Below are positions 1-64,000 of a DNA stretch of 64,000 nucleotides, piece by piece (within the stretch, counting starts at the first letter, position 1; each line of letters starts with the position of its first letter). Both the position numbers and the translations under genes were made by a program. Below the pieces are notes generated by a model. The model ran no database searches and had not been told where the DNA came from. It saw nothing but the letters and a program-made list of their open reading frames with translations. This DNA comes from Acetobacteraceae bacterium AT-5844. GTDB lineage: Bacteria; Pseudomonadota; Alphaproteobacteria; Acetobacterales; Acetobacteraceae. The stretch spans positions 1-64,000 of the forward strand of contig JH599934.1 of assembly GCA_000245075.1 (NCBI GenBank). The letters run 5' to 3'.

Positions 1-1
1 G

Positions 2-655
2 GGGCGCGATGTGCTCGCACGGCTGACCGTCGGCACATGGCTCACCCTGGGCACCGGCCTGGGCGGCGCCTTGCTGGCGGCGCTGGCGGGCGGCGGGATA
101 GGGCTGCTCGCCCTGGCGCTGGGCGGGCCGGCGCGCGCCGTGGCCTATGCGGGTTTCGACATGCTGCGCGTCCTGCCCGGCGTGCTGCTCGCCCTGCTGA
201 CGGCGGTGGTGCTCGGGAATGGCAGCGGGCCGCTGATGCTTGCCCTCGGCCTTTCCTTCGCGCCGCTGTTCGCCGAGGTGGTGCGCGCGACGCATGAGCG
301 CGAAATGGCGGCGGATTACGTGGCGGCCGCCAGGGTCTTCGGCCTCGGGCGGCTGGCGGTGCTGTGGCGGCACGTGCTGCCCAACCTCGCCGGGCCGGTG
401 GTCACGCTGTCCGCCATCGTGCTGCCGCGCTGCATCGTCACGGAATCCGTGCTTTCCTTCCTTGGCCTCGGCGTTTCTCCCGACCAGCCGAGCTGGGGCC
501 GCATGATCGCCGATGCCAGCGGCCTCGCCGAGGACGCCCCGCACGCCGTGCTGGCGCCCATGCTTACCCTGTCCCTGCTGACCCTCGGCCTTTCCCTGTT
601 GGGCGAGGCGGCGCGCCGCCGGTTCGACCCGCTGCGCCGGGAGCGCATGCCATGA
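2..655 (+). CDS. ABC transporter permease, DppC-like (5' end outside window)
   Basis: This is an inner-membrane permease of the peptide/nickel ABC importer class (BPD_transp_1 fold). The frame is open from base 2 and begins with Gly-Arg-Asp-Val-Leu-Ala-Arg-Leu, the phrase that in DppC/OppC follows the first helix, so roughly 60-80 N-terminal residues lie upstream. The visible part has several hydrophobic helices and the cytoplasmic EAA-type loop (near DYVAAARVFGLGRLAVLWRH), which contacts the ATPase. Its stop overlaps the next start as ATGA. The family is clear; the substrate cannot be read from the permease. Confidence 0.88.
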   Translation, partial: GRDVLARLTVGTWLTLGTGLGGALLAALAGGGIGLLALALGGPARAVAYAGFDMLRVLPGVLLALLTAVVLGNGSGPLMLALGLSFAPLFAEVVRATHEREMAADYVAAARVFGLGRLAVLWRHVLPNLAGPVVTLSAIVLPRCIVTESVLSFLGLGVSPDQPSWGRMIADASGLAEDAPHAVLAPMLTLSLLTLGLSLLGEAARRRFDPLRRERMP

Positions 656-1563
656 AATCCCTTCTCCCTGTCGGCGTCAGCCTGCTGCGCGCCCTGGCGC
701 TGGTGGCGGCCATTACCTTCATCGTCTTCCTGCTGATCCGCGCGGTGCCGGGCGATGCGGTGGACGTGCTCGCCGCCCAGGGCGACCTGACCGCCGCGCA
801 ACAGGCGGCGATGCGGGCCGATCTCGGCCTGGACGGTACGGTGACCGAACAGTTCCTGCGCTGGCTCCGCCATGCCGCGGCGGGCGACCTCGGCCAGTCC
901 AGCCGGTTCGGCAAGCCGGTGGCCCGCATGGTGATGCAGGCCATTCCGGCGACCCTGGCATTCGCCGCCGCCGCCTTCGCGCTGGGCCTCGCCCTCGCAT
1001 TACTGCTGGCGCTCGGCGCGCTGATGGCGCCGCGCTCGCCGCTGCCCGCGCTGGTCGAGGCGATCAATCTGTGGTCCATCGCCGTGCCGACCTTTGTGGC
1101 GGGCATGGTGGCGATCCTGGTCTTCTCCATCTGGCTGGGCTGGCTGCCGGTGATCGGCAACATGATCGCGCCCATCGTCATCCTTGGGCTCGACATTGCC
1201 GGGCAACTCGCCAAGCCGCTGCTGGAAGAATTGCGGGAGGCGCGACTCGCGCCGCATGTGCGCGCGGCACGGGCGCGGGGCATCCACCCCGCCCTGATCG
1301 CCCTGCGGCATGTGCTGCCGAAGGCGGTGCCGGTGCTGCTGGCACTCTCCTCCATCTGCCTCGCATCCCTCATCGGCGGCACGATGACGATGGAGGCGCT
1401 GTTCGGCCTGCCGGGCCTGGGCAGCCTGGTGCTGAACGCCGTGAACGGGCGCGACTATCCGGTGTTGCAGGCCGTCATCATCGTGCTGGCGCTGGGTGTC
1501 GTGCTGATCAACGCCGTGGCCGATCTCGCCCGCCGACTGACCGATCCGAGGATGCGCGCATGA
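652..1563 (+). CDS. ABC transporter permease, DppB-like
   Basis: This is the partner permease of 303 residues, close to the usual 305-340. The N-terminal helix (about residues 10-30) is followed by the DppB-type phrase RAVPGDA and a periplasmic loop ending GDLGQS. The EAA loop lies near ARARGIHPALIALRHVLP. The start at 652 overlaps the upstream stop (ATGA), and the stop overlaps the ATPase start, so translation is probably coupled. The order here is DppC-like then DppB-like, the reverse of the usual order. No solute-binding protein is visible beside it; one may lie upstream of the window. Confidence 0.9.
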   Translation: MKSLLPVGVSLLRALALVAAITFIVFLLIRAVPGDAVDVLAAQGDLTAAQQAAMRADLGLDGTVTEQFLRWLRHAAAGDLGQSSRFGKPVARMVMQAIPATLAFAAAAFALGLALALLLALGALMAPRSPLPALVEAINLWSIAVPTFVAGMVAILVFSIWLGWLPVIGNMIAPIVILGLDIAGQLAKPLLEELREARLAPHVRAARARGIHPALIALRHVLPKAVPVLLALSSICLASLIGGTMTMEALFGLPGLGSLVLNAVNGRDYPVLQAVIIVLALGVVLINAVADLARRLTDPRMRA

Positions 1564-3212
1564 GCACCGAGACGGCCTCCCCGATGCTCCATCTCTCCGG
1601 CCTGCATGTCGGCTTTCCTGGCGCGTCGCCGCTGGTGCGGGAGCTGGGCTTCACCCTGGCGCCGGGCGAGGTGCTCGGGATTGTCGGTGAATCCGGCAGC
1701 GGAAAATCGCTGACCGTCTCCGCGCTCATCGGCCTCCTGCCGGAGGGCATGGTGGCGCGGGGCAGCGCGATGTTCGACGGGCAGGACCTGCTGGCACTGC
1801 CGCAGCGGGGCTGGCGGCGCCTGCGCGGGCGGCGCATCGCCATGGTCTTCCAGGACCCCATGGCGGCGCTGAACCCGTTCATGACCATCGGCGCCCAGTT
1901 GGAGGAGTCCATTCGCGCCCATCATCCGCTGCGCGGCCCGGCCTTGCGGGAGCGCGTGGCGGGGCTGCTGCGAGAGGTGGGGCTGGAGGAAGCCCTGGCC
2001 GCGCGATATCCGCATGCTCTTTCGGGCGGCCAGCAGCAGCGCGCGGTCATCGCGCTCTCGCTGACCGGCGACCCCTGCCTGTTGCTGGCGGATGAACCGA
2101 CCACGGCGCTGGATACCGTGGTGCAGGAGCAGATCCTCTCCTTGCTGCGCCGGTTGGCATCGGCCCGCAATCTCGCAATGGTCTTCATCTCGCACGACCT
2201 CGGCGTGGTGGCGCGGATCGCCGACAGGGTCGGCATCATGCGGCACGGCGCGCTGCTGGAAATCGGGCCCACGGCCGAGATCCTCTCCACGCCCAGCCAC
2301 GCCTACAGCAAGGCCCTCGTGGCCGCCTGCCACGACCTGCCGGCCTGGGAGGAGGCGGCACCGGGAGGCACGGCCGCGCTGCGCCTGCGCAACCTGAACG
2401 TCACTTATCGAAGCGGCGGCCTGCTGCGCCGGCAGCGCCAGGTAGTGCACGGCATTGACCTCGACATTCCGCGGGGCGGCGTTCTCAGCCTCATTGGTGC
2501 TTCCGGGGGCGGCAAAAGCAGCGTTGCGCGTGCGCTAGTAGGCTTGTCGGACGCAGAGGCGGATACGGCCGAGGTCTGCGGCACGCCCCTGCCTCTGGGG
2601 CTGGCCGGGCGCCGGCAGGCGGTGGCCCAGTCGGTGCAGATCGTCTTCCAGAACCCCAACGCGTCGCTCAACCCGCGTGTGCGGGTGGCGCAGGTATTGG
2701 ATGAGGCCCTGGCGCGGCTGAAGCTGCCGCCCGCCGAGCGGAGGCGCCGTGCCATCGACAGCCTGCGCGAGGTCGGCCTCGGCGAAGAGCATCTCGCCCG
2801 CTCCCCGCACGAGCTTTCCGGTGGGCAGAAGCAGCGGGTGGCCATCGCCCGGGCACTGCTGGCGGAGCCGACGCTGCTGATCTGCGACGAAATCCTCTCC
2901 GCGCTCGATGCCACGGTGCAGGTCCAGATTCTTCAGTTGCTGCGCCGCCTCCGGGCAGACCGGGGGCTGGCGCTGCTCTTCATCGGGCACGATCTGGGCG
3001 TGGTGCGGACACTCGGGGGGAATGTCGCGGTGATGGAAGCCGGGCGCATCGTCGAGCAGGGCAGCGCCGAGGATGTTCTGAGCAACCCGCGCCATGCCTT
3101 CACCCGCCGGCTCGTCGCGGCCGAGTGCCCCGTCATGCCTTCGGCCGCAAACATTGAAGGCAGCATCGGCGGGGATGCTGAGGCTCCGGCGGTACAACTG
3201 GCGGCGGGGTGA
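1560..3212 (+). CDS. Double ATP-binding protein of a peptide/nickel-type ABC importer (DppD-DppF fusion)
   Basis: The 550-residue protein holds two complete nucleotide-binding domains and energises the two preceding permeases. Domain 1 has Walker A GESGSGKS at residues 43-50 and an LSGGQQQR signature near 156. Domain 2 has Walker A GASGGGKS near 312 and LSGGQKQR near 418. Each is followed by a Walker B (LLLADEPTT and LLICDEILS) and a switch His in SHDLGVV or GHDLGVV. The second Walker B ends DEILS where DEPTS is usual. Fused D-F ATPases are common in proteobacterial glutathione- and dipeptide-type importers. The cargo is unknown. Confidence 0.92.
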   Translation: MSTETASPMLHLSGLHVGFPGASPLVRELGFTLAPGEVLGIVGESGSGKSLTVSALIGLLPEGMVARGSAMFDGQDLLALPQRGWRRLRGRRIAMVFQDPMAALNPFMTIGAQLEESIRAHHPLRGPALRERVAGLLREVGLEEALAARYPHALSGGQQQRAVIALSLTGDPCLLLADEPTTALDTVVQEQILSLLRRLASARNLAMVFISHDLGVVARIADRVGIMRHGALLEIGPTAEILSTPSHAYSKALVAACHDLPAWEEAAPGGTAALRLRNLNVTYRSGGLLRRQRQVVHGIDLDIPRGGVLSLIGASGGGKSSVARALVGLSDAEADTAEVCGTPLPLGLAGRRQAVAQSVQIVFQNPNASLNPRVRVAQVLDEALARLKLPPAERRRRAIDSLREVGLGEEHLARSPHELSGGQKQRVAIARALLAEPTLLICDEILSALDATVQVQILQLLRRLRADRGLALLFIGHDLGVVRTLGGNVAVMEAGRIVEQGSAEDVLSNPRHAFTRRLVAAECPVMPSAANIEGSIGGDAEAPAVQLAAG

Positions 3213-3218
3213 GGTGGG

Positions 3219-3968
3219 CTAGAGCGGCATTTCGCGGCTCTCCACCTCCACCAGCACGGCGTCGTGGCGCCAGTATTCCAGGTCGCAGTCCCGCGTGACG
3301 CCGTCGCGGGCGTGGTTCAGGCGCGCGATCAGCAAGGCGGGGCTGCCGCGCGCCGCCCGCAGCGGTTGTGCCGCTTCGGCAGGCAGCGCGGCGGGCGTGA
3401 TGTTGAAGCGGAGATAGCCATAGGTGAGGCCGTAGACCGCCCGGTAAAGCTCCGTCAGCGAGACGGAAAGATCATGCTGTAGCAAGCCGGGTAACCGTTC
3501 CGCGTCGAGATAGTGCTCGACATACAGGACGGGCCGCCGGTCGATGCTGCGCAGGCGGCGGATGCGCAGCATGGGCGCCCCTTCCGGCCACTGCATCATA
3601 TGCCGGACCAGCGGGGGCGGCTCGACCATCGTCGCATCAAGCAACTGCGTGTGGGGCTGCCGGCCCTGCTCGCGCACGCTGCGCTCGAAATGCCCGCGCC
3701 CCAACGGGTCGTAACGGAAGCGGGGTGGCGAGACGAACCAGCCGCGGCGGCCCTCGCGGTAGATCCGCCCCTCTGCCTCCAACCGCAGCAGCACCTCATG
3801 CATGGTCACCCGGTGCGTCGCGTAATGCTCGCACAGCAGGCGCTCCGCCGGCAGGCGGCCGCTCGCCGCGATCTCGCCCTGCTCGATACGCCGGAGCAGA
3901 GCCTGATGGATGGCCTCCATCCGCCCGCCATTCTGCTCCTCGGCCATGTCCGCCAGCTTCAATGTCAT
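3219..3968 (-). CDS. GntR-family transcriptional regulator with UTRA domain (HutC subfamily)
   Basis: The 249-residue protein has an N-terminal winged helix (about residues 17-80; RLPAERLLCEHYATHRVTM is the recognition region) and a C-terminal UTRA effector domain (about 95-245). The phrase DPLGRGHFERSVREQGR resembles PhnF-type members, which respond to phosphonate or phosphate. It is divergent from the large phosphoesterase gene at 4070, with a palindrome between them, so it probably controls that gene and itself. It converges on the ABC operon, ending 6 bases from its stop. The first ATG is taken; ATGs at 3947 and 3923 are alternatives because no strong ribosome site separates them. Confidence 0.85.
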   Translation of the reverse strand: MTLKLADMAEEQNGGRMEAIHQALLRRIEQGEIAASGRLPAERLLCEHYATHRVTMHEVLLRLEAEGRIYREGRRGWFVSPPRFRYDPLGRGHFERSVREQGRQPHTQLLDATMVEPPPLVRHMMQWPEGAPMLRIRRLRSIDRRPVLYVEHYLDAERLPGLLQHDLSVSLTELYRAVYGLTYGYLRFNITPAALPAEAAQPLRAARGSPALLIARLNHARDGVTRDCDLEYWRHDAVLVEVESREMPL

Positions 3969-4002
3969 GAAAATTTCGCCGCACCGTCGTTACACGAATC
4001 TC

Positions 4003-4014
4003 TGGACTAGTCTA
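4003..4014. promoter_or_regulatory. Putative GntR operator
   Basis: TGGACTAGTCTA is a near-perfect dyad centred on ACTAGT. It lies between the divergent GntR and phosphoesterase genes and matches the general shape of HutC/PhnF-type operators (GGxCTAGxCC-like cores). Its role is inferred from position and symmetry. Confidence 0.5.
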
Positions 4015-4069
4015 ACCAACCCGGCACCGCCCGTCACCCCGGGCAGGACGATCAGCCGGAGAACGACAC

Positions 4070-7000
4070 ATGGCGACCCCAGAGAACCCCATCATGGACA
4101 TGCTCGTCCGCCGTGGCGAGGAAGCACGGGTCATCGACCTCGATGCGCATTTCGGTTCTGGCATGAGCTACCGGGTCGAGACGTCCAAAGGGGACATCGT
4201 CGCCGCCACGGTGGTCGACGGCGCGCTGACGCTCGATTTCGCGGCGCTGGGCCACAGCGATATTCGCGTGGTGGCGACGGATTCGCTGGGCGTGGAGACG
4301 ACCGACAGCTTCCGCGTGCGCGTGGCGGGCGAGAACGCCTATACCATCGCCGTGCTGCCGGATACGCAGGACTACACGCTGAACCCGTCGCTGAACGCCA
4401 CCTTCGCCAAGATGACGCAGTGGCTGGCGGACAACCAGGAAAGCCACAACATCCGGTTCGTCACCCATGTGGGTGACGTCACCTACAACAACCTGGATCG
4501 TGAATGGAATGTGGCGAAGGATGCGATGAGCATCCTCGATGGCAAGATTCCCTATGCTCTGCTGCCCGGCAACCACGACATCGCGCCCGGGGGCTCCGCT
4601 TCCGAGCGCACCGACGACAAGCTGAGCGAGTATTTCTCGCCCGAGGATGCCGCCGCGCGCGATGGCAGCTTCGGCGGCGTCTATGACAAGGAGCCGGACA
4701 GCTACCAGAACAACTATCACACCTTCACGGCGCCGGATGGCACGTCCTGGCTCGTTCTCTCGCTGGAATTCGGCCCCCGGGATGATGTCCTCCGCTGGGC
4801 GGGCGATGTGATCGAAGGCCATATGGACCATCGCGTCATCATCACCACCCATGGCTACATGGCCGTGGATGGCCGCACCGGTCCGCTGACCGAGAGGCTG
4901 ACGGGCGAGAATGGCGGCACCTCCTACGGTGTCGGCAACGACATTCGCGGCGCCGCTGATGGCGACCGAATCTGGACCGAACTGGCCGGCAAGTATCCCA
5001 ATGTGGCCTTCACCTTCTCCGGCCACAATTTCGGTGATGGCGCGCAGACCCAGGTGAATCTCGGCGCCGGCGGCCAGCCCGTGCACCAGATGTTCGTCAA
5101 CTACCAGAACGGCATCGCGCGCGAGATCACCGGCAATGGAGATGACTCCCTGGGCCGGAACGGCGGCAATGGCGCCATCCGCCTGGTGGTGATCGACCCC
5201 GAGAACAACACGGTTTCCACCGAGACCTATTTCGTCGAGCTCGACGACTATCTCGATGGCTTCCGCGTGCAGGAGATGATGGACCGCGAGGGGCTCACGG
5301 GCGCCTACATCGGCCATCAGGAGGAGTTCACCAATGTGGACCTCTCCACGCCTCCCGCCTTCTCCCTGGCGAAGGCCGGCGCCGACCTCTTCCTGAGCAC
5401 CGAGGCGGAGAGCACGCTCGTCAACCTTGACGGCAGCGGCTCGCTTCTGGCCGAGGGAAGCGCGCACAGCATCCTGTGGAAGAACGCTGATGGCGACATC
5501 ATCGCAACCGGCCTGAAGCCGCAGCTGGAGCTTTCCGGTGGCCAGCATGTCCTGACGCTGGAGGTTACCAACGCCGCTGGGTTGACGACGCGGGACGAGG
5601 TGCGCGTCACCGTCTCCACCCCCGCCACGCTGCTGGCCGAGAACTTCAACGATGGCGACGCCGCCGGCTGGGCCGCGCCCCCGCGCGATATCGGCGTGTC
5701 GTTCGGTACGGCGGCCGAGCTGGGCCTGCCGGCGCTGGCCGGGGGCGAGGCCGGTGTTCTGGCCTTCCCCCTCTTCGAGCAGAACCAGTGGGTGCAGCTA
5801 GACCCCGAGGTGGGCGGCCAGAACGGCTCCGGCCTGGTCACCTCCTATAGCCTGGTCATGGACCTGCTGGTGAAGGATGGCGAGGCCTGGACCTCGTTGT
5901 TCCAGACCGCGCTCGGCAACAACAACGATGCCGAGATCTACCTGGAGAACAATGGTGACGGCACGGCCGGCATCGGCATCTCCGGCAATTACCAGGGCAG
6001 CTTCACCTATGGCGAATGGCATCGCCTTGGCCTGACCTTCGACCGCCAGGGCGATACCGTCCTGCTGAAGAAGTACATCGATGGCGTGAAGGTGGGTGAG
6101 CAGACCCTCACGGATGCCGGCCGGTTCGCGGTGGATGCGGAGAAGGGCCTCTTGCTGTTCGCCGAGCCCAACAAGGCCACCTCCGGCGGCTATGTCAGCC
6201 ATGTCGTCTTCGCCGACAGCGTACTGGGCGAGGATGTGGTGGCCGGCTTCGGCGGTGCGCAGGCAGGCGGCATCATGGACGCCTCCGCCCCCATCTCAGG
6301 CGCCACGCAGTTCGGCTTCGAGAATGGCCGCGTGCAGGCTGAGATCGGCGGCGGCAAGATGGCGGTTGTTCAGCCGCCCGCCGAGACTCCGCTGAAGGTG
6401 GTCGGGACGATCCACTCGGCTGATGGCAGCGAGCCGGAAGGCACTGCCCTGGAGGGCCGGTTGCTCGACCGTTCCAATGGAGAGGACAACATCCTGGTCT
6501 GGGAGCAGGAGGGCGCGGCGAACTGGCAGGACTACACGCTGGGCGCCACTCTGCGGTCACTGGATACCGACGTCTTCGGTGTCGTGTTCCGCTGGCAGGA
6601 TGCCGACAACCACTACCGCCTGACGCTCGATGCCGCGGGTGACGCGCGCAAGCTCGTCAAGGTGCAGGGCGGCGTGGAGACGGTTCTGGCGGAGGTATCG
6701 CAGGGCTACCGGATCGATGTGGACATGGCGCTGCGCGTGGCCGTGACCGGCAACGAGATCCACGTCCTGCTCGACGGCCACGACGTGTTCGGCGGCCCCG
6801 TGGCCGATGCCGACCCGCTTGCCAGTGGCACGGTGGGTGTGCTCTCCGACCGGCAGAAGGGCGCAAGCTTCGACGACATTCAGGTGACGCAGACGACGCT
6901 CACGGCCTATGCCGGCGCCGATATGCGGCTGATCGACCTGGATGGCGATGGCTCGGCGTTGGCAACGCTGAAGGGTCACGGCTCCTTCGGTCCCGCCGAC

Positions 7001-8758
7001 ATCGCCAGCTACGAATGGAGCCTTGGCGGCAGCGAGCTGGCGGAGGGCGTCTTAGTCGAAGCAGCGCTTGCTGCCGGCCGCCACCACGCCATTACCCTGA
7101 CCACCACGGACGCAGATGGTGCGACTTCCAGCGATCGTGTGAACGTGGAGGTCGTCTCCAGGGACCGTGTTCTGGCGCATGAGGATTTCTCGGGTGACCT
7201 GTCCCGCTGGACCATGGTGGATGAAGGCGATCTCGGCGGCCCGTCCGACTGGTCCATCGTGGATGGGCGTCTGCGGCAGGATGGCGACATCCACAGCCAG
7301 CAGCTGACCTCCAACTGGAATGCCAGCAACAACGACAAGTGGAATGCCGGCTGGAGCCCGCTGGGCGACGTGGTGTATGGCCTGCGCAAGGGCACTTATG
7401 CACTCTACAACGATGACGCCGCGAAGGACTGGCAGAACTATTCGGTGGAAGCGACGTTGCGCACCGAGGACACTCAGGGCATCGGCCTGCTGTTCCACTA
7501 CAAGGACGCCCAGAACTACCTGAAGCTGGAGCTGGACCGTGACGCCGGCCTGATCCAGATTCTGCGCATGCAGGATGGGCGTGAGGACCTCGTGGCTCGC
7601 ACGCTGAACGTTTACGATGTCGGCGCCGACATGCGCCTGCGTGTTGACGTGCAGGATGGCAAGGTGCAGGCGTGGATGGACGGGGAAGCCATCTTCGCCT
7701 ATCCCGCTGACACGAACCTGGAGCCGGGTGGCACCATCGGCCTTTACTCCTGGGGCAGCCAGGGCGTCAGCTTCGATGACGTCACCGTCATCCAGCTTGA
7801 GGATGTGGCGCAGCCGGCGACGCCGATCGCAGCGGGTCCTGAAAGCGGCCTGATCCTTGGCACCGTCGGGAACGATCACTTTATCGGCGGCGAGGGCCAT
7901 GACATCGTCGGCTATGCAGGGCTCCGCGCCGCGCACGATCTGAGCTTCACCGCCGGGTTGCTGCAGGTTTCAGGGGGAGAAGGCAACGACCTTATCGAAG
8001 GTGTCGAAACAGTACGGTTCCTGGACGCGAGGCTGGAGCTTTCCGCGGACGGCGATGCGCATCTGATCAACCGCCTGTATCAGGGCGCGTTGGGGCGCGA
8101 CGCCGATGCTGCCGGGCTGGCCTTTTGGGATACGCAACTCGGACGTGGCATGTCCCTGGCGGAGATCTCGACCGCCATCATGCAGTCCGAAGAGGCCCAG
8201 AAGGGAGCCAGCGTGACGGACGAGGCCTTTGTTCAGAGCCTCTATCGTACGTTGCTTGGCCGGGATGCGAGCGAGGCGGAGACGGGCTTCTGGACCGATG
8301 GTTGGGCACGGCAGGATGCCCTGCGTGGCATTGCGGTGTCGCAGGAGGCCGTGGCCTTCGACGGTGATACGCCGCTGATGGTGGCCGATTACGACATGCT
8401 GCAGGTCGCGCGCGCCTACCAGGTGCTGCTCGGCCGCGATGTGGATCAGGACGGCTTGCTGTATTGGGAAGGCCGTTTCGGTTCCGAGCAGCCGGGAGAG
8501 GTGCTGGCCACCATTGCGGACTCGGCGGAGTTCACCGCCCGGGCTCATGAAGGGGGGCTGGACAATGTCGCCTTTGTCGAACGGCTTTACGACGACGCAT
8601 TCAGCCGTGAGGCGTCGGCAGAAGACATCGGCTACTGGACGGAGCGGCTGAACAGTGGCGAAGATGATCGCACGGAGGTCGCGATTGCCTTTGCCCAGGC
8701 CATGGAAGGCGAGGGCGCCATGCAGCGGCTGGCGACGGATGGCTTCGTCTTCGCCTAA
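4070..8758 (+). CDS. Giant multidomain calcineurin-like metallophosphoesterase with LamG/DUF1080-like modules and C-terminal DUF4214-like repeats
   Basis: The product has 1562 residues. An N-terminal beta module (about 10-85) precedes a metallophosphoesterase domain (about 90-395) with PDTQD at 97-101 (D-x-Q in place of D-x-H), GDVTYN at 135-140, GNHD at 167-170, H261 and SGHN at 317-320. Then come a PKD-like module (434-517), a LamG-like fold (577-720), a DUF1080-like beta sandwich (777-944), a second PKD-like (945-1028) and a second DUF1080-like module (1030-1242). Residues 1262-1325 are Gly/Asp-rich (GNDHFIGGEGHD) and end in the GVETVRFLD phrase seen near type I secretion substrates. Four DUF4214-like repeats (xLYxxxLGRxxxxxGxxxW) fill about 1330-1560. 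No N-terminal signal is visible, which fits type I export to the surface. A GGAG site precedes the ATG. The substrate is unknown. Confidence 0.85.
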   Translation: MATPENPIMDMLVRRGEEARVIDLDAHFGSGMSYRVETSKGDIVAATVVDGALTLDFAALGHSDIRVVATDSLGVETTDSFRVRVAGENAYTIAVLPDTQDYTLNPSLNATFAKMTQWLADNQESHNIRFVTHVGDVTYNNLDREWNVAKDAMSILDGKIPYALLPGNHDIAPGGSASERTDDKLSEYFSPEDAAARDGSFGGVYDKEPDSYQNNYHTFTAPDGTSWLVLSLEFGPRDDVLRWAGDVIEGHMDHRVIITTHGYMAVDGRTGPLTERLTGENGGTSYGVGNDIRGAADGDRIWTELAGKYPNVAFTFSGHNFGDGAQTQVNLGAGGQPVHQMFVNYQNGIAREITGNGDDSLGRNGGNGAIRLVVIDPENNTVSTETYFVELDDYLDGFRVQEMMDREGLTGAYIGHQEEFTNVDLSTPPAFSLAKAGADLFLSTEAESTLVNLDGSGSLLAEGSAHSILWKNADGDIIATGLKPQLELSGGQHVLTLEVTNAAGLTTRDEVRVTVSTPATLLAENFNDGDAAGWAAPPRDIGVSFGTAAELGLPALAGGEAGVLAFPLFEQNQWVQLDPEVGGQNGSGLVTSYSLVMDLLVKDGEAWTSLFQTALGNNNDAEIYLENNGDGTAGIGISGNYQGSFTYGEWHRLGLTFDRQGDTVLLKKYIDGVKVGEQTLTDAGRFAVDAEKGLLLFAEPNKATSGGYVSHVVFADSVLGEDVVAGFGGAQAGGIMDASAPISGATQFGFENGRVQAEIGGGKMAVVQPPAETPLKVVGTIHSADGSEPEGTALEGRLLDRSNGEDNILVWEQEGAANWQDYTLGATLRSLDTDVFGVVFRWQDADNHYRLTLDAAGDARKLVKVQGGVETVLAEVSQGYRIDVDMALRVAVTGNEIHVLLDGHDVFGGPVADADPLASGTVGVLSDRQKGASFDDIQVTQTTLTAYAGADMRLIDLDGDGSALATLKGHGSFGPADIASYEWSLGGSELAEGVLVEAALAAGRHHAITLTTTDADGATSSDRVNVEVVSRDRVLAHEDFSGDLSRWTMVDEGDLGGPSDWSIVDGRLRQDGDIHSQQLTSNWNASNNDKWNAGWSPLGDVVYGLRKGTYALYNDDAAKDWQNYSVEATLRTEDTQGIGLLFHYKDAQNYLKLELDRDAGLIQILRMQDGREDLVARTLNVYDVGADMRLRVDVQDGKVQAWMDGEAIFAYPADTNLEPGGTIGLYSWGSQGVSFDDVTVIQLEDVAQPATPIAAGPESGLILGTVGNDHFIGGEGHDIVGYAGLRAAHDLSFTAGLLQVSGGEGNDLIEGVETVRFLDARLELSADGDAHLINRLYQGALGRDADAAGLAFWDTQLGRGMSLAEISTAIMQSEEAQKGASVTDEAFVQSLYRTLLGRDASEAETGFWTDGWARQDALRGIAVSQEAVAFDGDTPLMVADYDMLQVARAYQVLLGRDVDQDGLLYWEGRFGSEQPGEVLATIADSAEFTARAHEGGLDNVAFVERLYDDAFSREASAEDIGYWTERLNSGEDDRTEVAIAFAQAMEGEGAMQRLATDGFVFA

Positions 8759-8964
8759 GCAGGCGGCCGGAGCGGACGGTAGCTATCCCGGTTGGAGGTT
8801 GCGCGGATCGAGGCGGCGCAACGCGCCGTCTGCCGCTCGGCCAGTGCCTGCAACCGGCTGCTCACCGCAGCAGCATCTCGGGGAGTCTTGGATGGCTTCG
8901 CGACCTTCCGGATGTCCGCCCGCGCTGGGTAGCGTGACATAGCCGGATCTTAATCGCCTGCGAG

Positions 8965-8995
8965 AAGGGGCGGGCAAATGTTTTGCCTGCCCCTT
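8965..8995. terminator. Bidirectional stem-loop terminator between convergent genes
   Basis: The arm AAGGGGCGGGCAAA (8965-8978) pairs with TTTGCCTGCCCCTT (8982-8995) around a 3-base TGT loop, with a single G-T wobble. The A-rich and T-rich ends give U runs in both directions. It lies between the phosphoesterase stop (8758) and the deacetylase stop (9033). The rest of 8759-9032 shows no gene. Confidence 0.8.
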
Positions 8996-9032
8996 GCATG
9001 GCTCCGAAGTGAGCAGAGAATCTGGCGCGGTC

Positions 9033-9941
9033 CTACTCCGCGCCGTGCTCCTTGGCATAAGCCGCGACATCGGCATGGGTGGCGAACCACACATCGCCTT
9101 TGGACTTCGCGTGGCGGATCAGCTCCTCCAGAATCCAGATGCGGGAGCGATAGCCAATGATGTGCGGGTGTGTGGTGAGCTGGAACAAACCCCCCGCTTC
9201 ATAGGCCGCGTCGAACTCCCGCCGGAAGATGTCGAATACGGCTTCTGGCGGCGTGTAAGGGCGCAGGGACTGGAAGCGGTGCATCATGAAATACACCGCG
9301 TCGTCCCGCACCCATTCCACCGGCAGCTCGACGATGCCAGTGGCCTCGCCCTCCAGCACCAGCTCATAGCAATCCTCATCCGCCATCAGCGAGGAATCAT
9401 AGAGCAGGCCCATCTCGCGCTCGATGCGGAGCGTGTTCGGGCTGAAATCCCAGGAAGGCGTGCGCAGGCCGACAGGACGAATGCCGGTGATCTTCTCCAG
9501 CGTGTCCGCCGAACGCAGCATCAGCTCCCGCTCTGCCTCATAGGGGAGGACGGAATTGAGCTCGTGAATCCAGCCATGGATGCCGATCTCATGACCCTCC
9601 GCGACCACGCGGCGCTGCTCTTCCTCATGCAGCAGCGCGGCGACCGCGGGCACGTAGAAGGTGGAGGGTACGTCGTGGCGCCGCAGCAGGTCGAGGATGC
9701 GCGGCACGCCGACACGGGGACCATATTGCCCCCAGGCAAGACGGCCGATGGACTTGCCGCCGTCGCGCAGCTCATTGGTCTCGTGGTCGGCGTCGAAGGA
9801 GAGGGCGAAGGCGGCACGTGCGCCGTTCTTCCACCGCTTCGGGCAATAGCGTTGGCCGGCGCGTACCTGATGCACCAGGCCGCGCCAGTGGGATTCCGGC
9901 CACTGCCAGGGCTCCATCGCCTCGGGCTTGTTTTCCGCCAT
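9033..9941 (-). CDS. Polysaccharide deacetylase-family (NodB/CE4) metal-dependent hydrolase
   Basis: This is a 302-residue CE4 fold that would remove acyl groups from amide nitrogen using a divalent metal. The catalytic region is SFDAD at 48-52, followed by HET. The metal motif is H122-x3-H126 (HGWIH), and TTHPHIIG near the C-terminus is the last conserved motif. The overall phrase pattern resembles the CE4 subgroup around Helicobacter PgdA, and allantoinase-like relatives exist, so the substrate could be a small amide and not a polysaccharide. The start at 9941 follows AAGGAATT; an earlier ATG at 9968 would overlap the upstream gene. There is no signal peptide. It is the last gene of the IclR-led operon, which suggests a cytosolic catabolic role. 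Confidence 0.8.
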   Translation of the reverse strand: MAENKPEAMEPWQWPESHWRGLVHQVRAGQRYCPKRWKNGARAAFALSFDADHETNELRDGGKSIGRLAWGQYGPRVGVPRILDLLRRHDVPSTFYVPAVAALLHEEEQRRVVAEGHEIGIHGWIHELNSVLPYEAERELMLRSADTLEKITGIRPVGLRTPSWDFSPNTLRIEREMGLLYDSSLMADEDCYELVLEGEATGIVELPVEWVRDDAVYFMMHRFQSLRPYTPPEAVFDIFRREFDAAYEAGGLFQLTTHPHIIGYRSRIWILEELIRHAKSKGDVWFATHADVAAYAKEHGAE

Positions 9942-9954
9942 GGTTCTGAATTCC

Positions 9955-10707
9955 TTACTTGCCGCCATCGACAGACAGGATCTGCCCGTTGACGAAGCTC
10001 GCCAGATCGGAGGCCAGGAAGAACACGGCCTTCGCGATTTCCTCAGCCGTGCCGAGACGTTTCAGCGCGACATTCTGCACGATCTGCCGCTGCTTCTCCT
10101 CGCTATAGGAGGCCCACTGCTTCTCCGTCGCCTCGTTGGTGCGGACGAAGCCGGGGGCCACGCTGTTCACGCGGATGCCATGCGGGCCGAGTTCATGGGC
10201 CAGCTGGCGCGTCAGCCCCAAAAGCGCATGCTTGGCCGAGCAATAGGCCTGGATGCCGGTGAGCGAGGCCTGCAACGCCGCGCCGGAGGTGATGGTGACG
10301 ATGGCGCCCTGCCGCGCGGCCTTCATGCCCGGTGCCGCCGCGCGGCACAGGGTGAGGGCGGCGCCCAGGTTGATCTCCAGGATGCGGTTGAAATCCGCAT
10401 CCTCCACCTCTTCCAACGGCTTCGGCGTTTGGCCAGCGACACCGCCTGCATTGCAGACCAACACGTCGATCGGTCCGCCCGCGGTGGCCTCGACGCGACG
10501 GATCCACTCGGCGCCGGCCTTGCGGTCCGTGAGGTCCACCTTCTCCGCATGAATGCCGAGGGCGCCGATGGCGGCGAGGTCGGCATCGCGGATGTCGCAG
10601 CCATAGACCGTCGCGCCAGCCTCCTTGAACATCAGGGAGATGGCGCGGCCGAAGCCGATGGAGGCACCGCTGACGGCAATGGTCTTTCCGGTGAAGTCCA
10701 GTTTCAT
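9955..10707 (-). CDS. SDR-family NAD(P)-dependent oxidoreductase
   Basis: This is a classical short-chain dehydrogenase/reductase of 250 residues. The cofactor loop is G14-A-S-I-G-F-G20 (TGxxxGxG with Ser before Gly14), the NAG motif is at 86-88, and the catalytic set is N113, S141, Y155 and K159. The C-terminus ends with the usual GQILSVDGG phrase. It would interconvert an alcohol and a ketone. It overlaps the upstream ketopantoate-reductase-like gene by 4 bases and lies 13 bases before the deacetylase, so it acts in the same pathway. The substrate is not identifiable. Confidence 0.9.
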   Translation of the reverse strand: MKLDFTGKTIAVSGASIGFGRAISLMFKEAGATVYGCDIRDADLAAIGALGIHAEKVDLTDRKAGAEWIRRVEATAGGPIDVLVCNAGGVAGQTPKPLEEVEDADFNRILEINLGAALTLCRAAAPGMKAARQGAIVTITSGAALQASLTGIQAYCSAKHALLGLTRQLAHELGPHGIRVNSVAPGFVRTNEATEKQWASYSEEKQRQIVQNVALKRLGTAEEIAKAVFFLASDLASFVNGQILSVDGGK

Positions 10708-11714
10708 TGCTGCACCAGCTCCAGCAAATTGGCGTCGGATAGTTCGCGCTTTCCGTCCTCGATCTCGTGGATCATCGCCACAAGTCCGGAGAGAGCGGGG
10801 CAGGGAATGCCGTGCTTCGCGCCGATGGTGGCGACGGGTGCGATCTGCACATCCACTTCCGTGCGGCGCTTGCGGATGGCGAGGTCGCGCCAGACGCCGG
10901 AATGCGTCTTCGCATTGGGGCGGTTGAAGGCCACCATGGCCTCCACGCTGGCGCAGGCCTGCTCTTCCGTGGCGCCGGCGGAGAAGGCGGCCGGGTTAAA
11001 GCCGTTGAAGCCGAGAGGAGAGACGCCTTCCGCCTTGGCCACCGCCATCACCTCGCCCGCCAGGGCGCGCCATAGCGGCAGCAGCTCCGGCCGTGCGAGG
11101 CAATCGGCAATGCCGAGCTGCCCCACCGCCTGGGCGAAGAGCAGCGAGCCATAGCCGAGCTTGCCCCACAGATAGGCGGAGATGTCATCGGTGATGATGG
11201 CGTCAGGCTCGAACAGCTTCGCCTCGGCCAGGATATCCTTGAGGCGGTCCGTGATGCTGCCATCAAGCTCGCCGACCACGAAGGCCGCGCGGTTGCCGTA
11301 GAGGATCTCGCCCGGGCCGATCCAGTCCGCGCCGAAGTTGATGAAGGCGCCGACCGTGCGCTCCTTCCCCACCACGCCGGCGATGATGGATTCGCACAGG
11401 CCGTTCTGCAGAGAGACAACATGGCCATCCGGAGCAAGATGCGGCGCGAGGGCGCGCGCGGCCTCTTCCGTATGATGCGCCTTCACCGCGAGGTAGATGC
11501 GCTTCCACTGGCCCTTCAGCTCCTGCGGCAGGAAGGCGGGAGCGGAGACCGTCATCGGGTCCACTGGGCCCGTGATGCGCAGCCCCTGGCGAATGGCGGC
11601 CACATGCTCCGGCACCACATCGACGAAAGTGACGTCGCGGCCGGCACGCACCAGCGCCGCGCCAAAGGTGCCGCCGATGGCGCCGGCACCCCAGATGAGA
11701 ACAGGTTCGCTCAT
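10704..11714 (-). CDS. 2-dehydropantoate 2-reductase-family protein (ApbA/PanE fold)
   Basis: The 336-residue protein has an N-terminal Rossmann domain with G9-A-G-A-I-G14, the family phrases YLAVKAHH (K78) and SLQNG (101-105), and the second-domain catalytic lysine in LWGKLGYG (K185). Canonical PanE reduces ketopantoate to pantoate with NADPH. Here the gene sits in a catabolic operon with a transporter, an SDR and a deacetylase, and Acetobacteraceae genomes carry many PanE paralogues. A different 2-keto acid or hydroxy acid is therefore at least as likely, and panE is not assigned. Confidence 0.85.
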   Translation of the reverse strand: MSEPVLIWGAGAIGGTFGAALVRAGRDVTFVDVVPEHVAAIRQGLRITGPVDPMTVSAPAFLPQELKGQWKRIYLAVKAHHTEEAARALAPHLAPDGHVVSLQNGLCESIIAGVVGKERTVGAFINFGADWIGPGEILYGNRAAFVVGELDGSITDRLKDILAEAKLFEPDAIITDDISAYLWGKLGYGSLLFAQAVGQLGIADCLARPELLPLWRALAGEVMAVAKAEGVSPLGFNGFNPAAFSAGATEEQACASVEAMVAFNRPNAKTHSGVWRDLAIRKRRTEVDVQIAPVATIGAKHGIPCPALSGLVAMIHEIEDGKRELSDANLLELVQQ

Positions 11715-11729
11715 GGTCTCTCTTGCTCC

Positions 11730-13043
11730 TCAGCGCAGCTTCTCATGCGCCGTCTCGCGGAAGCCCCAGATGACGAGGCCGGAAACGACACCGGAGAAGA
11801 TGAGGTAGTAGGTCGGCGAGATCGGCGAGTTGGTGGCGGAGATCAGCCAGGTTGCGATGAAGGGCGCGAAGCCGCCAAAGATGGCCACGGCCACGCTGTA
11901 GCCGGTGGACATCAGCGTCGTGCGCGAATGCGTCGGGAACAGCTCGGACAACGCAGAGGGGCCGGCGCCCGAGAAGGCCGCGATGAACAGGTTGAACACG
12001 ATCTGGACAGCGACGATGGCCGGCAGCGAGGCGCCGGAGAGGATGATGCTGAACAGCGGATAGGGCAGGATGACAAAAGCCGCGCAGCAGGCCAGCAGCA
12101 GCGGCTTGCGCCCGATGCGGTCCGACCACCAGCCAAAGAACGGCGTGGCGAGCACCAGTACGATCAGCGCGACGGCATTGCCCCACAGCGCCTGGGATTG
12201 CGTCAGCCCCGCCTGCTTCGTCAGGAAGGTCGGCATGTAGCTGAGCATGATGTAGTAGGAGACGGTCCAGACCACGGTGAAGCCGAAGGCCTTGCCGAGC
12301 AGCACGATGGGGCTGCCGAGGTCGTGCTTGGCGACCTCCTTCTTGGCCGGTTCCTGCTGGGCTTCGACGAAAGCCGGCGTCTCCTTCAGGTTGCGGCGCA
12401 TATAAACGCCGACGGGCAGCAGAATGCCGCCGAGCAGGAAGGGCACGCGCCACGCCCAGTCCTGCATCTCCTGCGGCGTGAACAGGCCCGCGATGAAGGC
12501 GACGACGACGCTGCCGAGCAGGTTGGAGGCCGCGATGGAGGCCTGGCCGATGCCGCCGAACAGGCCGCGGCGGCCTTCCGGCGCGGATTCCACGATAAAG
12601 GCCGTGGCGCCGCCCCATTCACCGCCCGCCGCGAGGCCCTGGATGAGGCGCATCACCACCAGCAGCACCGGCGCCATGATGCCGATGGTCTCGAAGGTCG
12701 GCAGCAGGCCGATGCCGACCGTGCCCAGCGCCATGCCGAAGATGGTGATGAGCAGCGCGATCTTGCGCCCGCTCTTGTCGCCAATGCGGCCGATGACGAT
12801 GCCGCCGAGCGGACGCGCCAGGAAGCCCACGCCGAATGCCGCGAAGGAAGCCAGGAGCCCCGCCGCCTCGCTGTCGCTCGGGAAGAATTTGTGCGCGATG
12901 GTGGAGGCCAGATAGGCGTAGACGATGAAGTCGTAATATTCGAGCACATTGCCGATGCAGGCCGCGGCGAGTTGCCTGCGCCGTTCGGCGAATGAGAGTG
13001 TGGCGCCTTGTGCCATGGTCGCGCTCTGGGGCGAGGATGCCAT
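11730..13043 (-). CDS. MFS transporter, metabolite:H+ symporter (MHS) type
   Basis: The 437-residue protein has twelve predicted helices. The N-terminal phrase NVLEYYDFIVYAYLA and the loop GRIGDKSGRK are typical of the MHS group (KgtP, ProP, citrate and shikimate symporters), which import organic acids or zwitterions with protons. A second loop, WWSDRIGRKP, begins the second half. It follows the IclR gene by 51 bases and precedes the reductase by 15, so it is probably the uptake step for the compound handled by the three downstream enzymes. ATG 13043 is chosen; ATG 13016 is possible. Confidence 0.88.
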   Translation of the reverse strand: MASSPQSATMAQGATLSFAERRRQLAAACIGNVLEYYDFIVYAYLASTIAHKFFPSDSEAAGLLASFAAFGVGFLARPLGGIVIGRIGDKSGRKIALLITIFGMALGTVGIGLLPTFETIGIMAPVLLVVMRLIQGLAAGGEWGGATAFIVESAPEGRRGLFGGIGQASIAASNLLGSVVVAFIAGLFTPQEMQDWAWRVPFLLGGILLPVGVYMRRNLKETPAFVEAQQEPAKKEVAKHDLGSPIVLLGKAFGFTVVWTVSYYIMLSYMPTFLTKQAGLTQSQALWGNAVALIVLVLATPFFGWWSDRIGRKPLLLACCAAFVILPYPLFSIILSGASLPAIVAVQIVFNLFIAAFSGAGPSALSELFPTHSRTTLMSTGYSVAVAIFGGFAPFIATWLISATNSPISPTYYLIFSGVVSGLVIWGFRETAHEKLR

Positions 13044-13094
13044 CCTGGTACCTTTACGGATGCTGGGAAGGGTCGGTGGATAGGGGGCCGCCGC

Positions 13095-13865
13095 TCATGA
13101 CGCTGCGGGGGCGGAGAGGGCGGCTGTCAGGCGCCGGCCGGCGGCGCGGAGTTCCGCGGCCAGGGCCTCGCTCTTGGTGTGGAAGCGGGTGGTGACGCAG
13201 CCGATATCGAGCGTGGCAGCCACCGCGCCGGTGGAATCGAAGACCGGCACGGCGACACCTGTGCCGCCCAGCACCCACTCCTCCTCGACGATCGCGATAC
13301 CCTCGGCCCGTACGCGGGAGACGATGGCGCGGAGGGCGTCGAGGTCGGTGACGGTGCTCGGGGTCTGCTTCACACGGCGCGTGCTGCGCAGCATGGCCTC
13401 CCCTTGGTCCGGTGGCGCGAAGGCTGTCAGCACACGGCCCATGGCGGTGCAGTAGAACGGCGTGCGGACGCTGATATCGAAATCGTAACGCAGAATTTGC
13501 TGCGACACGACCTTGGCCAGGCAGCGGACGCTGTTGCCTTCCGCCACGCCGATCAGCACTGTCTCGCCCACCGTTTCGCAGAGGGCCTCCATCACCGGCT
13601 TGGCCAGTGCGACGAGGCGCGCGTGCTGCTGCCCGCCCCAGCCGAAACCATGGGTGCGGAAGATGGGGTTCAATGCGTAGCGGTCGGCTTCGTCGCGCGT
13701 GGCATAGCCGCGGCTGACCAGCGTGCGCAGCAGCATGAGCGTGCTGCTCTTGGGCAGGGCCAGGCTGGCGGCGGTCTCCGTGAGCGATACACCCGCCTCG
13801 CGACGGGCGAGATGCTCCAGAAGGTCGAGAACGCGTGCTGCGGAGCGAACAGGATTGTTCAGCAT
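13095..13865 (-). CDS. IclR-family transcriptional regulator (first gene of operon)
   Basis: The 256-residue protein has an N-terminal helix-turn-helix (about residues 5-70; VSLTETAASLALPKSSTLML) and a C-terminal GAF-like effector domain (about 80-245) with conserved phrases FDSTGAVAATL and CVTTRFH. It is the first gene of the five-gene operon running down to 9033, and an inverted repeat lies 7 bases upstream of its start. It probably regulates itself and the transport/catabolic genes in response to the substrate. Confidence 0.88.
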   Translation of the reverse strand: MLNNPVRSAARVLDLLEHLARREAGVSLTETAASLALPKSSTLMLLRTLVSRGYATRDEADRYALNPIFRTHGFGWGGQQHARLVALAKPVMEALCETVGETVLIGVAEGNSVRCLAKVVSQQILRYDFDISVRTPFYCTAMGRVLTAFAPPDQGEAMLRSTRRVKQTPSTVTDLDALRAIVSRVRAEGIAIVEEEWVLGGTGVAVPVFDSTGAVAATLDIGCVTTRFHTKSEALAAELRAAGRRLTAALSAPAAS

Positions 13866-13872
13866 GTTGAAC

Positions 13873-13888
13873 CGTGATCAGAATCACG
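13873..13888. promoter_or_regulatory. Inverted repeat, putative IclR autoregulatory operator
   Basis: CGTGATCAGAATCACG has perfect 6-base arms (CGTGAT/ATCACG) around CAGA, just upstream of the IclR start at 13865. A protein bound here would block initiation of the operon. The function is inferred. Confidence 0.5.
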
Positions 13889-13957
13889 AACACGCTAAAG
13901 ACGGTTACGGAGATGTGTCAATGCCGCCGCAACCCCGGGGGCCGGCGCCATGGATGA

Positions 13958-13976
13958 GCCCCGCGCCGCCCGGGGC
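13958..13976 (-). terminator. GC-rich stem-loop after the amidohydrolase gene
   Basis: The arms GCCCCG (13958-13963) and CGGGGC (13971-13976) enclose a 7-base loop. It is 49 bases past the amidohydrolase stop on the minus strand. No strong T run follows, so the call is tentative. Confidence 0.4.
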
Positions 13977-14024
13977 GCGCTGTGCGGCCGTGAGAGTCGC
14001 GCCGGCGTCCCTGGGCGGTGCCGC

Positions 14025-15683
14025 TCAGAAGCCGCCGTGTACGAGGCGCCCTTCGAACAGTGTCGCCATCACCTGGGTCCCGGCGATGGCCATGGGGTCG
14101 ATGCTCATGAGGTCCCGGTCCAGCACGATCAGGTCGGCGGAGAGGCCCGGCGACAGCTGGCCGGTCCGGTCTCCAAGCCGCATGGCCCGGGCGGGGTTGC
14201 GGGTATAGAGCGGCAGGGCCTGCTCCAGGCTTAGCGCCTGCTCCGGCCGGTGCGCGCCTGGAAAGCGGCCCGTGCCATCGCGCCGCGTCACCATACCGCA
14301 CAGTGACAGCCAGGGGTCGAGGTCTGGCGAGATGGTCATCCAATCGGACCCCACGGCGATGTCGGCACCGGAAGCAAGGATATCGCGGATGGGCCAGGCC
14401 CGTGCGTAGCGTGCCTTCCCCACCACCCGCTCATGGGTCAGGCTGGCGGAGTTGGGGAACCACAGCGGCGGGTTCATATCCGCCAGCACATTCAGCTTGC
14501 GCAGGCGCGGAATGTCCTGTTCACGGATGAACTGGCCATGGGCGATCTGGTGCTGCACCCCGGCGCCGTTACGCGCACGCACGCGCTCCACCGCGTCCAG
14601 CACGGTGAGGACGGCGCGGTCGCCAATGGCATGCACCTTCACGCCCATGCCCTCGGCGTCGAAATCCGCGATGGCCTCCGCCAGCTGTTGCACGTCCAGC
14701 GTCATGGCAATGGGCGGCTCGCTGGCCGGGGCGGTGGCATAGGGTTCCAGCATGGCGGCGGTGCGAAGGGAGGGCACGCCGTCCAGGAAGATCTTCGCGA
14801 AGTCGGCCACCATATGCGGCCCGCACAAGGCCTTGCGGTTGCGCCGCAGCTCTGCGGCCTCGGCGGCGTCATAGCCCATGCTGGTAGGGCTCAGCGCCAG
14901 GTTGAAGCCGGCCCAGCAGGTGAGCCCGCCCTCATCCTCCAGCGCGCGGAACGTCCTCAGCATGTCCAGCGTGGCGCTGGCATCGCAGAAGCCGGTCAGG
15001 CCGAGGCCGTTGAGGTAGCGCATGGCCTGCCGCGCCACGTCCAGCATTTCCGCCGCATTCAGCGCGGGGATGGCGTCGCGCACCGGCCAGCTCGCGGTCT
15101 CATGCAGCAGGCCGGTGGGCTGACCGGCGGCGTCGCGGACAATTTCGCCATCCTGTGGATCGGGCGTCGATGCGGTGATGCCGGCACGTGCCAGGGCCAC
15201 GGAATTGGCGAAGCGCCCGTGGCCGCTGACATGGGTCAGCGACACCGGCCGGCCATGGCTGACCGCATCCAGCGCCGCCAGAGCGCCGGGTTGCTCCATG
15301 GCGGCCAGCGCGGCCGGGCCATAGGGGCCGGCCGTGACCCATTCCCGCCCGCTGGGCGCCTGTGCGGCAGCGCCGACCTTGGCCAGCACCGCCGCGAAAT
15401 CATCCGCCGGGTCGAGCGGCGTGGAGTACAGCCGGATGGTCATGCTGGTAAGCAGATGCATGTGAAAGTCGATCAGCCCGGGCATGACCATCCGGCCGCC
15501 GAGATCGACCCGCCGCGTCGCCGGGCCGCATAGCGCTTCCAGCGTCGCCATGCTGCCCACAGCCAGAATGCGGCTGCCGCCGATGGCGATGGCCTCCACC
15601 AGCGGGTTGGCGGGGTCCATGGTGCGGATCACGCCACGATGCAGCAGCAGCTCGGCGCGGGGCTGGTTGTGTGTCGTGCTCAT
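14025..15683 (-). CDS. Amidohydrolase, YtcJ-like (amidohydrolase 3 family)
   Basis: The 552-residue metal-dependent hydrolase has the composite beta-sandwich/TIM-barrel architecture. The first metal motif is H74-x-H76 in MPGLIDFHMHLL. Later family phrases include KVHAIGDRA and GSDWMTISPDLDPW. The family hydrolyses C-N bonds in exocyclic amides, for example N-substituted formamides. The start at 15683 is chosen because its ATG overlaps the stop of the upstream binding-protein gene (ATGA). Co-transcription with a family 5 binding protein, and an upstream aminotransferase, suggests uptake of an amide- or peptide-like compound, hydrolysis, then transamination. The substrate is not known. Confidence 0.85.
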   Translation of the reverse strand: MSTTHNQPRAELLLHRGVIRTMDPANPLVEAIAIGGSRILAVGSMATLEALCGPATRRVDLGGRMVMPGLIDFHMHLLTSMTIRLYSTPLDPADDFAAVLAKVGAAAQAPSGREWVTAGPYGPAALAAMEQPGALAALDAVSHGRPVSLTHVSGHGRFANSVALARAGITASTPDPQDGEIVRDAAGQPTGLLHETASWPVRDAIPALNAAEMLDVARQAMRYLNGLGLTGFCDASATLDMLRTFRALEDEGGLTCWAGFNLALSPTSMGYDAAEAAELRRNRKALCGPHMVADFAKIFLDGVPSLRTAAMLEPYATAPASEPPIAMTLDVQQLAEAIADFDAEGMGVKVHAIGDRAVLTVLDAVERVRARNGAGVQHQIAHGQFIREQDIPRLRKLNVLADMNPPLWFPNSASLTHERVVGKARYARAWPIRDILASGADIAVGSDWMTISPDLDPWLSLCGMVTRRDGTGRFPGAHRPEQALSLEQALPLYTRNPARAMRLGDRTGQLSPGLSADLIVLDRDLMSIDPMAIAGTQVMATLFEGRLVHGGF

Positions 15684-17263
15684 GCCGGCTTTACGTTCCA
15701 GAACAGCGGAAAGCCCTTGGAGAGGCCGGTGATCTCCTTCCGCCACGCTGCCTGCGGGCGATACTGGCCGAGCGGAATGTAAGGCACATCCTTCCAGGCC
15801 TGCATTTGCAGATCCCGACAGATGCGCTGCTGCGTGGACAGGTCCGGTGCCTCGAACCACGCGGTGCGCAGCCGTTCGATCTCGGCCGATTCCAGCCAGC
15901 CGCCCGCCGCCTTGCCATCGCCACGTAGCGTGACGCTGACAGCAGGATTCGCGAGATCATTGCCCGACCAGGTGCCGACGAAGGCGCTCCAGCCGCCCTT
16001 CTCCGTGGGTTGGTTGCTTGTGCGCCGCTGCATGACGGTGCCCCAATCGGTGGAGATGTAGTCCACATTCATGCCGATGCGGGAAAGGGTGTCCTGCACC
16101 ACCATGCTCATGGCGTTGATCGATTCGATATTGGAGGCGCCAAGCAGCACCACCTTCTCGCCCTTGTATCCAGCCTCCGTCAGTTCCCGCCGGGCCTTCT
16201 CCAGGTCGCGCGGCGCGGACATCACTGTCGTGCCGGCGTCGGAGGCCATGGGCGTGTCAGGGGTGAAGAAGCCGACATCGGCGCGCCAGAGGGAGGCGTC
16301 GTCGCCTGCCACGGCTGTCATGCAGGCCTTCTGGTCCAGCGCGCTCAATAACGCGCGCCGAATGGCGGGATTGTTGAAGGGCGGGTGCAGATGGTTGATA
16401 CGCAGCACACCGATGGTGCCGGTCGGGTCGACGTTCCGCACAGCCACATTGCGGTTGCGGAGCAGTGGCGGCAGCAGGTCGAAGCTTGGCGTTTCCAGCC
16501 AGTCCACCTCGCCCGCCTGCAGCGCGGCGGCGGCGGTGCCACTATCGGGCACGCTGTGCCATTCGACGCGGCCGAAATGCACGACCTTGGCGCCGGCGAG
16601 GAAGCTGGAGTTACCAGGTGCCGGGGCGTATTTCTCGAACTTGCTGTAGACGGCGCGGGAGCCGGGGATGCGCTCCTCCGCCACGAAGCGGAAGGGGCCG
16701 CTGCCCACCATCTCCGTGACCTGCGTGGTGGCGGGCGTCGCGGCCAGCCGCGCGGGCATGATGGCGCACATCAACGGGTTGCCCTTGGCCAGCGCCGTCG
16801 GCAGAAGCGGGAAGGGGCGGCTGAGACGGAAGCGGATTTCCTTGTCGCCTGCGGCGGAAAGCTCCTCCGTTACCGCCATCAGCACCTGGCCGAAGGCATC
16901 GACGCTGGCCCAGCGGCGGATGGAGGCGACACAATCGGCGGCCAGCACCGGCGTGCCGTCATGGAACAGCAGGCCGTCCCGCAAGGTCAGGCGCCAGAGC
17001 CGGCCATCATTTTCCACGACATGGCCCGCCACCATCTGCGGCTGCGGCATGAAATGCTCGTCCAGCCCGTAGAGCGTATCGAACACCATGAAGCCGTGGT
17101 TGCGGGTGACGTAAGCCAGCGTCCAGATCGGGTCGATGATCGCCAGATCGCTGCTGGGCACGAAGCGCAGCGGCCGCGCCGCCTGGGCGCGCGCGAGGCG
17201 GGGTGTGAAGAGCGGCAGGCTGGTGGCGGCGCCTATAGCGCTCAGAACATCGCGACGACGCAT
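15680..17263 (-). CDS. ABC transporter solute-binding protein, family 5 (DppA/OppA-like), Tat-type signal
   Basis: This is a 527-residue periplasmic receptor of the SBP_bac_5 family. The N-terminus MRRRDVLSAIGAATSLP carries a twin-arginine-type signal, with cleavage probably after LARAQA near residue 28. The family phrase ending LYGLDEHFMPQPQMV is followed by DGLLFHDGTPV near residue 100. No permease or ATPase genes adjoin it. The importer at the left edge of the window (1-3212) belongs to the matching class and could be its partner, but that is inference across 12 kb. It is translationally coupled to the amidohydrolase. Confidence 0.88.
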   Translation of the reverse strand: MRRRDVLSAIGAATSLPLFTPRLARAQAARPLRFVPSSDLAIIDPIWTLAYVTRNHGFMVFDTLYGLDEHFMPQPQMVAGHVVENDGRLWRLTLRDGLLFHDGTPVLAADCVASIRRWASVDAFGQVLMAVTEELSAAGDKEIRFRLSRPFPLLPTALAKGNPLMCAIMPARLAATPATTQVTEMVGSGPFRFVAEERIPGSRAVYSKFEKYAPAPGNSSFLAGAKVVHFGRVEWHSVPDSGTAAAALQAGEVDWLETPSFDLLPPLLRNRNVAVRNVDPTGTIGVLRINHLHPPFNNPAIRRALLSALDQKACMTAVAGDDASLWRADVGFFTPDTPMASDAGTTVMSAPRDLEKARRELTEAGYKGEKVVLLGASNIESINAMSMVVQDTLSRIGMNVDYISTDWGTVMQRRTSNQPTEKGGWSAFVGTWSGNDLANPAVSVTLRGDGKAAGGWLESAEIERLRTAWFEAPDLSTQQRICRDLQMQAWKDVPYIPLGQYRPQAAWRKEITGLSKGFPLFWNVKPA

Positions 17264-17307
17264 TCTCGGAAACCTCCTGTACCGGTCAAGATCTCTGGGC
17301 CGTGAGA

Positions 17308-17347
17308 GGCCCTTCCCGCCGGTTTCTCCGGCTTATGCGGAAGGGCC
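17308..17347 (-). terminator. Stem-loop downstream of the aminotransferase gene
   Basis: The outer arms GGCCCTTCC (17308-17316) and GGAAGGGCC (17339-17347) flank an inner perfect stem GCCGG/CCGGC (318-322 with 328-332 in the same hundred) and a TTTCT loop. It lies 20 bases past the aminotransferase stop and before the binding-protein start. It would separate or attenuate the two transcription units. Confidence 0.6.
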
Positions 17348-17367
17348 GAGGCGTGGTCGGCGGCGCC

Positions 17368-18759
17368 TCAGCCGCCCTGGCGCAGCCAGGAGAGGGTTTC
17401 GTCCAGCCCCTCGGCAACGGCACGGAGGATGATGTCGATCTCCGCTTCGTTGATGATGAGAGGCGGGGAGAAGAGCAGCGCGTCGTCGCGCCCGCGCAGC
17501 AGCACACCGCGACGCTGCACGGCGGCGGCCAGATAGCCCGGCACCTTTTTCGCGACGGGGAAGGAGGTGCGGCTCTCCTTGTCCTGCGTCAGCTCCACGG
17601 CGGCCATCAGCCCGACGCCGCGCACCTCGCCCACCAGGGGGTGGCTTTCCAGCGCGCGCAGCCCGTCCAGGAGACGCGGCGATACCTGCCGGACATGGCC
17701 GACGATGTCCCGCTCCCGGTAGATGGCGAGTGTTTCCAGCGCCACGGCGGCGCCCACCGGATGCCCGCCATAGGTGAAGCCGTGGGAGAAATTGCCGAGC
17801 TTGTCACTCTCCAGCAGCATGGCGTCGTAGATCGCGCGCGAGACCAGCGTGGCCGAGATGGGGAAATAGGCGGAGGAGAGCTGCTTGGCGCAGGTCAGCA
17901 TATCCGGTTGGATGCCGAAGCGCTCGCTGCCCCACATCTCGCCGGTGCGGCCGAAGCCGCAGATCACCTCATCGGCGATCATCAGCACGTCGTACTTCCG
18001 CAACACCTGCTGGATGCGGGGGAAATAGCCTTCCGGCGGCACCACCACGCCACCCGTGCCCATCACCGGCTCCGCGATGAAGGCACCGACCGTGTCCGGC
18101 CCCTCGGCCAGGATCAGTTCTTCGAGTTCCTGTGCCAGGCGTTCGACGAACTCGGCCTCGGTCTCGCCGGGCTGGCCTTCGCGGTAGAAATGCGGGCAGG
18201 TGACATGGAGCACGCCGGAAAGCGGCAGGTTGAAATCCTGGTGCATGTTCGGCAGGCCCGTCAGGCTGGCCGAGGCGATGGTGGTGCCGTGATACCCCCG
18301 GCGGCGGGAGATGACCTTCCGCTTCTCCGGCTTGCCGATGGCGTGGTGGTAGTACCAGACGAGCTTCATGGCCGTGTCGTTCGCCTCGGAGCCCGAGCAG
18401 GCGAACAGGGCCTTGTCCATGGTTTCGCCGGGGCGCGGGCCGGGTGCCATGGCGGTGAGCTGGCTGGCGAGCTCGATAACCGGCCCGGTGGAGCGGTGCG
18501 CGAAGACCTGCATGTAGGGCAGCCGCTGCAACTGCCGCGTGGCGGCATCGGCCAGCCGCTTCTCGCTGAAGCCGAGCGAGGTGCACCACATTCCGCCCAT
18601 GCCCTCGATCAGCCGCTTGCCATCGGCATCGACGACATAGACGCCATCGCCACGCTCGATCAGCAGCGGGCCTTCGCTTTCATGCAGACGGAGATTGGTC
18701 TGCGGATGGATGTGATGCGCGATGTCGCGCGCGAAGGGGGAGTTGAGGTCAAGCGGCAT
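17368..18759 (-). CDS. Class III PLP-dependent aminotransferase
   Basis: The 463-residue fold type I enzyme has SGSEAND near 122-128, RGYHGTT at 154-160, DEVICGFGRTG from D263, and the Schiff-base lysine K292 in TCAKQLSS. This group transfers the omega-amino group of diamines, beta-alanine, GABA or taurine to pyruvate or 2-oxoglutarate. The chosen ATG follows GGAG by 8 bases; an in-frame ATG at 18825 would run through the probable operator region. It is divergent from an IclR gene across a perfect palindrome and upstream of a binding protein and an amidohydrolase, which suggests it removes an amino group released or imported by that system. Confidence 0.9.
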   Translation of the reverse strand: MPLDLNSPFARDIAHHIHPQTNLRLHESEGPLLIERGDGVYVVDADGKRLIEGMGGMWCTSLGFSEKRLADAATRQLQRLPYMQVFAHRSTGPVIELASQLTAMAPGPRPGETMDKALFACSGSEANDTAMKLVWYYHHAIGKPEKRKVISRRRGYHGTTIASASLTGLPNMHQDFNLPLSGVLHVTCPHFYREGQPGETEAEFVERLAQELEELILAEGPDTVGAFIAEPVMGTGGVVVPPEGYFPRIQQVLRKYDVLMIADEVICGFGRTGEMWGSERFGIQPDMLTCAKQLSSAYFPISATLVSRAIYDAMLLESDKLGNFSHGFTYGGHPVGAAVALETLAIYRERDIVGHVRQVSPRLLDGLRALESHPLVGEVRGVGLMAAVELTQDKESRTSFPVAKKVPGYLAAAVQRRGVLLRGRDDALLFSPPLIINEAEIDIILRAVAEGLDETLSWLRQGG

Positions 18760-18840
18760 CGTCACGCTCCGGCAGTCAGTTAGTTGACGAGGGCAACGAT
18801 GTTGGAGCGGGGCAGATGTTGTCAAATATGAAATCGAGTC

Positions 18841-18854
18841 TTATCAATTGATAA
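18841..18854. promoter_or_regulatory. Perfect 14-base palindrome, putative IclR operator
   Basis: TTATCAATTGATAA is its own reverse complement. It lies in a short AT-rich stretch between the divergent aminotransferase (start 18759) and IclR (start 18877) genes, 22 bases before the IclR start. The contrast with the GC-rich surroundings supports a promoter/operator role. Confidence 0.6.
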
Positions 18855-18876
18855 TAAAACAACGACAGAGCCCGCC

Positions 18877-19650
18877 ATGAAGACAGCCCGCAAAACTTTG
18901 CAGCTCCTGCGCCTCTTCACCGCGCGCCAGCCCGAACTCGGCGTGAGCGAGGTGGCCCGAAGGTTGGAGATGGACCGGGCCGGCGCCCACCGCCTGTTGC
19001 GCGCCATGGCCGAGGAACGGTTCATCGAGCAGGACCCGCAGACCCGCCTCTACCGCCTGGGCCTGGGGGTGCTGGACGTGGCTTCCGTGCGCATCAGCCA
19101 GCACGGGTTGCTGGGCATCGCCATGCCGCATCTGGACCGGCTGCGGGACGAGGTGGGGGAGACGGTGGCGCTATTGGTGGCCGATGGGCGGGATGCCGTG
19201 TGCCTGGCCGTGGTGGAAAGCCGCCACCCCATGCGCGTGGGCTACGACATCGGCGAACGGATTCCGCTGCACGGCTCCGCCGGGGGACAAACGCTGTTCG
19301 CCTATCTGGCCGAGAGCGAACGGGAGGCGCTGTATGCGCGCGGCCTGAAGCGCTTCACGCCGCGTACCCTGACCGAGGCCGAGACACTGGAGCCCGTGCT
19401 GGCGCGTATCCGCGAAGACAGACTGTGCTGGTCCCAGGAGGGCTATATCGAAGGGGTTGTAAGCGCGGCGGCGCCGGTGATGGACCCCAAGCGCAGCCTG
19501 GCGGGTGCGATCGCCATTGCCGCGCCCGCATCCCGGGTCGGGGCCGACGCGCTGCCGGGCCTAGCCCTCGCGGCCCGCCGCGTGGCGGACACCATAGAAG
19601 CGGAGTGGGCCGGTTTCGCCGGGCGAAGTACGGAGGCCCGCATCGTCTGA
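18877..19650 (+). CDS. IclR-family transcriptional regulator
   Basis: The 257-residue protein has a winged helix at about residues 3-65 (LGVSEVARRLEMDRAGAHRLL) and a ligand-binding domain at about 75-245 with GSAGGQTLFAYL and WSQEGYIEGVVSAAAPV. It is divergent from the class III aminotransferase and probably controls it. Its stop TGA is immediately followed by TCA, the reverse-strand stop of the convergent MarR gene, so the two genes abut with no intergenic base. Confidence 0.87.
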   Translation: MKTARKTLQLLRLFTARQPELGVSEVARRLEMDRAGAHRLLRAMAEERFIEQDPQTRLYRLGLGVLDVASVRISQHGLLGIAMPHLDRLRDEVGETVALLVADGRDAVCLAVVESRHPMRVGYDIGERIPLHGSAGGQTLFAYLAESEREALYARGLKRFTPRTLTEAETLEPVLARIREDRLCWSQEGYIEGVVSAAAPVMDPKRSLAGAIAIAAPASRVGADALPGLALAARRVADTIEAEWAGFAGRSTEARIV

Positions 19651-20148
19651 TCAATCGGCTGGAGCGTCGGCGGGGGCTTCCGCCTGCCGCAGCGCGGCCT
19701 GCAGCAATTTGGCGAGGATGGTGTCCAGCGCTTGCAACTCATCCTCCGTCAGTGCGGCGCGAAAGGCGTCGTCACGCTCTGTCGCGGCAGCCATCAGCCC
19801 GTGGAAGACCTGCTGCCCGGCGGGGGTCAGGCTGAGGGCAAGCTCACGCGCATCCTCCAGCCCCGGCGCGCGGTGAATGAGGCCGCGCGCCACCAGCCCG
19901 CTGACGACGCGACTGGCCAGGCCTTTATCCAGCCCGCTCTGCCGCGCGATGTCCTTCAGGGCCATGGGAGCGAAGTCACCCAGCAGCGCGATGGTGCGCC
20001 ATTCCATCAGGCTGACGTCGAATTCCTGCCTGTAGCGCAAGGCCGCGCCACGGCTCAGCGCATTGGCGAGCTTATGGACGCGGTAGGAGAGCAGGTCCTT
20101 GATCGTGCGGGCATCAGCAGTGTGCGCGGAGCGTTTCGTTCTTGGCAT
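19651..20148 (-). CDS. MarR-family transcriptional regulator
   Basis: This is a 165-residue winged-helix dimer protein. The DNA-binding region is at about residues 55-105 (MALKDIARQSGLDKGLASRVV, then the wing containing LEDARELALSLT). It is divergent from the eight-gene acyl-CoA operon starting at 20313. A perfect GTTGAC-type dyad lies between them, the kind of site bound by MarR regulators of aromatic and acyl-CoA catabolism. The natural inducer is probably a CoA thioester or free acid of the pathway. That is inferred from family behaviour. Confidence 0.85.
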   Translation of the reverse strand: MPRTKRSAHTADARTIKDLLSYRVHKLANALSRGAALRYRQEFDVSLMEWRTIALLGDFAPMALKDIARQSGLDKGLASRVVSGLVARGLIHRAPGLEDARELALSLTPAGQQVFHGLMAAATERDDAFRAALTEDELQALDTILAKLLQAALRQAEAPADAPAD

Positions 20149-20208
20149 GGGACAATATTAGGCGGCTTGGCCGGCCCTGTCCCGTCCGCACATGCGCGAT
20201 GGATATAA

Positions 20209-20223
20209 GTTGACTAAGTCAAC
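20209..20223. promoter_or_regulatory. Perfect inverted repeat, putative MarR operator
   Basis: GTTGACTAAGTCAAC has perfect 7-base arms around a central A. It lies 61 bases upstream of the MarR start and 90 bases upstream of the lyase-like gene. TTGACT also looks like a -35 element, so binding would block the promoter. Confidence 0.65.
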
Positions 20224-20312
20224 CAAGTGCGCCCATAAGGTCGGCAAGCAAGAAGGAGGAAGGCGCCTGGCCAGGCTTGTGCGCTCCTCGTCATGGAAGG
20301 ACTGTCCCCGGC

Positions 20313-21239
20313 ATGAGCGCCTCGCCGCACGTCGTATTCTGCGAATGTTTCGCCCGGGATGGGCTGCAGCATGAGCCGGACGTCATTCCCGCCGCGCAGA
20401 AGGCGGAGATCCTTGGCCAGATTGCTGATTGTGGCTTCAGGCGTATCGAGATCACCTCCTTCTCTCACCCCAAATACGTGCCGCAATTCGCCGATGCGGA
20501 TACGGTTCTCGCCAGCGTGAAGCCGCGGGAGGGCGTGCTGTTCAAAGCCACCTGCCCGAACCCGGCTGCGGTGAAGCGCGCTTTGGCGGCGGTGGAATCC
20601 GGGCGGGGGCCGGAGGAGATCAGCTTCCTCGTCTCCGCCACCGAGGGCCACACCCAGCGCAACCTGCGCCGCAGCCGAGAGGAGCAATGGGCGCAAGTCA
20701 CCGAGATGGCGGCGCTGGCGGGCGATGCCTTCACTATCGTCGGCACCATTTCGGTTGCGTTCGACTGCCCTTTCGACGGACCGGTGCCGCCGGAGCGCGT
20801 GCTGGAGGATGCGCGGCGCTATGTCTCCCTGGGTGTCAAGCGCCTTGCCATTGGCGACACCATCGGCAGCGCCACGCCGCCCCGCGTACGAGCCCTGATG
20901 CAGCTGTTGCGTGAAGAACTGCCGGAAGATGTCGTGCTCATCGCGCATTTCCACGACAGCCGTGGCACCGGCGTGGCCAATTGCGTGGCGGCGCTGGAAG
21001 CAGGGGTCACGCATTTCGATACTTCGCTGGGCGGAACAGGCGGGCATCCGGCAAAGATTACCTATGGCGAGGGCTTCACCGGCAATGTCTGCAGCGAGGA
21101 TCTGGCAACATTGTTCGAGGCCATGGGCGTGCCCACCGGCCTGGATATCGACGCGCTACGCGCGGCGGGGCGAGCGGCGGAAGCTTTGCTCGGCCGTCGC
21201 CTGCATGCCCGTACCACCCGCCTGGGAGAACACGCATGA
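20313..21239 (+). CDS. HMG-CoA lyase-like protein (DRE-TIM family) lacking the usual loop cysteine
   Basis: The 308-residue TIM-barrel protein of the HMGL-like/DRE metallolyase family has the N-terminal ARDGLQ motif, and the metal motif H-F-H-D in IAHFHDSRGTG is intact. In 3-hydroxy-3-methylglutaryl-CoA lyases the catalytic flexible loop reads GGCP; here the phrase is GGTGGHPAK, so the cysteine position holds histidine. A retro-aldol or retro-Claisen cleavage of a branched hydroxyacyl-CoA is still plausible, but the exact substrate should not be assumed. The start at 20313 is chosen over an upstream ATG at 20277 because the conserved barrel begins shortly after it. It overlaps the next gene by 4 bases. 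Confidence 0.8.
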   Translation: MSASPHVVFCECFARDGLQHEPDVIPAAQKAEILGQIADCGFRRIEITSFSHPKYVPQFADADTVLASVKPREGVLFKATCPNPAAVKRALAAVESGRGPEEISFLVSATEGHTQRNLRRSREEQWAQVTEMAALAGDAFTIVGTISVAFDCPFDGPVPPERVLEDARRYVSLGVKRLAIGDTIGSATPPRVRALMQLLREELPEDVVLIAHFHDSRGTGVANCVAALEAGVTHFDTSLGGTGGHPAKITYGEGFTGNVCSEDLATLFEAMGVPTGLDIDALRAAGRAAEALLGRRLHARTTRLGEHA

Positions 21240-22054
21240 GCATGACCGAGGAAGCACCGCTGCTGGTGCGTCGCACCGGGCCGGTGGTCGAGGCTATCCT
21301 CAATCGGCCTGCGCGGCGCAACGCCATGAGCACGGCGCTGGTCGAGCAACTTGATGATCTGCTGGCCGCGCTGCGTGAGGATCGCGAGGCGCGTATTCTG
21401 GTTATCTCCGGCGTCGGCGGGCATTTCTGTGCCGGCCTGGATTTGACGGAGGTCGGCGCGCCGATGCCGCCGGAGCAGAAGCAGGCCGCGCAGCTGGAGC
21501 GCAACCGCCGCACGGGTGCCCGCTTCGCCGCCATTGCCTCCCTGCCGCAGGTGGTGATCGCTCGTATTAGCGGCGCGGCTTATGCGGGCGGGCTGGGCCT
21601 TGTCTGCGCCGCCGATATCGCACTGGCGGATGCGACCGCGCGTTTCGCGGCGCCGGAGGCCCGCAGGGGCCTGGTGCCGGCGCAGATCCTGCCCTGGCTG
21701 GCGCGCCGCATGGGCCGAAGCGAAGCCGCGCGGCTCGTGCTGCAAGGTCAGGTGATGGATGCCGCCGCCGCCCGCGCCGCCGGGCTGGTGCATGAGGTGG
21801 CGCCCGATGCCGCGGCGCTCGCCACATCGGTCAATGCTGTCATCAACGACGTGTTGCAGGGTGCGCCGGGCGCGCTGGCCGAGACCAAGGCGCTGCTGGC
21901 CGCACTCGGGGCCGCCGTGCCGGAGGGCTATGCCGAAGCCGGAGCTGCCGCCTTCGCCCGGGCCGCGAATGGAGAAGCTGCCGCGGGTATCGCCACTTTC
22001 AAGGCGAAGCAATCGCCGCCCTGGGCCACGGTGTGGCAAGGACTGCCGGACTGA
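21236..22054 (+). CDS. Enoyl-CoA hydratase/isomerase-family protein, LiuC/AtuE-like
   Basis: The 272-residue crotonase-fold protein has oxyanion-hole phrases HFCAGLDL and GAAYAGGLGLV. The position that is Glu in classical enoyl-CoA hydratase (GGxE) is not Glu here, while PEARRGLVPAQILPWL keeps the second conserved Glu. This AGGLGLV/PAxIxP pattern resembles methylglutaconyl- and isohexenylglutaconyl-CoA hydratases, the step just before HMG-CoA-type lyases. That matches its overlap with the lyase-like gene at 20313. The two may act in sequence on a branched glutaconyl-type CoA ester; this is inferred. Confidence 0.82.
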   Translation: MSMTEEAPLLVRRTGPVVEAILNRPARRNAMSTALVEQLDDLLAALREDREARILVISGVGGHFCAGLDLTEVGAPMPPEQKQAAQLERNRRTGARFAAIASLPQVVIARISGAAYAGGLGLVCAADIALADATARFAAPEARRGLVPAQILPWLARRMGRSEAARLVLQGQVMDAAAARAAGLVHEVAPDAAALATSVNAVINDVLQGAPGALAETKALLAALGAAVPEGYAEAGAAAFARAANGEAAAGIATFKAKQSPPWATVWQGLPD

Positions 22055-22119
22055 CCGCTGAAACAAGAACGAGCCGCGCACCGCGATGAGCGGATGCAGA
22101 GGCCGGACGAGGAAAACCC

Positions 22120-23094
22120 ATGAAACGACGCCATCTTCTCGCGGCCGCCCTGGCCCTTCCTGCCCTTGGCGGCCGCGCTGCCCGCGCGGCCTGGGCGCCG
22201 GACCGGCCGATGCGCCTGATCGTGCCCTTCGCCGCCGGTGGACCGGCGGACATCTTCGGCCGCATCTTCTCCGAAGCCTTGGGCAAGACACTTGGCCAGC
22301 CGGTGGTCGTGGATAACCGTGCGGGCGCTGGTGGCCTGATCGGCACCGATCTGGCAGCCAAGGCGGCGCCGGATGGCATCACGCTGGGCTTCACCGGCCC
22401 AGGCGCGTTGTCTGTAGCGCCGGCGATTCCGCAGCAGCGCATGCCGTTCGATATTTACAAGGATCTTGCCCACCTCACTCTCGTGGCCCGCGTGCCGGAG
22501 GTGCTGGTGGTGAATGCCGCGAGTGGTCCGGCAGACATCGCGGCGCTGATCGCCAAAGCCAAGGCCAAGCCAGGCGACGTTACCTATGGCTCGGCGGGGG
22601 CGGGTTCGCTCACCCATCTCGCCAGCGCGCTGTTCAGCATGGCCGCCGGGCTGAACACGGTGCATGTGCCGTATCGCGGTGCGGCCCCTGCCTCCACAGA
22701 TCTGCTGGGCGGCCGCATCGATTTCATGGTGGCGGATGTGCCTGTTCTCAAGCCGCATATCGATGCCGGCGCCATGCGCCCCCTGGCGGTGACAACGGCG
22801 GTGCGCGTACCCTCCCTGCCGCAGGTTCCCACCATGTCGGAGTTGGGTCTACCACGGGTGAATTCGGACAATTGGTATGGCCTGGCTGTGCCCGCCGCCA
22901 CGCCGGCCCCGATCCGGGAGGGGCTGCTGGCCGCCAGCCATGCCGCCCTGCGGGACGAAAAGCTGTTGCAGGATTTCGCCCGCCAGGCCGGGGAAGCCGC
23001 GCCGATGGACCCTGACAGCTATCTGAACTTCCTGCGCGCCGAGGCCGAGAAATGGGGCGCGGTGGTGCGGGAGACCGGCCTGGAGACCATGTGA
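22120..23094 (+). CDS. Bug/TctC-family tripartite tricarboxylate receptor-like protein
   Basis: The 324-residue periplasmic binding protein has the signal MKRRHLLAAALALPALGG with cleavage near ARAA-W. The family phrases PMRLIVPFAAGGPADIFGR and VVDNRAGAGGLIG are diagnostic, and the C-terminal half has HVPYRGAAPAS. Bug proteins bind carboxylates and other small metabolites, either feeding a TctAB permease or acting as sensors. No TctAB pair is nearby. Its place inside an acyl-CoA operon suggests that it binds the acid degraded by the operon. Confidence 0.9.
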   Translation: MKRRHLLAAALALPALGGRAARAAWAPDRPMRLIVPFAAGGPADIFGRIFSEALGKTLGQPVVVDNRAGAGGLIGTDLAAKAAPDGITLGFTGPGALSVAPAIPQQRMPFDIYKDLAHLTLVARVPEVLVVNAASGPADIAALIAKAKAKPGDVTYGSAGAGSLTHLASALFSMAAGLNTVHVPYRGAAPASTDLLGGRIDFMVADVPVLKPHIDAGAMRPLAVTTAVRVPSLPQVPTMSELGLPRVNSDNWYGLAVPAATPAPIREGLLAASHAALRDEKLLQDFARQAGEAAPMDPDSYLNFLRAEAEKWGAVVRETGLETM

Positions 23095-24077
23095 TGCAAG
23101 ACGGTGCCTTTGGCTTTCCCTCGCGCCTGCCGGGCCTTCTCGGCATTCGGTACCCCATTGTGCAGGGGGGCATGAGCTGGGCGTCTTCCTGCGCCGCATT
23201 GCCTTTGGCGGTGGCCCAGGCAGGCGGGCTCGGTGTCATCGCCGCTGGGCCCATGCGGCCCGATGCGCTGGTGGAGGCGATCCGCGCGGTGAAGGCGGGC
23301 ACCAACTCTCCCTTTGCGGTCAATATCCCACTCTACAACAAGCGCTCTGCCGAGTTCCTGGATATTGCGGAAGCTGAGCGCGTGCCGGTCATCATCGCAT
23401 CCCAGGGCGGGCCTAAGGCGCATCTCCCGCGCTTCCGGGCCTATGGCGCGCGCTGGCTGCATGTCGTCGCCTCCGTTCCGCATGCGCTCAAGGCCGAGGC
23501 GGCGGGGGTGGATGGCGTCATCGTCGTGGGTGGCGAGGCGGGCGGGCATCCGGCGCCGGACGAGGTTTCGGCGATGGTGCTGGTTCGTGCCGTGGCGCGC
23601 GCTGTAGGCCTGCCGGTGGTCGGGGCTGGCGGTGTGGCCGATGGCGCCGGCATCGCCGCCATGTTTGCACTGGGGGCAGAGGGCGCCCAACTTGGCACGC
23701 GGTTCCTCATGACACAGGAAGCCAGTGTGCATGAGAGCTACAAGGCGCGCGTGCTGGCCGCTGGCATTTCGGATACCACCCTGGTGGGGCGCGGCGGTCT
23801 GCCGGTGCGGCAGGTCCGAAACCTCTTTACCGCCGAGGCCGATGCCGCCGAGCGCGCAGGCCAGCCACCGGAGGCGCTGGCGGCGCTCTACGCCAGCCGC
23901 AGCCTGAAGCTGGCTGCCTTTGATGGCGACGCCGATTGGGGCAAGGTGGAAGCCGGGCAAAGTGCCGGGCTGATCGACGACATTCCGCCCGCCAGCGCCG
24001 TGTTGCGGCAGCTGGTGGCCGAGGCCGAAGCGGTGCGCCGCCGCCTCCTCGGCCTGGCCGAGACGGTGGCCGCATGA
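23094..24077 (+). CDS. Nitronate monooxygenase-like FMN enzyme (NPD/2-nitropropane dioxygenase family)
   Basis: The 327-residue FMN-binding TIM barrel has PIVQGGMSW at the N-terminus, the class I NMO-type histidine phrase GGEAGGHPA, and flavin-phosphate phrases VVGAGGVADG and GAEGAQLGTRF. Family members oxidise alkyl nitronates, and some act as enoyl reductases. Within an acyl-CoA operon it could detoxify a nitro acid or serve a reductase-like role, and neither is established. The start overlaps the upstream stop by one base (TGATG). Confidence 0.85.
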   Translation: MQDGAFGFPSRLPGLLGIRYPIVQGGMSWASSCAALPLAVAQAGGLGVIAAGPMRPDALVEAIRAVKAGTNSPFAVNIPLYNKRSAEFLDIAEAERVPVIIASQGGPKAHLPRFRAYGARWLHVVASVPHALKAEAAGVDGVIVVGGEAGGHPAPDEVSAMVLVRAVARAVGLPVVGAGGVADGAGIAAMFALGAEGAQLGTRFLMTQEASVHESYKARVLAAGISDTTLVGRGGLPVRQVRNLFTAEADAAERAGQPPEALAALYASRSLKLAAFDGDADWGKVEAGQSAGLIDDIPPASAVLRQLVAEAEAVRRRLLGLAETVAA

Positions 24078-24772
24078 TCCGCAGCGAAACGCAAGGACGG
24101 TTGCGCCTGCTCCATCTTTCTCGGCCGGAGAAGCGCAACGCTCTCGATTCCGGCATGGCCGAGGGGCTGATCGCCGCGCTCCGTCAGGCTGAGAAAGAGG
24201 ATGATGTCGCCGCCATTGTGCTGGCCGCCGACGGACCACTGTTCTGCGCTGGCGCCGACCTCGGCGAACGGAAGGCGCTGGCGGGCGACCCGGCGGCGCT
24301 CGCACGCCGTGGCGTTTTGAGCGAGACGTTATTGCTGGCGCCGGGCGAAATCGGAAAGCCTGTCGTCGCAGCGGTGCACGGTGCCGCATTAGGAGCCGGA
24401 GCAGCTCTCGCACTCTGCTGCGACGTGATGGTGATGGCCGAGGATGCCAGCCTGGGTTTTCCCGAGGCCCGACATGGCATGTTACCAGCGCTGATGGCGC
24501 CCGTGCTGCGCCCGCGCCTCCCTCCTGCCACGCTGTTCCGCCTGCTGGCTACTGGTGCACCATTGCCCGCGGCTGAAGCCCTGTCCCTTGGCCTCGCCGC
24601 CGCTGTTGTGCCGCAGGGCGGTCTTCTGGCCGAGGCCGCCGCCCTGGCGGAAGCCGCCGCCACCTTGCCGGTGCCGCGCCTGCGCGCGCTGAAGCGCCTC
24701 TGCGCCGCCGCACCGGCCCCGCTCGCCGAAGGCTTCGCCATGGCGCGGGCCATTGCCCAGGAGATCGCATGA
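24074..24772 (+). CDS. Enoyl-CoA hydratase/isomerase-family protein (second copy)
   Basis: The 232-residue protein is shorter than the usual 255-265. SRPEKRNAL marks the start of the crotonase fold, and PLFCAGADLGE and AALGAGAALALCCDV form the oxyanion hole. The first catalytic Glu position (GGGxE) is Ala here; the second is kept in FPEARHGMLP. It may therefore act as an isomerase, hydrolase or specialised hydratase. It overlaps both neighbours by 4 bases. Confidence 0.82.
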   Translation: MIRSETQGRLRLLHLSRPEKRNALDSGMAEGLIAALRQAEKEDDVAAIVLAADGPLFCAGADLGERKALAGDPAALARRGVLSETLLLAPGEIGKPVVAAVHGAALGAGAALALCCDVMVMAEDASLGFPEARHGMLPALMAPVLRPRLPPATLFRLLATGAPLPAAEALSLGLAAAVVPQGGLLAEAAALAEAAATLPVPRLRALKRLCAAAPAPLAEGFAMARAIAQEIA

Positions 24773-25965
24773 AGCCCTTGGAAGGTCTTGTCATCCTCGA
24801 CCTGTCGCGCGTGCTCGCATGCCCCTTCGCCACCATGCTGTTGGCTGAGATGGGCGCTGAGGTCATCAAGGTCGAGCAACCCGGCAGCGGCGACGAGACA
24901 CGCAGCTTCGAACCCTTCGCGGAAGGGGAGGGAGGCAGTGTCAGCGGTTACTACATGGCTTGCAACCGCACCAAGCGCTCCATCACCGTGAACATGCGGC
25001 ATGAGGAAGGGCGCAAGATCCTGCGCGACCTCGCTGCGCAGGCCGATGTGCTGGTGGAGAATTTTCCGGTGGGCACGCTCGCGCGGCGAGGACTGGACTG
25101 GCCGTCGCTGCAGGCGGTGAACCCGCGCCTGATCTATCTCTCCTGCACCGGCTTCGGCCAGAGCGGGCCTTACGCGAAGCGAAAGGGCTACGATACCGTC
25201 TTCCAGGCCATGGGTGGCATCATGGGACTGACGGGGGAGCGTGGCGGTGGGCCGGTGAAGCCCGGCCTGCCGGTGGCAGACTTGTCTTCTGGCCTTTGGG
25301 TCGCGATTGCTATCCTCTCCGCCTTGCAGGGCCGCAGCCGCACCGGCAAGGGAGGGCATGTCGACGTGTCGATGTTCGACGCACAGGTGGCATTGCTGAC
25401 CATTGCTGCCGCCCGCCACTTCGCTCTCGGCGAGGTTCCGCCTCGCCTGGGCACGGAACATCCAGGCCGGGTGCCCAGTGCCAGCTTCCGCTGTGCGGAT
25501 GACCGCTATCTCCACATCACCGCCAGCGACCAGCATTGGGCACAACTCTGCGCGGCACTTGGTCTTTCCCAACTGGCCGAAGACCCTTCGCTGTCCACCA
25601 ACTCCGGCCGCGTCGAGCATCGGGAGCGGGTGATGGCTGCGATGAGCGATGCACTCGCAAGACTTCCGCGAGGAGATGCCTTCGCGAAGCTGGATAGTGT
25701 CGGTGTTCCGGCCGGCCCCGTGCTGGCACTCGACGAGGTGCTCAGCGACGAGCATGTACAGGCGCGTGGCATGGTGCAGCGCTTCGATCACCCTGTGCTC
25801 GGCAGTTTTCCGGCACTGCGCAACCCTCTGCGCTTCGAGGGCTGGGAGAATCCTGAGCTGGGCCGACCGCCTTTGCTGGGTGAGCATACGGAGGCGGTGC
25901 TGTCGCAACGCCTTGGAATGGATGCGGCGCGCATCGCCGCGCTGAAGGAAGCAGGTGCGCTATGA
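24769..25965 (+). CDS. Class III CoA-transferase (CaiB/BaiF family)
   Basis: The 398-residue protein shows the family opening LEGLVILDLSRVLACPFATM, the CoA-contact phrase VIKVEQPGSGDETR, and the catalytic aspartate in LPVADLSSGL near residue 171. Formyl-CoA transferase numbering places it similarly. It moves CoA from a donor thioester to an acid, activating the pathway substrate or recycling CoA from a product. An acyl-CoA synthetase is also present in the operon, so two activation routes are available. Confidence 0.92.
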   Translation: MKPLEGLVILDLSRVLACPFATMLLAEMGAEVIKVEQPGSGDETRSFEPFAEGEGGSVSGYYMACNRTKRSITVNMRHEEGRKILRDLAAQADVLVENFPVGTLARRGLDWPSLQAVNPRLIYLSCTGFGQSGPYAKRKGYDTVFQAMGGIMGLTGERGGGPVKPGLPVADLSSGLWVAIAILSALQGRSRTGKGGHVDVSMFDAQVALLTIAAARHFALGEVPPRLGTEHPGRVPSASFRCADDRYLHITASDQHWAQLCAALGLSQLAEDPSLSTNSGRVEHRERVMAAMSDALARLPRGDAFAKLDSVGVPAGPVLALDEVLSDEHVQARGMVQRFDHPVLGSFPALRNPLRFEGWENPELGRPPLLGEHTEAVLSQRLGMDAARIAALKEAGAL

Positions 25966-26711
25966 CCGAAGCCGTGCTGTGGGCCATGTCGCCCGAAGGG
26001 GTTGTAACCCTTACCCTGAACCGGCCGGAAGCGCGCAATGCGCTCAATACTGCCCTGGCCGAGGCCCTCTTCGCAGGTGCGCGGCGGGCGGAGGCGGAGG
26101 GCGCGCGGCTCGTCGTCATCCGTGCGGCAGGGCCGGTGTTCTGCGCGGGCGCCGACCTCAAGGAACGCCAGGCGATGAGCGAGGACCAGGTCCGCGCCCG
26201 CCGTCTGAAGGGTTTCGCGGCCTATGACGCCATTGAGCGACTGCCGATGCCGACCCTGGCGGTTGTGGAGGGTCCCGCGGTGGGTTCGGGCGGGGAAATT
26301 GCGGCGGCCTGTGACTTCATCATCGCGACACCCGCCGCCAGCTTCCGCACGCCGGAGGCGCTGTGGGGCACCGTCGGCGCGACGCAGCGCCTGCCGCGTA
26401 TCCTCGGGAAAAGGCTTGCCAAGGACATGATGTTCACCGGACGCGCGCTCTCCGCCGAGGAGGCGCGTGAGGCCGGACTGGTGGCACGGGTGGTGGCACC
26501 GGAGCAGCTTGAGGAGGTACTGGCCGGCATCAGCAAGACTATCGCGGGCGCGCCGCCGGATGCCATGCGGCTGGCCAAGCGCTGCGTTGATGAAGGGCTG
26601 GAACGCGACCCGCGCGGTGCCTTGGCCACCGAGTTGATGGCGATTGAGGAAAGCCTGGCGGGTGGCGAATGGCGCCAGCGCATGGCGGGCTTCGGCAAGG
26701 TGGCGTCATGA
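25962..26711 (+). CDS. Enoyl-CoA hydratase/isomerase-family protein (third copy)
   Basis: This 249-residue crotonase-fold protein has NRPEARNALN at the N-terminus, VFCAGADLKERQ, and AVGSGGEIAAACDF, which keeps the first catalytic Glu, followed by RTPEALWGTVG with the second. It is the best candidate in the operon for a true enoyl-CoA hydratase. It overlaps the CoA-transferase and acyl-CoA synthetase genes by 4 bases each. Confidence 0.87.
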   Translation: MTEAVLWAMSPEGVVTLTLNRPEARNALNTALAEALFAGARRAEAEGARLVVIRAAGPVFCAGADLKERQAMSEDQVRARRLKGFAAYDAIERLPMPTLAVVEGPAVGSGGEIAAACDFIIATPAASFRTPEALWGTVGATQRLPRILGKRLAKDMMFTGRALSAEEAREAGLVARVVAPEQLEEVLAGISKTIAGAPPDAMRLAKRCVDEGLERDPRGALATELMAIEESLAGGEWRQRMAGFGKVAS

Positions 26712-28327
26712 GCAGTTTCGAGCTGGAGGGGCTGTGCCCGCTGACTGCGCCGGCTGCCTTGGCGCGCGCGGCCGCCATTGCGCCCGAGGTAGAGGCGATC
26801 GTTGCCCCCGGCGGGCGGATCACCTTCGGCGCACTGGCCGGCGAGGTCGCGCGCATCCGCGCGTCGCTGGTGGCGGCTGGCATCGGGCGTGGCGATCATG
26901 TGGGCCTTTGCCTGGGCAACGGCCCCCGCTGGGTGGCGATCTTCCTCGCCCTGGGTTCGATCGGTGCCGTGACGGTGCCGGTGAATACCCGGTTTCGTGG
27001 TGAGGAAATGGCCTATGTGCTCGGCCAGGCGAAGGTGCGTTGGCTGTTCATTGCCGACCGCTTCCTGCGCGTCGATTTCATCGCCATGCTGCGCGGCATT
27101 TGCCCCGGCATCGATACAGGGTTGCCCGATTCCGCCCTGCCTCAGTTGCAGGGCGTCGTCGTGCTCGGCGACAATGTTCCTGCCGCGACCATGGGGTGGG
27201 ATGATTTCCTGCGTGCGGGAGAAGGGCAGGTGGCCCCGGTGACGGCGCGGCCGGAAGACCCTCTACTGATCCAGTACACCTCTGGCACCACCTCCTTCCC
27301 AAAAGGCGTGCTGCTCACCCATCGCAGCATGTGCGCCAACGGATTCTTCTCCGGAGGACGGATGGGTTTGCGGATCGCGGATCGGTTCCATAGCGCACGG
27401 CCGTTCTTTCATGTGGCGGGCAGCACGCTTTCCATCCTTTCCTGTCTGCAGCATGTCTGCACGCTGGTCACGATGGATCGCTTCGAGCCCGCCGAAGCGC
27501 TACGGTTGATGGAGGAGGAACGCTGCACGCATTTCTCCGGCAACGACACCATGGCGCTGATGCTGCTCAACCATCCGGATCGCGCATACCGGCGGTTGCA
27601 TCTGCGCGGTGCCTGGGCGGCGGCCTCGCCCAGTATCGTGAAGCGCGTTATCGAGGAACTGGGCGCGCGGGAATGCGTGGTGGGATACGGCCTCTCTGAG
27701 GCGTCACCGAACATTTCCCAGTCCTGCTGGTGGGAGGACGAAGATATCCGCATCAGCGGCCGCATGCTGCCGGAGCCGGGTGTGACGGTTCGGATTCGTC
27801 ACCTTGAGACCGGCGAGGATTGTCCGCCCGGCGTGGACGGCGAAATTCTCGTGCGTGGCTGGAATGTCATGCTCGGATACTTCGATAAGCCGGAGGAAAC
27901 GGCCGCGACTTTGGACGAGGATGGCTGGCTGGCCACCGGTGATCTCGGCAATCTCGACGCCAGCGGGCGCCTGGCCTTTTGCGGCCGCGCCAAGGATATC
28001 GTGCGCGTGGGCGGGGAGAATGTTTCACCGGCCGAGGTGGAGGATGTTCTTCATCGTCACCCTGCCATCCGCCAGGCGGTGGTGGTCGGCGTGCCGGATG
28101 CGAGGCTGGTGGAGGTGCCTTGCGCCTTCATCATCCGTAACGAGGGCCACGCCTGCGCCGAGGATGAGATCATCGCCTGGAGCAAAGAGAAAATGGCCGG
28201 CTTCAAGGTGCCGCGCTATGTCCGCTTCGTGGAGGGCTTCGAGGCGATCGGGATGACCGAAAGCTCCAAGATCCAGAAGAAGAAGCTGGCAGCGCATGCG
28301 GTGCAACTGTTGGGCCTCGCCGGCTGA
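26708..28327 (+). CDS. AMP-dependent acyl-CoA synthetase/ligase
   Basis: The 539-residue ANL-superfamily enzyme forms an acyl-adenylate and then the CoA thioester. Its core motifs are YTSGTTSFPKG near residues 190-200, YGLSEASP near 325, TGDLGNLD near 410, and GRAKDIVRVGGENVSPAEVE near 426. The adenylation lysine is in SSKIQKKKL near 521. It is the last gene of the MarR-linked operon and ends at a stem-loop. It probably activates the free acid entering the pathway; chain length and branching cannot be read. Confidence 0.92.
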   Translation: MSSFELEGLCPLTAPAALARAAAIAPEVEAIVAPGGRITFGALAGEVARIRASLVAAGIGRGDHVGLCLGNGPRWVAIFLALGSIGAVTVPVNTRFRGEEMAYVLGQAKVRWLFIADRFLRVDFIAMLRGICPGIDTGLPDSALPQLQGVVVLGDNVPAATMGWDDFLRAGEGQVAPVTARPEDPLLIQYTSGTTSFPKGVLLTHRSMCANGFFSGGRMGLRIADRFHSARPFFHVAGSTLSILSCLQHVCTLVTMDRFEPAEALRLMEEERCTHFSGNDTMALMLLNHPDRAYRRLHLRGAWAAASPSIVKRVIEELGARECVVGYGLSEASPNISQSCWWEDEDIRISGRMLPEPGVTVRIRHLETGEDCPPGVDGEILVRGWNVMLGYFDKPEETAATLDEDGWLATGDLGNLDASGRLAFCGRAKDIVRVGGENVSPAEVEDVLHRHPAIRQAVVVGVPDARLVEVPCAFIIRNEGHACAEDEIIAWSKEKMAGFKVPRYVRFVEGFEAIGMTESSKIQKKKLAAHAVQLLGLAG

Positions 28328-28334
28328 CCTGCCC

Positions 28335-28361
28335 GGGCGGCCGGCTTCAACCGAGCCGCCC
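28335..28361. terminator. Stem-loop terminator between convergent operons
   Basis: GGGCGGC plus CGG (28335-28344) pairs with CCG and GCCGCCC (28351-28361), with one bulged A and a CTTCAA loop. It lies 8 bases after the acyl-CoA synthetase stop and 9 before the cupin stop, so it can serve both strands. Confidence 0.6.
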
Positions 28362-28369
28362 TGCGTCTG

Positions 28370-29272
28370 TCAGGGAATGGGATATTCCCCGGCGTTCAGA
28401 ACCCAGCCGGGTTTGGCTGAGAAATCATGGCGCGGTGGGCAGAAGATATCCACCATTTGCCCGGCTTCCTTGGCCTCAGAAGTATGAATGGAAGGCGGCG
28501 GAATAACGGTAAGAGACGGGCCACGGCAATATTCGTGGTCGTCTTCCCGCCAGATGGTCATGTCCACGGTCCAGGGCCAGCGAAGATGGTGCGTGTAGGC
28601 GCCGTCAATGACCAGCGATCCCTGCTCGAAATCATCATGGTGGTGGGGTGACATCTTGCGCGGGTCGCGGGGGCCGTCGGCGGGATCGAGATAGTTCACC
28701 ATGAAGGTGGTGCAGCGCCAGATGCGGCCGAAGCGCGTGGGCTCGGGCGGCACGTCCAGGCTGTAGGCGCGCAGGCGGTATCCTTCCGGTGGCTCGGGCC
28801 AAGGCTCGAAGGGCGGGATGTTCGGATGCGGCGTGGCGTAAGAGGCCGCGTTCACGCAGCGTGCGGCGAGGTCCGCAGCGCGGGTCGTGATCAGCCGGAT
28901 GGCCCGCCCCTTGGCCGCCAGGGTGATGCGGCTGGCGCCGGGCGGGATGATCACCAGGCTGTTGCCGCCCACCGCCAGCGTTTCGCCATTGGCTTCGACG
29001 GTGGCACCCGCGTCCGGCAACAGCAGCACATATTCATCGGCTTGGCCATCGCGAGCCAGCACCGTGCCCGCCTCAGCCTCCGTGTAGGCCGTCAGGAAGT
29101 TCTGGCCGCGCGCCAGCCAGGTTTTCTCCCCCGCTGCTTCGATCTGCGGCGGTGTTTCGTAGAAGCGCGCATACTCGGCGGCGGCGAAAGCTTGCGGCAC
29201 CGGTGCGGCAGCGGCTGGCGTGGCGGCGAGGGCCGCGCGAGGGTCACTCTGGTCGTACATGTCGGGGCTCAC
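28370..29272 (-). CDS. Cupin-fold protein of unknown function
   Basis: This 300-residue protein appears bicupin-like. The N-terminal half has beta-rich phrases [14 protein letters not shown] and [12 protein letters not shown]. The C-terminal half has a metal-binding-like motif, [12 protein letters not shown], followed by [12 protein letters not shown] do not recognise a characterised relative. It is translated from a 4-base overlap with the Bug receptor gene and ends the operon containing DUF6282 and a DHOD-like flavoprotein. A metal-dependent isomerase, dioxygenase or ring-handling role would fit a cupin in a catabolic operon, but nothing here decides. Confidence 0.7.
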
Positions 29273-30240
29273 TGCCTTGGGATATTGGCGCGCTCGATGA
29301 TCTCCGCCCAGCGGCGGTTCTCAGCGAGAATGTAGTCGGCAAATTCCTCCGGACCGGCCACGGCGGGCTGCACGCCGACCTCTAGCAGCTTGGCGCGGAT
29401 ATCGGGCTGTTCCATCGCGGCCTTCGCCGCGGTCAACACCTTATCGACGACGGCGCGCGGCGTGCCGGCCGGTGCCGCGATGCCGTTCCAGGAGCCGACG
29501 ATGTAGCCGGGAACGCCTGCTTCCTCCGCTGTGGGCACGTCCGGCAGGGACGGAAAGCGCGCGGCCGAGGTCATCGCCAGCGGCCGAAGGCGCCCCCCTT
29601 CCAACTGCGGCAGTACAGGCGCCAGGATTTCGCTGGCGAGGTCGATATCCCCGGTGGTGGTGGCATTTACCAGATCAGGCGTGGAGCGGTAGGGCACCAC
29701 CGTCATGTCCACGCCCGCCATGGTCTTGAACAACTCCGCGCCCAGATGCTGCGCATTGCCGACGGAGATGGAACCCAAATTGATATGGCCAGGCTTTGCC
29801 TTGGCGGCGGCGATAACGTCGCCCAGCGTCTTGTAAGGGCTGTTCGCGCCCGTCAGCAGTACGTGATCGAAGGTGGCCAGGCGCGCGATGGGCGCGAAAT
29901 CCTTCAGCACATCATAGGGCAGGCTTTTGTAGAGCGCGGAAGCCGTGCTGTTGGTCGTCGTCAGCAGCAGGAGATTGTACCCATCGGGCGCCGAGCGAGC
30001 GACGGACTCCGCCGATACGATGCCGCCCGCGCCGGGCCGGTTATCGATGACGATGGTTTGGCCAAGCTGCTTGCTGATCTCGGGCGCGATCAGCCGCGCC
30101 GTGAAATCACCCACACCACCGGGGGCGAAGCCCAACACGAGGCGGATCGGCTTGTCAGGCCAGGGCCGCTGAGCGAGGGCAGGGCGCGCGAGCGGCGCCA
30201 GGGCGGCGGCAGCCAGAAGGCCGCGGCGGGTGGGCGTCAT
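29269..30240 (-). CDS. Bug/TctC-family tripartite tricarboxylate receptor-like protein
   Basis: The 323-residue periplasmic receptor has the signal [20 protein letters not shown] with cleavage after ALAQ. The diagnostic phrases are [34 protein letters not shown] and [12 protein letters not shown]. No TctAB genes are adjacent. It sits between DUF6282 and the cupin, 58 bases after the former, so it probably captures the substrate of this uncharacterised operon. Confidence 0.9.
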
Positions 30241-30298
30241 GGATGTTCCTCCGTGTGTCCTGATTTTTGCTTGTTCGGACTTGCGGTTTTGGGTTGTG

Positions 30299-31225
30299 TC
30301 AGTTGAGGCTGATGCCCATCAGCTCGGCGGCATTGGTGGAAACCATGGCGCGGATGGCGTCCTCATCGTAGCCCATGTCGAGCAACAGGCGGATAAAGGT
30401 GCGGAAGCCCTGCACCGGCGTGGGATTGCCCTTCTGGCCGAGATCGGAACCAAAGAAGGTGTTCTCCACCCCAGCCGCCTCGATAACCTGGCGCAGGTGA
30501 TCCGTATCGAATTGCTGGAAGACGGAGGGAATGAACATGCAGAGCGAGTGCTCCATCTTCACGCCCATCCGCACCAGTTGCTGGATATCCTGGAAGGAAC
30601 CTTCATTGACATAGGTGGGATGGTTCAGAAAGCGCCGCTTCACGCCACGCTTCGCCGCCTCCTCGTAGAAAGGGAACAGCTCGCTGATATGGTGGTGGCC
30701 ACCGGAGACGGCGGCATCATTCTCCGCGATCAGGTCCAGGATCAGCTTCACCTCGTCCCGCACCACGCCGCGCTCATCCGTCAGCGTCGCGCCGATGGGG
30801 TCCACGGTCTTCTTGCTGTTGGTGGGGAACTTGTTCTTGAAGTCCTTGTCTTTCTTGTCGTGGTCAATGTGGTTCTGCGCATGGGCAGTCGCCATCCACA
30901 CCACGCGGGCGCCTTGCTTCAGCGCGTAGTCCACCGCCGATGGGTTCAGCCCGCCCACGGGGTTGTTCAGCACGATGGCGCCGATCGTCTCGCAACCGCT
31001 CGGGAAGTGCTTGTTGATCAGATGCGCGATCGGCATCGTCGGGTAGTAGTGGTCCTTCAGCAGGACGGCGCGCATCCCCGCCTCGGCGGCTTCGCGCACC
31101 ACCTCGATATGGTCCACCGCCCGGGGCATCAGCGAGGGGCCGGGATGGGTGTGCAGGTCGATCGCGCCCTGCATCAGCCGGTCGATGGTCGCCTCGACGG
31201 GGTCGGCGGTCAGGCTGTCGGTCAT
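30299..31225 (-). CDS. DUF6282 family metal-dependent hydrolase-like protein
   Basis: The 308-residue protein has an amidohydrolase-like metal motif H25-x-H27 in GAIDLHTHPGPS. Further conserved-looking ligands are LLKDHYYPT, SGGHHHISE and FFGSDLGQ. It matches the uncharacterised DUF6282 group as I know it, whose function is unassigned; the fold resembles PHP/amidohydrolase TIM barrels. It overlaps the DHOD-like gene by 4 bases. A hydrolytic ring opening or lactone/amide hydrolysis is a reasonable guess from the company it keeps, but not shown. Confidence 0.8.
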   Translation of the reverse strand: MTDSLTADPVEATIDRLMQGAIDLHTHPGPSLMPRAVDHIEVVREAAEAGMRAVLLKDHYYPTMPIAHLINKHFPSGCETIGAIVLNNPVGGLNPSAVDYALKQGARVVWMATAHAQNHIDHDKKDKDFKNKFPTNSKKTVDPIGATLTDERGVVRDEVKLILDLIAENDAAVSGGHHHISELFPFYEEAAKRGVKRRFLNHPTYVNEGSFQDIQQLVRMGVKMEHSLCMFIPSVFQQFDTDHLRQVIEAAGVENTFFGSDLGQKGNPTPVQGFRTFIRLLLDMGYDEDAIRAMVSTNAAELMGISLN

Positions 31226-32331
31226 GGGGTGCTGTCCTTGGTAATGTAGCGCCGCCAGTTCTCATCGAGCGGCGGCATGTCAGCGAAGCCGCGGCGGGCA
31301 TCTGCGGCACGGCCACGCAGCTGCGCGACCGTCAGGCCCTTCGCGGCGAGATAGGCGTCGAGCTCGGCAACGGCCTGGCGCAACACGCCAGCCCCGCGCA
31401 GCATCACCGGGGAGGCGATGCCGACAGCGGCCGCGCCGGCCAGGATCATGCGGGCGACGTCATGCCCGTCGCGGGCGCCATTGATGCCGATGAGCCCGGC
31501 TTCCGGCCCCAGCCGGGCGCGGCTGAGGGCGAGCCAGTGGCAGGTCAGCGGCAGGTTCCAGAAGCCGCCGATGCCGAGGCTGGTGCCCAGCACGGGCGCC
31601 ATGCTGTCGAGGTCCGGCACCATGCCCAGCAGGCGGCCGGCCATCGTCACGGCATCGGCGCCGGCTTCGATGGCGGCCTCGGCCAGCTCGGGCACACGCT
31701 CGCTCTGCCCGGTCAGCTTGACCCAGAGGGGCAGGGAGGTTGCGCCGCGCATGGCGCGTACCAGCTCATGGACGCGCTTCGGGTCCAACTCGGTGGAGAC
31801 GGCGCCCTTGGCTGCCTGGCTCGCATAGGGCGTGCCGATATTGAATTCGAGTGCCCGCAGCCCCGCCGCCTCGACACGCCGCGCCATCTCCAGCGAGGCA
31901 TCGAGGCCGGAGAGGATGAGGCTCGCCACCAGCAGGCAGTCCTCGGCCCTTGCTTCGGCATCCATCGCCACGGCCTGCGCCAGCCAGGATTCGAAATCGC
32001 CGGGATAGAGGCCCGAGCGGGTGGCGAGCGTCACCTCTGGTGGGGCGGAAGCGCCCCAGGGTACCGGCTTCCAATTGGCGTCCAGTGCGACGTATTCGGC
32101 GCGAGCCAGCTGGTCCTTGGCCGCCTGGGATTCATTGGTGGATTTCACCACCACGGCGCCCGCGCCCGCGGCGATGGCGGCGCGGATGCCGGCGGGCTCG
32201 ATCAGGTGCTCGGCGGCGGCGGCGATGACCGGGTTCTTCAGCCGCAAGCGGCCGATGCTTGTTTCCAACCGGCCGGCATCGGCTTGGGCGCGGCTTTGCG
32301 CCGGCGTGGCCAGGCTGCTGTGGAGCCGCAT
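31222..32331 (-). CDS. Dihydroorotate dehydrogenase-like flavoprotein (class 1/PreA-like)
   Basis: This is a 369-residue FMN-binding TIM barrel. KNPVIAAAAEHL opens the barrel, EFNIGTPYASQ is followed by a substrate-loop phrase WVKLTGQ, and GIGG plus LAGAAAVGIASPVML form the phosphate-binding region. Canonical PreA has C-terminal iron-sulfur motifs, and none are seen here. Most pyrimidine enzymes of this fold reduce or oxidise a C=C bond next to a carbonyl. It is the first gene of a four-gene operon divergent from an IclR regulator, so a catabolic reductase/dehydrogenase role is more likely than pyrimidine biosynthesis. Confidence 0.78.
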   Translation of the reverse strand: MRLHSSLATPAQSRAQADAGRLETSIGRLRLKNPVIAAAAEHLIEPAGIRAAIAAGAGAVVVKSTNESQAAKDQLARAEYVALDANWKPVPWGASAPPEVTLATRSGLYPGDFESWLAQAVAMDAEARAEDCLLVASLILSGLDASLEMARRVEAAGLRALEFNIGTPYASQAAKGAVSTELDPKRVHELVRAMRGATSLPLWVKLTGQSERVPELAEAAIEAGADAVTMAGRLLGMVPDLDSMAPVLGTSLGIGGFWNLPLTCHWLALSRARLGPEAGLIGINGARDGHDVARMILAGAAAVGIASPVMLRGAGVLRQAVAELDAYLAAKGLTVAQLRGRAADARRGFADMPPLDENWRRYITKDSTP

Positions 32332-32372
32332 AGGCCTGTTTCCTCCGTTTATTCGTTCGTCATGTCAGAACA

Positions 32373-32388
32373 TCGTTCGCGAGAACGA
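32373..32388. promoter_or_regulatory. Inverted repeat, putative IclR operator
   Basis: TCGTTCGCGAGAACGA has perfect 6-base arms (TCGTTC/GAACGA) around GCGA. It lies between the divergent DHOD-like (start 32331) and IclR (start 32493) genes. A related half (TGTCGCGAACA, near 32468-32478) lies just upstream of the IclR start in the opposite orientation, suggesting two sites. Confidence 0.5.
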
Positions 32389-32492
32389 AGCGCTTGCAGC
32401 TGGGCAGTGTCAACGAGAAAGCGGCAAATCTGCCTTGATTTTTCTCCATAAGGGCAAGATGTTCTATTGTCGCGAACAGAAGGAGGCTGCGC

Positions 32493-33272
32493 ATGGTCGA
32501 TTCCACAGGCGTCCGCGCCGCCGATACGGTGCTGGCCGTGCTGGAAACCGTCGCCTGGGCGGGGGAACCGCTCGGGGTGACCCAGATCGCCACCCGCTTG
32601 CAGGCGACCAAGAGCGCGATCTTCCGCCACCTGCAGACGCTGGTGGACCGCGCCTATCTGGTGCAGGACAGCAGCACCAATCGTTACCGGCTGGGGCCGA
32701 AAGCATTCCTGATCGGGCATCTCGCGCCGCGCTCCTGGGATCTGGCGCAGATCCTGGAAGGGCTGATGCGTGAGGTGCGAGACGAGTTGGGGCTGGCCGT
32801 GGTGCTCAGCACGCCGTCGCCACGCGGCGCCTTCGTGGCGGCCACTGTGCCAGGTCTGCACCCCATAGAGATCGGCGTGCGCCCCGGCAGTGAGATGGCG
32901 CTGCATGCCTCGGCCCAGGGCAAGGTCTTCCTCGCCTTCGGGCCATCGACACTGGCCGATGACGCGGAGCTTCCACGCCTGACCACTCACACCATCACCG
33001 ACTCAACGGTGCTGGCGCGGGAGATCGAGAGGGTGCGGACCCAGGGCTATGCCGTGGCACCGGAACAGGTGTTGTTGGGCTGCAACGCCATCGCCGCGCC
33101 GGTCTGGGACCACCGGGGGACGCTGGTGGCGGCTCTGGCCTTTGTCGGATCGATCCAGCACCTGCACCCTGATCCGCAGCAGAACCTCATCGAGGCCATC
33201 CGGGCCTTGGCCGCACGCGCCTCCCGGCAGCTGGGCTGGGAAGGCCGGGGGCAACGCGACGCGCGGGTCTGA
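32493..33272 (+). CDS. IclR-family transcriptional regulator
   Basis: The 259-residue protein has an N-terminal winged helix at about residues 8-70 (LGVTQIATRLQATKSAIFRHL) and an effector domain at about 80-250 with MALHASAQGKVFLAF and LLGCNAIAAPVWDHRG. A strong AAGGAGG ribosome site precedes the ATG by 7 bases. Divergence from the DHOD-like/DUF6282/receptor/cupin operon, with inverted repeats between, makes it the likely regulator of that operon. Confidence 0.88.
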   Translation: MVDSTGVRAADTVLAVLETVAWAGEPLGVTQIATRLQATKSAIFRHLQTLVDRAYLVQDSSTNRYRLGPKAFLIGHLAPRSWDLAQILEGLMREVRDELGLAVVLSTPSPRGAFVAATVPGLHPIEIGVRPGSEMALHASAQGKVFLAFGPSTLADDAELPRLTTHTITDSTVLAREIERVRTQGYAVAPEQVLLGCNAIAAPVWDHRGTLVAALAFVGSIQHLHPDPQQNLIEAIRALAARASRQLGWEGRGQRDARV

Positions 33273-33277
33273 ACGGA

Positions 33278-33291
33278 GCGCCTTTCGGCGC
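33278..33291 (+). terminator. Short stem-loop after the IclR gene
   Basis: The perfect arms GCGCC/GGCGC enclose TTTC, 6 bases past the IclR stop. The stem is only 5 base pairs and has no T run next to it, so termination is possible but weak. The AT-rich stretch at 33303-33330 just beyond is the likely promoter of the aldo/keto reductase gene. Confidence 0.35.
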
Positions 33292-33460
33292 GGGCTGGCC
33301 GACACAAATTGTTTCTGAATTTTCGGACACCTTCCGTGCGGAGGGCCGTTGTCGCGGCATGTCTGAAGGCAGGGCATCGCACGCCGCCCGCCTTCGGAGC
33401 GGGAACCGAGCCTGCCTTGCACGCGCCGGCCCCGCGCCTATCCCGACGACAGGAGCCGAT

Positions 33461-34615
33461 ATGACCCATCGCCGAAGCTTCCTCACCGCAGCATCCATTG
33501 GCGCCGCAATGGGGGCCCTCAAGCTGGCAGGGCCGGCAGCGGCCCAGACCGCGGCCCAGACCGCGGCCGGAGGGGCCGCGGCGGCCTCGCCCGATGGCCT
33601 GCCGCGGAACTCCGGCCCGCAGACGGGACGCTGGCGCCCGCCACACCGGCTGGGCCTGGGCGGCCAGCCCCTCAGCAATGGCTTCGGCAAGGTGGTGTCC
33701 GACGCGCAGGCCATCGCCACGGTCGATGCCGCCTGGAACGCCGGCATCCGGCTCTACGACACCTCGCCCTGGTACACGCTGGGGCGCGGCGAGCGCCGCA
33801 TGGGCACGGTGCTGAGCAGCAAGCCGCGCGACGAGTTCGTCATCTCCACCAAGATCGGGCGTATTCTGGAGCCGGACCCCGAGCTCGGCCTGCGCCGTGT
33901 CGCCAACTGGGCCGATGCGCCGCCCTTCCGGCACCGCTTTGACTACACGGCAGACGGCACCCGCCGGTCCATCGAGGACAGCCTGCAACGCCTTGGCCTC
34001 TCCAGGCTCGACATCGTCTTCGTGCACGATCTTTCACCCAGCACCTCCGATATCGGCGATTGGCGCGAACAGTTCGAGATCGCGCGGCAGGGTGCCTTTC
34101 CGGCCCTGGCACGGATGAAGGAGGAGGGCATCATCAAGGCCTGGGGCCTGGGCGTGAACGACCCAGAGCCGATCCTGGAAGCGCTCAAGGTTTCGCAGCC
34201 GGACCTCTTCCTGGCCGCGACGCAGTACTCGCTGATCGACCATGACAAGGCGATGGACGGCATTGTGCCAGCGCTGGAACAGGCTGGCGCCTCCATCATG
34301 GTCGGCGCTCCGCTGAATGGCGGCTTCCTGGCCGGCAAGGAGCGTTTCAACTACGGGCAGAGCATCCCGCAGGCCATGCTCGATAAACGGCGCCGCATGT
34401 TGAATGTCGCCCGCAACCACAATGTCGACCTGCGGGTGGCGGCGCTCCATTTCCTCAATGCCAGCCCCGTGGTGTCCTGCCTGGTGCCAGGGGCGAGCCA
34501 CCCGGAGCAGCCGGTGCAGAATGCCGAGGCCTTCCGCACCACCATTCCCGCGCAGTTCTGGGCGGAGTTGCGCCAGGAAGGGCTGATCCACGAGCGCGCG
34601 GCGGTGCCGGCGTAA
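33461..34615 (+). CDS. Aldo/keto reductase with Tat-type signal peptide
   Basis: The 384-residue protein starts MTHRRSFLTAASIGAAMG, a twin-arginine-type signal with cleavage probably after AAAQ (residue 29). A short Ala/Gln/Thr repeat linker (about 29-43) follows, then a full AKR barrel. The catalytic tetrad is D100 (LYDTSPWY), Y105, K131 (STKIGR) and H189 (FVHDL). The internal phrases resemble D-threo-aldose 1-dehydrogenase and pyridoxal 4-dehydrogenase relatives. AGGAG lies 5 bases before the ATG. An NAD(P)-type enzyme exported by Tat would have to fold with cofactor first, so its electron partner is a puzzle. Confidence 0.85.
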   Translation: MTHRRSFLTAASIGAAMGALKLAGPAAAQTAAQTAAGGAAAASPDGLPRNSGPQTGRWRPPHRLGLGGQPLSNGFGKVVSDAQAIATVDAAWNAGIRLYDTSPWYTLGRGERRMGTVLSSKPRDEFVISTKIGRILEPDPELGLRRVANWADAPPFRHRFDYTADGTRRSIEDSLQRLGLSRLDIVFVHDLSPSTSDIGDWREQFEIARQGAFPALARMKEEGIIKAWGLGVNDPEPILEALKVSQPDLFLAATQYSLIDHDKAMDGIVPALEQAGASIMVGAPLNGGFLAGKERFNYGQSIPQAMLDKRRRMLNVARNHNVDLRVAALHFLNASPVVSCLVPGASHPEQPVQNAEAFRTTIPAQFWAELRQEGLIHERAAVPA

Positions 34616-34651
34616 CGCCAGGCCAGGACGGCCCCAGGGCCGCCGCTGAAG

Positions 34652-34683
34652 TTCTCCCCCATACGGCGTCATATGGGGGAGAA
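34652..34683. terminator. Strong bidirectional stem-loop terminator
   Basis: The perfect 12-base arms TTCTCCCCCATA (34652-34663) and TATGGGGGAGAA (34672-34683) enclose an 8-base loop. It sits midway between the aldo/keto reductase stop (34615) and the convergent MFS stop (34691). Confidence 0.75.
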
Positions 34684-34690
34684 GGCGGCG

Positions 34691-35914
34691 TCAGGTGAGT
34701 TCGCTGCCGCGCCGCTCGGGGATGAGCAGCCACATCGCCAGGATGTCCAGCAGGTATAACACCGCGAGCAAGGCAATCGCCGTCTCGAAGCCCCACATCG
34801 CTGCGACGGCGCCGACGGCCACCGGGCCGAAACCGCCGACGGCACGCCCGATATTGAACAAGACGTTCTGCGCCGTCGCGCGGGCGGCGGTCGGGTAGAG
34901 TTCGCTCATCAGCGCACCGTATCCGCCCAGCATCCCGTTGACGAAGAAGCCCATCACGGCGCCGGCGATCAGCAGCGAAGTGGCATCCGTCAGGCGCGAA
35001 TAGGCCACGACCATGATGGCCGCGCCCAGCATGTAGGCGAAGAAGGCCGGCTTGCGGCCAACCCTATCGGCGATATGCCCGAAGGCGAAGATGCCGAGCG
35101 CCATGCCGAGAATGGTGACGGCCGTCCAAGTCGCCGACTGCGTCAGGCCGAAGCCGAAGCGCGTGGACAGATAGTTCGGCAGCCAGATCATCACGCCATA
35201 ATAGCCAAAGTTCTGCACGGAGCAGAGGATGATCATGCCGATGCTGATGCGGGTTGTCTGGCCGTCAGCCACCAGCAGCCGCAGGGGGGAGGCGCGCGCC
35301 GGCTTGGCCGTCCGGGCCACGAAGACCTCCGGCTCATGCAGGTGGCGGCGGATGAAGTAGGCGGCCACCGCCGGGAACACGCCGATGGCGAACATGCCGC
35401 GCCAGCCGATGGAAGGAAGCAGCATGGGGGTGAGCAAAGCGGCCGCCAGCACGCCCACCTGCCAGCCCAACCCGACATAGGAGGATGCACGGGCCCGCTT
35501 GGAGGAAGGCCAGGCTTCGGCGACCAGCGCCATGCCGATGCCGAACTCGCCGCCCAGGCCGATGCCCGCGATCGTGCGGTAGAACAGCAGGTCCCAATAG
35601 CCCTGGGCGAAGGCGCAGAGGCCGGTGAACACGGCGAAGAGCACGATGGTCCAGGTCAGCACGCGGACCCGGCCGAGGCGGTCCGACAGCATGCCGAAGC
35701 CCACGCCGCCGATGACGGCGCCCACCAGCGTGGCCGTGACCAGCGACGCCGCCTGCGTCTGGGTCAGGCCCAGATCGGCGGAGATGGCGCGCAGCATGAA
35801 GCCGAGGATCAGCAGGTCGAAACCGTCCATGGCGTAGCCAAGGGCCGACCCCCACAGGGCCTTCCAGGCCTGTGGTGTCACCACGCCGCTATCAGGCGGC
35901 ATCTCTGAATTCAT
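34691..35914 (-). CDS. MFS transporter, sugar/aromatic-acid symporter type
   Basis: The 407-residue protein has twelve predicted helices. Diagnostic phrases are the first helix GYAMDGFDLLILGF, the loop MLSDRLGRVRV, GIGLGGEFGIGM, and HIADRVGRKPAFF in the second half. These place it near the AAHS/ProP groups that import aromatic or organic acids with protons. The start at 35914 has a GGA 10 bases upstream; ATG at 35941 adds 9 residues. It stands alone between a terminator and a non-coding stretch, so no pathway can be assigned. Confidence 0.85.
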   Translation of the reverse strand: MNSEMPPDSGVVTPQAWKALWGSALGYAMDGFDLLILGFMLRAISADLGLTQTQAASLVTATLVGAVIGGVGFGMLSDRLGRVRVLTWTIVLFAVFTGLCAFAQGYWDLLFYRTIAGIGLGGEFGIGMALVAEAWPSSKRARASSYVGLGWQVGVLAAALLTPMLLPSIGWRGMFAIGVFPAVAAYFIRRHLHEPEVFVARTAKPARASPLRLLVADGQTTRISIGMIILCSVQNFGYYGVMIWLPNYLSTRFGFGLTQSATWTAVTILGMALGIFAFGHIADRVGRKPAFFAYMLGAAIMVVAYSRLTDATSLLIAGAVMGFFVNGMLGGYGALMSELYPTAARATAQNVLFNIGRAVGGFGPVAVGAVAAMWGFETAIALLAVLYLLDILAMWLLIPERRGSELT

Positions 35915-35941
35915 GACGAAAAATCCATGTTTGACGGGCAT

Positions 35942-36462
35942 GCGGCGTTCTGCGCGCCGCGTTGGAGCGAACGCCGCATGGGCGCCATCATGGGCGATCC
36001 GTCAAGCCCACCCTGTCAAATCGGCCAAGCCATCGCTTCAGTTTTTCCCGGCGGGCCCCCTCGCTCGTGAGGGCGACGCCGGAGGCCATCACGCGCGGTT
36101 GTGATGCCGCCCTGCATCCCGGGGGGTTCGAGTCTCTGATCCGCTCACCAACTCCGGTCTGTCATGCTGGCGGTCGTGTCGTTCTCGGTGCCCACTCAGC
36201 ATGCCCATGCGTGGATCAGAAGGAGAGGGGCATGCCCGATACCACACAGCGCCGGCGGCGAAACTCGGTGGAGGCTCGTTCCTGCCCTCTGTGACACCGG
36301 CTGTGTGCGTCGCGGCCCATGCGCTTTTGCACCAGGATCTCTCCGCGCGGTGGCAGGCCGAGCCGCAAAGGGTGCGCTCCGCGCACCTCGCCCCCGGCCT
36401 GCCAAGCCGGTACGAACGGCAGAACTACAATCCCGAGACTGTCGAATGCGTGAGGTGACCGG
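35942..36462. other. Intergenic region without a convincing gene
   Basis: These 521 bases separate the divergent MFS genes. A short hairpin CCCTC/GAGGG lies near 36058-36073. A 20-codon reading frame at 36232-36294 has a good GGAGAGG site and is listed separately. Near the end, GAGGTGA (36453-36459) is the ribosome site for the GTG-started MFS gene. I see no protein family in any frame. Confidence 0.6.
36232..36294 (+). CDS. Possible 20-residue leader peptide
   Basis: ATG 36232 is preceded at ideal spacing by AAGGAGAGGGG. The peptide is MPDTTQRRRRNSVEARSCPL, with four consecutive arginines, and the frame closes at 36294. It lies 168 bases upstream of the MFS gene at 36463. It could be a regulatory leader or a chance frame in GC-rich DNA. 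The evidence is only the ribosome site and spacing. Confidence 0.25.
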   Translation: MPDTTQRRRRNSVEARSCPL

Positions 36463-37722
36463 GTGACCCCTGAGGAAGAAAAGGGCGGCACCGGCCAGGT
36501 CGCCGCCCTGCTGGCAAGCGTGGCATTGCTGATGGCGGGTAGCGGCCCCCTCACCACCCTGATCAGCCTCCGGCTGGAGGCGCTGGGCACGGCGAGTCCG
36601 GCGATCGGCGCCATCATGGCGGCCTATTTTGCCGGGCTCACTCTCGGCTCGCTCCTGGCCTATCGCATCGTGCTGCGGGCGGGGCATATCCGCGCCTTCA
36701 CGGCATTTGCCTCCGTGGCTTCCGCCGCGGCGCTCGCCTATCCGCTGGCGGCGCATAGCACGCTCTGGGCAGCGCTGCGCCTGGCGGAGGGCTTCTGCAT
36801 GGCCGGCATCTTCATCTGCGTGGAAAGCTGGCTGAACGAGCGGGCCGGGCCGAAAACACGCGGCAAGATCCTCGCGATGTACATGGTTTGCCTTTACCTC
36901 GGGCAGGCGGCCGGCCAGCTCCTATTGGGGCTCGACGAGGGGCCAGGGCAGCCACGGGTCTTCATGCTGGTCTCGATCCTGATGTCGCTGGCCATTCTGC
37001 CGGTGGCCCTCACCCGCCAGGCGCCGCCTGCCCTGCCGGACGTGGCCTCCTTTTCGGTTCGCCGTCTCTACACGGCCTCGCCGCTCGGCATGATGGGCAC
37101 GGTGGCCAGCGGGCTGGTGCTCGGTGCGGTGTACTCTCTTGGGCCGGTCTTCGCGCGCGGCGCCGCCGGCCTCGATACGGGCGGGGCCGCGCAGTTCATG
37201 AGCGTGCTCATTCTTGGCGGGGTGCTACTGCAGTGGCCGCTCGGCCGGCTCTCGGACACCTTCGACCGGCGCCGCGTCATTATCGGCACGCTGGCTGCCC
37301 TGGCGGCTGCTGCCGCCATGGTGCCGTTCCTCGCTGCCGGGGGCTTGTGGTCGCTCTTTGTCGCGACTGCATTATTCGGCGGATTTGCCTTCGCGCTTTA
37401 TCCGCTCTGCGTCGGCCATATGAATGACCACATGGAAAGGCGTGACCGGGTCGCGGCCAGCGGCGGCCTCGTGCTGGCTTACTCGGTAGGGGCCACGGCT
37501 GGCCCGCTCCTTGCCTCGGTTGCCATGTCGGAGCTCGGCGGTGGCGGTCTCTTCGCCTTCGTGACGAGTATCGCGGTGGCGACACTCATCTTCGGCCTGT
37601 GGCGCATGCTGGCGCGTGCGCCGGTGCCCAGCGAGAGGCAAGGCCCCTTCCAGGCGCTTCCAAGCACCACACCCACCGCCGCGCCGCTGGACCCGCGAGC
37701 AGCCCCCGCCTCGGAGAGGTGA
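36463..37722 (+). CDS. MFS transporter, YcaD-like
   Basis: The 419-residue protein has twelve predicted helices. The RLAEGFCMAGIFICVESWLNE phrase (about 110-128) and the loop RAGPKTRGKILAMYM match the YcaD-type MFS subfamily, whose substrates are unknown. The second half has QWPLGRLSDTFDRRR. Translation probably starts at GTG 36463, four bases after GAGGTGA; no upstream ATG in frame has a ribosome site. It converges on a CoA-transferase gene with 30 bases between stops. Confidence 0.82.
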   Translation: MTPEEEKGGTGQVAALLASVALLMAGSGPLTTLISLRLEALGTASPAIGAIMAAYFAGLTLGSLLAYRIVLRAGHIRAFTAFASVASAAALAYPLAAHSTLWAALRLAEGFCMAGIFICVESWLNERAGPKTRGKILAMYMVCLYLGQAAGQLLLGLDEGPGQPRVFMLVSILMSLAILPVALTRQAPPALPDVASFSVRRLYTASPLGMMGTVASGLVLGAVYSLGPVFARGAAGLDTGGAAQFMSVLILGGVLLQWPLGRLSDTFDRRRVIIGTLAALAAAAAMVPFLAAGGLWSLFVATALFGGFAFALYPLCVGHMNDHMERRDRVAASGGLVLAYSVGATAGPLLASVAMSELGGGGLFAFVTSIAVATLIFGLWRMLARAPVPSERQGPFQALPSTTPTAAPLDPRAAPASER

Positions 37723-37752
37723 GCCTTACGCGCCCTTTCCGGCGTGCCCCGG

Positions 37753-38946
37753 TCAACGGCCGCAGGCCAGGGTGCCGAAAATCTCCTCCTCATCCTGGCC
37801 CAGCGCCGGGGCGCCGCTGCGGATGGCGCCGGGCGTGCCGGAAAGGCGCGGCACAGGGGCGTGCATGGGCACCGTGCCAAGGCCCGGTACTTCCCGTTCC
37901 ACCAGCACGCCCCGCCCCCGGACATGGGCATCCGCCGCGAAGCCGGCGGGATCGTAAACCGGCCCGACCGTCACCTCGGCCTTCTCGAAGAAGGCCAGGT
38001 TCTCAGCCAGGCTCTTCTGGCCAATGAAGGCGCCCACGATGGCGTCCACCTCGTCCACATGGTCCAGCCGGTCGGCATTGGTGCGGAAGCGGGGGTCATC
38101 GATCATGTCCGCACGGCCGATGGCGCGGAACAGCCGCTCCGCCATGGCCTGGGTGGAGGCCGAGAGGGCGACATACTGGCCATCGCTGGTGAGATAGACA
38201 TTGCGCGGCGCCGTGATGCTGACGCGGTTGCCGGAGCGGGAGGGGGAGCGGCCCGTCTGCGCGAAGATCGCCGCATCCGGCCCCAGTACCGAGTGCAGGG
38301 GTTCCAGCAGGGAGAGGTCGATCACCTGGCCCCGCCCATCCGGGCGTTCCGCCTCCCGCAGCGCCGCCACGGTCGCGAAGGCGCCGGAGAGGCCGGCCAC
38401 CATGTCCGCCAGCGCCATGTTGGGCAGGGCAGGGGGCTTGTCGGCGAAGCCGTTCTTGGCGGCGAACCCGCTCATCGCCTCCACCAGCGAGCCAAAGCCG
38501 GGGCGGCTGGCATAAGGCCCGGTCTGCCCGAAGCCGCTGACGCGCACGATCACCAGCTTCGGGTTGAGGGCCAGCATCTGCTCCGGAGAGAAGCCCGCCG
38601 CCTCCATGGTGCCGGGGCGGAATCCTTCCACCAGCACCTGCGCGGTGGGGATGAGCCGGGTGAGCAGCCCCTTCCCCTCCGGCGTGCGCAACTCCAGGCG
38701 CAGGCTGCGCTTGTTGCGGCCATAGACCTCCCACCACAGGGATTTGCCCTCCTCCTTCCAGTGACGGAGGGGATCGCCCTCGGGGGGTTCCAGCTTGATC
38801 ACTTCCGCGCCGAAATCGGCCAGCTGCAAGGTCAGCATGTTGCCGGCCACGAGGCGGGAGAGATCCAGCACGCGGATGCCATCGAGGGCGGGTGGGCGGG
38901 CGGTGCCCGGGCCGTCAGTCCCCGGGCTGTCAGTAAAAATCGTCAT
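37753..38946 (-). CDS. Class III CoA-transferase (CaiB/BaiF family), last gene of ABC/lyase operon
   Basis: The 397-residue protein opens with LDGIRVLDLSRLVAGNMLTL. The CoA phrase is VIKLEPPEGDPLRHW, and the catalytic Asp is D181 in MALADMVAGL. It is closely similar in layout and wording to the other CoA-transferase of this operon (39858-41108; ADLSRLVAGN..., GFGSLVEAMSGFA versus GFGTLIEGFAGFA), indicating duplication. It probably moves CoA between a dicarboxylate and a product acid, supplying or draining the CitE-like lyase encoded 21 bases upstream. Confidence 0.92.
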   Translation of the reverse strand: MTIFTDSPGTDGPGTARPPALDGIRVLDLSRLVAGNMLTLQLADFGAEVIKLEPPEGDPLRHWKEEGKSLWWEVYGRNKRSLRLELRTPEGKGLLTRLIPTAQVLVEGFRPGTMEAAGFSPEQMLALNPKLVIVRVSGFGQTGPYASRPGFGSLVEAMSGFAAKNGFADKPPALPNMALADMVAGLSGAFATVAALREAERPDGRGQVIDLSLLEPLHSVLGPDAAIFAQTGRSPSRSGNRVSITAPRNVYLTSDGQYVALSASTQAMAERLFRAIGRADMIDDPRFRTNADRLDHVDEVDAIVGAFIGQKSLAENLAFFEKAEVTVGPVYDPAGFAADAHVRGRGVLVEREVPGLGTVPMHAPVPRLSGTPGAIRSGAPALGQDEEEIFGTLACGR

Positions 38947-38967
38947 GAAGTCTCCTCGCCGCGCGCC

Positions 38968-39861
38968 TCAGGCCGCGCGCGCGGCGATGGCGCGGGCGCG
39001 GGCCAACAGGGCTTCCGCCCGGCGCACGATGGGAATGTCGATCATCTTGCCGTCGATGGCAAAGGAGCCGCGCCCCTGCGCCGCGGCCTCCCGGTCCAGC
39101 GCCACGATCTTCTCCGCTTCGGCGACCTTCTCGGCGGAGGGGCTGAAGCCTTCGTTCAACACCGGCACCTGCGACGGGTGGATCGCCGAGGCCCCCACGA
39201 AGCCGAAGGAGGCCGAGCGCCGCACGATACGCGCATAGGCGGCGAGATCGGAGAAATCGGCCACCGTGCTGATGGTGCCGAGCGGCATGATGCCGGCCGC
39301 CGTCGCCGCCTGTAGAATTTGCTGCTTCGGCATCAGCAGCACTTCCTCCGTCGGCTCGCCGCCGATAGCGGTCGCATAGTCCTCCGCGCCGAGGGAAAGG
39401 CCGACGAGGCGGGGCGTGGAGCGCGCGATGGCATGGGCCTGCGCCAGCGGCCCCGGCGCCTCGATCAGCGCCACGAAACGGATATTGCCCTCCGGCATGC
39501 CGCGCTTCTGCTCCAGGCGGGAGACCAGCTCATCCAGCAGGCGCAGATGATCCGGCCCCTCGGCCTTCGTCACCATGATGGCATCAACGCCCGGAATGAT
39601 GGCGGCCTCCAGGTCCCGCACCGCATCTTCCAGCGGCTGGTTGATGCGGACGAGAATGTCGGATTGTCCCTCCCGCCGCAGCCGCGCCACGGCGGCCTCC
39701 ACCTTGCGGCGGGCCTCGGGCTTGTCGGCGGGGGCGATGCTGTCCTCCAGGTCGAGCTGGATGGCATCCGCGCCGCGCTCATGCGCGCGGGCCAGGAAGC
39801 GCTCCACATTCACCGGCACGAACAGGCCGGAGCGCCAGACCGGATTCCGGCGCGCGCTCAT
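38968..39861 (-). CDS. HpcH/HpaI aldolase / CitE-like CoA-ester lyase
   Basis: This 297-residue TIM barrel of the citrate lyase beta/malyl-CoA lyase family has RSGLFVPVNVERFLARA at the N-terminus and QLDLEDSI carrying metal-binding acid residues. LVRINQP gives the phosphate-binding Arg, SLGAEDYATAIG another metal acid, and GASAIHPSQVPVLNEGF the C-terminal family phrase. Such enzymes split malyl-, citramalyl- or beta-methylmalyl-CoA into acetyl-/propionyl-CoA plus glyoxylate or pyruvate. It overlaps the upstream CoA-transferase by 4 bases. No citrate lyase alpha or gamma gene is present, so a free-standing CoA-ester lyase is favoured. Confidence 0.88.
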   Translation of the reverse strand: MSARRNPVWRSGLFVPVNVERFLARAHERGADAIQLDLEDSIAPADKPEARRKVEAAVARLRREGQSDILVRINQPLEDAVRDLEAAIIPGVDAIMVTKAEGPDHLRLLDELVSRLEQKRGMPEGNIRFVALIEAPGPLAQAHAIARSTPRLVGLSLGAEDYATAIGGEPTEEVLLMPKQQILQAATAAGIMPLGTISTVADFSDLAAYARIVRRSASFGFVGASAIHPSQVPVLNEGFSPSAEKVAEAEKIVALDREAAAQGRGSFAIDGKMIDIPIVRRAEALLARARAIAARAA

Positions 39862-41108
39862 GCCGACACCACCAGGCCGGAGGCCGTCGCGGCGTCGATC
39901 TCGGCCTGGGTGAGCCCCTGTGCGGCGAGGATCTCATGGCTGTGCTGGCCGAGGCGCGGCGCCGGCGTACGAATGGCGCCCGGAGTGCCGGAAAGCCGTG
40001 CCGGAACGGCATGCATGGGGAACTGGCCCATATCCTCGTCCGGATATTCCGCCAGCAGGCCGCGCGCATGGACATGACGGTCCGCCATGAAGCGGACGAT
40101 ATCGTTCACCGGGCCGATGGTGACCTCGGCGGCTTCGAAGAACGCCACGTTTTCCTCCAGTGTCTTTTGCGCGACGAAGGAGCCGATGATGGCGTCCAGC
40201 TCCTCGCCATGTTGCACGCGCAGCTCGTTGGTGCGGAAGCGCGGGTCGTCCACCAGCTCCCCCCTGCCGATGGAACGCAGCACGCGCTCCGCCATGCCCT
40301 GGGTGGAGGCGGAAAGGCAGACCCAGCCATCATCCTTGGTGCGATAGACGTTGCGGGGCGCGGCGCCGGTGGAGCGGCTGCCGGTGCGCGGCTTGGTCCG
40401 GCCGGTCAGGCGGTAATTCGCCGCCTGTGGGCCAAGGGCGGTGAAGAGCGGGTCCAGTAGCGGCAGGTCGATCACCTGCCCCTGACCGCCGCGCATTTCC
40501 ACCTCCCGCAGTGCCGCCATGGCGGCGAAGGCGCCGGTGAGGCCGGAGATGGTGTCCGCCAGATACATCGGCGGCAGCACGGGCTCACGATCGGCGAAGC
40601 CGTTCATGTCCGCGAAGCCGGCGAAGCCCTCGATGAGCGTGCCGAAGCCGGGGCGGCGGGAATAGGGGCCATCCTGCCCCCAACCGGAGATGCGGATAAT
40701 GACGAGCCCCGGCTCCAGCCTCAGCAGTTCCTCCGGTGGAAGGCCCATCGCCTCCAGCGTTCCCGGGCGGAAGCTCTCCACGAAAATGGAAGCGCCCGGC
40801 ACGAGCCTGCGGATGAGGGGGATGGCATCCTTGTGCCGGAAGTCGATGCACAGGCTGCGTTTGCCGCGGCCATGCACCTTCCAGGCGGTCTCCACGCCCC
40901 GTACCCGCCAGCCGCGCAACGTGTCGCCATCGCGCGGCTCCACCTTGTCCACGGTGGCGCCGAAATCCGCCAGGTGCTGAGTCAGCGTGTTGCCGGCGAC
41001 GAGGCGGGAGAGGTCCAGCACCCGCACGCCATCGAGCGGGCCGGCCACGCCCGGGGTATAATCGGCGCGGGGCAGGGGACTGGCGGCCGTTCCATCAGGC
41101 GGTGACAT
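39858..41108 (-). CDS. Class III CoA-transferase (CaiB/BaiF family)
   Basis: The 416-residue protein opens LDGVRVLDLSRLVAGNTL near residue 26; the catalytic Asp is D185 in MYLADTISGL, and the CoA phrase is VDKVEPRDGDTLRGW. The start at 41108 has GGGAGG 5 bases upstream and overlaps the ABC ATPase gene by 14 bases, so transport and activation genes are translationally linked. It is paralogous to the protein encoded at 37753. Two class III enzymes around one lyase suggests either two acids or two half-reactions. Confidence 0.92.
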   Translation of the reverse strand: MSPPDGTAASPLPRADYTPGVAGPLDGVRVLDLSRLVAGNTLTQHLADFGATVDKVEPRDGDTLRGWRVRGVETAWKVHGRGKRSLCIDFRHKDAIPLIRRLVPGASIFVESFRPGTLEAMGLPPEELLRLEPGLVIIRISGWGQDGPYSRRPGFGTLIEGFAGFADMNGFADREPVLPPMYLADTISGLTGAFAAMAALREVEMRGGQGQVIDLPLLDPLFTALGPQAANYRLTGRTKPRTGSRSTGAAPRNVYRTKDDGWVCLSASTQGMAERVLRSIGRGELVDDPRFRTNELRVQHGEELDAIIGSFVAQKTLEENVAFFEAAEVTIGPVNDIVRFMADRHVHARGLLAEYPDEDMGQFPMHAVPARLSGTPGAIRTPAPRLGQHSHEILAAQGLTQAEIDAATASGLVVSA

Positions 41109-42195
41109 CGGCGCCTCCCCGAAACAGAATTCCCCCTGTGCTGGGCAACCAGAGATGCAATTCATCCTCCGATGGCGGTTGGCGCGTCTCCAGCCTGAGC
41201 GTCGCGCCCGCGAGATCGAGCCCCACCTGCCACTGGCCCCCGACATAGGAGCGGCTGGTGACGCGCGTCGCGAGAACGGAGCCGCCGGCCGGTTCCGTGC
41301 CCGGGCGTGCCACCAGCATCTGTTCCGGCCTGAAGGCCAGGGTGACGCGGCTGCCGGCCGGGGTGGCGCTTTCCGAGAGGGCTTCCATCCGCTGGCCGTC
41401 GGCCAGTTCCAGCACCGCGCGGCCGCCGGCGGGCGTGGAATCCACGACGCGGGCGGGAAGGAAGTTGGTGGTGCCTATGAAGTCCGCGACGAAAGGATCG
41501 GCCGGGTGCTCGTAGATCTGCTGCGGCGTGCCGATCTGCGCGATATGGCCGCCATTCATCACCACGATGCGGTCGGAGAGCGAGAGCGCCTCGATCTGGT
41601 CGTGGGTGACGTAGATGGTGGTCAGCCGCAGCCGCGTCCGCAATTCCGCAAGCCAGGCGCGGGCACGGTCCCGCAGCTTGGCATCGAGGTTGGAGAGCGG
41701 TTCGTCCAGCAGCAGGATGGCGGGGCGATAGACGAGCGTGCGCGCCAGCGCCACGCGTTGCTGCTGCCCGCCGGACAGTTCATGCGGATAGCGTGCGGCG
41801 AAACGTTCCATTTCCACCAGCCCGAGCACTTCCTCGATGCGGCGCTTGCGCTCGGCAGCGGGAACTTTTCGCAGGGTAAGGGGGAAGGCGACGTTCTCGG
41901 CCACCGTCATATGCGGCCAGAGCGCATAGCTCTGGAAGACAAGGCCGCAATTGCGTGCCTCCGGCGGCAGGTAGATGCCGCGCGAAGCGTCGAAATAGAC
42001 CGTCTCGCCTACCTGGATGCGGCCGCCATCGGCGCGGTCCAGCCCCGCGACAGCGGCGAGGGTGGTGGATTTGCCGCAGCCGGAAGGGCCGAGCAGGGTG
42101 ACGAATTCGCCATCCGCCACATGAAGGTTGACGTCCTCGACGGCGGTGACGCCGCCGAAACGCTTGGTCAGACCTTGGATATTCAGGTCAGCCAT
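41095..42195 (-). CDS. ABC transporter ATP-binding protein, FbpC/PotA-like
   Basis: This 366-residue ATPase has Walker A GPSGCGKST at 36-44, the LSGGQQQR signature from 140, and Walker B LLLDEPLSNLD from 161. A C-terminal TOBE-like regulatory domain (about 285-355) is typical of importers for iron, spermidine, sugars and organic anions. It is coupled on one side to the permease (8-base overlap) and on the other to a CoA-transferase (14-base overlap). That arrangement points to an organic acid cargo more than ferric iron. Confidence 0.9.
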   Translation of the reverse strand: MADLNIQGLTKRFGGVTAVEDVNLHVADGEFVTLLGPSGCGKSTTLAAVAGLDRADGGRIQVGETVYFDASRGIYLPPEARNCGLVFQSYALWPHMTVAENVAFPLTLRKVPAAERKRRIEEVLGLVEMERFAARYPHELSGGQQQRVALARTLVYRPAILLLDEPLSNLDAKLRDRARAWLAELRTRLRLTTIYVTHDQIEALSLSDRIVVMNGGHIAQIGTPQQIYEHPADPFVADFIGTTNFLPARVVDSTPAGGRAVLELADGQRMEALSESATPAGSRVTLAFRPEQMLVARPGTEPAGGSVLATRVTSRSYVGGQWQVGLDLAGATLRLETRQPPSEDELHLWLPSTGGILFRGGADVTA

Positions 42196-43912
42196 GCAGC
42201 TTCACTCCGAAGATGCCGCGCACGGCGGCGATGCAGACGGCGATGACCGCGACCTGGATGGTCGCCAGCGCGGCGACGAGCCCCACCTCACCCTGCACCC
42301 ACAATTGCAGCAGGGCGGTGCCGATGACCTCGCTGCCAGGGGCGAAGAGGAAGATCGCTGTTGAATACTCCTTGAAGAAGGAGATGAAGAGAATGGTGAA
42401 GCAGCCGACGAGCGCCGGGCGCATCAGCGGCAGGAGGATGCTGCGGCTGGTGCGCCACCAATCCGCGCCTTGCACACGCGCCGCGCGGTCCAGATCCGGG
42501 CTTACCTGCATCAGCATGGGCGCGACGGCGCCAAGCCCCGCCGGGATGAACCGCATGGTGAAGGCAATCACCAGGATCCAGATGGAGTTGCGCAGGAAGC
42601 CAAGGCCCGGCAGCAATGCGAAAGCGTAGAAGAAGCCGATGCCGGCCACGACGCCTGGCACGGCGCGCGGGAACAGGGCGAGATATTGCAGCGTGCCGCG
42701 GAAGCGGAATTCCGAGCGTTGCACGACGATGGCGATGAGCGCGATGAGCGCCGTGGCCAGCGCGCCGCCGATAAGGCTGACGAGGAAGGAATTCCATACG
42801 GCCCGCGAATAGACGGGGTATTCGAAGATCTGTGTGAAATTGCCTGTCGTCAGCACCTCGCCAAGGGGAATCATGGGCGAGAGGAAAGAGGTAAAGGCAC
42901 GCAGCACGAGGGTGCCGATCGGCGCGATGACCGTGGCGACGATATAGAGCAACGACAGAATGAAGAGCGGCCAGCGCAGCGCGCCGAGGCGGAAGGGGCG
43001 CGGCCGGGTAGCCTTGCCGCCCAGCGTGATGAAGCGCCGCGTATTGCCGAGCATGCGCCCCTGCAACCAGACGAGGAAGCACACCACCACCAGCATCAGC
43101 GCCGCTGCCGTGGCCACCAGCCCGTGGTCCGGGCGGGGGGAGGAAACGCCGTTGTTGAAGAGGAAGGTGGTAAGGACAGGGATTCCGGCCGGGTCGCCGA
43201 AAATCAGCGGAATGGAAAGAAGTTCCAGCCCGATGGTGAAGTTCAGCACCGCACTATAGGCGATGGCGGGTTTCATCAATGGCAGGGTCACGCGCCAGAG
43301 CGTCCGCCCGGTGCGGGCACCCGAAACGCGCGCGGCTTCTTCCAGCGAGGGATCGGTGATGGTGGTGGAGGAGAGGCAGTAGATATAGGCCAGCGGGGCC
43401 TGGGACACGCCGGCGATCACCGCCATGCCCGTGAGGGAATAGAGCGTCCAGGGTGCATCGCCGAACAGCGATTGCCAGAGCAGGGTCACGTAGCCCGAGG
43501 GGCCATACACCGCATACCAGCCGAAGGAGAGCACCAGCGCCGAAAGGTAGAGCGGCCAGAGGAAGAACTCGCTCATCACCCGCGCCAGCGGAAGATCCGT
43601 GCGGCCGAAGAGGATGGCGGCAAGCGTGCCGATACCCTGTGCCACCACGGTTGTCAGCGCGGCCAGCAGCACGGTGTTCAGCAGTACCGTGCCGAAGCCT
43701 TCCGTGCGGGCCAGGCGCGCGAAGTTCGCCAGAGTCAGGTTGTATTCGTGGTCGTAGAGTGCGCCATCCAGCACCGATTGCAGCAGCACGGGCAGCAACG
43801 GCGCCGCCACCAGCACGAGCACCAGCAGCGCGGTGCCGTACTGGATGGGAATGGCGCGCGGGAAGGCCGGCTGCGCCGGCGGCGCCTCCGGCCGGTCGAG
43901 GGCCAGGCTCAT
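42188..43912 (-). CDS. ABC transporter permease, FbpB/ThiP-like (two fused permease domains)
   Basis: The 574-residue protein carries two BPD_transp_1 domains in one chain. Their EAA-type loops are EEAARVSGARTGRTLWRVTLP near residue 195-215 and DRAARVQGADWWRTSRSILLP near 485-505. About twelve helices are predicted. This architecture is standard for FbpB (ferric), ThiP and AEP/organophosphonate-type importers. It lies 4 bases after the binding-protein stop. Confidence 0.9.
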   Translation of the reverse strand: MSLALDRPEAPPAQPAFPRAIPIQYGTALLVLVLVAAPLLPVLLQSVLDGALYDHEYNLTLANFARLARTEGFGTVLLNTVLLAALTTVVAQGIGTLAAILFGRTDLPLARVMSEFFLWPLYLSALVLSFGWYAVYGPSGYVTLLWQSLFGDAPWTLYSLTGMAVIAGVSQAPLAYIYCLSSTTITDPSLEEAARVSGARTGRTLWRVTLPLMKPAIAYSAVLNFTIGLELLSIPLIFGDPAGIPVLTTFLFNNGVSSPRPDHGLVATAAALMLVVVCFLVWLQGRMLGNTRRFITLGGKATRPRPFRLGALRWPLFILSLLYIVATVIAPIGTLVLRAFTSFLSPMIPLGEVLTTGNFTQIFEYPVYSRAVWNSFLVSLIGGALATALIALIAIVVQRSEFRFRGTLQYLALFPRAVPGVVAGIGFFYAFALLPGLGFLRNSIWILVIAFTMRFIPAGLGAVAPMLMQVSPDLDRAARVQGADWWRTSRSILLPLMRPALVGCFTILFISFFKEYSTAIFLFAPGSEVIGTALLQLWVQGEVGLVAALATIQVAVIAVCIAAVRGIFGVKLHG

Positions 43913-43916
43913 CGGC

Positions 43917-45035
43917 TCAGCTCACGCCGTAGGTTTGCTTCCAGCGGTCGATGAAGGGCTGGTAGTCGGTGAGCGTCGCCGGGTTGTAATCGATAAAGGC
44001 GATGTTCTGCTCGCCGCCGACAGCCTCGGTGATGGAGCTGAAGGTATGGCGGATGTTCTCTCCGGGCTTCACATCTGGCCTTGCCGGCGTCAGGCCGCCA
44101 CGGCCAAAGCCCTGCTGGCCCTCTGCCGAGGCGATGTAGTCCAGCATCAGCTTGGCGGCGTTGACGTTGCGCGCACCCTTCGGGATGGCCATGCCCCGCA
44201 GGATGACGAGCTGCCCGTCCTGGATGAAGTTCCAGCCGAGGACACGCGCGCGGGCAGGGTCGTTCAGCCGTGGCCAGAAGGTGATGGCGGAGACAAACCA
44301 GCCAGCCGCGTATTCGCCCGAAGTGACCTTCTCGGTCATCGGGCCGCCGGAACGCTCCCAACGCGGTTGGGTGGGCGCGATCTGCTTGAACCACTCCCAC
44401 GCCTTGTCGCCATGCTTCTGCACGAAGCCGAAATTGGCCGAATAGCCGAAGCCGCCGAAATGCGCGCCATAGCTGGTGAGCTTATTGCGCCAGCGGCTGC
44501 GATTTTCCTCCGACAGGGTGACGAATTGCGCGAAGCTCTTCGGCTGCTGCGCCTCGGGCACCAGCATCTTGTTGAAGATGAAGACCAGCGGGTCCGCGGA
44601 GATGGTGTAGACGCCGGGCCAGGGCTTGGCCCATGCAGGCCAGGCGGCGGCTTCCGGTGACTCATAAGGCATCACCTCGTCGCGCCTCTGGAACTCGATC
44701 CAACCCGACGGATCGGCGGTGGCCAGCAGGTCCGCCGTGCGGCTGTTGGTGCCACGCTCCGCCAGGTATCGCTCGAACACTTCCCGCGAATTCGGCAGGT
44801 CCAGCGTCTCGACCTTGATCTTGGGATAGCGGCGGTTGAAGCCCTCCAGCACCGGCCGCCAGTTTTCGGCGGACATGATGGAGTAGATCAGCAGGCTGCC
44901 CTCGCGCTCGCCGCCGGCCACGACCTCCTGATAGCCCTGCGGGTACCCTGAAGGCGGGCCGCTCTGTGCACGCAGGGCGGTTGGCAAGAGAAGAGCAGGC
45001 AAGGCGAGGGCGCTACGGCGTCCGATCCCGTTCAT
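43917..45035 (-). CDS. ABC transporter solute-binding protein, FbpA/family 1-like
   Basis: The 372-residue periplasmic protein has the signal MNGIGRRSALALPALLLPTA, with cleavage after LRA near 23. The phrase SAENWRPVLEGFNRRYPKIKVE is typical of the ferric/spermidine/AEP-binding group. No adjacent Tyr-Tyr pair, a hallmark of many ferric-binding FbpA proteins, occurs in the sequence. The chosen ATG follows GGAGGA perfectly; an ATG at 45059 lacks a site. It is the first gene of the six-gene operon and divergent from a GntR/FCD regulator, so it probably defines the substrate later activated by the CoA-transferases. Confidence 0.88.
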   Translation of the reverse strand: MNGIGRRSALALPALLLPTALRAQSGPPSGYPQGYQEVVAGGEREGSLLIYSIMSAENWRPVLEGFNRRYPKIKVETLDLPNSREVFERYLAERGTNSRTADLLATADPSGWIEFQRRDEVMPYESPEAAAWPAWAKPWPGVYTISADPLVFIFNKMLVPEAQQPKSFAQFVTLSEENRSRWRNKLTSYGAHFGGFGYSANFGFVQKHGDKAWEWFKQIAPTQPRWERSGGPMTEKVTSGEYAAGWFVSAITFWPRLNDPARARVLGWNFIQDGQLVILRGMAIPKGARNVNAAKLMLDYIASAEGQQGFGRGGLTPARPDVKPGENIRHTFSSITEAVGGEQNIAFIDYNPATLTDYQPFIDRWKQTYGVS

Positions 45036-45089
45036 GGTCTTCCTCCCTGGAGGGGCCACCCTTGCGTTGAAGGCTCGACCCCGGCGCTC

Positions 45090-45112
45090 TTTGGCGCAAT
45101 TATTGGCGCCAA
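45090..45112. promoter_or_regulatory. Tandem dyad motifs, putative GntR operator
   Basis: TTTGGCGCAAT (45090-45100) and ATTGGCGCCAA (45102-45112) form two related sites 12 bases apart. The second contains the perfect 10-base palindrome TTGGCGCCAA. They lie between the divergent binding-protein (start 45035) and GntR (start 45171) genes. One-turn spacing on the same face of the helix suggests cooperative binding of two dimers. Confidence 0.55.
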
Positions 45113-45170
45113 CACGCTACGGTTGCCGGGACGCCTGGCGCAACCGTTTTCTTGGCAGGAACGAACACGC

Positions 45171-45815
45171 ATGGCCCGCCCCGTCCGCCCCCGTCGCGCC
45201 CTGGCCGCCGAGATCGCCACAGCCATTCGAGGCGGCGAATACCGTATCGGCGAGTGGTTACGGCAGGTCGATCTTGAAGAGCGGTTCGGCGCGACACGGT
45301 TCGATATCCGCGCGGCACTGGCGGAGTTGGTGCTGCGCCACACAGTGGAGCATGTGCCGAACAGGGGATTCCGCGTGGCCGCGCCGGACCGGCAGCGGGT
45401 GAGGGACACGCTGCTGGTGCGCGCCATGCTGGAGGTGGAGGCCGCGCTGGGTGCGCTGCCGCATCTGGACGCCGCCGCGCTGCAATTGCTGGAGGAAAAG
45501 GCGGATGCGTTCGACCGCGCGATCTCCGACGGCACGCCGGCCGCCCAGAGCGCCACCAATCTCGATTTCCATGATACGCTCTACGCCTTCTGCCCGAACA
45601 AGGCGCTGGTGGATCTCGCTATCGAGGTGCGTGACCGGTATCGGATGTGGCCGCTCGTGCTTTGGCCCTCCATGCGGGCGCTGCGGCACAGCGCGGAAGG
45701 GCACCGCGAGATCCTGGCCGCATTGCGGGCGGGTGCGGCGGCGGCGCTGGCCACCAGCGTCCGGGCGCATATCCTCAATTCCGAGGCCAACAAGGCGCAG
45801 GATGAGGACGCCTGA
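45171..45815 (+). CDS. GntR-family transcriptional regulator with FCD domain
   Basis: The 214-residue protein has a winged helix at about residues 8-70 (GEWLRQVDLEERFGATRFDIRAAL) and a helical FCD ligand-binding domain at about 80-205. NLDFHDTLYAFC and SAEGHREILAALRAG carry the usual metal-binding Asp/His residues. FCD regulators commonly respond to carboxylic acids. It is divergent from the ABC/CoA-transferase/lyase operon with tandem dyads between. ATG 45171 is chosen after AGGA; ATG 45123 would place 16 residues over the promoter region. Confidence 0.87.
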   Translation: MARPVRPRRALAAEIATAIRGGEYRIGEWLRQVDLEERFGATRFDIRAALAELVLRHTVEHVPNRGFRVAAPDRQRVRDTLLVRAMLEVEAALGALPHLDAAALQLLEEKADAFDRAISDGTPAAQSATNLDFHDTLYAFCPNKALVDLAIEVRDRYRMWPLVLWPSMRALRHSAEGHREILAALRAGAAAALATSVRAHILNSEANKAQDEDA

Positions 45816-46102
45816 AGGCGCGGCGCGTGGGTGGTGCTCGCACCCATTGAAGCAGAGAGGCGCGCGGTGATGTAAAGGCCCAGGCCGGCCCCGCGACGGC
45901 CCTGGATCGGCCCGTTCCCGCCGCGATGAAATTTCTTGAACACACGCGGCCCGTCCGGTGGAGGTATGCCGCAACCGGTCCGGGATCGCCGCTGCCATCT
46001 CGCCGTGCTGGGCCGGAAGCTACGGCGCCGTGTTCCGCTTTGACTGTTCTTCTCCGGGCCGGTGCGGAAGATCATCCGGCGGGGCTGCAGAGTGGCTCTC
46101 AG

Positions 46103-46909
46103 CTAAGCAGTGGCGTGGCGGCGGATGACGTCTTTGATGAGGTCATCATCCGCCGGGTTCTCATGGCTCAGCCCCCGGACATGGCTCGAGGTGGTTTTGA
46201 CCTGATATACATGCAGGCCCTGCCGGCTGCGCTGCCAGGTTGCTGTCGGGACCCCGACCGCGCCTGCGGAACGGACCATGACAAGGAGCTCGGCGGCCGG
46301 GCTGCGCCTTGTCAGCGCGTCGTGCAGCCTCTCTACCTTCTCCGGCTTCCCTCTCCCCGGGTCGAGGATGGCCACGAAGAGATATCGCCGGCCGCTGGAG
46401 AGAGCATCCTCAAACCTGGCGACAGCGCGCTGGAAGTAGGCGTAGTCGTCTGGCTTTTGAGGGTCGTGATGATTGAATATGACAGGGCGTTGATACTTCG
46501 GGCTGAAATGCAGGTGGCCGCGGCCGATGCCGTCTGGATTCCCGGTGTAAGTGTAGAAGGAGGGATTCAGGAATGCCGCGAACTGATCCTCGAGGCAGTC
46601 GGCCACCATCTGAGGGTCGGAGAATATCCAGTCGAAGGGTCCGGCCTCTGTCCTGTAGCCGAGCTCTTTAAGGATATAGCTCGTGTAGCAATGACTGCCC
46701 AAGCTGAAGACGCCGGATATCTCAGCCCCAGGCTGCCCTGTGCCTCCGGCCTGCTCGTCGGAGATGATCCCTTCGCTATGGGCCAGAATGCGCGCAGTCC
46801 GTAAGAGGGCTCGGCGGCTCTCGTCAGATAAATCCTGCCAAAGCCTCAGGAGCTCGTCACGAGAGGGGTCGGGAGCCCCCTGACGCGCAGGTACCGAGGA
46901 CCCGTCCAT
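46103..46909 (-). CDS. DUF1796 putative papain-like cysteine peptidase
   Basis: The 268-residue protein has a family core starting at SLGSHC (residues 69-74, candidate catalytic C74). It continues with GPFDWIFSDPQ near 90-100 and NHHDPQKPDDY near 146, then RRYLFVAILD and ELLVMVRS strands. The first 60 residues are charged and not part of the domain. The family is named as putative papain-like peptidases, yet members often occur with glycan or surface-polymer genes and activity is unproven. The gene is isolated, and its base composition looks visibly less GC-rich than its neighbours, consistent with transfer. No operon partner is present. Confidence 0.75.
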   Translation of the reverse strand: MDGSSVPARQGAPDPSRDELLRLWQDLSDESRRALLRTARILAHSEGIISDEQAGGTGQPGAEISGVFSLGSHCYTSYILKELGYRTEAGPFDWIFSDPQMVADCLEDQFAAFLNPSFYTYTGNPDGIGRGHLHFSPKYQRPVIFNHHDPQKPDDYAYFQRAVARFEDALSSGRRYLFVAILDPGRGKPEKVERLHDALTRRSPAAELLVMVRSAGAVGVPTATWQRSRQGLHVYQVKTTSSHVRGLSHENPADDDLIKDVIRRHATA

Positions 46910-47234
46910 TATGCGTTGTCCCAGACCAAGCTCTGCGCTCCTGCCTATCCGCTCTCTGATAGGCCAAGCTTAAGCTAAGGGATCGTGATTCTTGCGTAAT
47001 GATTCTGTGAATGAAACGTTTGCGCAAATTTTTTCGCTTGAGGAGAGGCGCAGATGGCCAGAGCGGCAGCTGGTGCCAGTCCAAGGCCGATATGCCATGG
47101 GGCGAAGCTGAGCCTTTTCCCGGGTTAGGGGAGAGCTTCCCTCCGCCTGCTCAGCCCTCATCACGCCGCCGATTATCCTTTGCCGTGACCAATTCTCCCC
47201 GATCATCCAGAATGCCGGGAGGGAGACCAGCGCC
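46910..47234. other. AT-richer intergenic region between divergent genes
   Basis: No gene is seen. The stretch 46958-47045 is markedly AT-rich for this genome and contains the perfect palindrome AGCTTAAGCT (46967-46976) and a T6 run near 47027-47032. It should hold the promoters of the divergent DUF1796 (start 46909) and BKACE (start 47235) genes. I cannot place -35 and -10 elements confidently. Confidence 0.5.
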
Positions 47235-48119
47235 ATGAGAAGCAAAGCCATCCTCACCTGCGCCGTCACGGGCAACCTGACCACGCCGGAACAGACGCCG
47301 CACCTGCCCATCACCCCCGAGCAGATCGCCCGTTCCGCGATCGAGGCGGCGCAGGCCGGGGCTGCCATCGTGCACCTGCATGTGCGCGACCCCGCCACGG
47401 GCCGTCCCAGCATGGCGCTGGAGCTGTACCGGGAGGTCATGGAGCGCATCCGGGACAGCGGCACCGACGTGCTGATCAATCTGACAACAGGGCCGGGAGG
47501 CCGCTTCGTCCCCTCCCGTGAGGATCCGCGCATCGCTGCGCCGGAGACGACGCTGCTGCCACCGGAAAAGCGGGTGGAGCATATTCTGGCCCTGCGGCCG
47601 GACATCGCCACGCTGGACCTGAACACCATGTGGTCCGGCAGCGCCGTGGTGATCAACGCGCCCTGGAGCATCGCCCGTATGGCGGAGGCGATTTACGCCG
47701 CCGGCGCTATCCCGGAGCTGGAGGTATTCGATTCCGGCGACATCCAGCTGGCGAAGCAGTTGATCAAGGACGGCGTGCTGAAGGACCCCTGCCTGTTCCA
47801 GATCTGCATGGGTATCCGCTACGGCTTCGCGGCCGATCCGGAAACACTGTTCTATGCGCGCTCCATCCTGCCGCCCGGCTCGCACTGGGCAGCCTTCGGC
47901 ATCGGGCGCACCGAGTTCCCGCAACTTGCCCAGGCGCTGTTGCTGGGCGGACATGTGCGGGTGGGGCTGGAGGACAATATCTATCTCTCCAAGGGCCGGC
48001 TTGCGACCAGCAACGCTGAATTGGTGGAGCACGCCGTCCGCATCATGCGTGACCTGTATGTGGAGCCGATGACCGCCGCCGAGGCGCGGGCCGAATTGGC
48101 ACTGGTCGGGCGGCCATAG
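47235..48119 (+). CDS. Beta-keto acid cleavage enzyme (BKACE, DUF849 family)
   Basis: This is a 294-residue zinc-dependent TIM barrel of the family founded by 3-keto-5-aminohexanoate cleavage enzyme. The zinc motif H47-x-H49 is in VHLHVRDPATGRPS, and the distal acid region is ELEVFDSGDI. Family members condense a beta-keto acid with acetyl-CoA and release acetoacetate plus a new acyl-CoA. No lysine-fermentation genes surround it, so the Kce function itself is unlikely; many BKACE specificities exist. The ATG follows GGGAGG at about 10 bases. It is monocistronic. Confidence 0.88.
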   Translation: MRSKAILTCAVTGNLTTPEQTPHLPITPEQIARSAIEAAQAGAAIVHLHVRDPATGRPSMALELYREVMERIRDSGTDVLINLTTGPGGRFVPSREDPRIAAPETTLLPPEKRVEHILALRPDIATLDLNTMWSGSAVVINAPWSIARMAEAIYAAGAIPELEVFDSGDIQLAKQLIKDGVLKDPCLFQICMGIRYGFAADPETLFYARSILPPGSHWAAFGIGRTEFPQLAQALLLGGHVRVGLEDNIYLSKGRLATSNAELVEHAVRIMRDLYVEPMTAAEARAELALVGRP

Positions 48120-48677
48120 AATAGCATCCGGCGGCGCGGGGAAGGGCGCATGCGTTCCGCGATGATAAGGTCGTGGAACCCAGATCCGGCAGCGACTTCG
48201 GGGCGCGGCTGCTCCAAATTGCCGGCCGTGCCTCGTATCTTTGTAAAAGCCAAGTCTAAGGTGAGGATGCCGGATGCGGCGGGGCGCAGCCCCAGGGCAG
48301 GCGAGCGGCGAAGCGGAACCGGAACAGTTCTCGAGCATGCAGCGAACCGGCGTTTGCCTTGACGGCGGATCACGCCGCGGAGCATGATCGTTACAGATAC
48401 GGATGGATTCGGTGTCGTGCGAGTGGCGCGGTCTTCACCGGTAGCCGCACCCGGGGAGACAATCCGTCGCGCAGTTCGCCCCTTGAGTGGCGAGACACGA
48501 CCTGGATCATGAATGCAGCGAAGACCGCGGCACGCTCCTTCGGAGATGCGCATGTTGCGCGCATCGCCTCTCGGGCTCTGATCCGGCGAAGCATGGCCCG
48601 GCGGGCCGCGTTGACCATGATGGCAGGAAGAGGAATGGCGACCAGTCTGAGGTAAGCGACGGCAACCGGGAGAAGGC
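48120..48677. other. Intergenic region without a recognised gene
   Basis: These 558 bases lie between the BKACE gene and the first oxidase cluster. Short frames exist on both strands but none matches a family or has a ribosome site. An inverted pair, GCATCCGG and CCGGATGC, lies about 145 bases apart (near 48125 and 48269), too far apart to be a simple terminator. GGGAGAAGG at 48668-48676 is the ribosome site of the downstream subunit II gene. Confidence 0.55.
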
Positions 48678-49754
48678 GTGGTGAACAACGACGCGCGATG
48701 GACGGTAGGTATATGCATGGCGCTGTTCGGCCTGGCCGGACTGTTCATCGCCAGCCGTGCGGCCGACGCCACCTTCATCTGGACAGGGCTGGCCTTTACC
48801 CTGATCAGTGTCTTCTGGATCTACAACCTCATCCGCATTTCCTTTGATGAGGCCGAGGGAAAGAGGGTCCGCGCGCGCGAGCAGGTGGTGCCCTACACGC
48901 TGCTCGCCATTGCTTTCTGCTCGGTGCTGTTTCACGTGCTGAGTCCTTGGTGGTGGGCGCCGATCGCTTCGAACTGGCACTACATCGACAACACGATCAA
49001 CCTCACCTTCTGGCTCACGGGCATCGTCTTCGCCGCCGTCCTCGCCTTCATGGCCTATTGCGTGTTCCGCTTCCGCCACCGGGAGGGAAACCGGGCCGAG
49101 TATGAGCCGGAAAGCACGCGCCTCGAAGCAATCCTCGCCATCGGAACTTCCTTCGGGATCGCTGCGATGCTGGCTCCCGGACTGGTGGTCTGGAACCAGT
49201 ACATCACGGTGCCGGACAATACGGTCGAGGTCGAGGCTGTTGGCCAGCAATGGTCCTGGAACTTCCGGCTGGCCGGCCAGGACGGCCGGCTTGGCACCAG
49301 CGATGTCCGGAATGTGCGGCCCAACGGTAATCCGCTGGGCCTGAACCCGGATGACTCCCACGGGCAGGACGATATTGTCGTGGAGGCAGAGGATCTGCAT
49401 CTGCCTGTTGGCAAGCCGGTCAGGCTGCTGCTGCGCTCGATCGACGTTCTTCACAGCTTCTACGTGCCGGAGTTCCGCGTGAAGATGGACATGATCCCGG
49501 GCATGGTGACCCAACTGTGGTTCACGCCGACCCGGACCGGGCGGTTCCAGATCCTCTGCGCCGAACTGTGTGGTGTCGGCCATTCGATCATGCGTGGCTG
49601 GGTCGTCATCGATGACGAGCAGGCCTACCAGGCTTGGCTTGGGGCGCAGCAGACCTTCGCCTCACGTGCCAGTCCGGCTCTCGCATCGAGCGAGGGCGAT
49701 TCTGCCGGCCGGCCGGGGCGCCAGGATGGTGGGCGGGCCCACGCCCCGCACTGA
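48678..49754 (+). CDS. Cytochrome c oxidase subunit II with extended membrane domain
   Basis: The 358-residue protein has a C-terminal CuA cupredoxin with H259, C294, C298, H302 and M305 (CAELCGVGHSIM), plus the electron-entry aromatic phrase QQWSWNF. Five hydrophobic segments are seen (about 8-26, 32-52, 70-90, 108-132, 150-172), where ordinary subunit II has two. The first three are an N-terminal extension without a recognised domain. The charged tail after residue 330 has no heme motif. Start is GTG 48678 or the adjacent GTG 48681. It opens a five-gene oxidase operon. Confidence 0.9.
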   Translation: MVNNDARWTVGICMALFGLAGLFIASRAADATFIWTGLAFTLISVFWIYNLIRISFDEAEGKRVRAREQVVPYTLLAIAFCSVLFHVLSPWWWAPIASNWHYIDNTINLTFWLTGIVFAAVLAFMAYCVFRFRHREGNRAEYEPESTRLEAILAIGTSFGIAAMLAPGLVVWNQYITVPDNTVEVEAVGQQWSWNFRLAGQDGRLGTSDVRNVRPNGNPLGLNPDDSHGQDDIVVEAEDLHLPVGKPVRLLLRSIDVLHSFYVPEFRVKMDMIPGMVTQLWFTPTRTGRFQILCAELCGVGHSIMRGWVVIDDEQAYQAWLGAQQTFASRASPALASSEGDSAGRPGRQDGGRAHAPH

Positions 49755-49808
49755 TTTGCATGATACCAAGGCCACGGAGGCCAGGCGACCGAGGTAGGGA
49801 AGAAGCTG

Positions 49809-51584
49809 ATGGGCGAAGCAACGGCAGAACCGTTCGAGACCGAGCCTTCCGCGGAAGTTCCGGAGGTCGAGCTCTACCATGCCACGAGCTGGTGGACGAA
49901 ATACGTCTTCTCGCAGGATGCCAAGATCATCGCCATACAGTATTCGGTCACTGCCCTGGCCGCCGGCTTCGTGGCCCTGGTCCTGTCCTGGCTGATGCGC
50001 CTTCAACTAGGCTTTCCGGACAGCCTTTCCATCATCGATCCGCCTCAGTACTACCAGTACATCACCATGCACGGCATGATCATGGTGGTCTATCTCCTCA
50101 CGGCCCTGCTGCTCGGCGGGTTTGGCAACTACCTCATCCCGTTGATGGTGGGCGCGCGGGATATGGTCTTCCCGTATCTGAACATGCTCAGCTACTGGAC
50201 CTATCTGCTGGCCGTGCTGGTGCTTTTGGCAAGCTTCTTCGTTCCCGGCGGCCCCACCGGCGCCGGATGGACCCTGTATCCGCCCCAGGCCATCCTGGCC
50301 GGCACGCCGGGGCAGGAAGCGGGCATCATCCTGATGCTCGTGTCGCTGATGATCTTCATCATCGGCTTCACGATGGGCGGGCTGAACTATGTCGTGACCG
50401 TGCTGCAGGGCCGCGCGCGCGGGATGACCATGATGCGCCTGCCGCTCACGGTATGGGGCATCTTCACCGCCAGTGTCATGGCCCTGCTTGCCTTCCCCGC
50501 CCTGTTCGTCGGTGCGGTGATGCTGCTGCTCGACCGCCTGTTGGGAACCAGCTTCTTCATGCCGGCCATTGTCGTGATGGGGCAGCATCAAAATTACAGC
50601 GGCGGAAGCCCGATCCTGTTCCAGCATATGTTCTGGTTCTTCGGCCACCCGGAAGTGTACATCGTCGCCCTCCCGGCCTTCGGCATCGTCTCCGACCTGA
50701 TCAGCACCCATGCACGACGGAATATCTTCGGTTACCGCATGATGGTGTGGGCGATCGTGATCATCGGCTTCCTGAGCTTCGTGGTCTGGGCCCACCATAT
50801 GTATGTCAGCGGTATGCATCCGTATTTCGGATTCTTCTTTGCCACGACGACGCTGATCATCGCCGTCCCGACCGCGCTCAAGGTCTATAACTGGGTGCTC
50901 ACGCTCTGGCGCGGCGATATCCATCTCACGGTGCCGATGCTATTCGCCCTGGGCTTTATCGTCACCTTCGTCAATGGAGGGCTGACGGGCTTGTTCCTGG
51001 GCAATGCCGTCGTGGACGTGCCTCTGTCCGATACGATGTTCGTTGTTGCCCACTTCCACATGGTCATGGGCGTGGCGCCCGTCCTTGTCATCTACGGAGC
51101 AATCTATCACTGGTATCCCAAGGTTACCGGCCGGATGCCGAATGAGATGCTGGGCAAATTCCATTTCTGGGTCACATTCATCGGGTCGTATCTGGTCTTC
51201 TTCCCTCTGCATTATCTCGGTCTGATGGGTGTGCCGCGGCGGTACTATACGATTGGTGATATGGACGCGATCCCGCTTTCCACCGGGATGCTCAACGAGC
51301 TGGTCAGCATCGCCGCCTTCGTCGTCGGATTTGCCCAGCTCGTCTTCGTATTCAACATGATCTGGAGCATGCGCAATGGCACGCCCGCGGGCGGTAATCC
51401 CTGGCGGGCCACGACATTGGAGTGGCAGACACCTGAAACGCCGCCAGGGCATGGCAACTGGGGCAAGGACCTGCCCGTGGTTTACCGTTGGGCCTATGAC
51501 TACAGCGTGCCCGGCGCGGAGCAGGATTTTCTGCCGCAAAATCAGCCGCCGGTTCGGCAGGGTACCCGGAGTACCGAGCCATGA
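49809..51584 (+). CDS. Cytochrome c oxidase subunit I, A-type
   Basis: This 591-residue heme-copper oxidase catalytic subunit has heme ligands H88 and H417, heme a3 ligand H415, and CuB ligands H280, H329 and H330. The Tyr expected to cross-link to CuB His is Y284 in GHPEVYI. D-channel residues D118 and N125 with E282, and K-channel K358 (PTALKVYNW), are all present, so it should pump protons as an A1-type oxidase. It reduces oxygen to water with electrons from CuA. It overlaps the next gene by 4 bases. Confidence 0.95.
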   Translation: MGEATAEPFETEPSAEVPEVELYHATSWWTKYVFSQDAKIIAIQYSVTALAAGFVALVLSWLMRLQLGFPDSLSIIDPPQYYQYITMHGMIMVVYLLTALLLGGFGNYLIPLMVGARDMVFPYLNMLSYWTYLLAVLVLLASFFVPGGPTGAGWTLYPPQAILAGTPGQEAGIILMLVSLMIFIIGFTMGGLNYVVTVLQGRARGMTMMRLPLTVWGIFTASVMALLAFPALFVGAVMLLLDRLLGTSFFMPAIVVMGQHQNYSGGSPILFQHMFWFFGHPEVYIVALPAFGIVSDLISTHARRNIFGYRMMVWAIVIIGFLSFVVWAHHMYVSGMHPYFGFFFATTTLIIAVPTALKVYNWVLTLWRGDIHLTVPMLFALGFIVTFVNGGLTGLFLGNAVVDVPLSDTMFVVAHFHMVMGVAPVLVIYGAIYHWYPKVTGRMPNEMLGKFHFWVTFIGSYLVFFPLHYLGLMGVPRRYYTIGDMDAIPLSTGMLNELVSIAAFVVGFAQLVFVFNMIWSMRNGTPAGGNPWRATTLEWQTPETPPGHGNWGKDLPVVYRWAYDYSVPGAEQDFLPQNQPPVRQGTRSTEP

Positions 51585-52243
51585 CGATCATGCTTCTCCT
51601 CGTGGCCACGCTCGCAACGATTGCGATCTGGTGGCTGTCTCAGCAGCGGCTCACTGAGAAGCCGTGGCTGGAGAATGGGCCGGCCCCCTCGCGCGCCGCC
51701 ACCAGCGGCATGCCGGCGGCGAAAGTGGGCCTTGGCGTTTTTCTCGCTGTCGTAAGCTCGCTCTTTGCACTTTTCGCCAGCGCCTACTCCATGCGCATGC
51801 ACATGGCGAGCGATTGGCAGTCCCTGCCCATTCCATGGCTGCTATGGCCCAATACCGGCGTGCTGTTCGTGAGCAGCGGGGCCATGGCGTGGGCGCAGGT
51901 CGCGGTGCGACGAGGACAAATTGAAAGTCTGCGCACCAGCCTGCTGGTCGGCGGTGCCAGCGCCATCCTGTTCCTTATGGGGCAGGTCGTGGCCTGGCAG
52001 CAGCTGACCGCGGCCGGCTTCTACATGGCAACCAATCCAGCAAACGCGTTCTTCTACCTGCTGACGGCGCTGCACGGCCTGCACCTGCTCGGAGGGCTTG
52101 TGGCCCTAGGCAGGACGAGTGCCAAGGTGCGGCGCGGCACTGATACCGACCGGATGACACTGAGCGTCGATCTTTGCGCGCTGTACTGGCACTTCCTGCT
52201 TTTGGTGTGGCTGGCAGTCTTCGCGCTGCTGCTGCATGGCTGA
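51581..52243 (+). CDS. Cytochrome c oxidase subunit III-like protein (first copy)
   Basis: The 220-residue membrane protein has about five helices with the subunit III phrases FYLLTALHGLHLLGGL and CALYWHFLLLVWLAVF at the C-terminus. It is followed 70 bases later by a second subunit III-like gene, and both belong to the first oxidase operon. Subunit III stabilises the D-channel entrance. Confidence 0.85.
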   Translation: MTIMLLLVATLATIAIWWLSQQRLTEKPWLENGPAPSRAATSGMPAAKVGLGVFLAVVSSLFALFASAYSMRMHMASDWQSLPIPWLLWPNTGVLFVSSGAMAWAQVAVRRGQIESLRTSLLVGGASAILFLMGQVVAWQQLTAAGFYMATNPANAFFYLLTALHGLHLLGGLVALGRTSAKVRRGTDTDRMTLSVDLCALYWHFLLLVWLAVFALLLHG

Positions 52244-52313
52244 GCCTTAGCAGGCAACTTCATCCGCCCGGGCGATTCCCCGGGCGGGATCTGCAAAGAA
52301 GGGTTGCAGGCCC

Positions 52314-53036
52314 ATGGAACAGACCGCGGTAAAGGAGCACGGGCAGGCCCAGCCGCGATATGGCGGCTGGCGGGGCTTTATCGCCGACTGGTCTTCCGAC
52401 CAGCGCAGCTTCAAGAATGTGTCCTGGGGGAAGGCCATGATGTGGATCTTCCTGCTCAGCGACACATTCGTCTTCAGCTGCTTCCTGATTTCCTACATGA
52501 CGGTGCGGATGTCCACGGAGGTGCCCTGGCCCAATCCGAGCGAGGTCTTCGCGCTGACGATTGGCGGCACATCGGTTCCGCTCATTCTGATCGCCATCAT
52601 GACCTTCGTTCTGATCAGCAGTAGCGGCACCATGGCCATGGCCGTCAACTTTGCCTATCGACGGGACCGCAAGCGCAGCGGCCGTCTGATGCTGGCGACA
52701 GCGGCCCTGGGTGCGGCCTTTGTCGGCATGCAGGCTTTCGAGTGGACCAAGCTGATCCATGAAGGGGTACGGCCTTGGGAGAATCCCTGGGGGGCGCCTC
52801 AGTTTGGCTCAACCTTCTTCATGATCACGGGCTTCCACGGCACCCATGTGACGTTCGGTGTCATCTTCCTGCTCATCGTCGCGCGGAAGGTGTTGCGTGG
52901 CGACTATGACCATGGTGCGCGCGGTTACTTCACCAGCCGCCGGGGGCAGTATGAGGCTGTCGAGATCATGGGCCTCTACTGGCACTTCGTGGACCTGGTG
53001 TGGGTTTTCATCTTCGCCTTCTTCTACCTCTGGTGA
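52314..53036 (+). CDS. Cytochrome c oxidase subunit III (second copy)
   Basis: The 240-residue protein has about six helices, with KAMMWIFLLSDTFVFSCFL early, FFMITGFHGTHVTFGVIFLL in the middle and GLYWHFVDLVWVFIFAFFYLW at the C-terminus. It matches canonical subunit III more closely than the copy at 51581. It lies 8 bases upstream of subunit IV. Confidence 0.9.
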   Translation: MEQTAVKEHGQAQPRYGGWRGFIADWSSDQRSFKNVSWGKAMMWIFLLSDTFVFSCFLISYMTVRMSTEVPWPNPSEVFALTIGGTSVPLILIAIMTFVLISSSGTMAMAVNFAYRRDRKRSGRLMLATAALGAAFVGMQAFEWTKLIHEGVRPWENPWGAPQFGSTFFMITGFHGTHVTFGVIFLLIVARKVLRGDYDHGARGYFTSRRGQYEAVEIMGLYWHFVDLVWVFIFAFFYLW

Positions 53037-53044
53037 GAAAGACG

Positions 53045-53377
53045 ATGGCAAAAACGCATGCATCCGAGGAGCATGGCCTTCCGGTCAGGCTCTATCTCAT
53101 CACATGGGGGTGGCTGTTCATCCTCAGCGCCTGTTCCTATTTCGTCGATTACATGCAGCTTCAGGGCAATCTGAGATGGTCCCTGATCCTGTTGTTCATG
53201 TTTCTGAAGGCAGGCCTGATCGTCGCAGTCTTCATGCATATGGCCTGGGAACGTCTTGCCCTGGTTTGTGCCATTGTGCTGCCGTCCCTCATGGTCCTCG
53301 TCTTTGTGGGGATCATGGTATTTGAGTCCGACTACACGCTCCTCACGCGGCAGATGTCCTTCGCCATGGGTGGATGA
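53045..53377 (+). CDS. Cytochrome c oxidase subunit IV (prokaryotic type)
   Basis: This small membrane protein of 110 residues has three helices (about 18-37, 45-65, 72-95), including the family phrase FMFLKAGLIVAVFMHMAWE. It is the last gene of the first oxidase operon. ATG 53045 is chosen after GAGAAAG; an upstream ATG at 53000 lies inside the subunit III gene. Confidence 0.85.
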   Translation: MAKTHASEEHGLPVRLYLITWGWLFILSACSYFVDYMQLQGNLRWSLILLFMFLKAGLIVAVFMHMAWERLALVCAIVLPSLMVLVFVGIMVFESDYTLLTRQMSFAMGG

Positions 53378-53409
53378 GCGGGCGGCGTGTTTGTTCTCAC
53401 TGCCCGCTC
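53376..53409. terminator. Stem-loop terminator after the first oxidase operon
   Basis: The perfect 8-base arms GAGCGGGC (53376-53383) and GCCCGCTC (53402-53409) are joined by an 18-base loop. The stem starts within the subunit IV stop codon and lies before the convergent LysR stop at 53439. Confidence 0.6.
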
Positions 53410-53438
53410 TTCAGCCTGGGCGCAGCTCTCGCCAAGGC

Positions 53439-54350
53439 TCAACCTTTTGAGCCCAGTCGTCCTTCGATGAGATCGCGCTTAGCCAGGATACCTTCCGCCA
53501 GATGATCCATCAATGCACGGACCCTCGGCGTGTGCCGCAGGTCCGGGTGGGTCAGTAGCCATAGATCGGACTCATAAGCCGGGTCTGGCGGTGCGAGGCG
53601 CGTGAGGTTGGGTGAGGCATCGCCGACGAAACACGGCAAATGCCCGACGCCGATGCCGGCGGCGACCGCTTCGGCCAGCCCGAGCACCGTGTCGAAGCGG
53701 CCAGCCAGGCGTGTTGCCGGCACCATGGCCTGCGCGAACCGCACGACCTTCAGCCCGGCGAGGTTTTCCCCCAGGCAGACCCAGTTCGCGCTTTCCACCG
53801 GGTCGTCCGGGTGCTGGGTCCATGCCGAGCCGTAGAGCGCCCATGCGATCCGCGCCGTGCGGCGCCCCACCAGCGTATCCGGCGGATTTTCCGTGGCGCG
53901 CACTGCCACGTCGGCATCACGGCGAGAGAGGTTCAGCGCTGCGTTGCCGGTCACGACGTCGAGCCGCACCGCCGGTTGTGCGCGATGGAACGTGCCCAGC
54001 ATCGGCATCAGCAGACTGACCAAAATGCTGTCGCTTGTGGCCAGGCGAACCTCACCGGAGGGTGTCAGGGCCTGGCCGGCGAGGCGCCTGGTGACGGCGG
54101 TCATCTCTTCATCGACACGAGCGGCGAGCGCAGCCATTTCCTCGCCCGCAACCGTGAGCGTGTAACCGGTCCGATGACGCTCGAAGAGTGGCTGCCCCAA
54201 TGCGGCCTCGACCGCCTTGAGGCGCCGGAAGACGGTGGAGTGGTCCAGGCCCAGCCGCGCCGCGGCGGCAGGCAGGTTGCGTGTCTGCGCGACGGCGTCG
54301 ATCAGGCGCAGATCATCCCAGGAGATGTTCCGGGGTGCTTCCTTCACCAC
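53439..54350 (-). CDS. LysR-family transcriptional regulator
   Basis: The 303-residue protein has an N-terminal helix-turn-helix at about residues 10-65 (NLPAAAARLGLDHSTVFRRL) and a periplasmic-binding-like effector domain from about 90. The start is one of two adjacent GTG codons (54350 or 54347) with no clear ribosome site. It sits between the two oppositely oriented oxidase clusters, reading toward the first. The 190 bases upstream (54351-54540) hold no gene or convincing dyad. A role in oxidase control is possible from position alone. Confidence 0.82.
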   Translation of the reverse strand: MVKEAPRNISWDDLRLIDAVAQTRNLPAAAARLGLDHSTVFRRLKAVEAALGQPLFERHRTGYTLTVAGEEMAALAARVDEEMTAVTRRLAGQALTPSGEVRLATSDSILVSLLMPMLGTFHRAQPAVRLDVVTGNAALNLSRRDADVAVRATENPPDTLVGRRTARIAWALYGSAWTQHPDDPVESANWVCLGENLAGLKVVRFAQAMVPATRLAGRFDTVLGLAEAVAAGIGVGHLPCFVGDASPNLTRLAPPDPAYESDLWLLTHPDLRHTPRVRALMDHLAEGILAKRDLIEGRLGSKG

Positions 54351-54540
54351 GACAGGCCAATACCGGTGGCGGCGGCGTTACGGCGAGGGTAGGGGGCGGG
54401 CTGTGCGGGGGAGGTGGCGCCAGCGGCCATCGTGAAGCTCCGGGCTGGAATACGGCTGCGATTTGCCATGCCCAGGTGCAATAGAGAGACGCTAAAGGCA
54501 AGCGACAACAGAGTGTCGGCTCCGGACGAGCCGGGCCGGT

Positions 54541-55650
54541 CTATGGATTGTATCCCTCTGCGAACCACTTGGACACAGCCTCGATCTGTGCTGGCGTGAG
54601 GCGGTTCGCAACCGCTTCCATGACAGCGCCGGATCGGCCACCACGCACGCCCTGGCGCCAGGCATGGAGTTGCGCGGCAAGGTAGGTGGCGTGCTGGCCT
54701 TCCAGGCGGGGCAGGGCCGGATTGCGGGCCACGCCATCCGCACCATGGCAGGACAGGCAGGCAGGCACCTGCTGAGCAGGAATGCCCTCTCGCGCAATGC
54801 GCTCCCCTTCGTCCGCCGCCGATGCGGCCTGGGCCGCTGGGCGCACGGGGCGAGGCTGGGATGCGTAATGTGCCGCAAGATCGCGGAGCTGCTGTTCGCT
54901 GACCCTGGAAGCCGCCGGCTGCATAATGCCGCTCTGCCGCGCGCCGCTGGCGAAATCCTTCAAGGTCGCCAGCAGATAGGCCTCGGATTGGCCGGCGATG
55001 ATGGGGAAAGCGTCCCCATCTCGCCCCATTCCGTCACGGCCGTGGCAACTGGCGCAGCCTGACAGGACTCCACCATTGGGCATGGCCAGTGCATCCATTC
55101 CCGCTTGCGCCCCCTGTGGCCGATGTGCTGCCTCCTCGCCATGGGCCAGCGTGCGATAGGCTTCCGGCGAGAGTTCGGGCATTGCGCGCAGGAAAGCCAC
55201 CACGCTCCAGATTTCGTCGGAACGGCTGGGCACGATCCAGCCCGGCATGCCGGTAAAACGCACGCCATGCTGCACGATCCGGAAAAGTTCACTGTCGCTC
55301 CAGGGGGCCATGCCTTTGGAAAAATCCGGCGGAAACGGGGTACTTTGCTGAATAACGGGGTTCTGCGGCTCGCCCGGCGCGCCGTGGCAGGCAGCGCATC
55401 CGACAGCGTAGTGGCCGGCTCCGCGTGCCAGCAACGCGCGGTCATCCAGGTCGGGGGGTGTGCCCACGCTGGTCATGGCATAGGTGCGGATGGAATTGCG
55501 CATCACCCAGTGCAGGAACCAGTCGGTCGCCGCCCAGTGACCCCCGGTGGCGGCGACATTGAAAAGCCCGGACCAGGCGAAGAGCATGCCGCCCAGCAAC
55601 AGGACGCACAGCGCGGCAGCGACCCGGCGAAGAGTGAGGCGTATGGTCAT
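54541..55650 (-). CDS. Triheme cytochrome c with N-terminal membrane anchor
   Basis: The 369-residue protein has one N-terminal helix (about 10-30) and three class I cytochrome c domains: heme sites C85-x2-C88-H89, C199-x2-C202-H203 and C298-x2-C301-H302. The architecture resembles cytochrome subunits that pass electrons from dehydrogenases to oxidases. It is translationally coupled to ctaG by a 4-base overlap and is the last gene of the second oxidase operon. It is therefore a candidate electron donor for that oxidase, which has its own fused cytochrome c domain as well. Confidence 0.88.
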   Translation of the reverse strand: MTIRLTLRRVAAALCVLLLGGMLFAWSGLFNVAATGGHWAATDWFLHWVMRNSIRTYAMTSVGTPPDLDDRALLARGAGHYAVGCAACHGAPGEPQNPVIQQSTPFPPDFSKGMAPWSDSELFRIVQHGVRFTGMPGWIVPSRSDEIWSVVAFLRAMPELSPEAYRTLAHGEEAAHRPQGAQAGMDALAMPNGGVLSGCASCHGRDGMGRDGDAFPIIAGQSEAYLLATLKDFASGARQSGIMQPAASRVSEQQLRDLAAHYASQPRPVRPAAQAASAADEGERIAREGIPAQQVPACLSCHGADGVARNPALPRLEGQHATYLAAQLHAWRQGVRGGRSGAVMEAVANRLTPAQIEAVSKWFAEGYNP

Positions 55651-56243
55651 GACAGCTCTCCCCGGCGGCCGAGCAGCCTGGCGGCCAGGGCGAGGCCGCC
55701 CACCAGATAGGTGGCGCCGCCGAAGAGCAGCATGATCACCCCGCCGATCGCCTGATCGGTGAGCGCGTGTTCAGGCGCCACATGGCCGTGGGTGAAAAGG
55801 GCGCGCGGCGCAAGGGTCAGCAGGACACCAAGCAACGTCATATGCATCGAGGTCAGCAACAGTGCGAGAATGCCGGCTGCCTGGCGGGCGGGGTCCTGCC
55901 GCAGGCATGCCAGCCAGAGGAGCAGCCCCGCCAGGAGGAAACTGCCCTGCTCGAGCACCGCGACCCAGGCAACGTGCCTTGCGGCATCATGGGTGGCGGG
56001 AAGATGCCAGCCCCAGACCACGGCAAATTCGATGGCCGAGGCGCCGATCGGCCCCGGCCAGCCCCAGGGCTGCCGGGGAAAGCGCTGGACCAGGGCCAAT
56101 GCGATGAGCGGGCTGGCGACGGCGACCACCGCCATATGCACCACCATTGCCGCGGTGAAGGAGTGGCCCAGCCAAGCCGTCACTGCTCCGCCCCAGGCGA
56201 GGGCCAGTACGAGGAGGCCGGCGGCGAGGCTTGCCTTCTCCAT
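55647..56243 (-). CDS. ctaG: Cytochrome c oxidase assembly protein CtaG (caa3 type)
   Basis: The 198-residue membrane protein of the caa3_CtaG family has six or seven helices. Family phrases are VVHMAVVAVASPLIALAL, EFAVVWGWHLPATHDAAR, LLTSMHMTLLGVLLTLAP and TDQAIGGVIMLL. Conserved histidines in those helices are thought to handle copper for CuB insertion. The ATG at 56243 overlaps the upstream stop (ATGA), favouring it over the in-frame TTG at 56252. The context within an oxidase operon agrees. Confidence 0.88.
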   Translation of the reverse strand: MEKASLAAGLLVLALAWGGAVTAWLGHSFTAAMVVHMAVVAVASPLIALALVQRFPRQPWGWPGPIGASAIEFAVVWGWHLPATHDAARHVAWVAVLEQGSFLLAGLLLWLACLRQDPARQAAGILALLLTSMHMTLLGVLLTLAPRALFTHGHVAPEHALTDQAIGGVIMLLFGGATYLVGGLALAARLLGRRGELS

Positions 56244-56650
56244 CAGCGGCAATCCTGAATAAGGAAGGCAGGGAGGGCGATGAAGATGACGCTGACGAAG
56301 CTGAGGCCCGAAAGCAGCAGCGTCGCATAGCCGAGAAAGCGCTGCCGGTCCTCGTCCGTTGGCTGGTCGTGGGGAGGATCCTCGATGCCGAAGCCCCAGT
56401 GCCGCCAGGCTTGCCGCGCGGAGATCCCGATGAGTATGAGCGCTATAATCGTGGCCACCGCGATCGTCAGCCGAAGCGGCTCAAGCGAGGCCAGAATCTG
56501 TCCCGTTCCGGGTCGGTTCAGGTTGACGCTTGCGAACTTCGCGCAGGTGACCGCAGCGGCCACGTAGCAGAAGAGGAAATGCAGCGCCCAGACAGCGGGC
56601 GGCATCAGCAGCGTCCAAAGGTCAGCCTTGTCACGCAGGCGAAGCACCAT
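56243..56650 (-). CDS. Small membrane protein of the oxidase operon
   Basis: The 135-residue protein has three helices (about 11-36, 60-78, 105-131), the first with LWTLLMPPAVWALHFLFCY. A near-ideal GGAGGA site lies 5 bases before the ATG. I do not recognise a named family, although short proteins with this opening occur in COX I-III fusion operons. It lies between the fused catalytic subunit and ctaG, so an assembly or stabilising role is likely by context. Confidence 0.75.
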   Translation of the reverse strand: MVLRLRDKADLWTLLMPPAVWALHFLFCYVAAAVTCAKFASVNLNRPGTGQILASLEPLRLTIAVATIIALILIGISARQAWRHWGFGIEDPPHDQPTDEDRQRFLGYATLLLSGLSFVSVIFIALPAFLIQDCR

Positions 56651-56661
56651 GGCGTTCCTCC

Positions 56662-59190
56662 TCAGGCTACAAGAGGGACCAGGGCGACGACGGCGATCGT
56701 CGTGAGGCCCGTGAGCGCCGCGAAATGCCAGTAGAGGACGACGTTGTGGATATCGATGTCCCAGCGCGCCGTCAGCTTTCCGGCCAGGCTGCCGGCAAGG
56801 CAGTAGCCCTGCATCAGAACGCCCAGCACCAGATGCAGCGCCGTCCAGATGAGCAGCACCCAGACCGTCGCGGTATAGGCGTGCTCGGTCGGGTTCAGCC
56901 CGGCCTGCCAGGGTGCCCAGAGCATTGCCGCGGCACTGCCCAACGCAAGCACGGCGGACAGGATGAGCGCCCAGCGCAACCCGTTTGCATGGTCGGCGCC
57001 GTTGCGGGCGCGGGCGAGCAGCATGCCGCCCCAGGCACCACCCAGCAGCAGCAGGGCGATCGCTGGCCAGAGAAGGCCGGGGCCAAGCGGCGCGCCATCC
57101 GGGCCCGGCGGCGGAAAGACCGGGCTGATGGTCCAGTAATAGAAATACGCGAAGACAAGGCTGATGAAGGCCGTCATGTCCCCGAACATGGTGATGAACA
57201 TGGCCCACCAGCCGACGGATTTATGGCCGGAGACATAGAGCGGGAGACGCAGGCCGCGCCCTACATCCTTACTGTCCTGGCGATCAGGAATCAGGGCGGT
57301 ACCGCGCCAAAGCCAGACCATGATCGCGCCGACACCGGCGAGGCCGATTACCAGCGAGAACCAGTAAAGATGGAAGGCGGTGCCGATGAAGCTCGCGCCG
57401 ATCAGCGCCGCGCAGATCATGGGCAGGAAGCTGTTGCCGGGAACGCGCAGACATTGCTCCGCTTCGCCGTCCAGCACGGAGGTAACCAGCGTCTCGCGCT
57501 GTCCTTCTTCGGCGTCCGGCAGGTACCAGCGCCCTTCGCCGACTTCGCGGGCAAGCTTGGGCTGGTCCCAGAGCGGATAGCGGGACCGGACCTCGGGTAC
57601 GCTACGGAAACCGTATTCAGGGGCGGGGAGGGGCGATATCCACTCCAGGGTGCCGGCGTTCCAGGGGTTCCCCTCTATCGCGGCGCGCTTACGCAGACCA
57701 AACAGGAAATCCCAGACGACGAGCAGGACACCAAATGCAAAGATGAAGGCGCCCACGGAAGAGATAAGGTTCAGCCAGTCCCAGCCCAGCCCGCTGGGAT
57801 AGGAGAAGATCCGCCGCGGCATGCCGCGCAGGCCGGTGAAGTGCATCGGCAGGAAGGCGATGTTGAAGCCGGAGAACATCAGCCAGAAGACCCAGCGGCC
57901 CAGCCGGTCGGATAATTTCTTACCGGTCACGAGCGGAGCGTAGTAGTAGGCGCCGGCGATGAGGGGAAAGAGCATGCCGCCCACCAGCGTGTAGTGCAGA
58001 TGGGCCACCACGAAGTAGCTGTCATGGGCCTGCCAGTCGAAAGGCGCGATGGCCACCATGACACCTGTCAGCCCCCCAAAGACAAAGATGGCGAGTGAAC
58101 CGGCGGCGAAGAGCATGGGCGTGGAGAAGATGACCCGCCCGGCGAGCATCGTCGCGACGAAGACAAAAATCTGCACGCCGGTCGGGATGGCGACCGCTTC
58201 CGATGCCGCCGAGAAGAAGCCAAGAGAGATGGAGGGCAAGCCGGTGGTGAACATGTGGTGCACCCACAGGCCAAAGCTGAGAAAGCCTGTGCCCACCGCC
58301 GCGAGGACCACCCAGGAGTAGCCGATGATCGGCCGGCGGGAGAAGGTCGGCACTATCATCGCCATGAGGGCGATGGAGGGCAGGAAGATGATGTAGACCT
58401 CGGGGTGGCCGAAGATCCAGAACAGGTGCTGCCAGAGCAGAGGATCACCGCCACGGGCCGCATCGAAGAAGGGCCAGTCCGCCATGCGCTCTAGTTCAAA
58501 GAGGATGTCGCCGGCGATCAAGGGCGGGAAGGCGAACAGGATCATGCCGCCGACGATCAGCACGTACCAGCAATAGAGCGGCATGGTGTTGATGCGCATG
58601 CCGGGCGGCCGGCATTTCAGCACGCCCACAATCAGCTCAACGGCGGCGGCGATGGACGCCACCTCGATGAAGGACAGGCCCAGAAGCCAGATATCGGCGC
58701 CGATGCCGGTGAGTTGCGTGTCCGTCGTCAGCGGCGGGTACATGAACCAGCCGCCATCGGGCGCGGCGTTGAAGAAGATCGAGCCGCAGACGAAGACGCC
58801 GCCGATGAAGAAGCACCAGTAGCCGAAGGCCGAGAGCCGGGGGAAGGGCAGGTCCCGCGCGCCCAGCATGGTCGGCAGCAGCAGGATGGCAACCGCCTCG
58901 AAGATGGGCACGGCGAAGAGGAACATCATCACCGTGCCGTGCAGGGTGAAGACCTGGTTGAAGAGCTGTGGGGACAGAAAGCTGTTGTCGGGGACGGCGA
59001 GCTGCACCCGCATCAGCAGCGCCAATGCGCCGGCGAACAGGAAGAAGACGAAGGCCGTGACGGTATACCAGCGGCCGACCTCTGTGTTGTTGACGGCGGA
59101 CCAATAGCGCCAGCCGGGCGGAGAGGCCCAGACGGTCTTCAGACGTTCTTCCTGGGCGGCACGGCGCCCCGCGTCATTGGCGTGGGTCAT
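56662..59190 (-). CDS. Cytochrome c oxidase, fused subunits I and III
   Basis: The 842-residue protein has a subunit I domain (about 35-640), including two extra helices, and a subunit III domain from about 647 (SVGWWAMFITMFGDMTAF to VLYWHFAALTG). Ligands present are H84 and H399 (heme a), H397 (a3), and H262, H311, H312 (CuB), with Y266 and E264 in GHPEVYI. D113 is kept, but the D-channel Asn position is S120 (PRLSAF) and the K-channel Lys position is Q340 (IPTGVQIF). The start at 59190 overlaps the subunit II stop (ATGA); the long upstream open frame lies inside subunit II and is not used. Confidence 0.92.
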   Translation of the reverse strand: MTHANDAGRRAAQEERLKTVWASPPGWRYWSAVNNTEVGRWYTVTAFVFFLFAGALALLMRVQLAVPDNSFLSPQLFNQVFTLHGTVMMFLFAVPIFEAVAILLLPTMLGARDLPFPRLSAFGYWCFFIGGVFVCGSIFFNAAPDGGWFMYPPLTTDTQLTGIGADIWLLGLSFIEVASIAAAVELIVGVLKCRPPGMRINTMPLYCWYVLIVGGMILFAFPPLIAGDILFELERMADWPFFDAARGGDPLLWQHLFWIFGHPEVYIIFLPSIALMAMIVPTFSRRPIIGYSWVVLAAVGTGFLSFGLWVHHMFTTGLPSISLGFFSAASEAVAIPTGVQIFVFVATMLAGRVIFSTPMLFAAGSLAIFVFGGLTGVMVAIAPFDWQAHDSYFVVAHLHYTLVGGMLFPLIAGAYYYAPLVTGKKLSDRLGRWVFWLMFSGFNIAFLPMHFTGLRGMPRRIFSYPSGLGWDWLNLISSVGAFIFAFGVLLVVWDFLFGLRKRAAIEGNPWNAGTLEWISPLPAPEYGFRSVPEVRSRYPLWDQPKLAREVGEGRWYLPDAEEGQRETLVTSVLDGEAEQCLRVPGNSFLPMICAALIGASFIGTAFHLYWFSLVIGLAGVGAIMVWLWRGTALIPDRQDSKDVGRGLRLPLYVSGHKSVGWWAMFITMFGDMTAFISLVFAYFYYWTISPVFPPPGPDGAPLGPGLLWPAIALLLLGGAWGGMLLARARNGADHANGLRWALILSAVLALGSAAAMLWAPWQAGLNPTEHAYTATVWVLLIWTALHLVLGVLMQGYCLAGSLAGKLTARWDIDIHNVVLYWHFAALTGLTTIAVVALVPLVA

Positions 59191-60179
59191 AGTGCCTCCA
59201 GCCAACGGGCGATGTCGGCGCTGTCCGAGGGTGGCAGATGAGTGAAGGACGGCATCCGTGCGCCGGGCTTGATGTCGGCCGGGTCCCGGATGAAGCGCTC
59301 GATGCTTGCGGCGTCGTTCGGCAGGGTGCCGGCAGCGAGGCTTGGCCGTTCCGAGAGCCGGGTCAGGTCTGGGCCGATCCGGCCTCGCGCTGGGGTGCCC
59401 TGTACCGTGTGGCAAGCGTTGCACCCATGGGCCAGGAAAAGCGCCTGGCCAGGGTGCGGTGGGGGGGCGGTGGCCGTGCGGCGCTGCTGGGCCCATTCGT
59501 CGAAGGCTGCTGGCTCCAGGACCGCCACCTCCAGATTCATCAGGCCGTGGGAGGTGCCGCAGAACTCCGCGCACGCACCGCGGAAGCGCCCGCTCTGCGT
59601 TGGCTCCAGCACCAGCCTGTTGGTGGTGCCGGGGATCATGTCCATCTTGCCGCCCAGGGGCGGAATCCAGAAGGAATGGATGACGTCCTGCGCCGTCAGC
59701 ACGAATTCCGTTCGCACCCCGCGCGGCAGGCGCACCTCATTGGCGCTGTCGATGCGGGCGCCATCCGGGAATTCGTAACTGACGCGCCACCAGAACTGCT
59801 CGCCCTGGACATGGATGCGGAGGGCCTCCCCCGGTGCCCTGAGCGCGGGCATGAGCCGAAGCCCGAATACGAGCAGCACGGCCAGAAGAATGGTGGGAAG
59901 GAGGGCTCCGCAGATCAGGATGAAGCGGCCCGCCTTCCGATCGGACCATGGCTGCGCCCGCTGCCGGCCGGCATAGGCGGCAATCGCCATGACCGCAGCC
60001 CAGATGACGGCCGCAGCTCCCAGCATCCACCAGAAGAGAGAACCGACAATGCGGGCCTCGCTGCCGGCCGGATCCAGCGCCGATTGCGGACCAGAGCAGC
60101 CGGCGAACAAAATCAATGGCAGCCATGGACCCAAGGCACGGCAAATTCTGGGCGAGCTGAAAGCTAACCAAACGTTCAT
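59187..60179 (-). CDS. Cytochrome c oxidase subunit II, lipoprotein with fused cytochrome c domain (caa3 type)
   Basis: The 330-residue protein has a lipobox LFAGC with the acylated cysteine at C28, two helices (about 45-70 and 86-110), and a CuA domain with H168, C203, C207, H211 and M214 (CAEFCGTSHGLM). A C-terminal class I cytochrome c carries C253-x2-C256-H257 and a likely axial Met in ARMPSF (M309). The fused cytochrome should feed electrons directly to CuA. ATG 60179 is chosen because it gives a normal lipoprotein signal; 60245 would add 22 residues. It is the first gene of the second oxidase operon. Confidence 0.92.
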   Translation of the reverse strand: MNVWLAFSSPRICRALGPWLPLILFAGCSGPQSALDPAGSEARIVGSLFWWMLGAAAVIWAAVMAIAAYAGRQRAQPWSDRKAGRFILICGALLPTILLAVLLVFGLRLMPALRAPGEALRIHVQGEQFWWRVSYEFPDGARIDSANEVRLPRGVRTEFVLTAQDVIHSFWIPPLGGKMDMIPGTTNRLVLEPTQSGRFRGACAEFCGTSHGLMNLEVAVLEPAAFDEWAQQRRTATAPPPHPGQALFLAHGCNACHTVQGTPARGRIGPDLTRLSERPSLAAGTLPNDAASIERFIRDPADIKPGARMPSFTHLPPSDSADIARWLEAL

Positions 60180-60261
60180 GAAGCCCCCGTCGAGGCCGAG
60201 AACGCAGGCACTCCGCGCGGGTTGCCGCGCGGCTTGAGCTTTCACGACTTATAATGTGACT

Positions 60262-60284
60262 CCCGCCGCCGAGCCGGCGGCGGG
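60262..60284. terminator. Strong GC-rich stem-loop
   Basis: The perfect 9-base arms CCCGCCGCC (60262-60270) and GGCGGCGGG (60276-60284) enclose GAGCC. It lies 17 bases past the Bug receptor stop on the minus strand and upstream of the second oxidase operon, so it isolates the two units. No T run is evident. Confidence 0.6.
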
Positions 60285-60301
60285 TCGTCTAGGCTACCGG
60301 C

Positions 60302-61300
60302 TCAGCCATCCGCGCGAATATTGGCGGCACGTGCAACCTCGCCCCAGCGGGCATGGTCGCGCTTCACCCGGGCGTCGAATTCCTCGGCGGTGCCGCCGCC
60401 GGGCTCGTCGCCCTGGCCGGTGATGCGCTCCCGCACCGTCGGATCAGCCAAGGCGGTGTTGAGGGCCGCGTTGATGCGCTGAATGACCTCGGGCGGCGTG
60501 CCCTTGGGAGCGGACAGGCCGATCCAGCTCGTGATGTTGAAGTCCTGCACCCCCAGCTCGGCGGCCGTCGGGATATCCGGGAAGGCGGGGGCGCGATGCT
60601 GGCCGGTGACGAGCAGGCCACGGACCTGGCCCGCCTTCAGGAATGGCGCGACGACCGAGGCCGCGTCGAAGAGGGCCGGGAAGCGGCCGGCGATGAAGTC
60701 CTGCATGGCGGGGCCACTGCCGCGATAGGGAATGCTCTCCATCTGGGGGTTGCCGATGCGGGTGCGGAACAGCTCCATCGCGCAGTGAGACATGCTGCCG
60801 GCCGCGGCGGTGCCGTAATCGATCCCGCCCGGCTGGGCGCGGATCCAGGCAGCGAACTCCTCGACATTCTTTGCCGGTACCGAAGGATGCAGGCAGAGCA
60901 CGAGCGAGCTTTGCAGCGCGAGGCCGATGGAGGTGAGCTCCAGCGGGTTGATGGTCATGCCCGGGAAGGTATGCGGGTTGATAGCCATCGAGCTGGAGTT
61001 GGCCGCCAGCAGCGTATAGCCGTCCGGCCGTGCACGGAGCACCGCCTCGGTACCGATATTGCCGCCGGCGCCACCGCGGTTATCGATGACCACCGTCTGG
61101 CCGAGGGCGGCCGACATGCCTTGCTGAATGACGCGGGCCGCGAAATCCGTCTGCCCGCCCGGCGGGAAGCCAACCACCAGCGTGACGGGGCGGGCCGGCC
61201 AGGACTGTGCCCGGGCGAGATGCGGAGTCGCCAGGCCCAGGGCCAGACCGCCACCCAGCAGGGCGCGGCGGGTCGGGCGGGGAAAGTCGTTCTTGATCAT
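60302..61300 (-). CDS. Bug/TctC-family tripartite tricarboxylate receptor-like protein
   Basis: The 332-residue periplasmic receptor has the signal MIKNDFPRPTRRALLGGGLA, containing a twin-arginine pair, with cleavage after ARAQ near 31. The diagnostic phrases are PVTLVVGFPPGGQTDFAAR, VIDNRGGAGGNIG and SIPYRGSGPAM. The long in-frame stretch upstream of 61300 crosses into the LysR gene and is not used. It is divergent from a LysR gene with a dyad between, and a sugar-acid-type dehydratase lies beyond. It may bind the sugar acid or a related carboxylate. Confidence 0.9.
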   Translation of the reverse strand: MIKNDFPRPTRRALLGGGLALGLATPHLARAQSWPARPVTLVVGFPPGGQTDFAARVIQQGMSAALGQTVVIDNRGGAGGNIGTEAVLRARPDGYTLLAANSSSMAINPHTFPGMTINPLELTSIGLALQSSLVLCLHPSVPAKNVEEFAAWIRAQPGGIDYGTAAAGSMSHCAMELFRTRIGNPQMESIPYRGSGPAMQDFIAGRFPALFDAASVVAPFLKAGQVRGLLVTGQHRAPAFPDIPTAAELGVQDFNITSWIGLSAPKGTPPEVIQRINAALNTALADPTVRERITGQGDEPGGGTAEEFDARVKRDHARWGEVARAANIRADG

Positions 61301-61417
61301 TCCTCGGTCTTTCTCGGACTTATCTTTTTCGGCTGATGCCGGCGGGGCGGCAGCAGGCCCGGGCGTATGGTTAAAAGCGGCCCGGCATGACCGTCCAGCG
61401 CAATATTGCGCCGCTCC

Positions 61418-61435
61418 CATACCGGAACTGGTATG
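61418..61435. promoter_or_regulatory. Inverted repeat, putative LysR operator
   Basis: CATACCGGAACTGGTATG has perfect 6-base arms around GGAACT and contains the T-N11-A-like spacing typical of LysR boxes. It lies between the divergent Bug receptor (start 61300) and LysR (start 61443), 7 bases before the latter. A related site precedes the dehydratase. Confidence 0.6.
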
Positions 61436-61442
61436 AGAGATC

Positions 61443-62411
61443 ATGCCCAAGAAGCCTTCTTCCCGTCCGCTGGCGGCTGACTGGTTCGTCCGCTCGCGGC
61501 TCAAGCTCCGCCATCTGCAATTGCTCTGTGCCCTTGGCGAGTTGCGGAACCTCAACCGCGCCGCGCAGAGCCTGGGCCTGACCCAGCCTGCCGCATCGCG
61601 ACTGTTGGCGGAGTTGGAGGATATGGTTGGCGCCCCTGTCTTCGAGCGGCGGCCGCGCGGCGTGGAGCCGAACGAGCTCGGCGCGCTGCTGCTGCGCCAT
61701 GCGGGGGTGGTGCTGCTGGAACTGCGCCAGGTGGCCACGGAGCTGAACGGGTTGCGCTCGGGCGCCGGCGGTGCCGTGGCTATCGGCGCCGTCACCGCCC
61801 CGGCGGTGGAGTGTGTGGCGCGCGCGGTCGAAATCCTGCAGGGGGAAGCTCCGGAACTCCGCATCACCGTTGAAGTGGAGCCCAGCGCACAGCTGGTGGA
61901 CAGGTTGTTCAAGGGCCGGCTGGATCTGGCCCTGGCCCGGGTGCCGCCTGAGGTGGACATCTCGGCGCTGGAATACCGGGAGGTGGGGGACGAAGCGCTG
62001 TGTCTTCTGGTGCGCGAGGGTCATCCGTTGCTGGGTCAATCACGTATCAGGCTGAAGGACCTCGTGGCCTTCACCTGGCTGCTGGAGCCGCCGGGCAGCC
62101 TGCTGCGGCATGCGGTGGAAATGCTGTTTGCCCGCCGGCAGCTCCCCATGCCTCCCCGGATCATCAATACCTCCTCCGTCCTGCTGAACCTGACCATGCT
62201 CAGCCGGGGGGAGGCGGTGTGCGTTGTCAGCGAGCCGGCGGCGGCCATGCTGGAAGCCCAGGGCAAATTCCGGCGCCTGCCACCGCTGCAGGATGAAGGA
62301 GCGCTCTCGGTCTCCGCTTACGGCCTCATCTGGCTCAGGGAGCGCCCTCTTTCACCAGCAGCCAGGCGGGTGATAGCCGTGCTGGAGCCCATGCTCTTCC
62401 CAGTTCTATGA
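61443..62411 (+). CDS. LysR-family transcriptional regulator
   Basis: The 322-residue protein has a winged helix at about residues 20-78 (RNLNRAAQSLGLTQPAASRLL) and a LysR substrate-binding domain from about 105 to 315 (GRLDLALARVPPEV, LLEPPGSLLRHA). It resembles the GbpR-like group that controls sugar and sugar-acid genes. Dyads on both sides of its gene suggest that it regulates the divergent Bug receptor and the downstream dehydratase. Confidence 0.87.
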   Translation: MPKKPSSRPLAADWFVRSRLKLRHLQLLCALGELRNLNRAAQSLGLTQPAASRLLAELEDMVGAPVFERRPRGVEPNELGALLLRHAGVVLLELRQVATELNGLRSGAGGAVAIGAVTAPAVECVARAVEILQGEAPELRITVEVEPSAQLVDRLFKGRLDLALARVPPEVDISALEYREVGDEALCLLVREGHPLLGQSRIRLKDLVAFTWLLEPPGSLLRHAVEMLFARRQLPMPPRIINTSSVLLNLTMLSRGEAVCVVSEPAAAMLEAQGKFRRLPPLQDEGALSVSAYGLIWLRERPLSPAARRVIAVLEPMLFPVL

Positions 62412-62422
62412 GGCTTAAGCAT

Positions 62423-62439
62423 ATCATTTCCGGTATGAT
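62423..62439. promoter_or_regulatory. Imperfect dyad upstream of the dehydratase, putative LysR box
   Basis: ATCATTTCCGGTATGAT has ATCAT/ATGAT ends and shares the core CCGG and GGTATG with the site at 61418-61435. It lies about 100 bases upstream of the dehydratase start, where an activator-type LysR site is expected. Confidence 0.45.
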
Positions 62440-62537
62440 TCAGGCTGAATTTCGGTCTGGTTCGATATGAGAAGGCATGGCTAGCTGTGCCCCTGCCGGC
62501 CGGTGCCGGCCATTAAGCATGGGGAAAGGGACGCGCC

Positions 62538-64000
62538 GTGAAGAAGGGCGACAAGCCGCTGCGCAGCCAGGCCTGGTTTGGCCGGCAGGACAAGATGGGG
62601 TTCTATTACCGCTCCTTCCTGAAGAATCGCGGCTTTCCGCAGGACCAGTTCGACGGCCGGCCGGTCATCGGCATCTGCAACACCTGGTCTGAGCTGAATC
62701 CCTGCAATTCGCATTTCCGCACCATCGCGGAGCATGTGCGATACGGCGTGCTGGAAGCCGGCGGCTTTCCGCTTGAATTCCCCGTCTCCTCCCTCGGGGA
62801 GGTGACCATGCGTCCCACGGCGATGCTGTTCCGCAATCTGGCCGCCATGGATGTGGAGGAGGGCATCCGCGCCCATCCGCTGGATGGCGTCGTGCTGTTG
62901 ATGGGATGTGACAAGACGACCCCGGCCTTGCTGATGGGAGCCGCGAGCGCCGACCTGCCCACTATCGGCGTCTCCGGTGGACCCCAGCTTCGCGGCGTCT
63001 ATCAGGGCCAGATCATTGGCTCCGGTACCAACATCATCTCGATGAGCGAGCAGCTTCGCGCCGGTGAGATCACGCTGAAGGAGTTTCATGAAGCCGAGGC
63101 CGGCATGAACCGCAGCCACGGCTCCTGCATGACCATGGGCACGGCATCTTCCATGGCCTCCATGGTGGAAGCGCTCGGAATCGGCCTTCCCACCAACGCA
63201 GCCATCCCGGCGGTCGATGCGCGGCGCAATGAGCTGGCCCGCATGGCGGGGCGCCGCATTGTCGAGATGGTGCATGAAGACCTGACGCCGACGAAAATCC
63301 TGACGCGGGAGGCTTTCGAGAACGCCATTCGCACCCTGGCGGCGATTGGCGGTTCGACCAATGCCGTGGTCCACCTCATCGCCATCGCGCGCCGCATCGG
63401 TGTCGATCTCACGCTGGATGATTTCGATCGCCTCGGCCGTGGTGTGCACTGCCAGGTGAACCTGATGCCATCAGGAAAGTTCCTGATGGAGGATTTCTAC
63501 TACGCCGGCGGTCTGCCCGTGGTGCTGCGCGACCTGGGAGAGCAGGGGCTGCTGCACAAGGATGCGCTGACGGTCAACGGGCATACCATCTGGGATAACG
63601 TCAAGGACGCCAGATGCTGGAACCGGGAGGTCATCACCACGCCCGAGGAGCCCTTCAAGCCGGATGCCGGTATCGCCATTCTGCGCGGCAACCTGGCGCC
63701 CAACGGTGCCGTCATCAAGCCTTCTGCCGCGTCTCCTCATCTGATGCGCCACACCGGGCGGGCCGTGGTGTTTGAAAGCATCGAGGATCTTCACCACGCG
63801 GTCGATGACGACACGCTCGACATCGACGCAGACTGCGTGATGGTCCTGAAGAACTGCGGGCCGAAGGGCTATCCCGGCATGGCGGAGGTGGGCAACATGC
63901 CGCTGCCGCAAAAGCTATTGCGCCAGGGTGTGCGCGATATGGTGCGGATTTCCGATGCGCGCATGTCCGGCACGGCCTATGGCACGGTCGTCTTGCACGT
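62538..64000 (+). CDS. IlvD/Edd-family dehydratase, L-arabinonate dehydratase-like (3' end outside window)
   Basis: The reading frame is open from GTG 62538 to the window edge (487 residues), and the C-terminus lies beyond. NTWSELNPCNSHFR, MGCDKTTPALLM and GSCMTMGTASSM place candidate cluster cysteines at C56, C124 and C197. K126 is the probable carbamylated metal-binding lysine, and S477 sits in ARMSGTAYGT. As I recall Rhizobium L-arabinonate dehydratase (C59, C127, K129, C200, S480), every site is offset by exactly 3. That supports a [2Fe-2S] sugar-acid dehydratase over branched-chain IlvD. Weak AAAGG sequence precedes the start. A minus-strand frame at 62481-63449 is only its shadow. Confidence 0.88.
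   Translation, partial: MKKGDKPLRSQAWFGRQDKMGFYYRSFLKNRGFPQDQFDGRPVIGICNTWSELNPCNSHFRTIAEHVRYGVLEAGGFPLEFPVSSLGEVTMRPTAMLFRNLAAMDVEEGIRAHPLDGVVLLMGCDKTTPALLMGAASADLPTIGVSGGPQLRGVYQGQIIGSGTNIISMSEQLRAGEITLKEFHEAEAGMNRSHGSCMTMGTASSMASMVEALGIGLPTNAAIPAVDARRNELARMAGRRIVEMVHEDLTPTKILTREAFENAIRTLAAIGGSTNAVVHLIAIARRIGVDLTLDDFDRLGRGVHCQVNLMPSGKFLMEDFYYAGGLPVVLRDLGEQGLLHKDALTVNGHTIWDNVKDARCWNREVITTPEEPFKPDAGIAILRGNLAPNGAVIKPSAASPHLMRHTGRAVVFESIEDLHHAVDDDTLDIDADCVMVLKNCGPKGYPGMAEVGNMPLPQKLLRQGVRDMVRISDARMSGTAYGTVVLH

Follow-up and report, generated by a model that had tools for sequence, protein, structure and literature searches.

Import of an organic acid, its conversion to a CoA ester by CoA transfer and cleavage by a CitE-type lyase are known as steps, the itaconate route being an example (PMC12290011). 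That route and the (S)-citramalyl-CoA lyases (RipC, Rv2498c and CLYBL) resemble the locus described here in CoA transfer followed by CitE-type cleavage and in catalytic residues; they differ from it in that the present operon is without a hydratase, its importer is of the ABC type, and in its lyase a conserved Asp is replaced by Gly and a loop is lengthened. Clusters of the same family that are linked to TctC or TRAP transporters also place a CoA-transferase and a CitE-like lyase beside a carboxylate-type binding protein, but with another transporter, and several of them carry a MaoC- or FAS1_DH-type gene.

The locus lies in a stretch of 64,000 nucleotides (contig JH599934.1, positions 1 to 64,000; here called the window) of the 5.19 Mb genome assembly of Acetobacteraceae bacterium AT-5844. 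In the accessible portions of the literature searched, most subscription journals lying outside it, no description was found of this gene set, of its pairing with an MctA-type ABC importer, of its operator or of its lyase clade. The kind of pathway is known; the version carried by this module is probably new. We put at roughly 0.6 the probability that a five-gene core serves the uptake and degradation of a single small hydroxylated di- or tricarboxylic acid, by the pathway set out below.

Gene order and conservation

The six minus-strand genes and the divergent regulator are each confirmed as open reading frames, the spacings given for the operon in the initial annotation (+4, -8, -14, -4 and +21 bases) are reproduced from the gene ends, and Pfam bears out the families assigned there. 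The features are as follows.

45171..45815, plus strand: GntR/FCD regulator P0007, divergent (Pfam GntR and FCD)
45091..45112, minus strand: candidate operator TTGGCGCCAATAATTGCGCCAA, conserved, in the divergent promoter (intergenic alignment)
43917..45035, minus strand: solute-binding protein P0001 (Pfam), 372 aa, with a fold like that of MctA and a Tat-like Arg-Arg pair in its signal region
42188..43912, minus strand: ABC permease P0002, 574 aa, two BPD_transp_1 stretches in a single chain (Pfam)
41095..42195, minus strand: ABC ATPase P0003 with TOBE domain (Pfam)
39858..41108, minus strand: class III CoA-transferase 1, P0004, conserved operon member (Pfam CoA-transferase III)
38968..39861, minus strand: CitE-like acyl-CoA lyase P0005 (Pfam HpcH/HpaI-CitE; superfamily catalytic residues)
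37753..38946, minus strand: class III CoA-transferase 2, P0006, accessory gene (Pfam CoA-transferase III)

Promoter and terminator scans gave a yield not above that of shuffled sequence. A BKACE gene (beta-keto acid cleavage enzyme, PF05853) lies 1.4 kb from the regulator, at window positions 47235-48119 on the plus strand; it looks like an unrelated neighbour, the stretches retrieved for 27 related loci showing no match to BKACE.

These 27 loci derive from 114 pattern matches obtained when named genomes were searched with an alignment of the binding protein; the search used two peptide patterns and therefore missed more distant loci. In loci found by the binding protein alone, the permease, the ATPase and a class III CoA-transferase are present in 27 of 27 and the lyase in 26, the exception (L065) being cut by a contig end. 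Of the six-gene order that the initial annotation proposed to look for in other genomes, the five-gene core is kept, which runs binding protein-permease-ATPase-transferase 1-lyase in 25 of the 27; the second CoA-transferase stands outside this conserved unit. A divergent GntR gene is found in 24 of 27 loci and is missing from L068, and in Roseomonas sp. 18066 it is transferase 1 that is divergent instead. Seven of the loci are from Bradyrhizobium and one from a Hyphomicrobiales assembly. Genes outside the module are mostly unshared, the commonest neighbour cluster occurring in 7 of 28 loci.

The binding protein has a scattered occurrence: 16 of 299 genomes in a sample of the order and 8 of 385 in a sample of the class, own genome included, pass the cut-offs used. 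When the search is reversed and begins from transferase 1, a match of at least 74% identity is found in 14 of the 299 sampled genomes, own genome again included, and the binding protein adjoins it in all 14; two weaker matches (67% and 63%) lie in other contexts with no adjoining binding protein. The forward and reverse searches are not independent, because some strains are common to both sets. The grouping of these genes is more than chance. The initial annotation had let its proposal depend in part on co-conservation of transporter, CoA-transferase and lyase, and in that part it stands, with the divergent regulator kept as well. The Stella vacuolata locus L083 is without the lyase; there (8699-9754) and in another genome (L110 10274-11464), importer and CoA-transferase occur without it near RTX calcium-binding repeat proteins.

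Regulator and operator

When the intergenic region of the window was aligned with those of 24 loci, TTGGCGCCAA stood at the matching place in 22 of the 25, in both Roseomonas relatives and Bradyrhizobium. The exact ten bases are absent from L061, L066 and L082, which keep the TGCGCCAA half-site; this half-site is absent from the eight Bradyrhizobium and Hyphomicrobiales regions. As background, two further copies of TTGGCGCCAA occur in 534 kb of the same sequences, and 0.0002 per letter-shuffled region. The full 22-base motif is found exactly once in the genome, at 45091-45112, with four other places at 3 mismatches and no genome match to the reversed control pattern. A single exact site points to a regulator that would act locally. 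FCD proteins often bind carboxylates, and the GntR/FCD protein may sense the acid or a product of it and control both promoters through the palindrome, whose place is established by the alignment. The Roseomonas group and Bradyrhizobium belong to different orders; that the module is kept in both with its own regulator and operator makes it likely that the substrate is a real nutrient.

Binding protein and importer

In FbpA ferric-binding proteins, an adjacent Tyr-Tyr pair provides the iron ligands. No such pair occurs in P0001, as had been noted initially, and its closest fold is that of MctA, a metal-citrate-binding protein solved with Mg-citrate or citrate (PDB 7f6e to 7f6u). The structure model used for this comparison was built from 28 more diverse sequences; an earlier one from 10 similar sequences had a pLDDT of 42.1. 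Ferric transport as the main role was rejected on these two grounds, which fit the earlier view that the ligand is an organic acid and not free ferric iron. The description of the importer as FbpABC-like is loose, the binding protein being nearer MctA. None of six MctA citrate-site residues, taken as those mutated by the PDB depositors (from the mutant names), is kept in P0001: by alignment, MctA S26, D28, S79, S164, T199 and Y221 correspond to I53, S55, A107, G194, G230 and A250. The distant binding proteins L115, L116 and L117, read by eye, keep 4, 5 and 5 of the six. In the signal region of P0001 the Arg-Arg pair R6 R7 is invariant in 10 aligned copies, which suggests that the binding protein may be exported by the Tat route.

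CoA-transferases

Both transferases of the operon match the class III (CaiB/BaiF) family, PF02515, over its full length, at 358.6 and 373.4 bits. Class III CoA-transferases carry a conserved catalytic Asp, and D185 of transferase 1, invariant in 11 aligned rows that include transferase 2, is presumably this residue. The best curated model for transferase 1 is SUGCT (succinate-glutarate/HMG CoA-transferase; 9br6, 9br7), at 238.8 bits against a cut-off of 750, and among solved chains 4ed9 is its first match and human SUGCT its second. Another CoA-transferase-like gene, 31% identical to transferase 1, lies at window positions 24769-25965 on the plus strand.

The two transferases are 58% identical and lie on either side of the lyase. 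The presence of two had been put forward as a feature of the pathway; this does not survive comparison, only transferase 1 being conserved. Among 25 relatives with contig sequence beyond the lyase (only 0.7-1.0 kb of it in two), none has transferase 2 after the lyase. Its nearest relative among 58 genomes is 76% identical; it has another CitE-like gene on one side and a binding protein of the TRAP (DctP) type on the other. In trees that exclude identical proteins and transferases less than 40% identical to both window copies, transferase 2 groups with this relative (99/98) and outside the transferase 1 operon clade (27 rows, 100/98), a placement that rejects local duplication as its origin. 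Given this placement and its absence beside the lyase in the related loci examined, transferase 2 is probably an added gene. In the locus of its nearest relative, a short CoA-transferase III piece of 177 aa (L045 8036-8569), which matches profile positions 1-139 of 366, comes before that relative and the CitE-like gene.

Lyase

All seven residues to which Zarzycki and Kerfeld give a catalytic or metal-related part (PMC3832036) are kept in P0005, as D37, E39, D40, R72, E134, D161 and the lid residue D275, and the protein is thus a member of the CitE-like superfamily; at the lid position lyases have Asp and malyl-CoA thioesterases Glu, and P0005 agrees with the lyases. A genuine citrate lyase was rejected, as P0005 scores 163.2 of the 443.4 bits required by TIGR01588 and no protein in the genome exceeds that cut-off; the operon genes match families other than the citD and citF partners. 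Against the RipC itaconate lyase model (NF038242) P0005 reaches 159.5 of 375 bits, again with no match over the cut-off in the genome.

The best solved sequence matches of P0005, 5ugr and 4l9y, are malyl-CoA lyases, as is 4l7z, but the Ala167, Pro, Trp and insertion of this group are not found in it. Ala167, tied to propionyl-CoA binding and reported as 100% conserved in both MCL clusters (PMC3832036), is replaced by Glu (E160) in P0005, and likewise in E. coli CitE, CLYBL and Rv2498c; the position is a weak guide, because RipC (3qll) also has Ala. The Pro and Trp that contact the pyruvate methyl in HaloMS, and are said to be conserved in malyl-CoA lyases (PMC3832036), are not kept, the Trp aligning with S225, and the insertion after strand 6 is absent in the alignment.

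In Rv2498c the substrate methyl touches G135, M133 and V181 (PMC6689899). At the M133 position P0005 has S156, in common with the Rhodobacter malyl-CoA lyase. In the clade of the window lyase the V181 loop is longer by two residues, and the conserved Asp two before V181 is Gly (G195); all 38 rows of this 100/100 clade, among which the window lyase is entered twice, show both features, and none of the 10 remaining rows does. In this tree several long single rows, including CLYBL, E. coli CitE and malyl-CoA lyase, have unsure places, and L051, an over-long open reading frame, is left out. Further lyase pieces lie at contig ends in one genome (L053, L054 and L055 of G004), which suggests that the lyase gene is repeated there and that the assembly broke at its copies.

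Proposed pathway and alternatives

In the pathway proposed, the acid, to which a cation may be bound, would enter by way of the MctA-type binding protein and the fused-permease ABC importer. From its family, the class III CoA-transferase would make the CoA ester of the acid, probably from succinyl-CoA, and the residues of the CitE-like lyase predict that it splits the 3-hydroxyacyl-CoA, giving acetyl-CoA together with pyruvate or a larger 2-oxo acid, and not glyoxylate. Transferase 2 would be an acquired extra that may widen the range of substrates or CoA donors. The acid most likely has the form X-C(OH)(COOH)-CH2-COOH, as in citramalate, citrate or a relative. Of the acids suggested initially, methylmalate and malate are disfavoured by the lyase residues, and mesaconate would need the hydratase that the operon lacks; citramalate is kept. 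A more specific version can be advanced tentatively: the diverged MctA-type importer would carry a hydroxylated tri- or dicarboxylate, which might be complexed with a cation, and the lyase with its rebuilt pocket loop would yield acetyl-CoA plus a 2-oxo acid, such as oxaloacetate, that exceeds pyruvate in size. If true, citrate-type catabolism would here proceed with no citrate lyase complex, and some rhizobial plasmids would pass the oxo acid to an adjoining RraA-family enzyme and hydroxyacid dehydrogenase.

Other readings are less probable. The lyase might be a functional malyl-CoA lyase acting on the ester of malate or 3-methylmalate to give glyoxylate and acetyl- or propionyl-CoA, as its nearest solved relatives by sequence score and the shared S156 would allow; with the Trp, Pro and insertion of those enzymes gone and Glu at the Ala167 position (where RipC shows that Ala is not exclusive to them), this is unlikely. 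Somewhat more doubtful is import of a metal-hydroxycarboxylate chelate chiefly for its metal, with the CoA enzymes disposing of the organic ligand: the ligands in the MctA structures speak for it, but all six mutated MctA positions are changed in P0001, the ferric Tyr-Tyr pair is absent, and the regulator is of the GntR/FCD type.

It is very improbable that the two transferases form a heteromer, as do the two related subunits of the solved benzylsuccinate CoA-transferase; their identity and their position flanking the lyase would suit such an enzyme, but relatives keep transferase 1 with the lyase and do without transferase 2 after it. Import of a phosphonate such as 2-aminoethylphosphonate is scarcely credible and was rejected: phosphonate-linked models are the best curated matches of the binding protein, permease, ATPase and regulator, but every score is below its cut-off (30.6/395.3, 130.1/593.25, 348.3/457.7 and 58.7/271.5 bits, respectively), and no phosphonate enzyme is found among the neighbour genes scanned.

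Related loci and the nature of the acid

The operon can be set beside the three other CitE-type loci of the genome (L035, L036 and L037; contigs C50, C57 and C65), all of which have a dehydratase-type gene and CoA-transferases. The gene is of the MaoC type in L037; in L035 and L036, which also hold genes of the TctC cluster, it is called from cluster membership with an L034 protein that weakly matches FAS1_DH_region (25.7 bits, cut-off 22). Because these three loci have such a gene and the operon has no hydratase, the acid is probably already hydroxylated.

Matches to the binding protein occur in 24 plasmid records, from which eight rhizobial loci were read, three of the eight being unannotated there and read by tblastn. 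In four of the eight, genes for a 2-hydroxyacid dehydrogenase and an RraA-family protein come after those for the binding protein (42-44%), permease, ATPase, transferase and lyase. The RraA-family protein is above the cut-off of an unnamed subfamily and reaches 154.9 of 179 bits, below cut-off, against 4-carboxy-4-hydroxy-2-oxoadipate aldolase/oxaloacetate decarboxylase, which is also its best solved match. The distant binding proteins of L112 and L113 adjoin HpcH/HpaI aldolases. Both contexts fit 2-oxo-acid chemistry and leave the acid itself unfixed.

The five annotated plasmid records examined all label their matching permeases as iron ABC transporter permeases, and identification of the substrate would therefore correct these iron-transport labels; it would also show what is done by a lyase clade and by a branch of binding proteins that have only general names. 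At the DNA level, none of 110 plasmid records matched held a place covering 80% of the query, coverage among the matches listed being at most 6%. More distant relatives of the importer on plasmids (L132, L135 and L136) lie beside alpha/beta hydrolases, nitrilase-type hydrolases, and genes of the AtuA or erythronate kind, neighbours that hint at a broader family for the import of acids or their conjugates.
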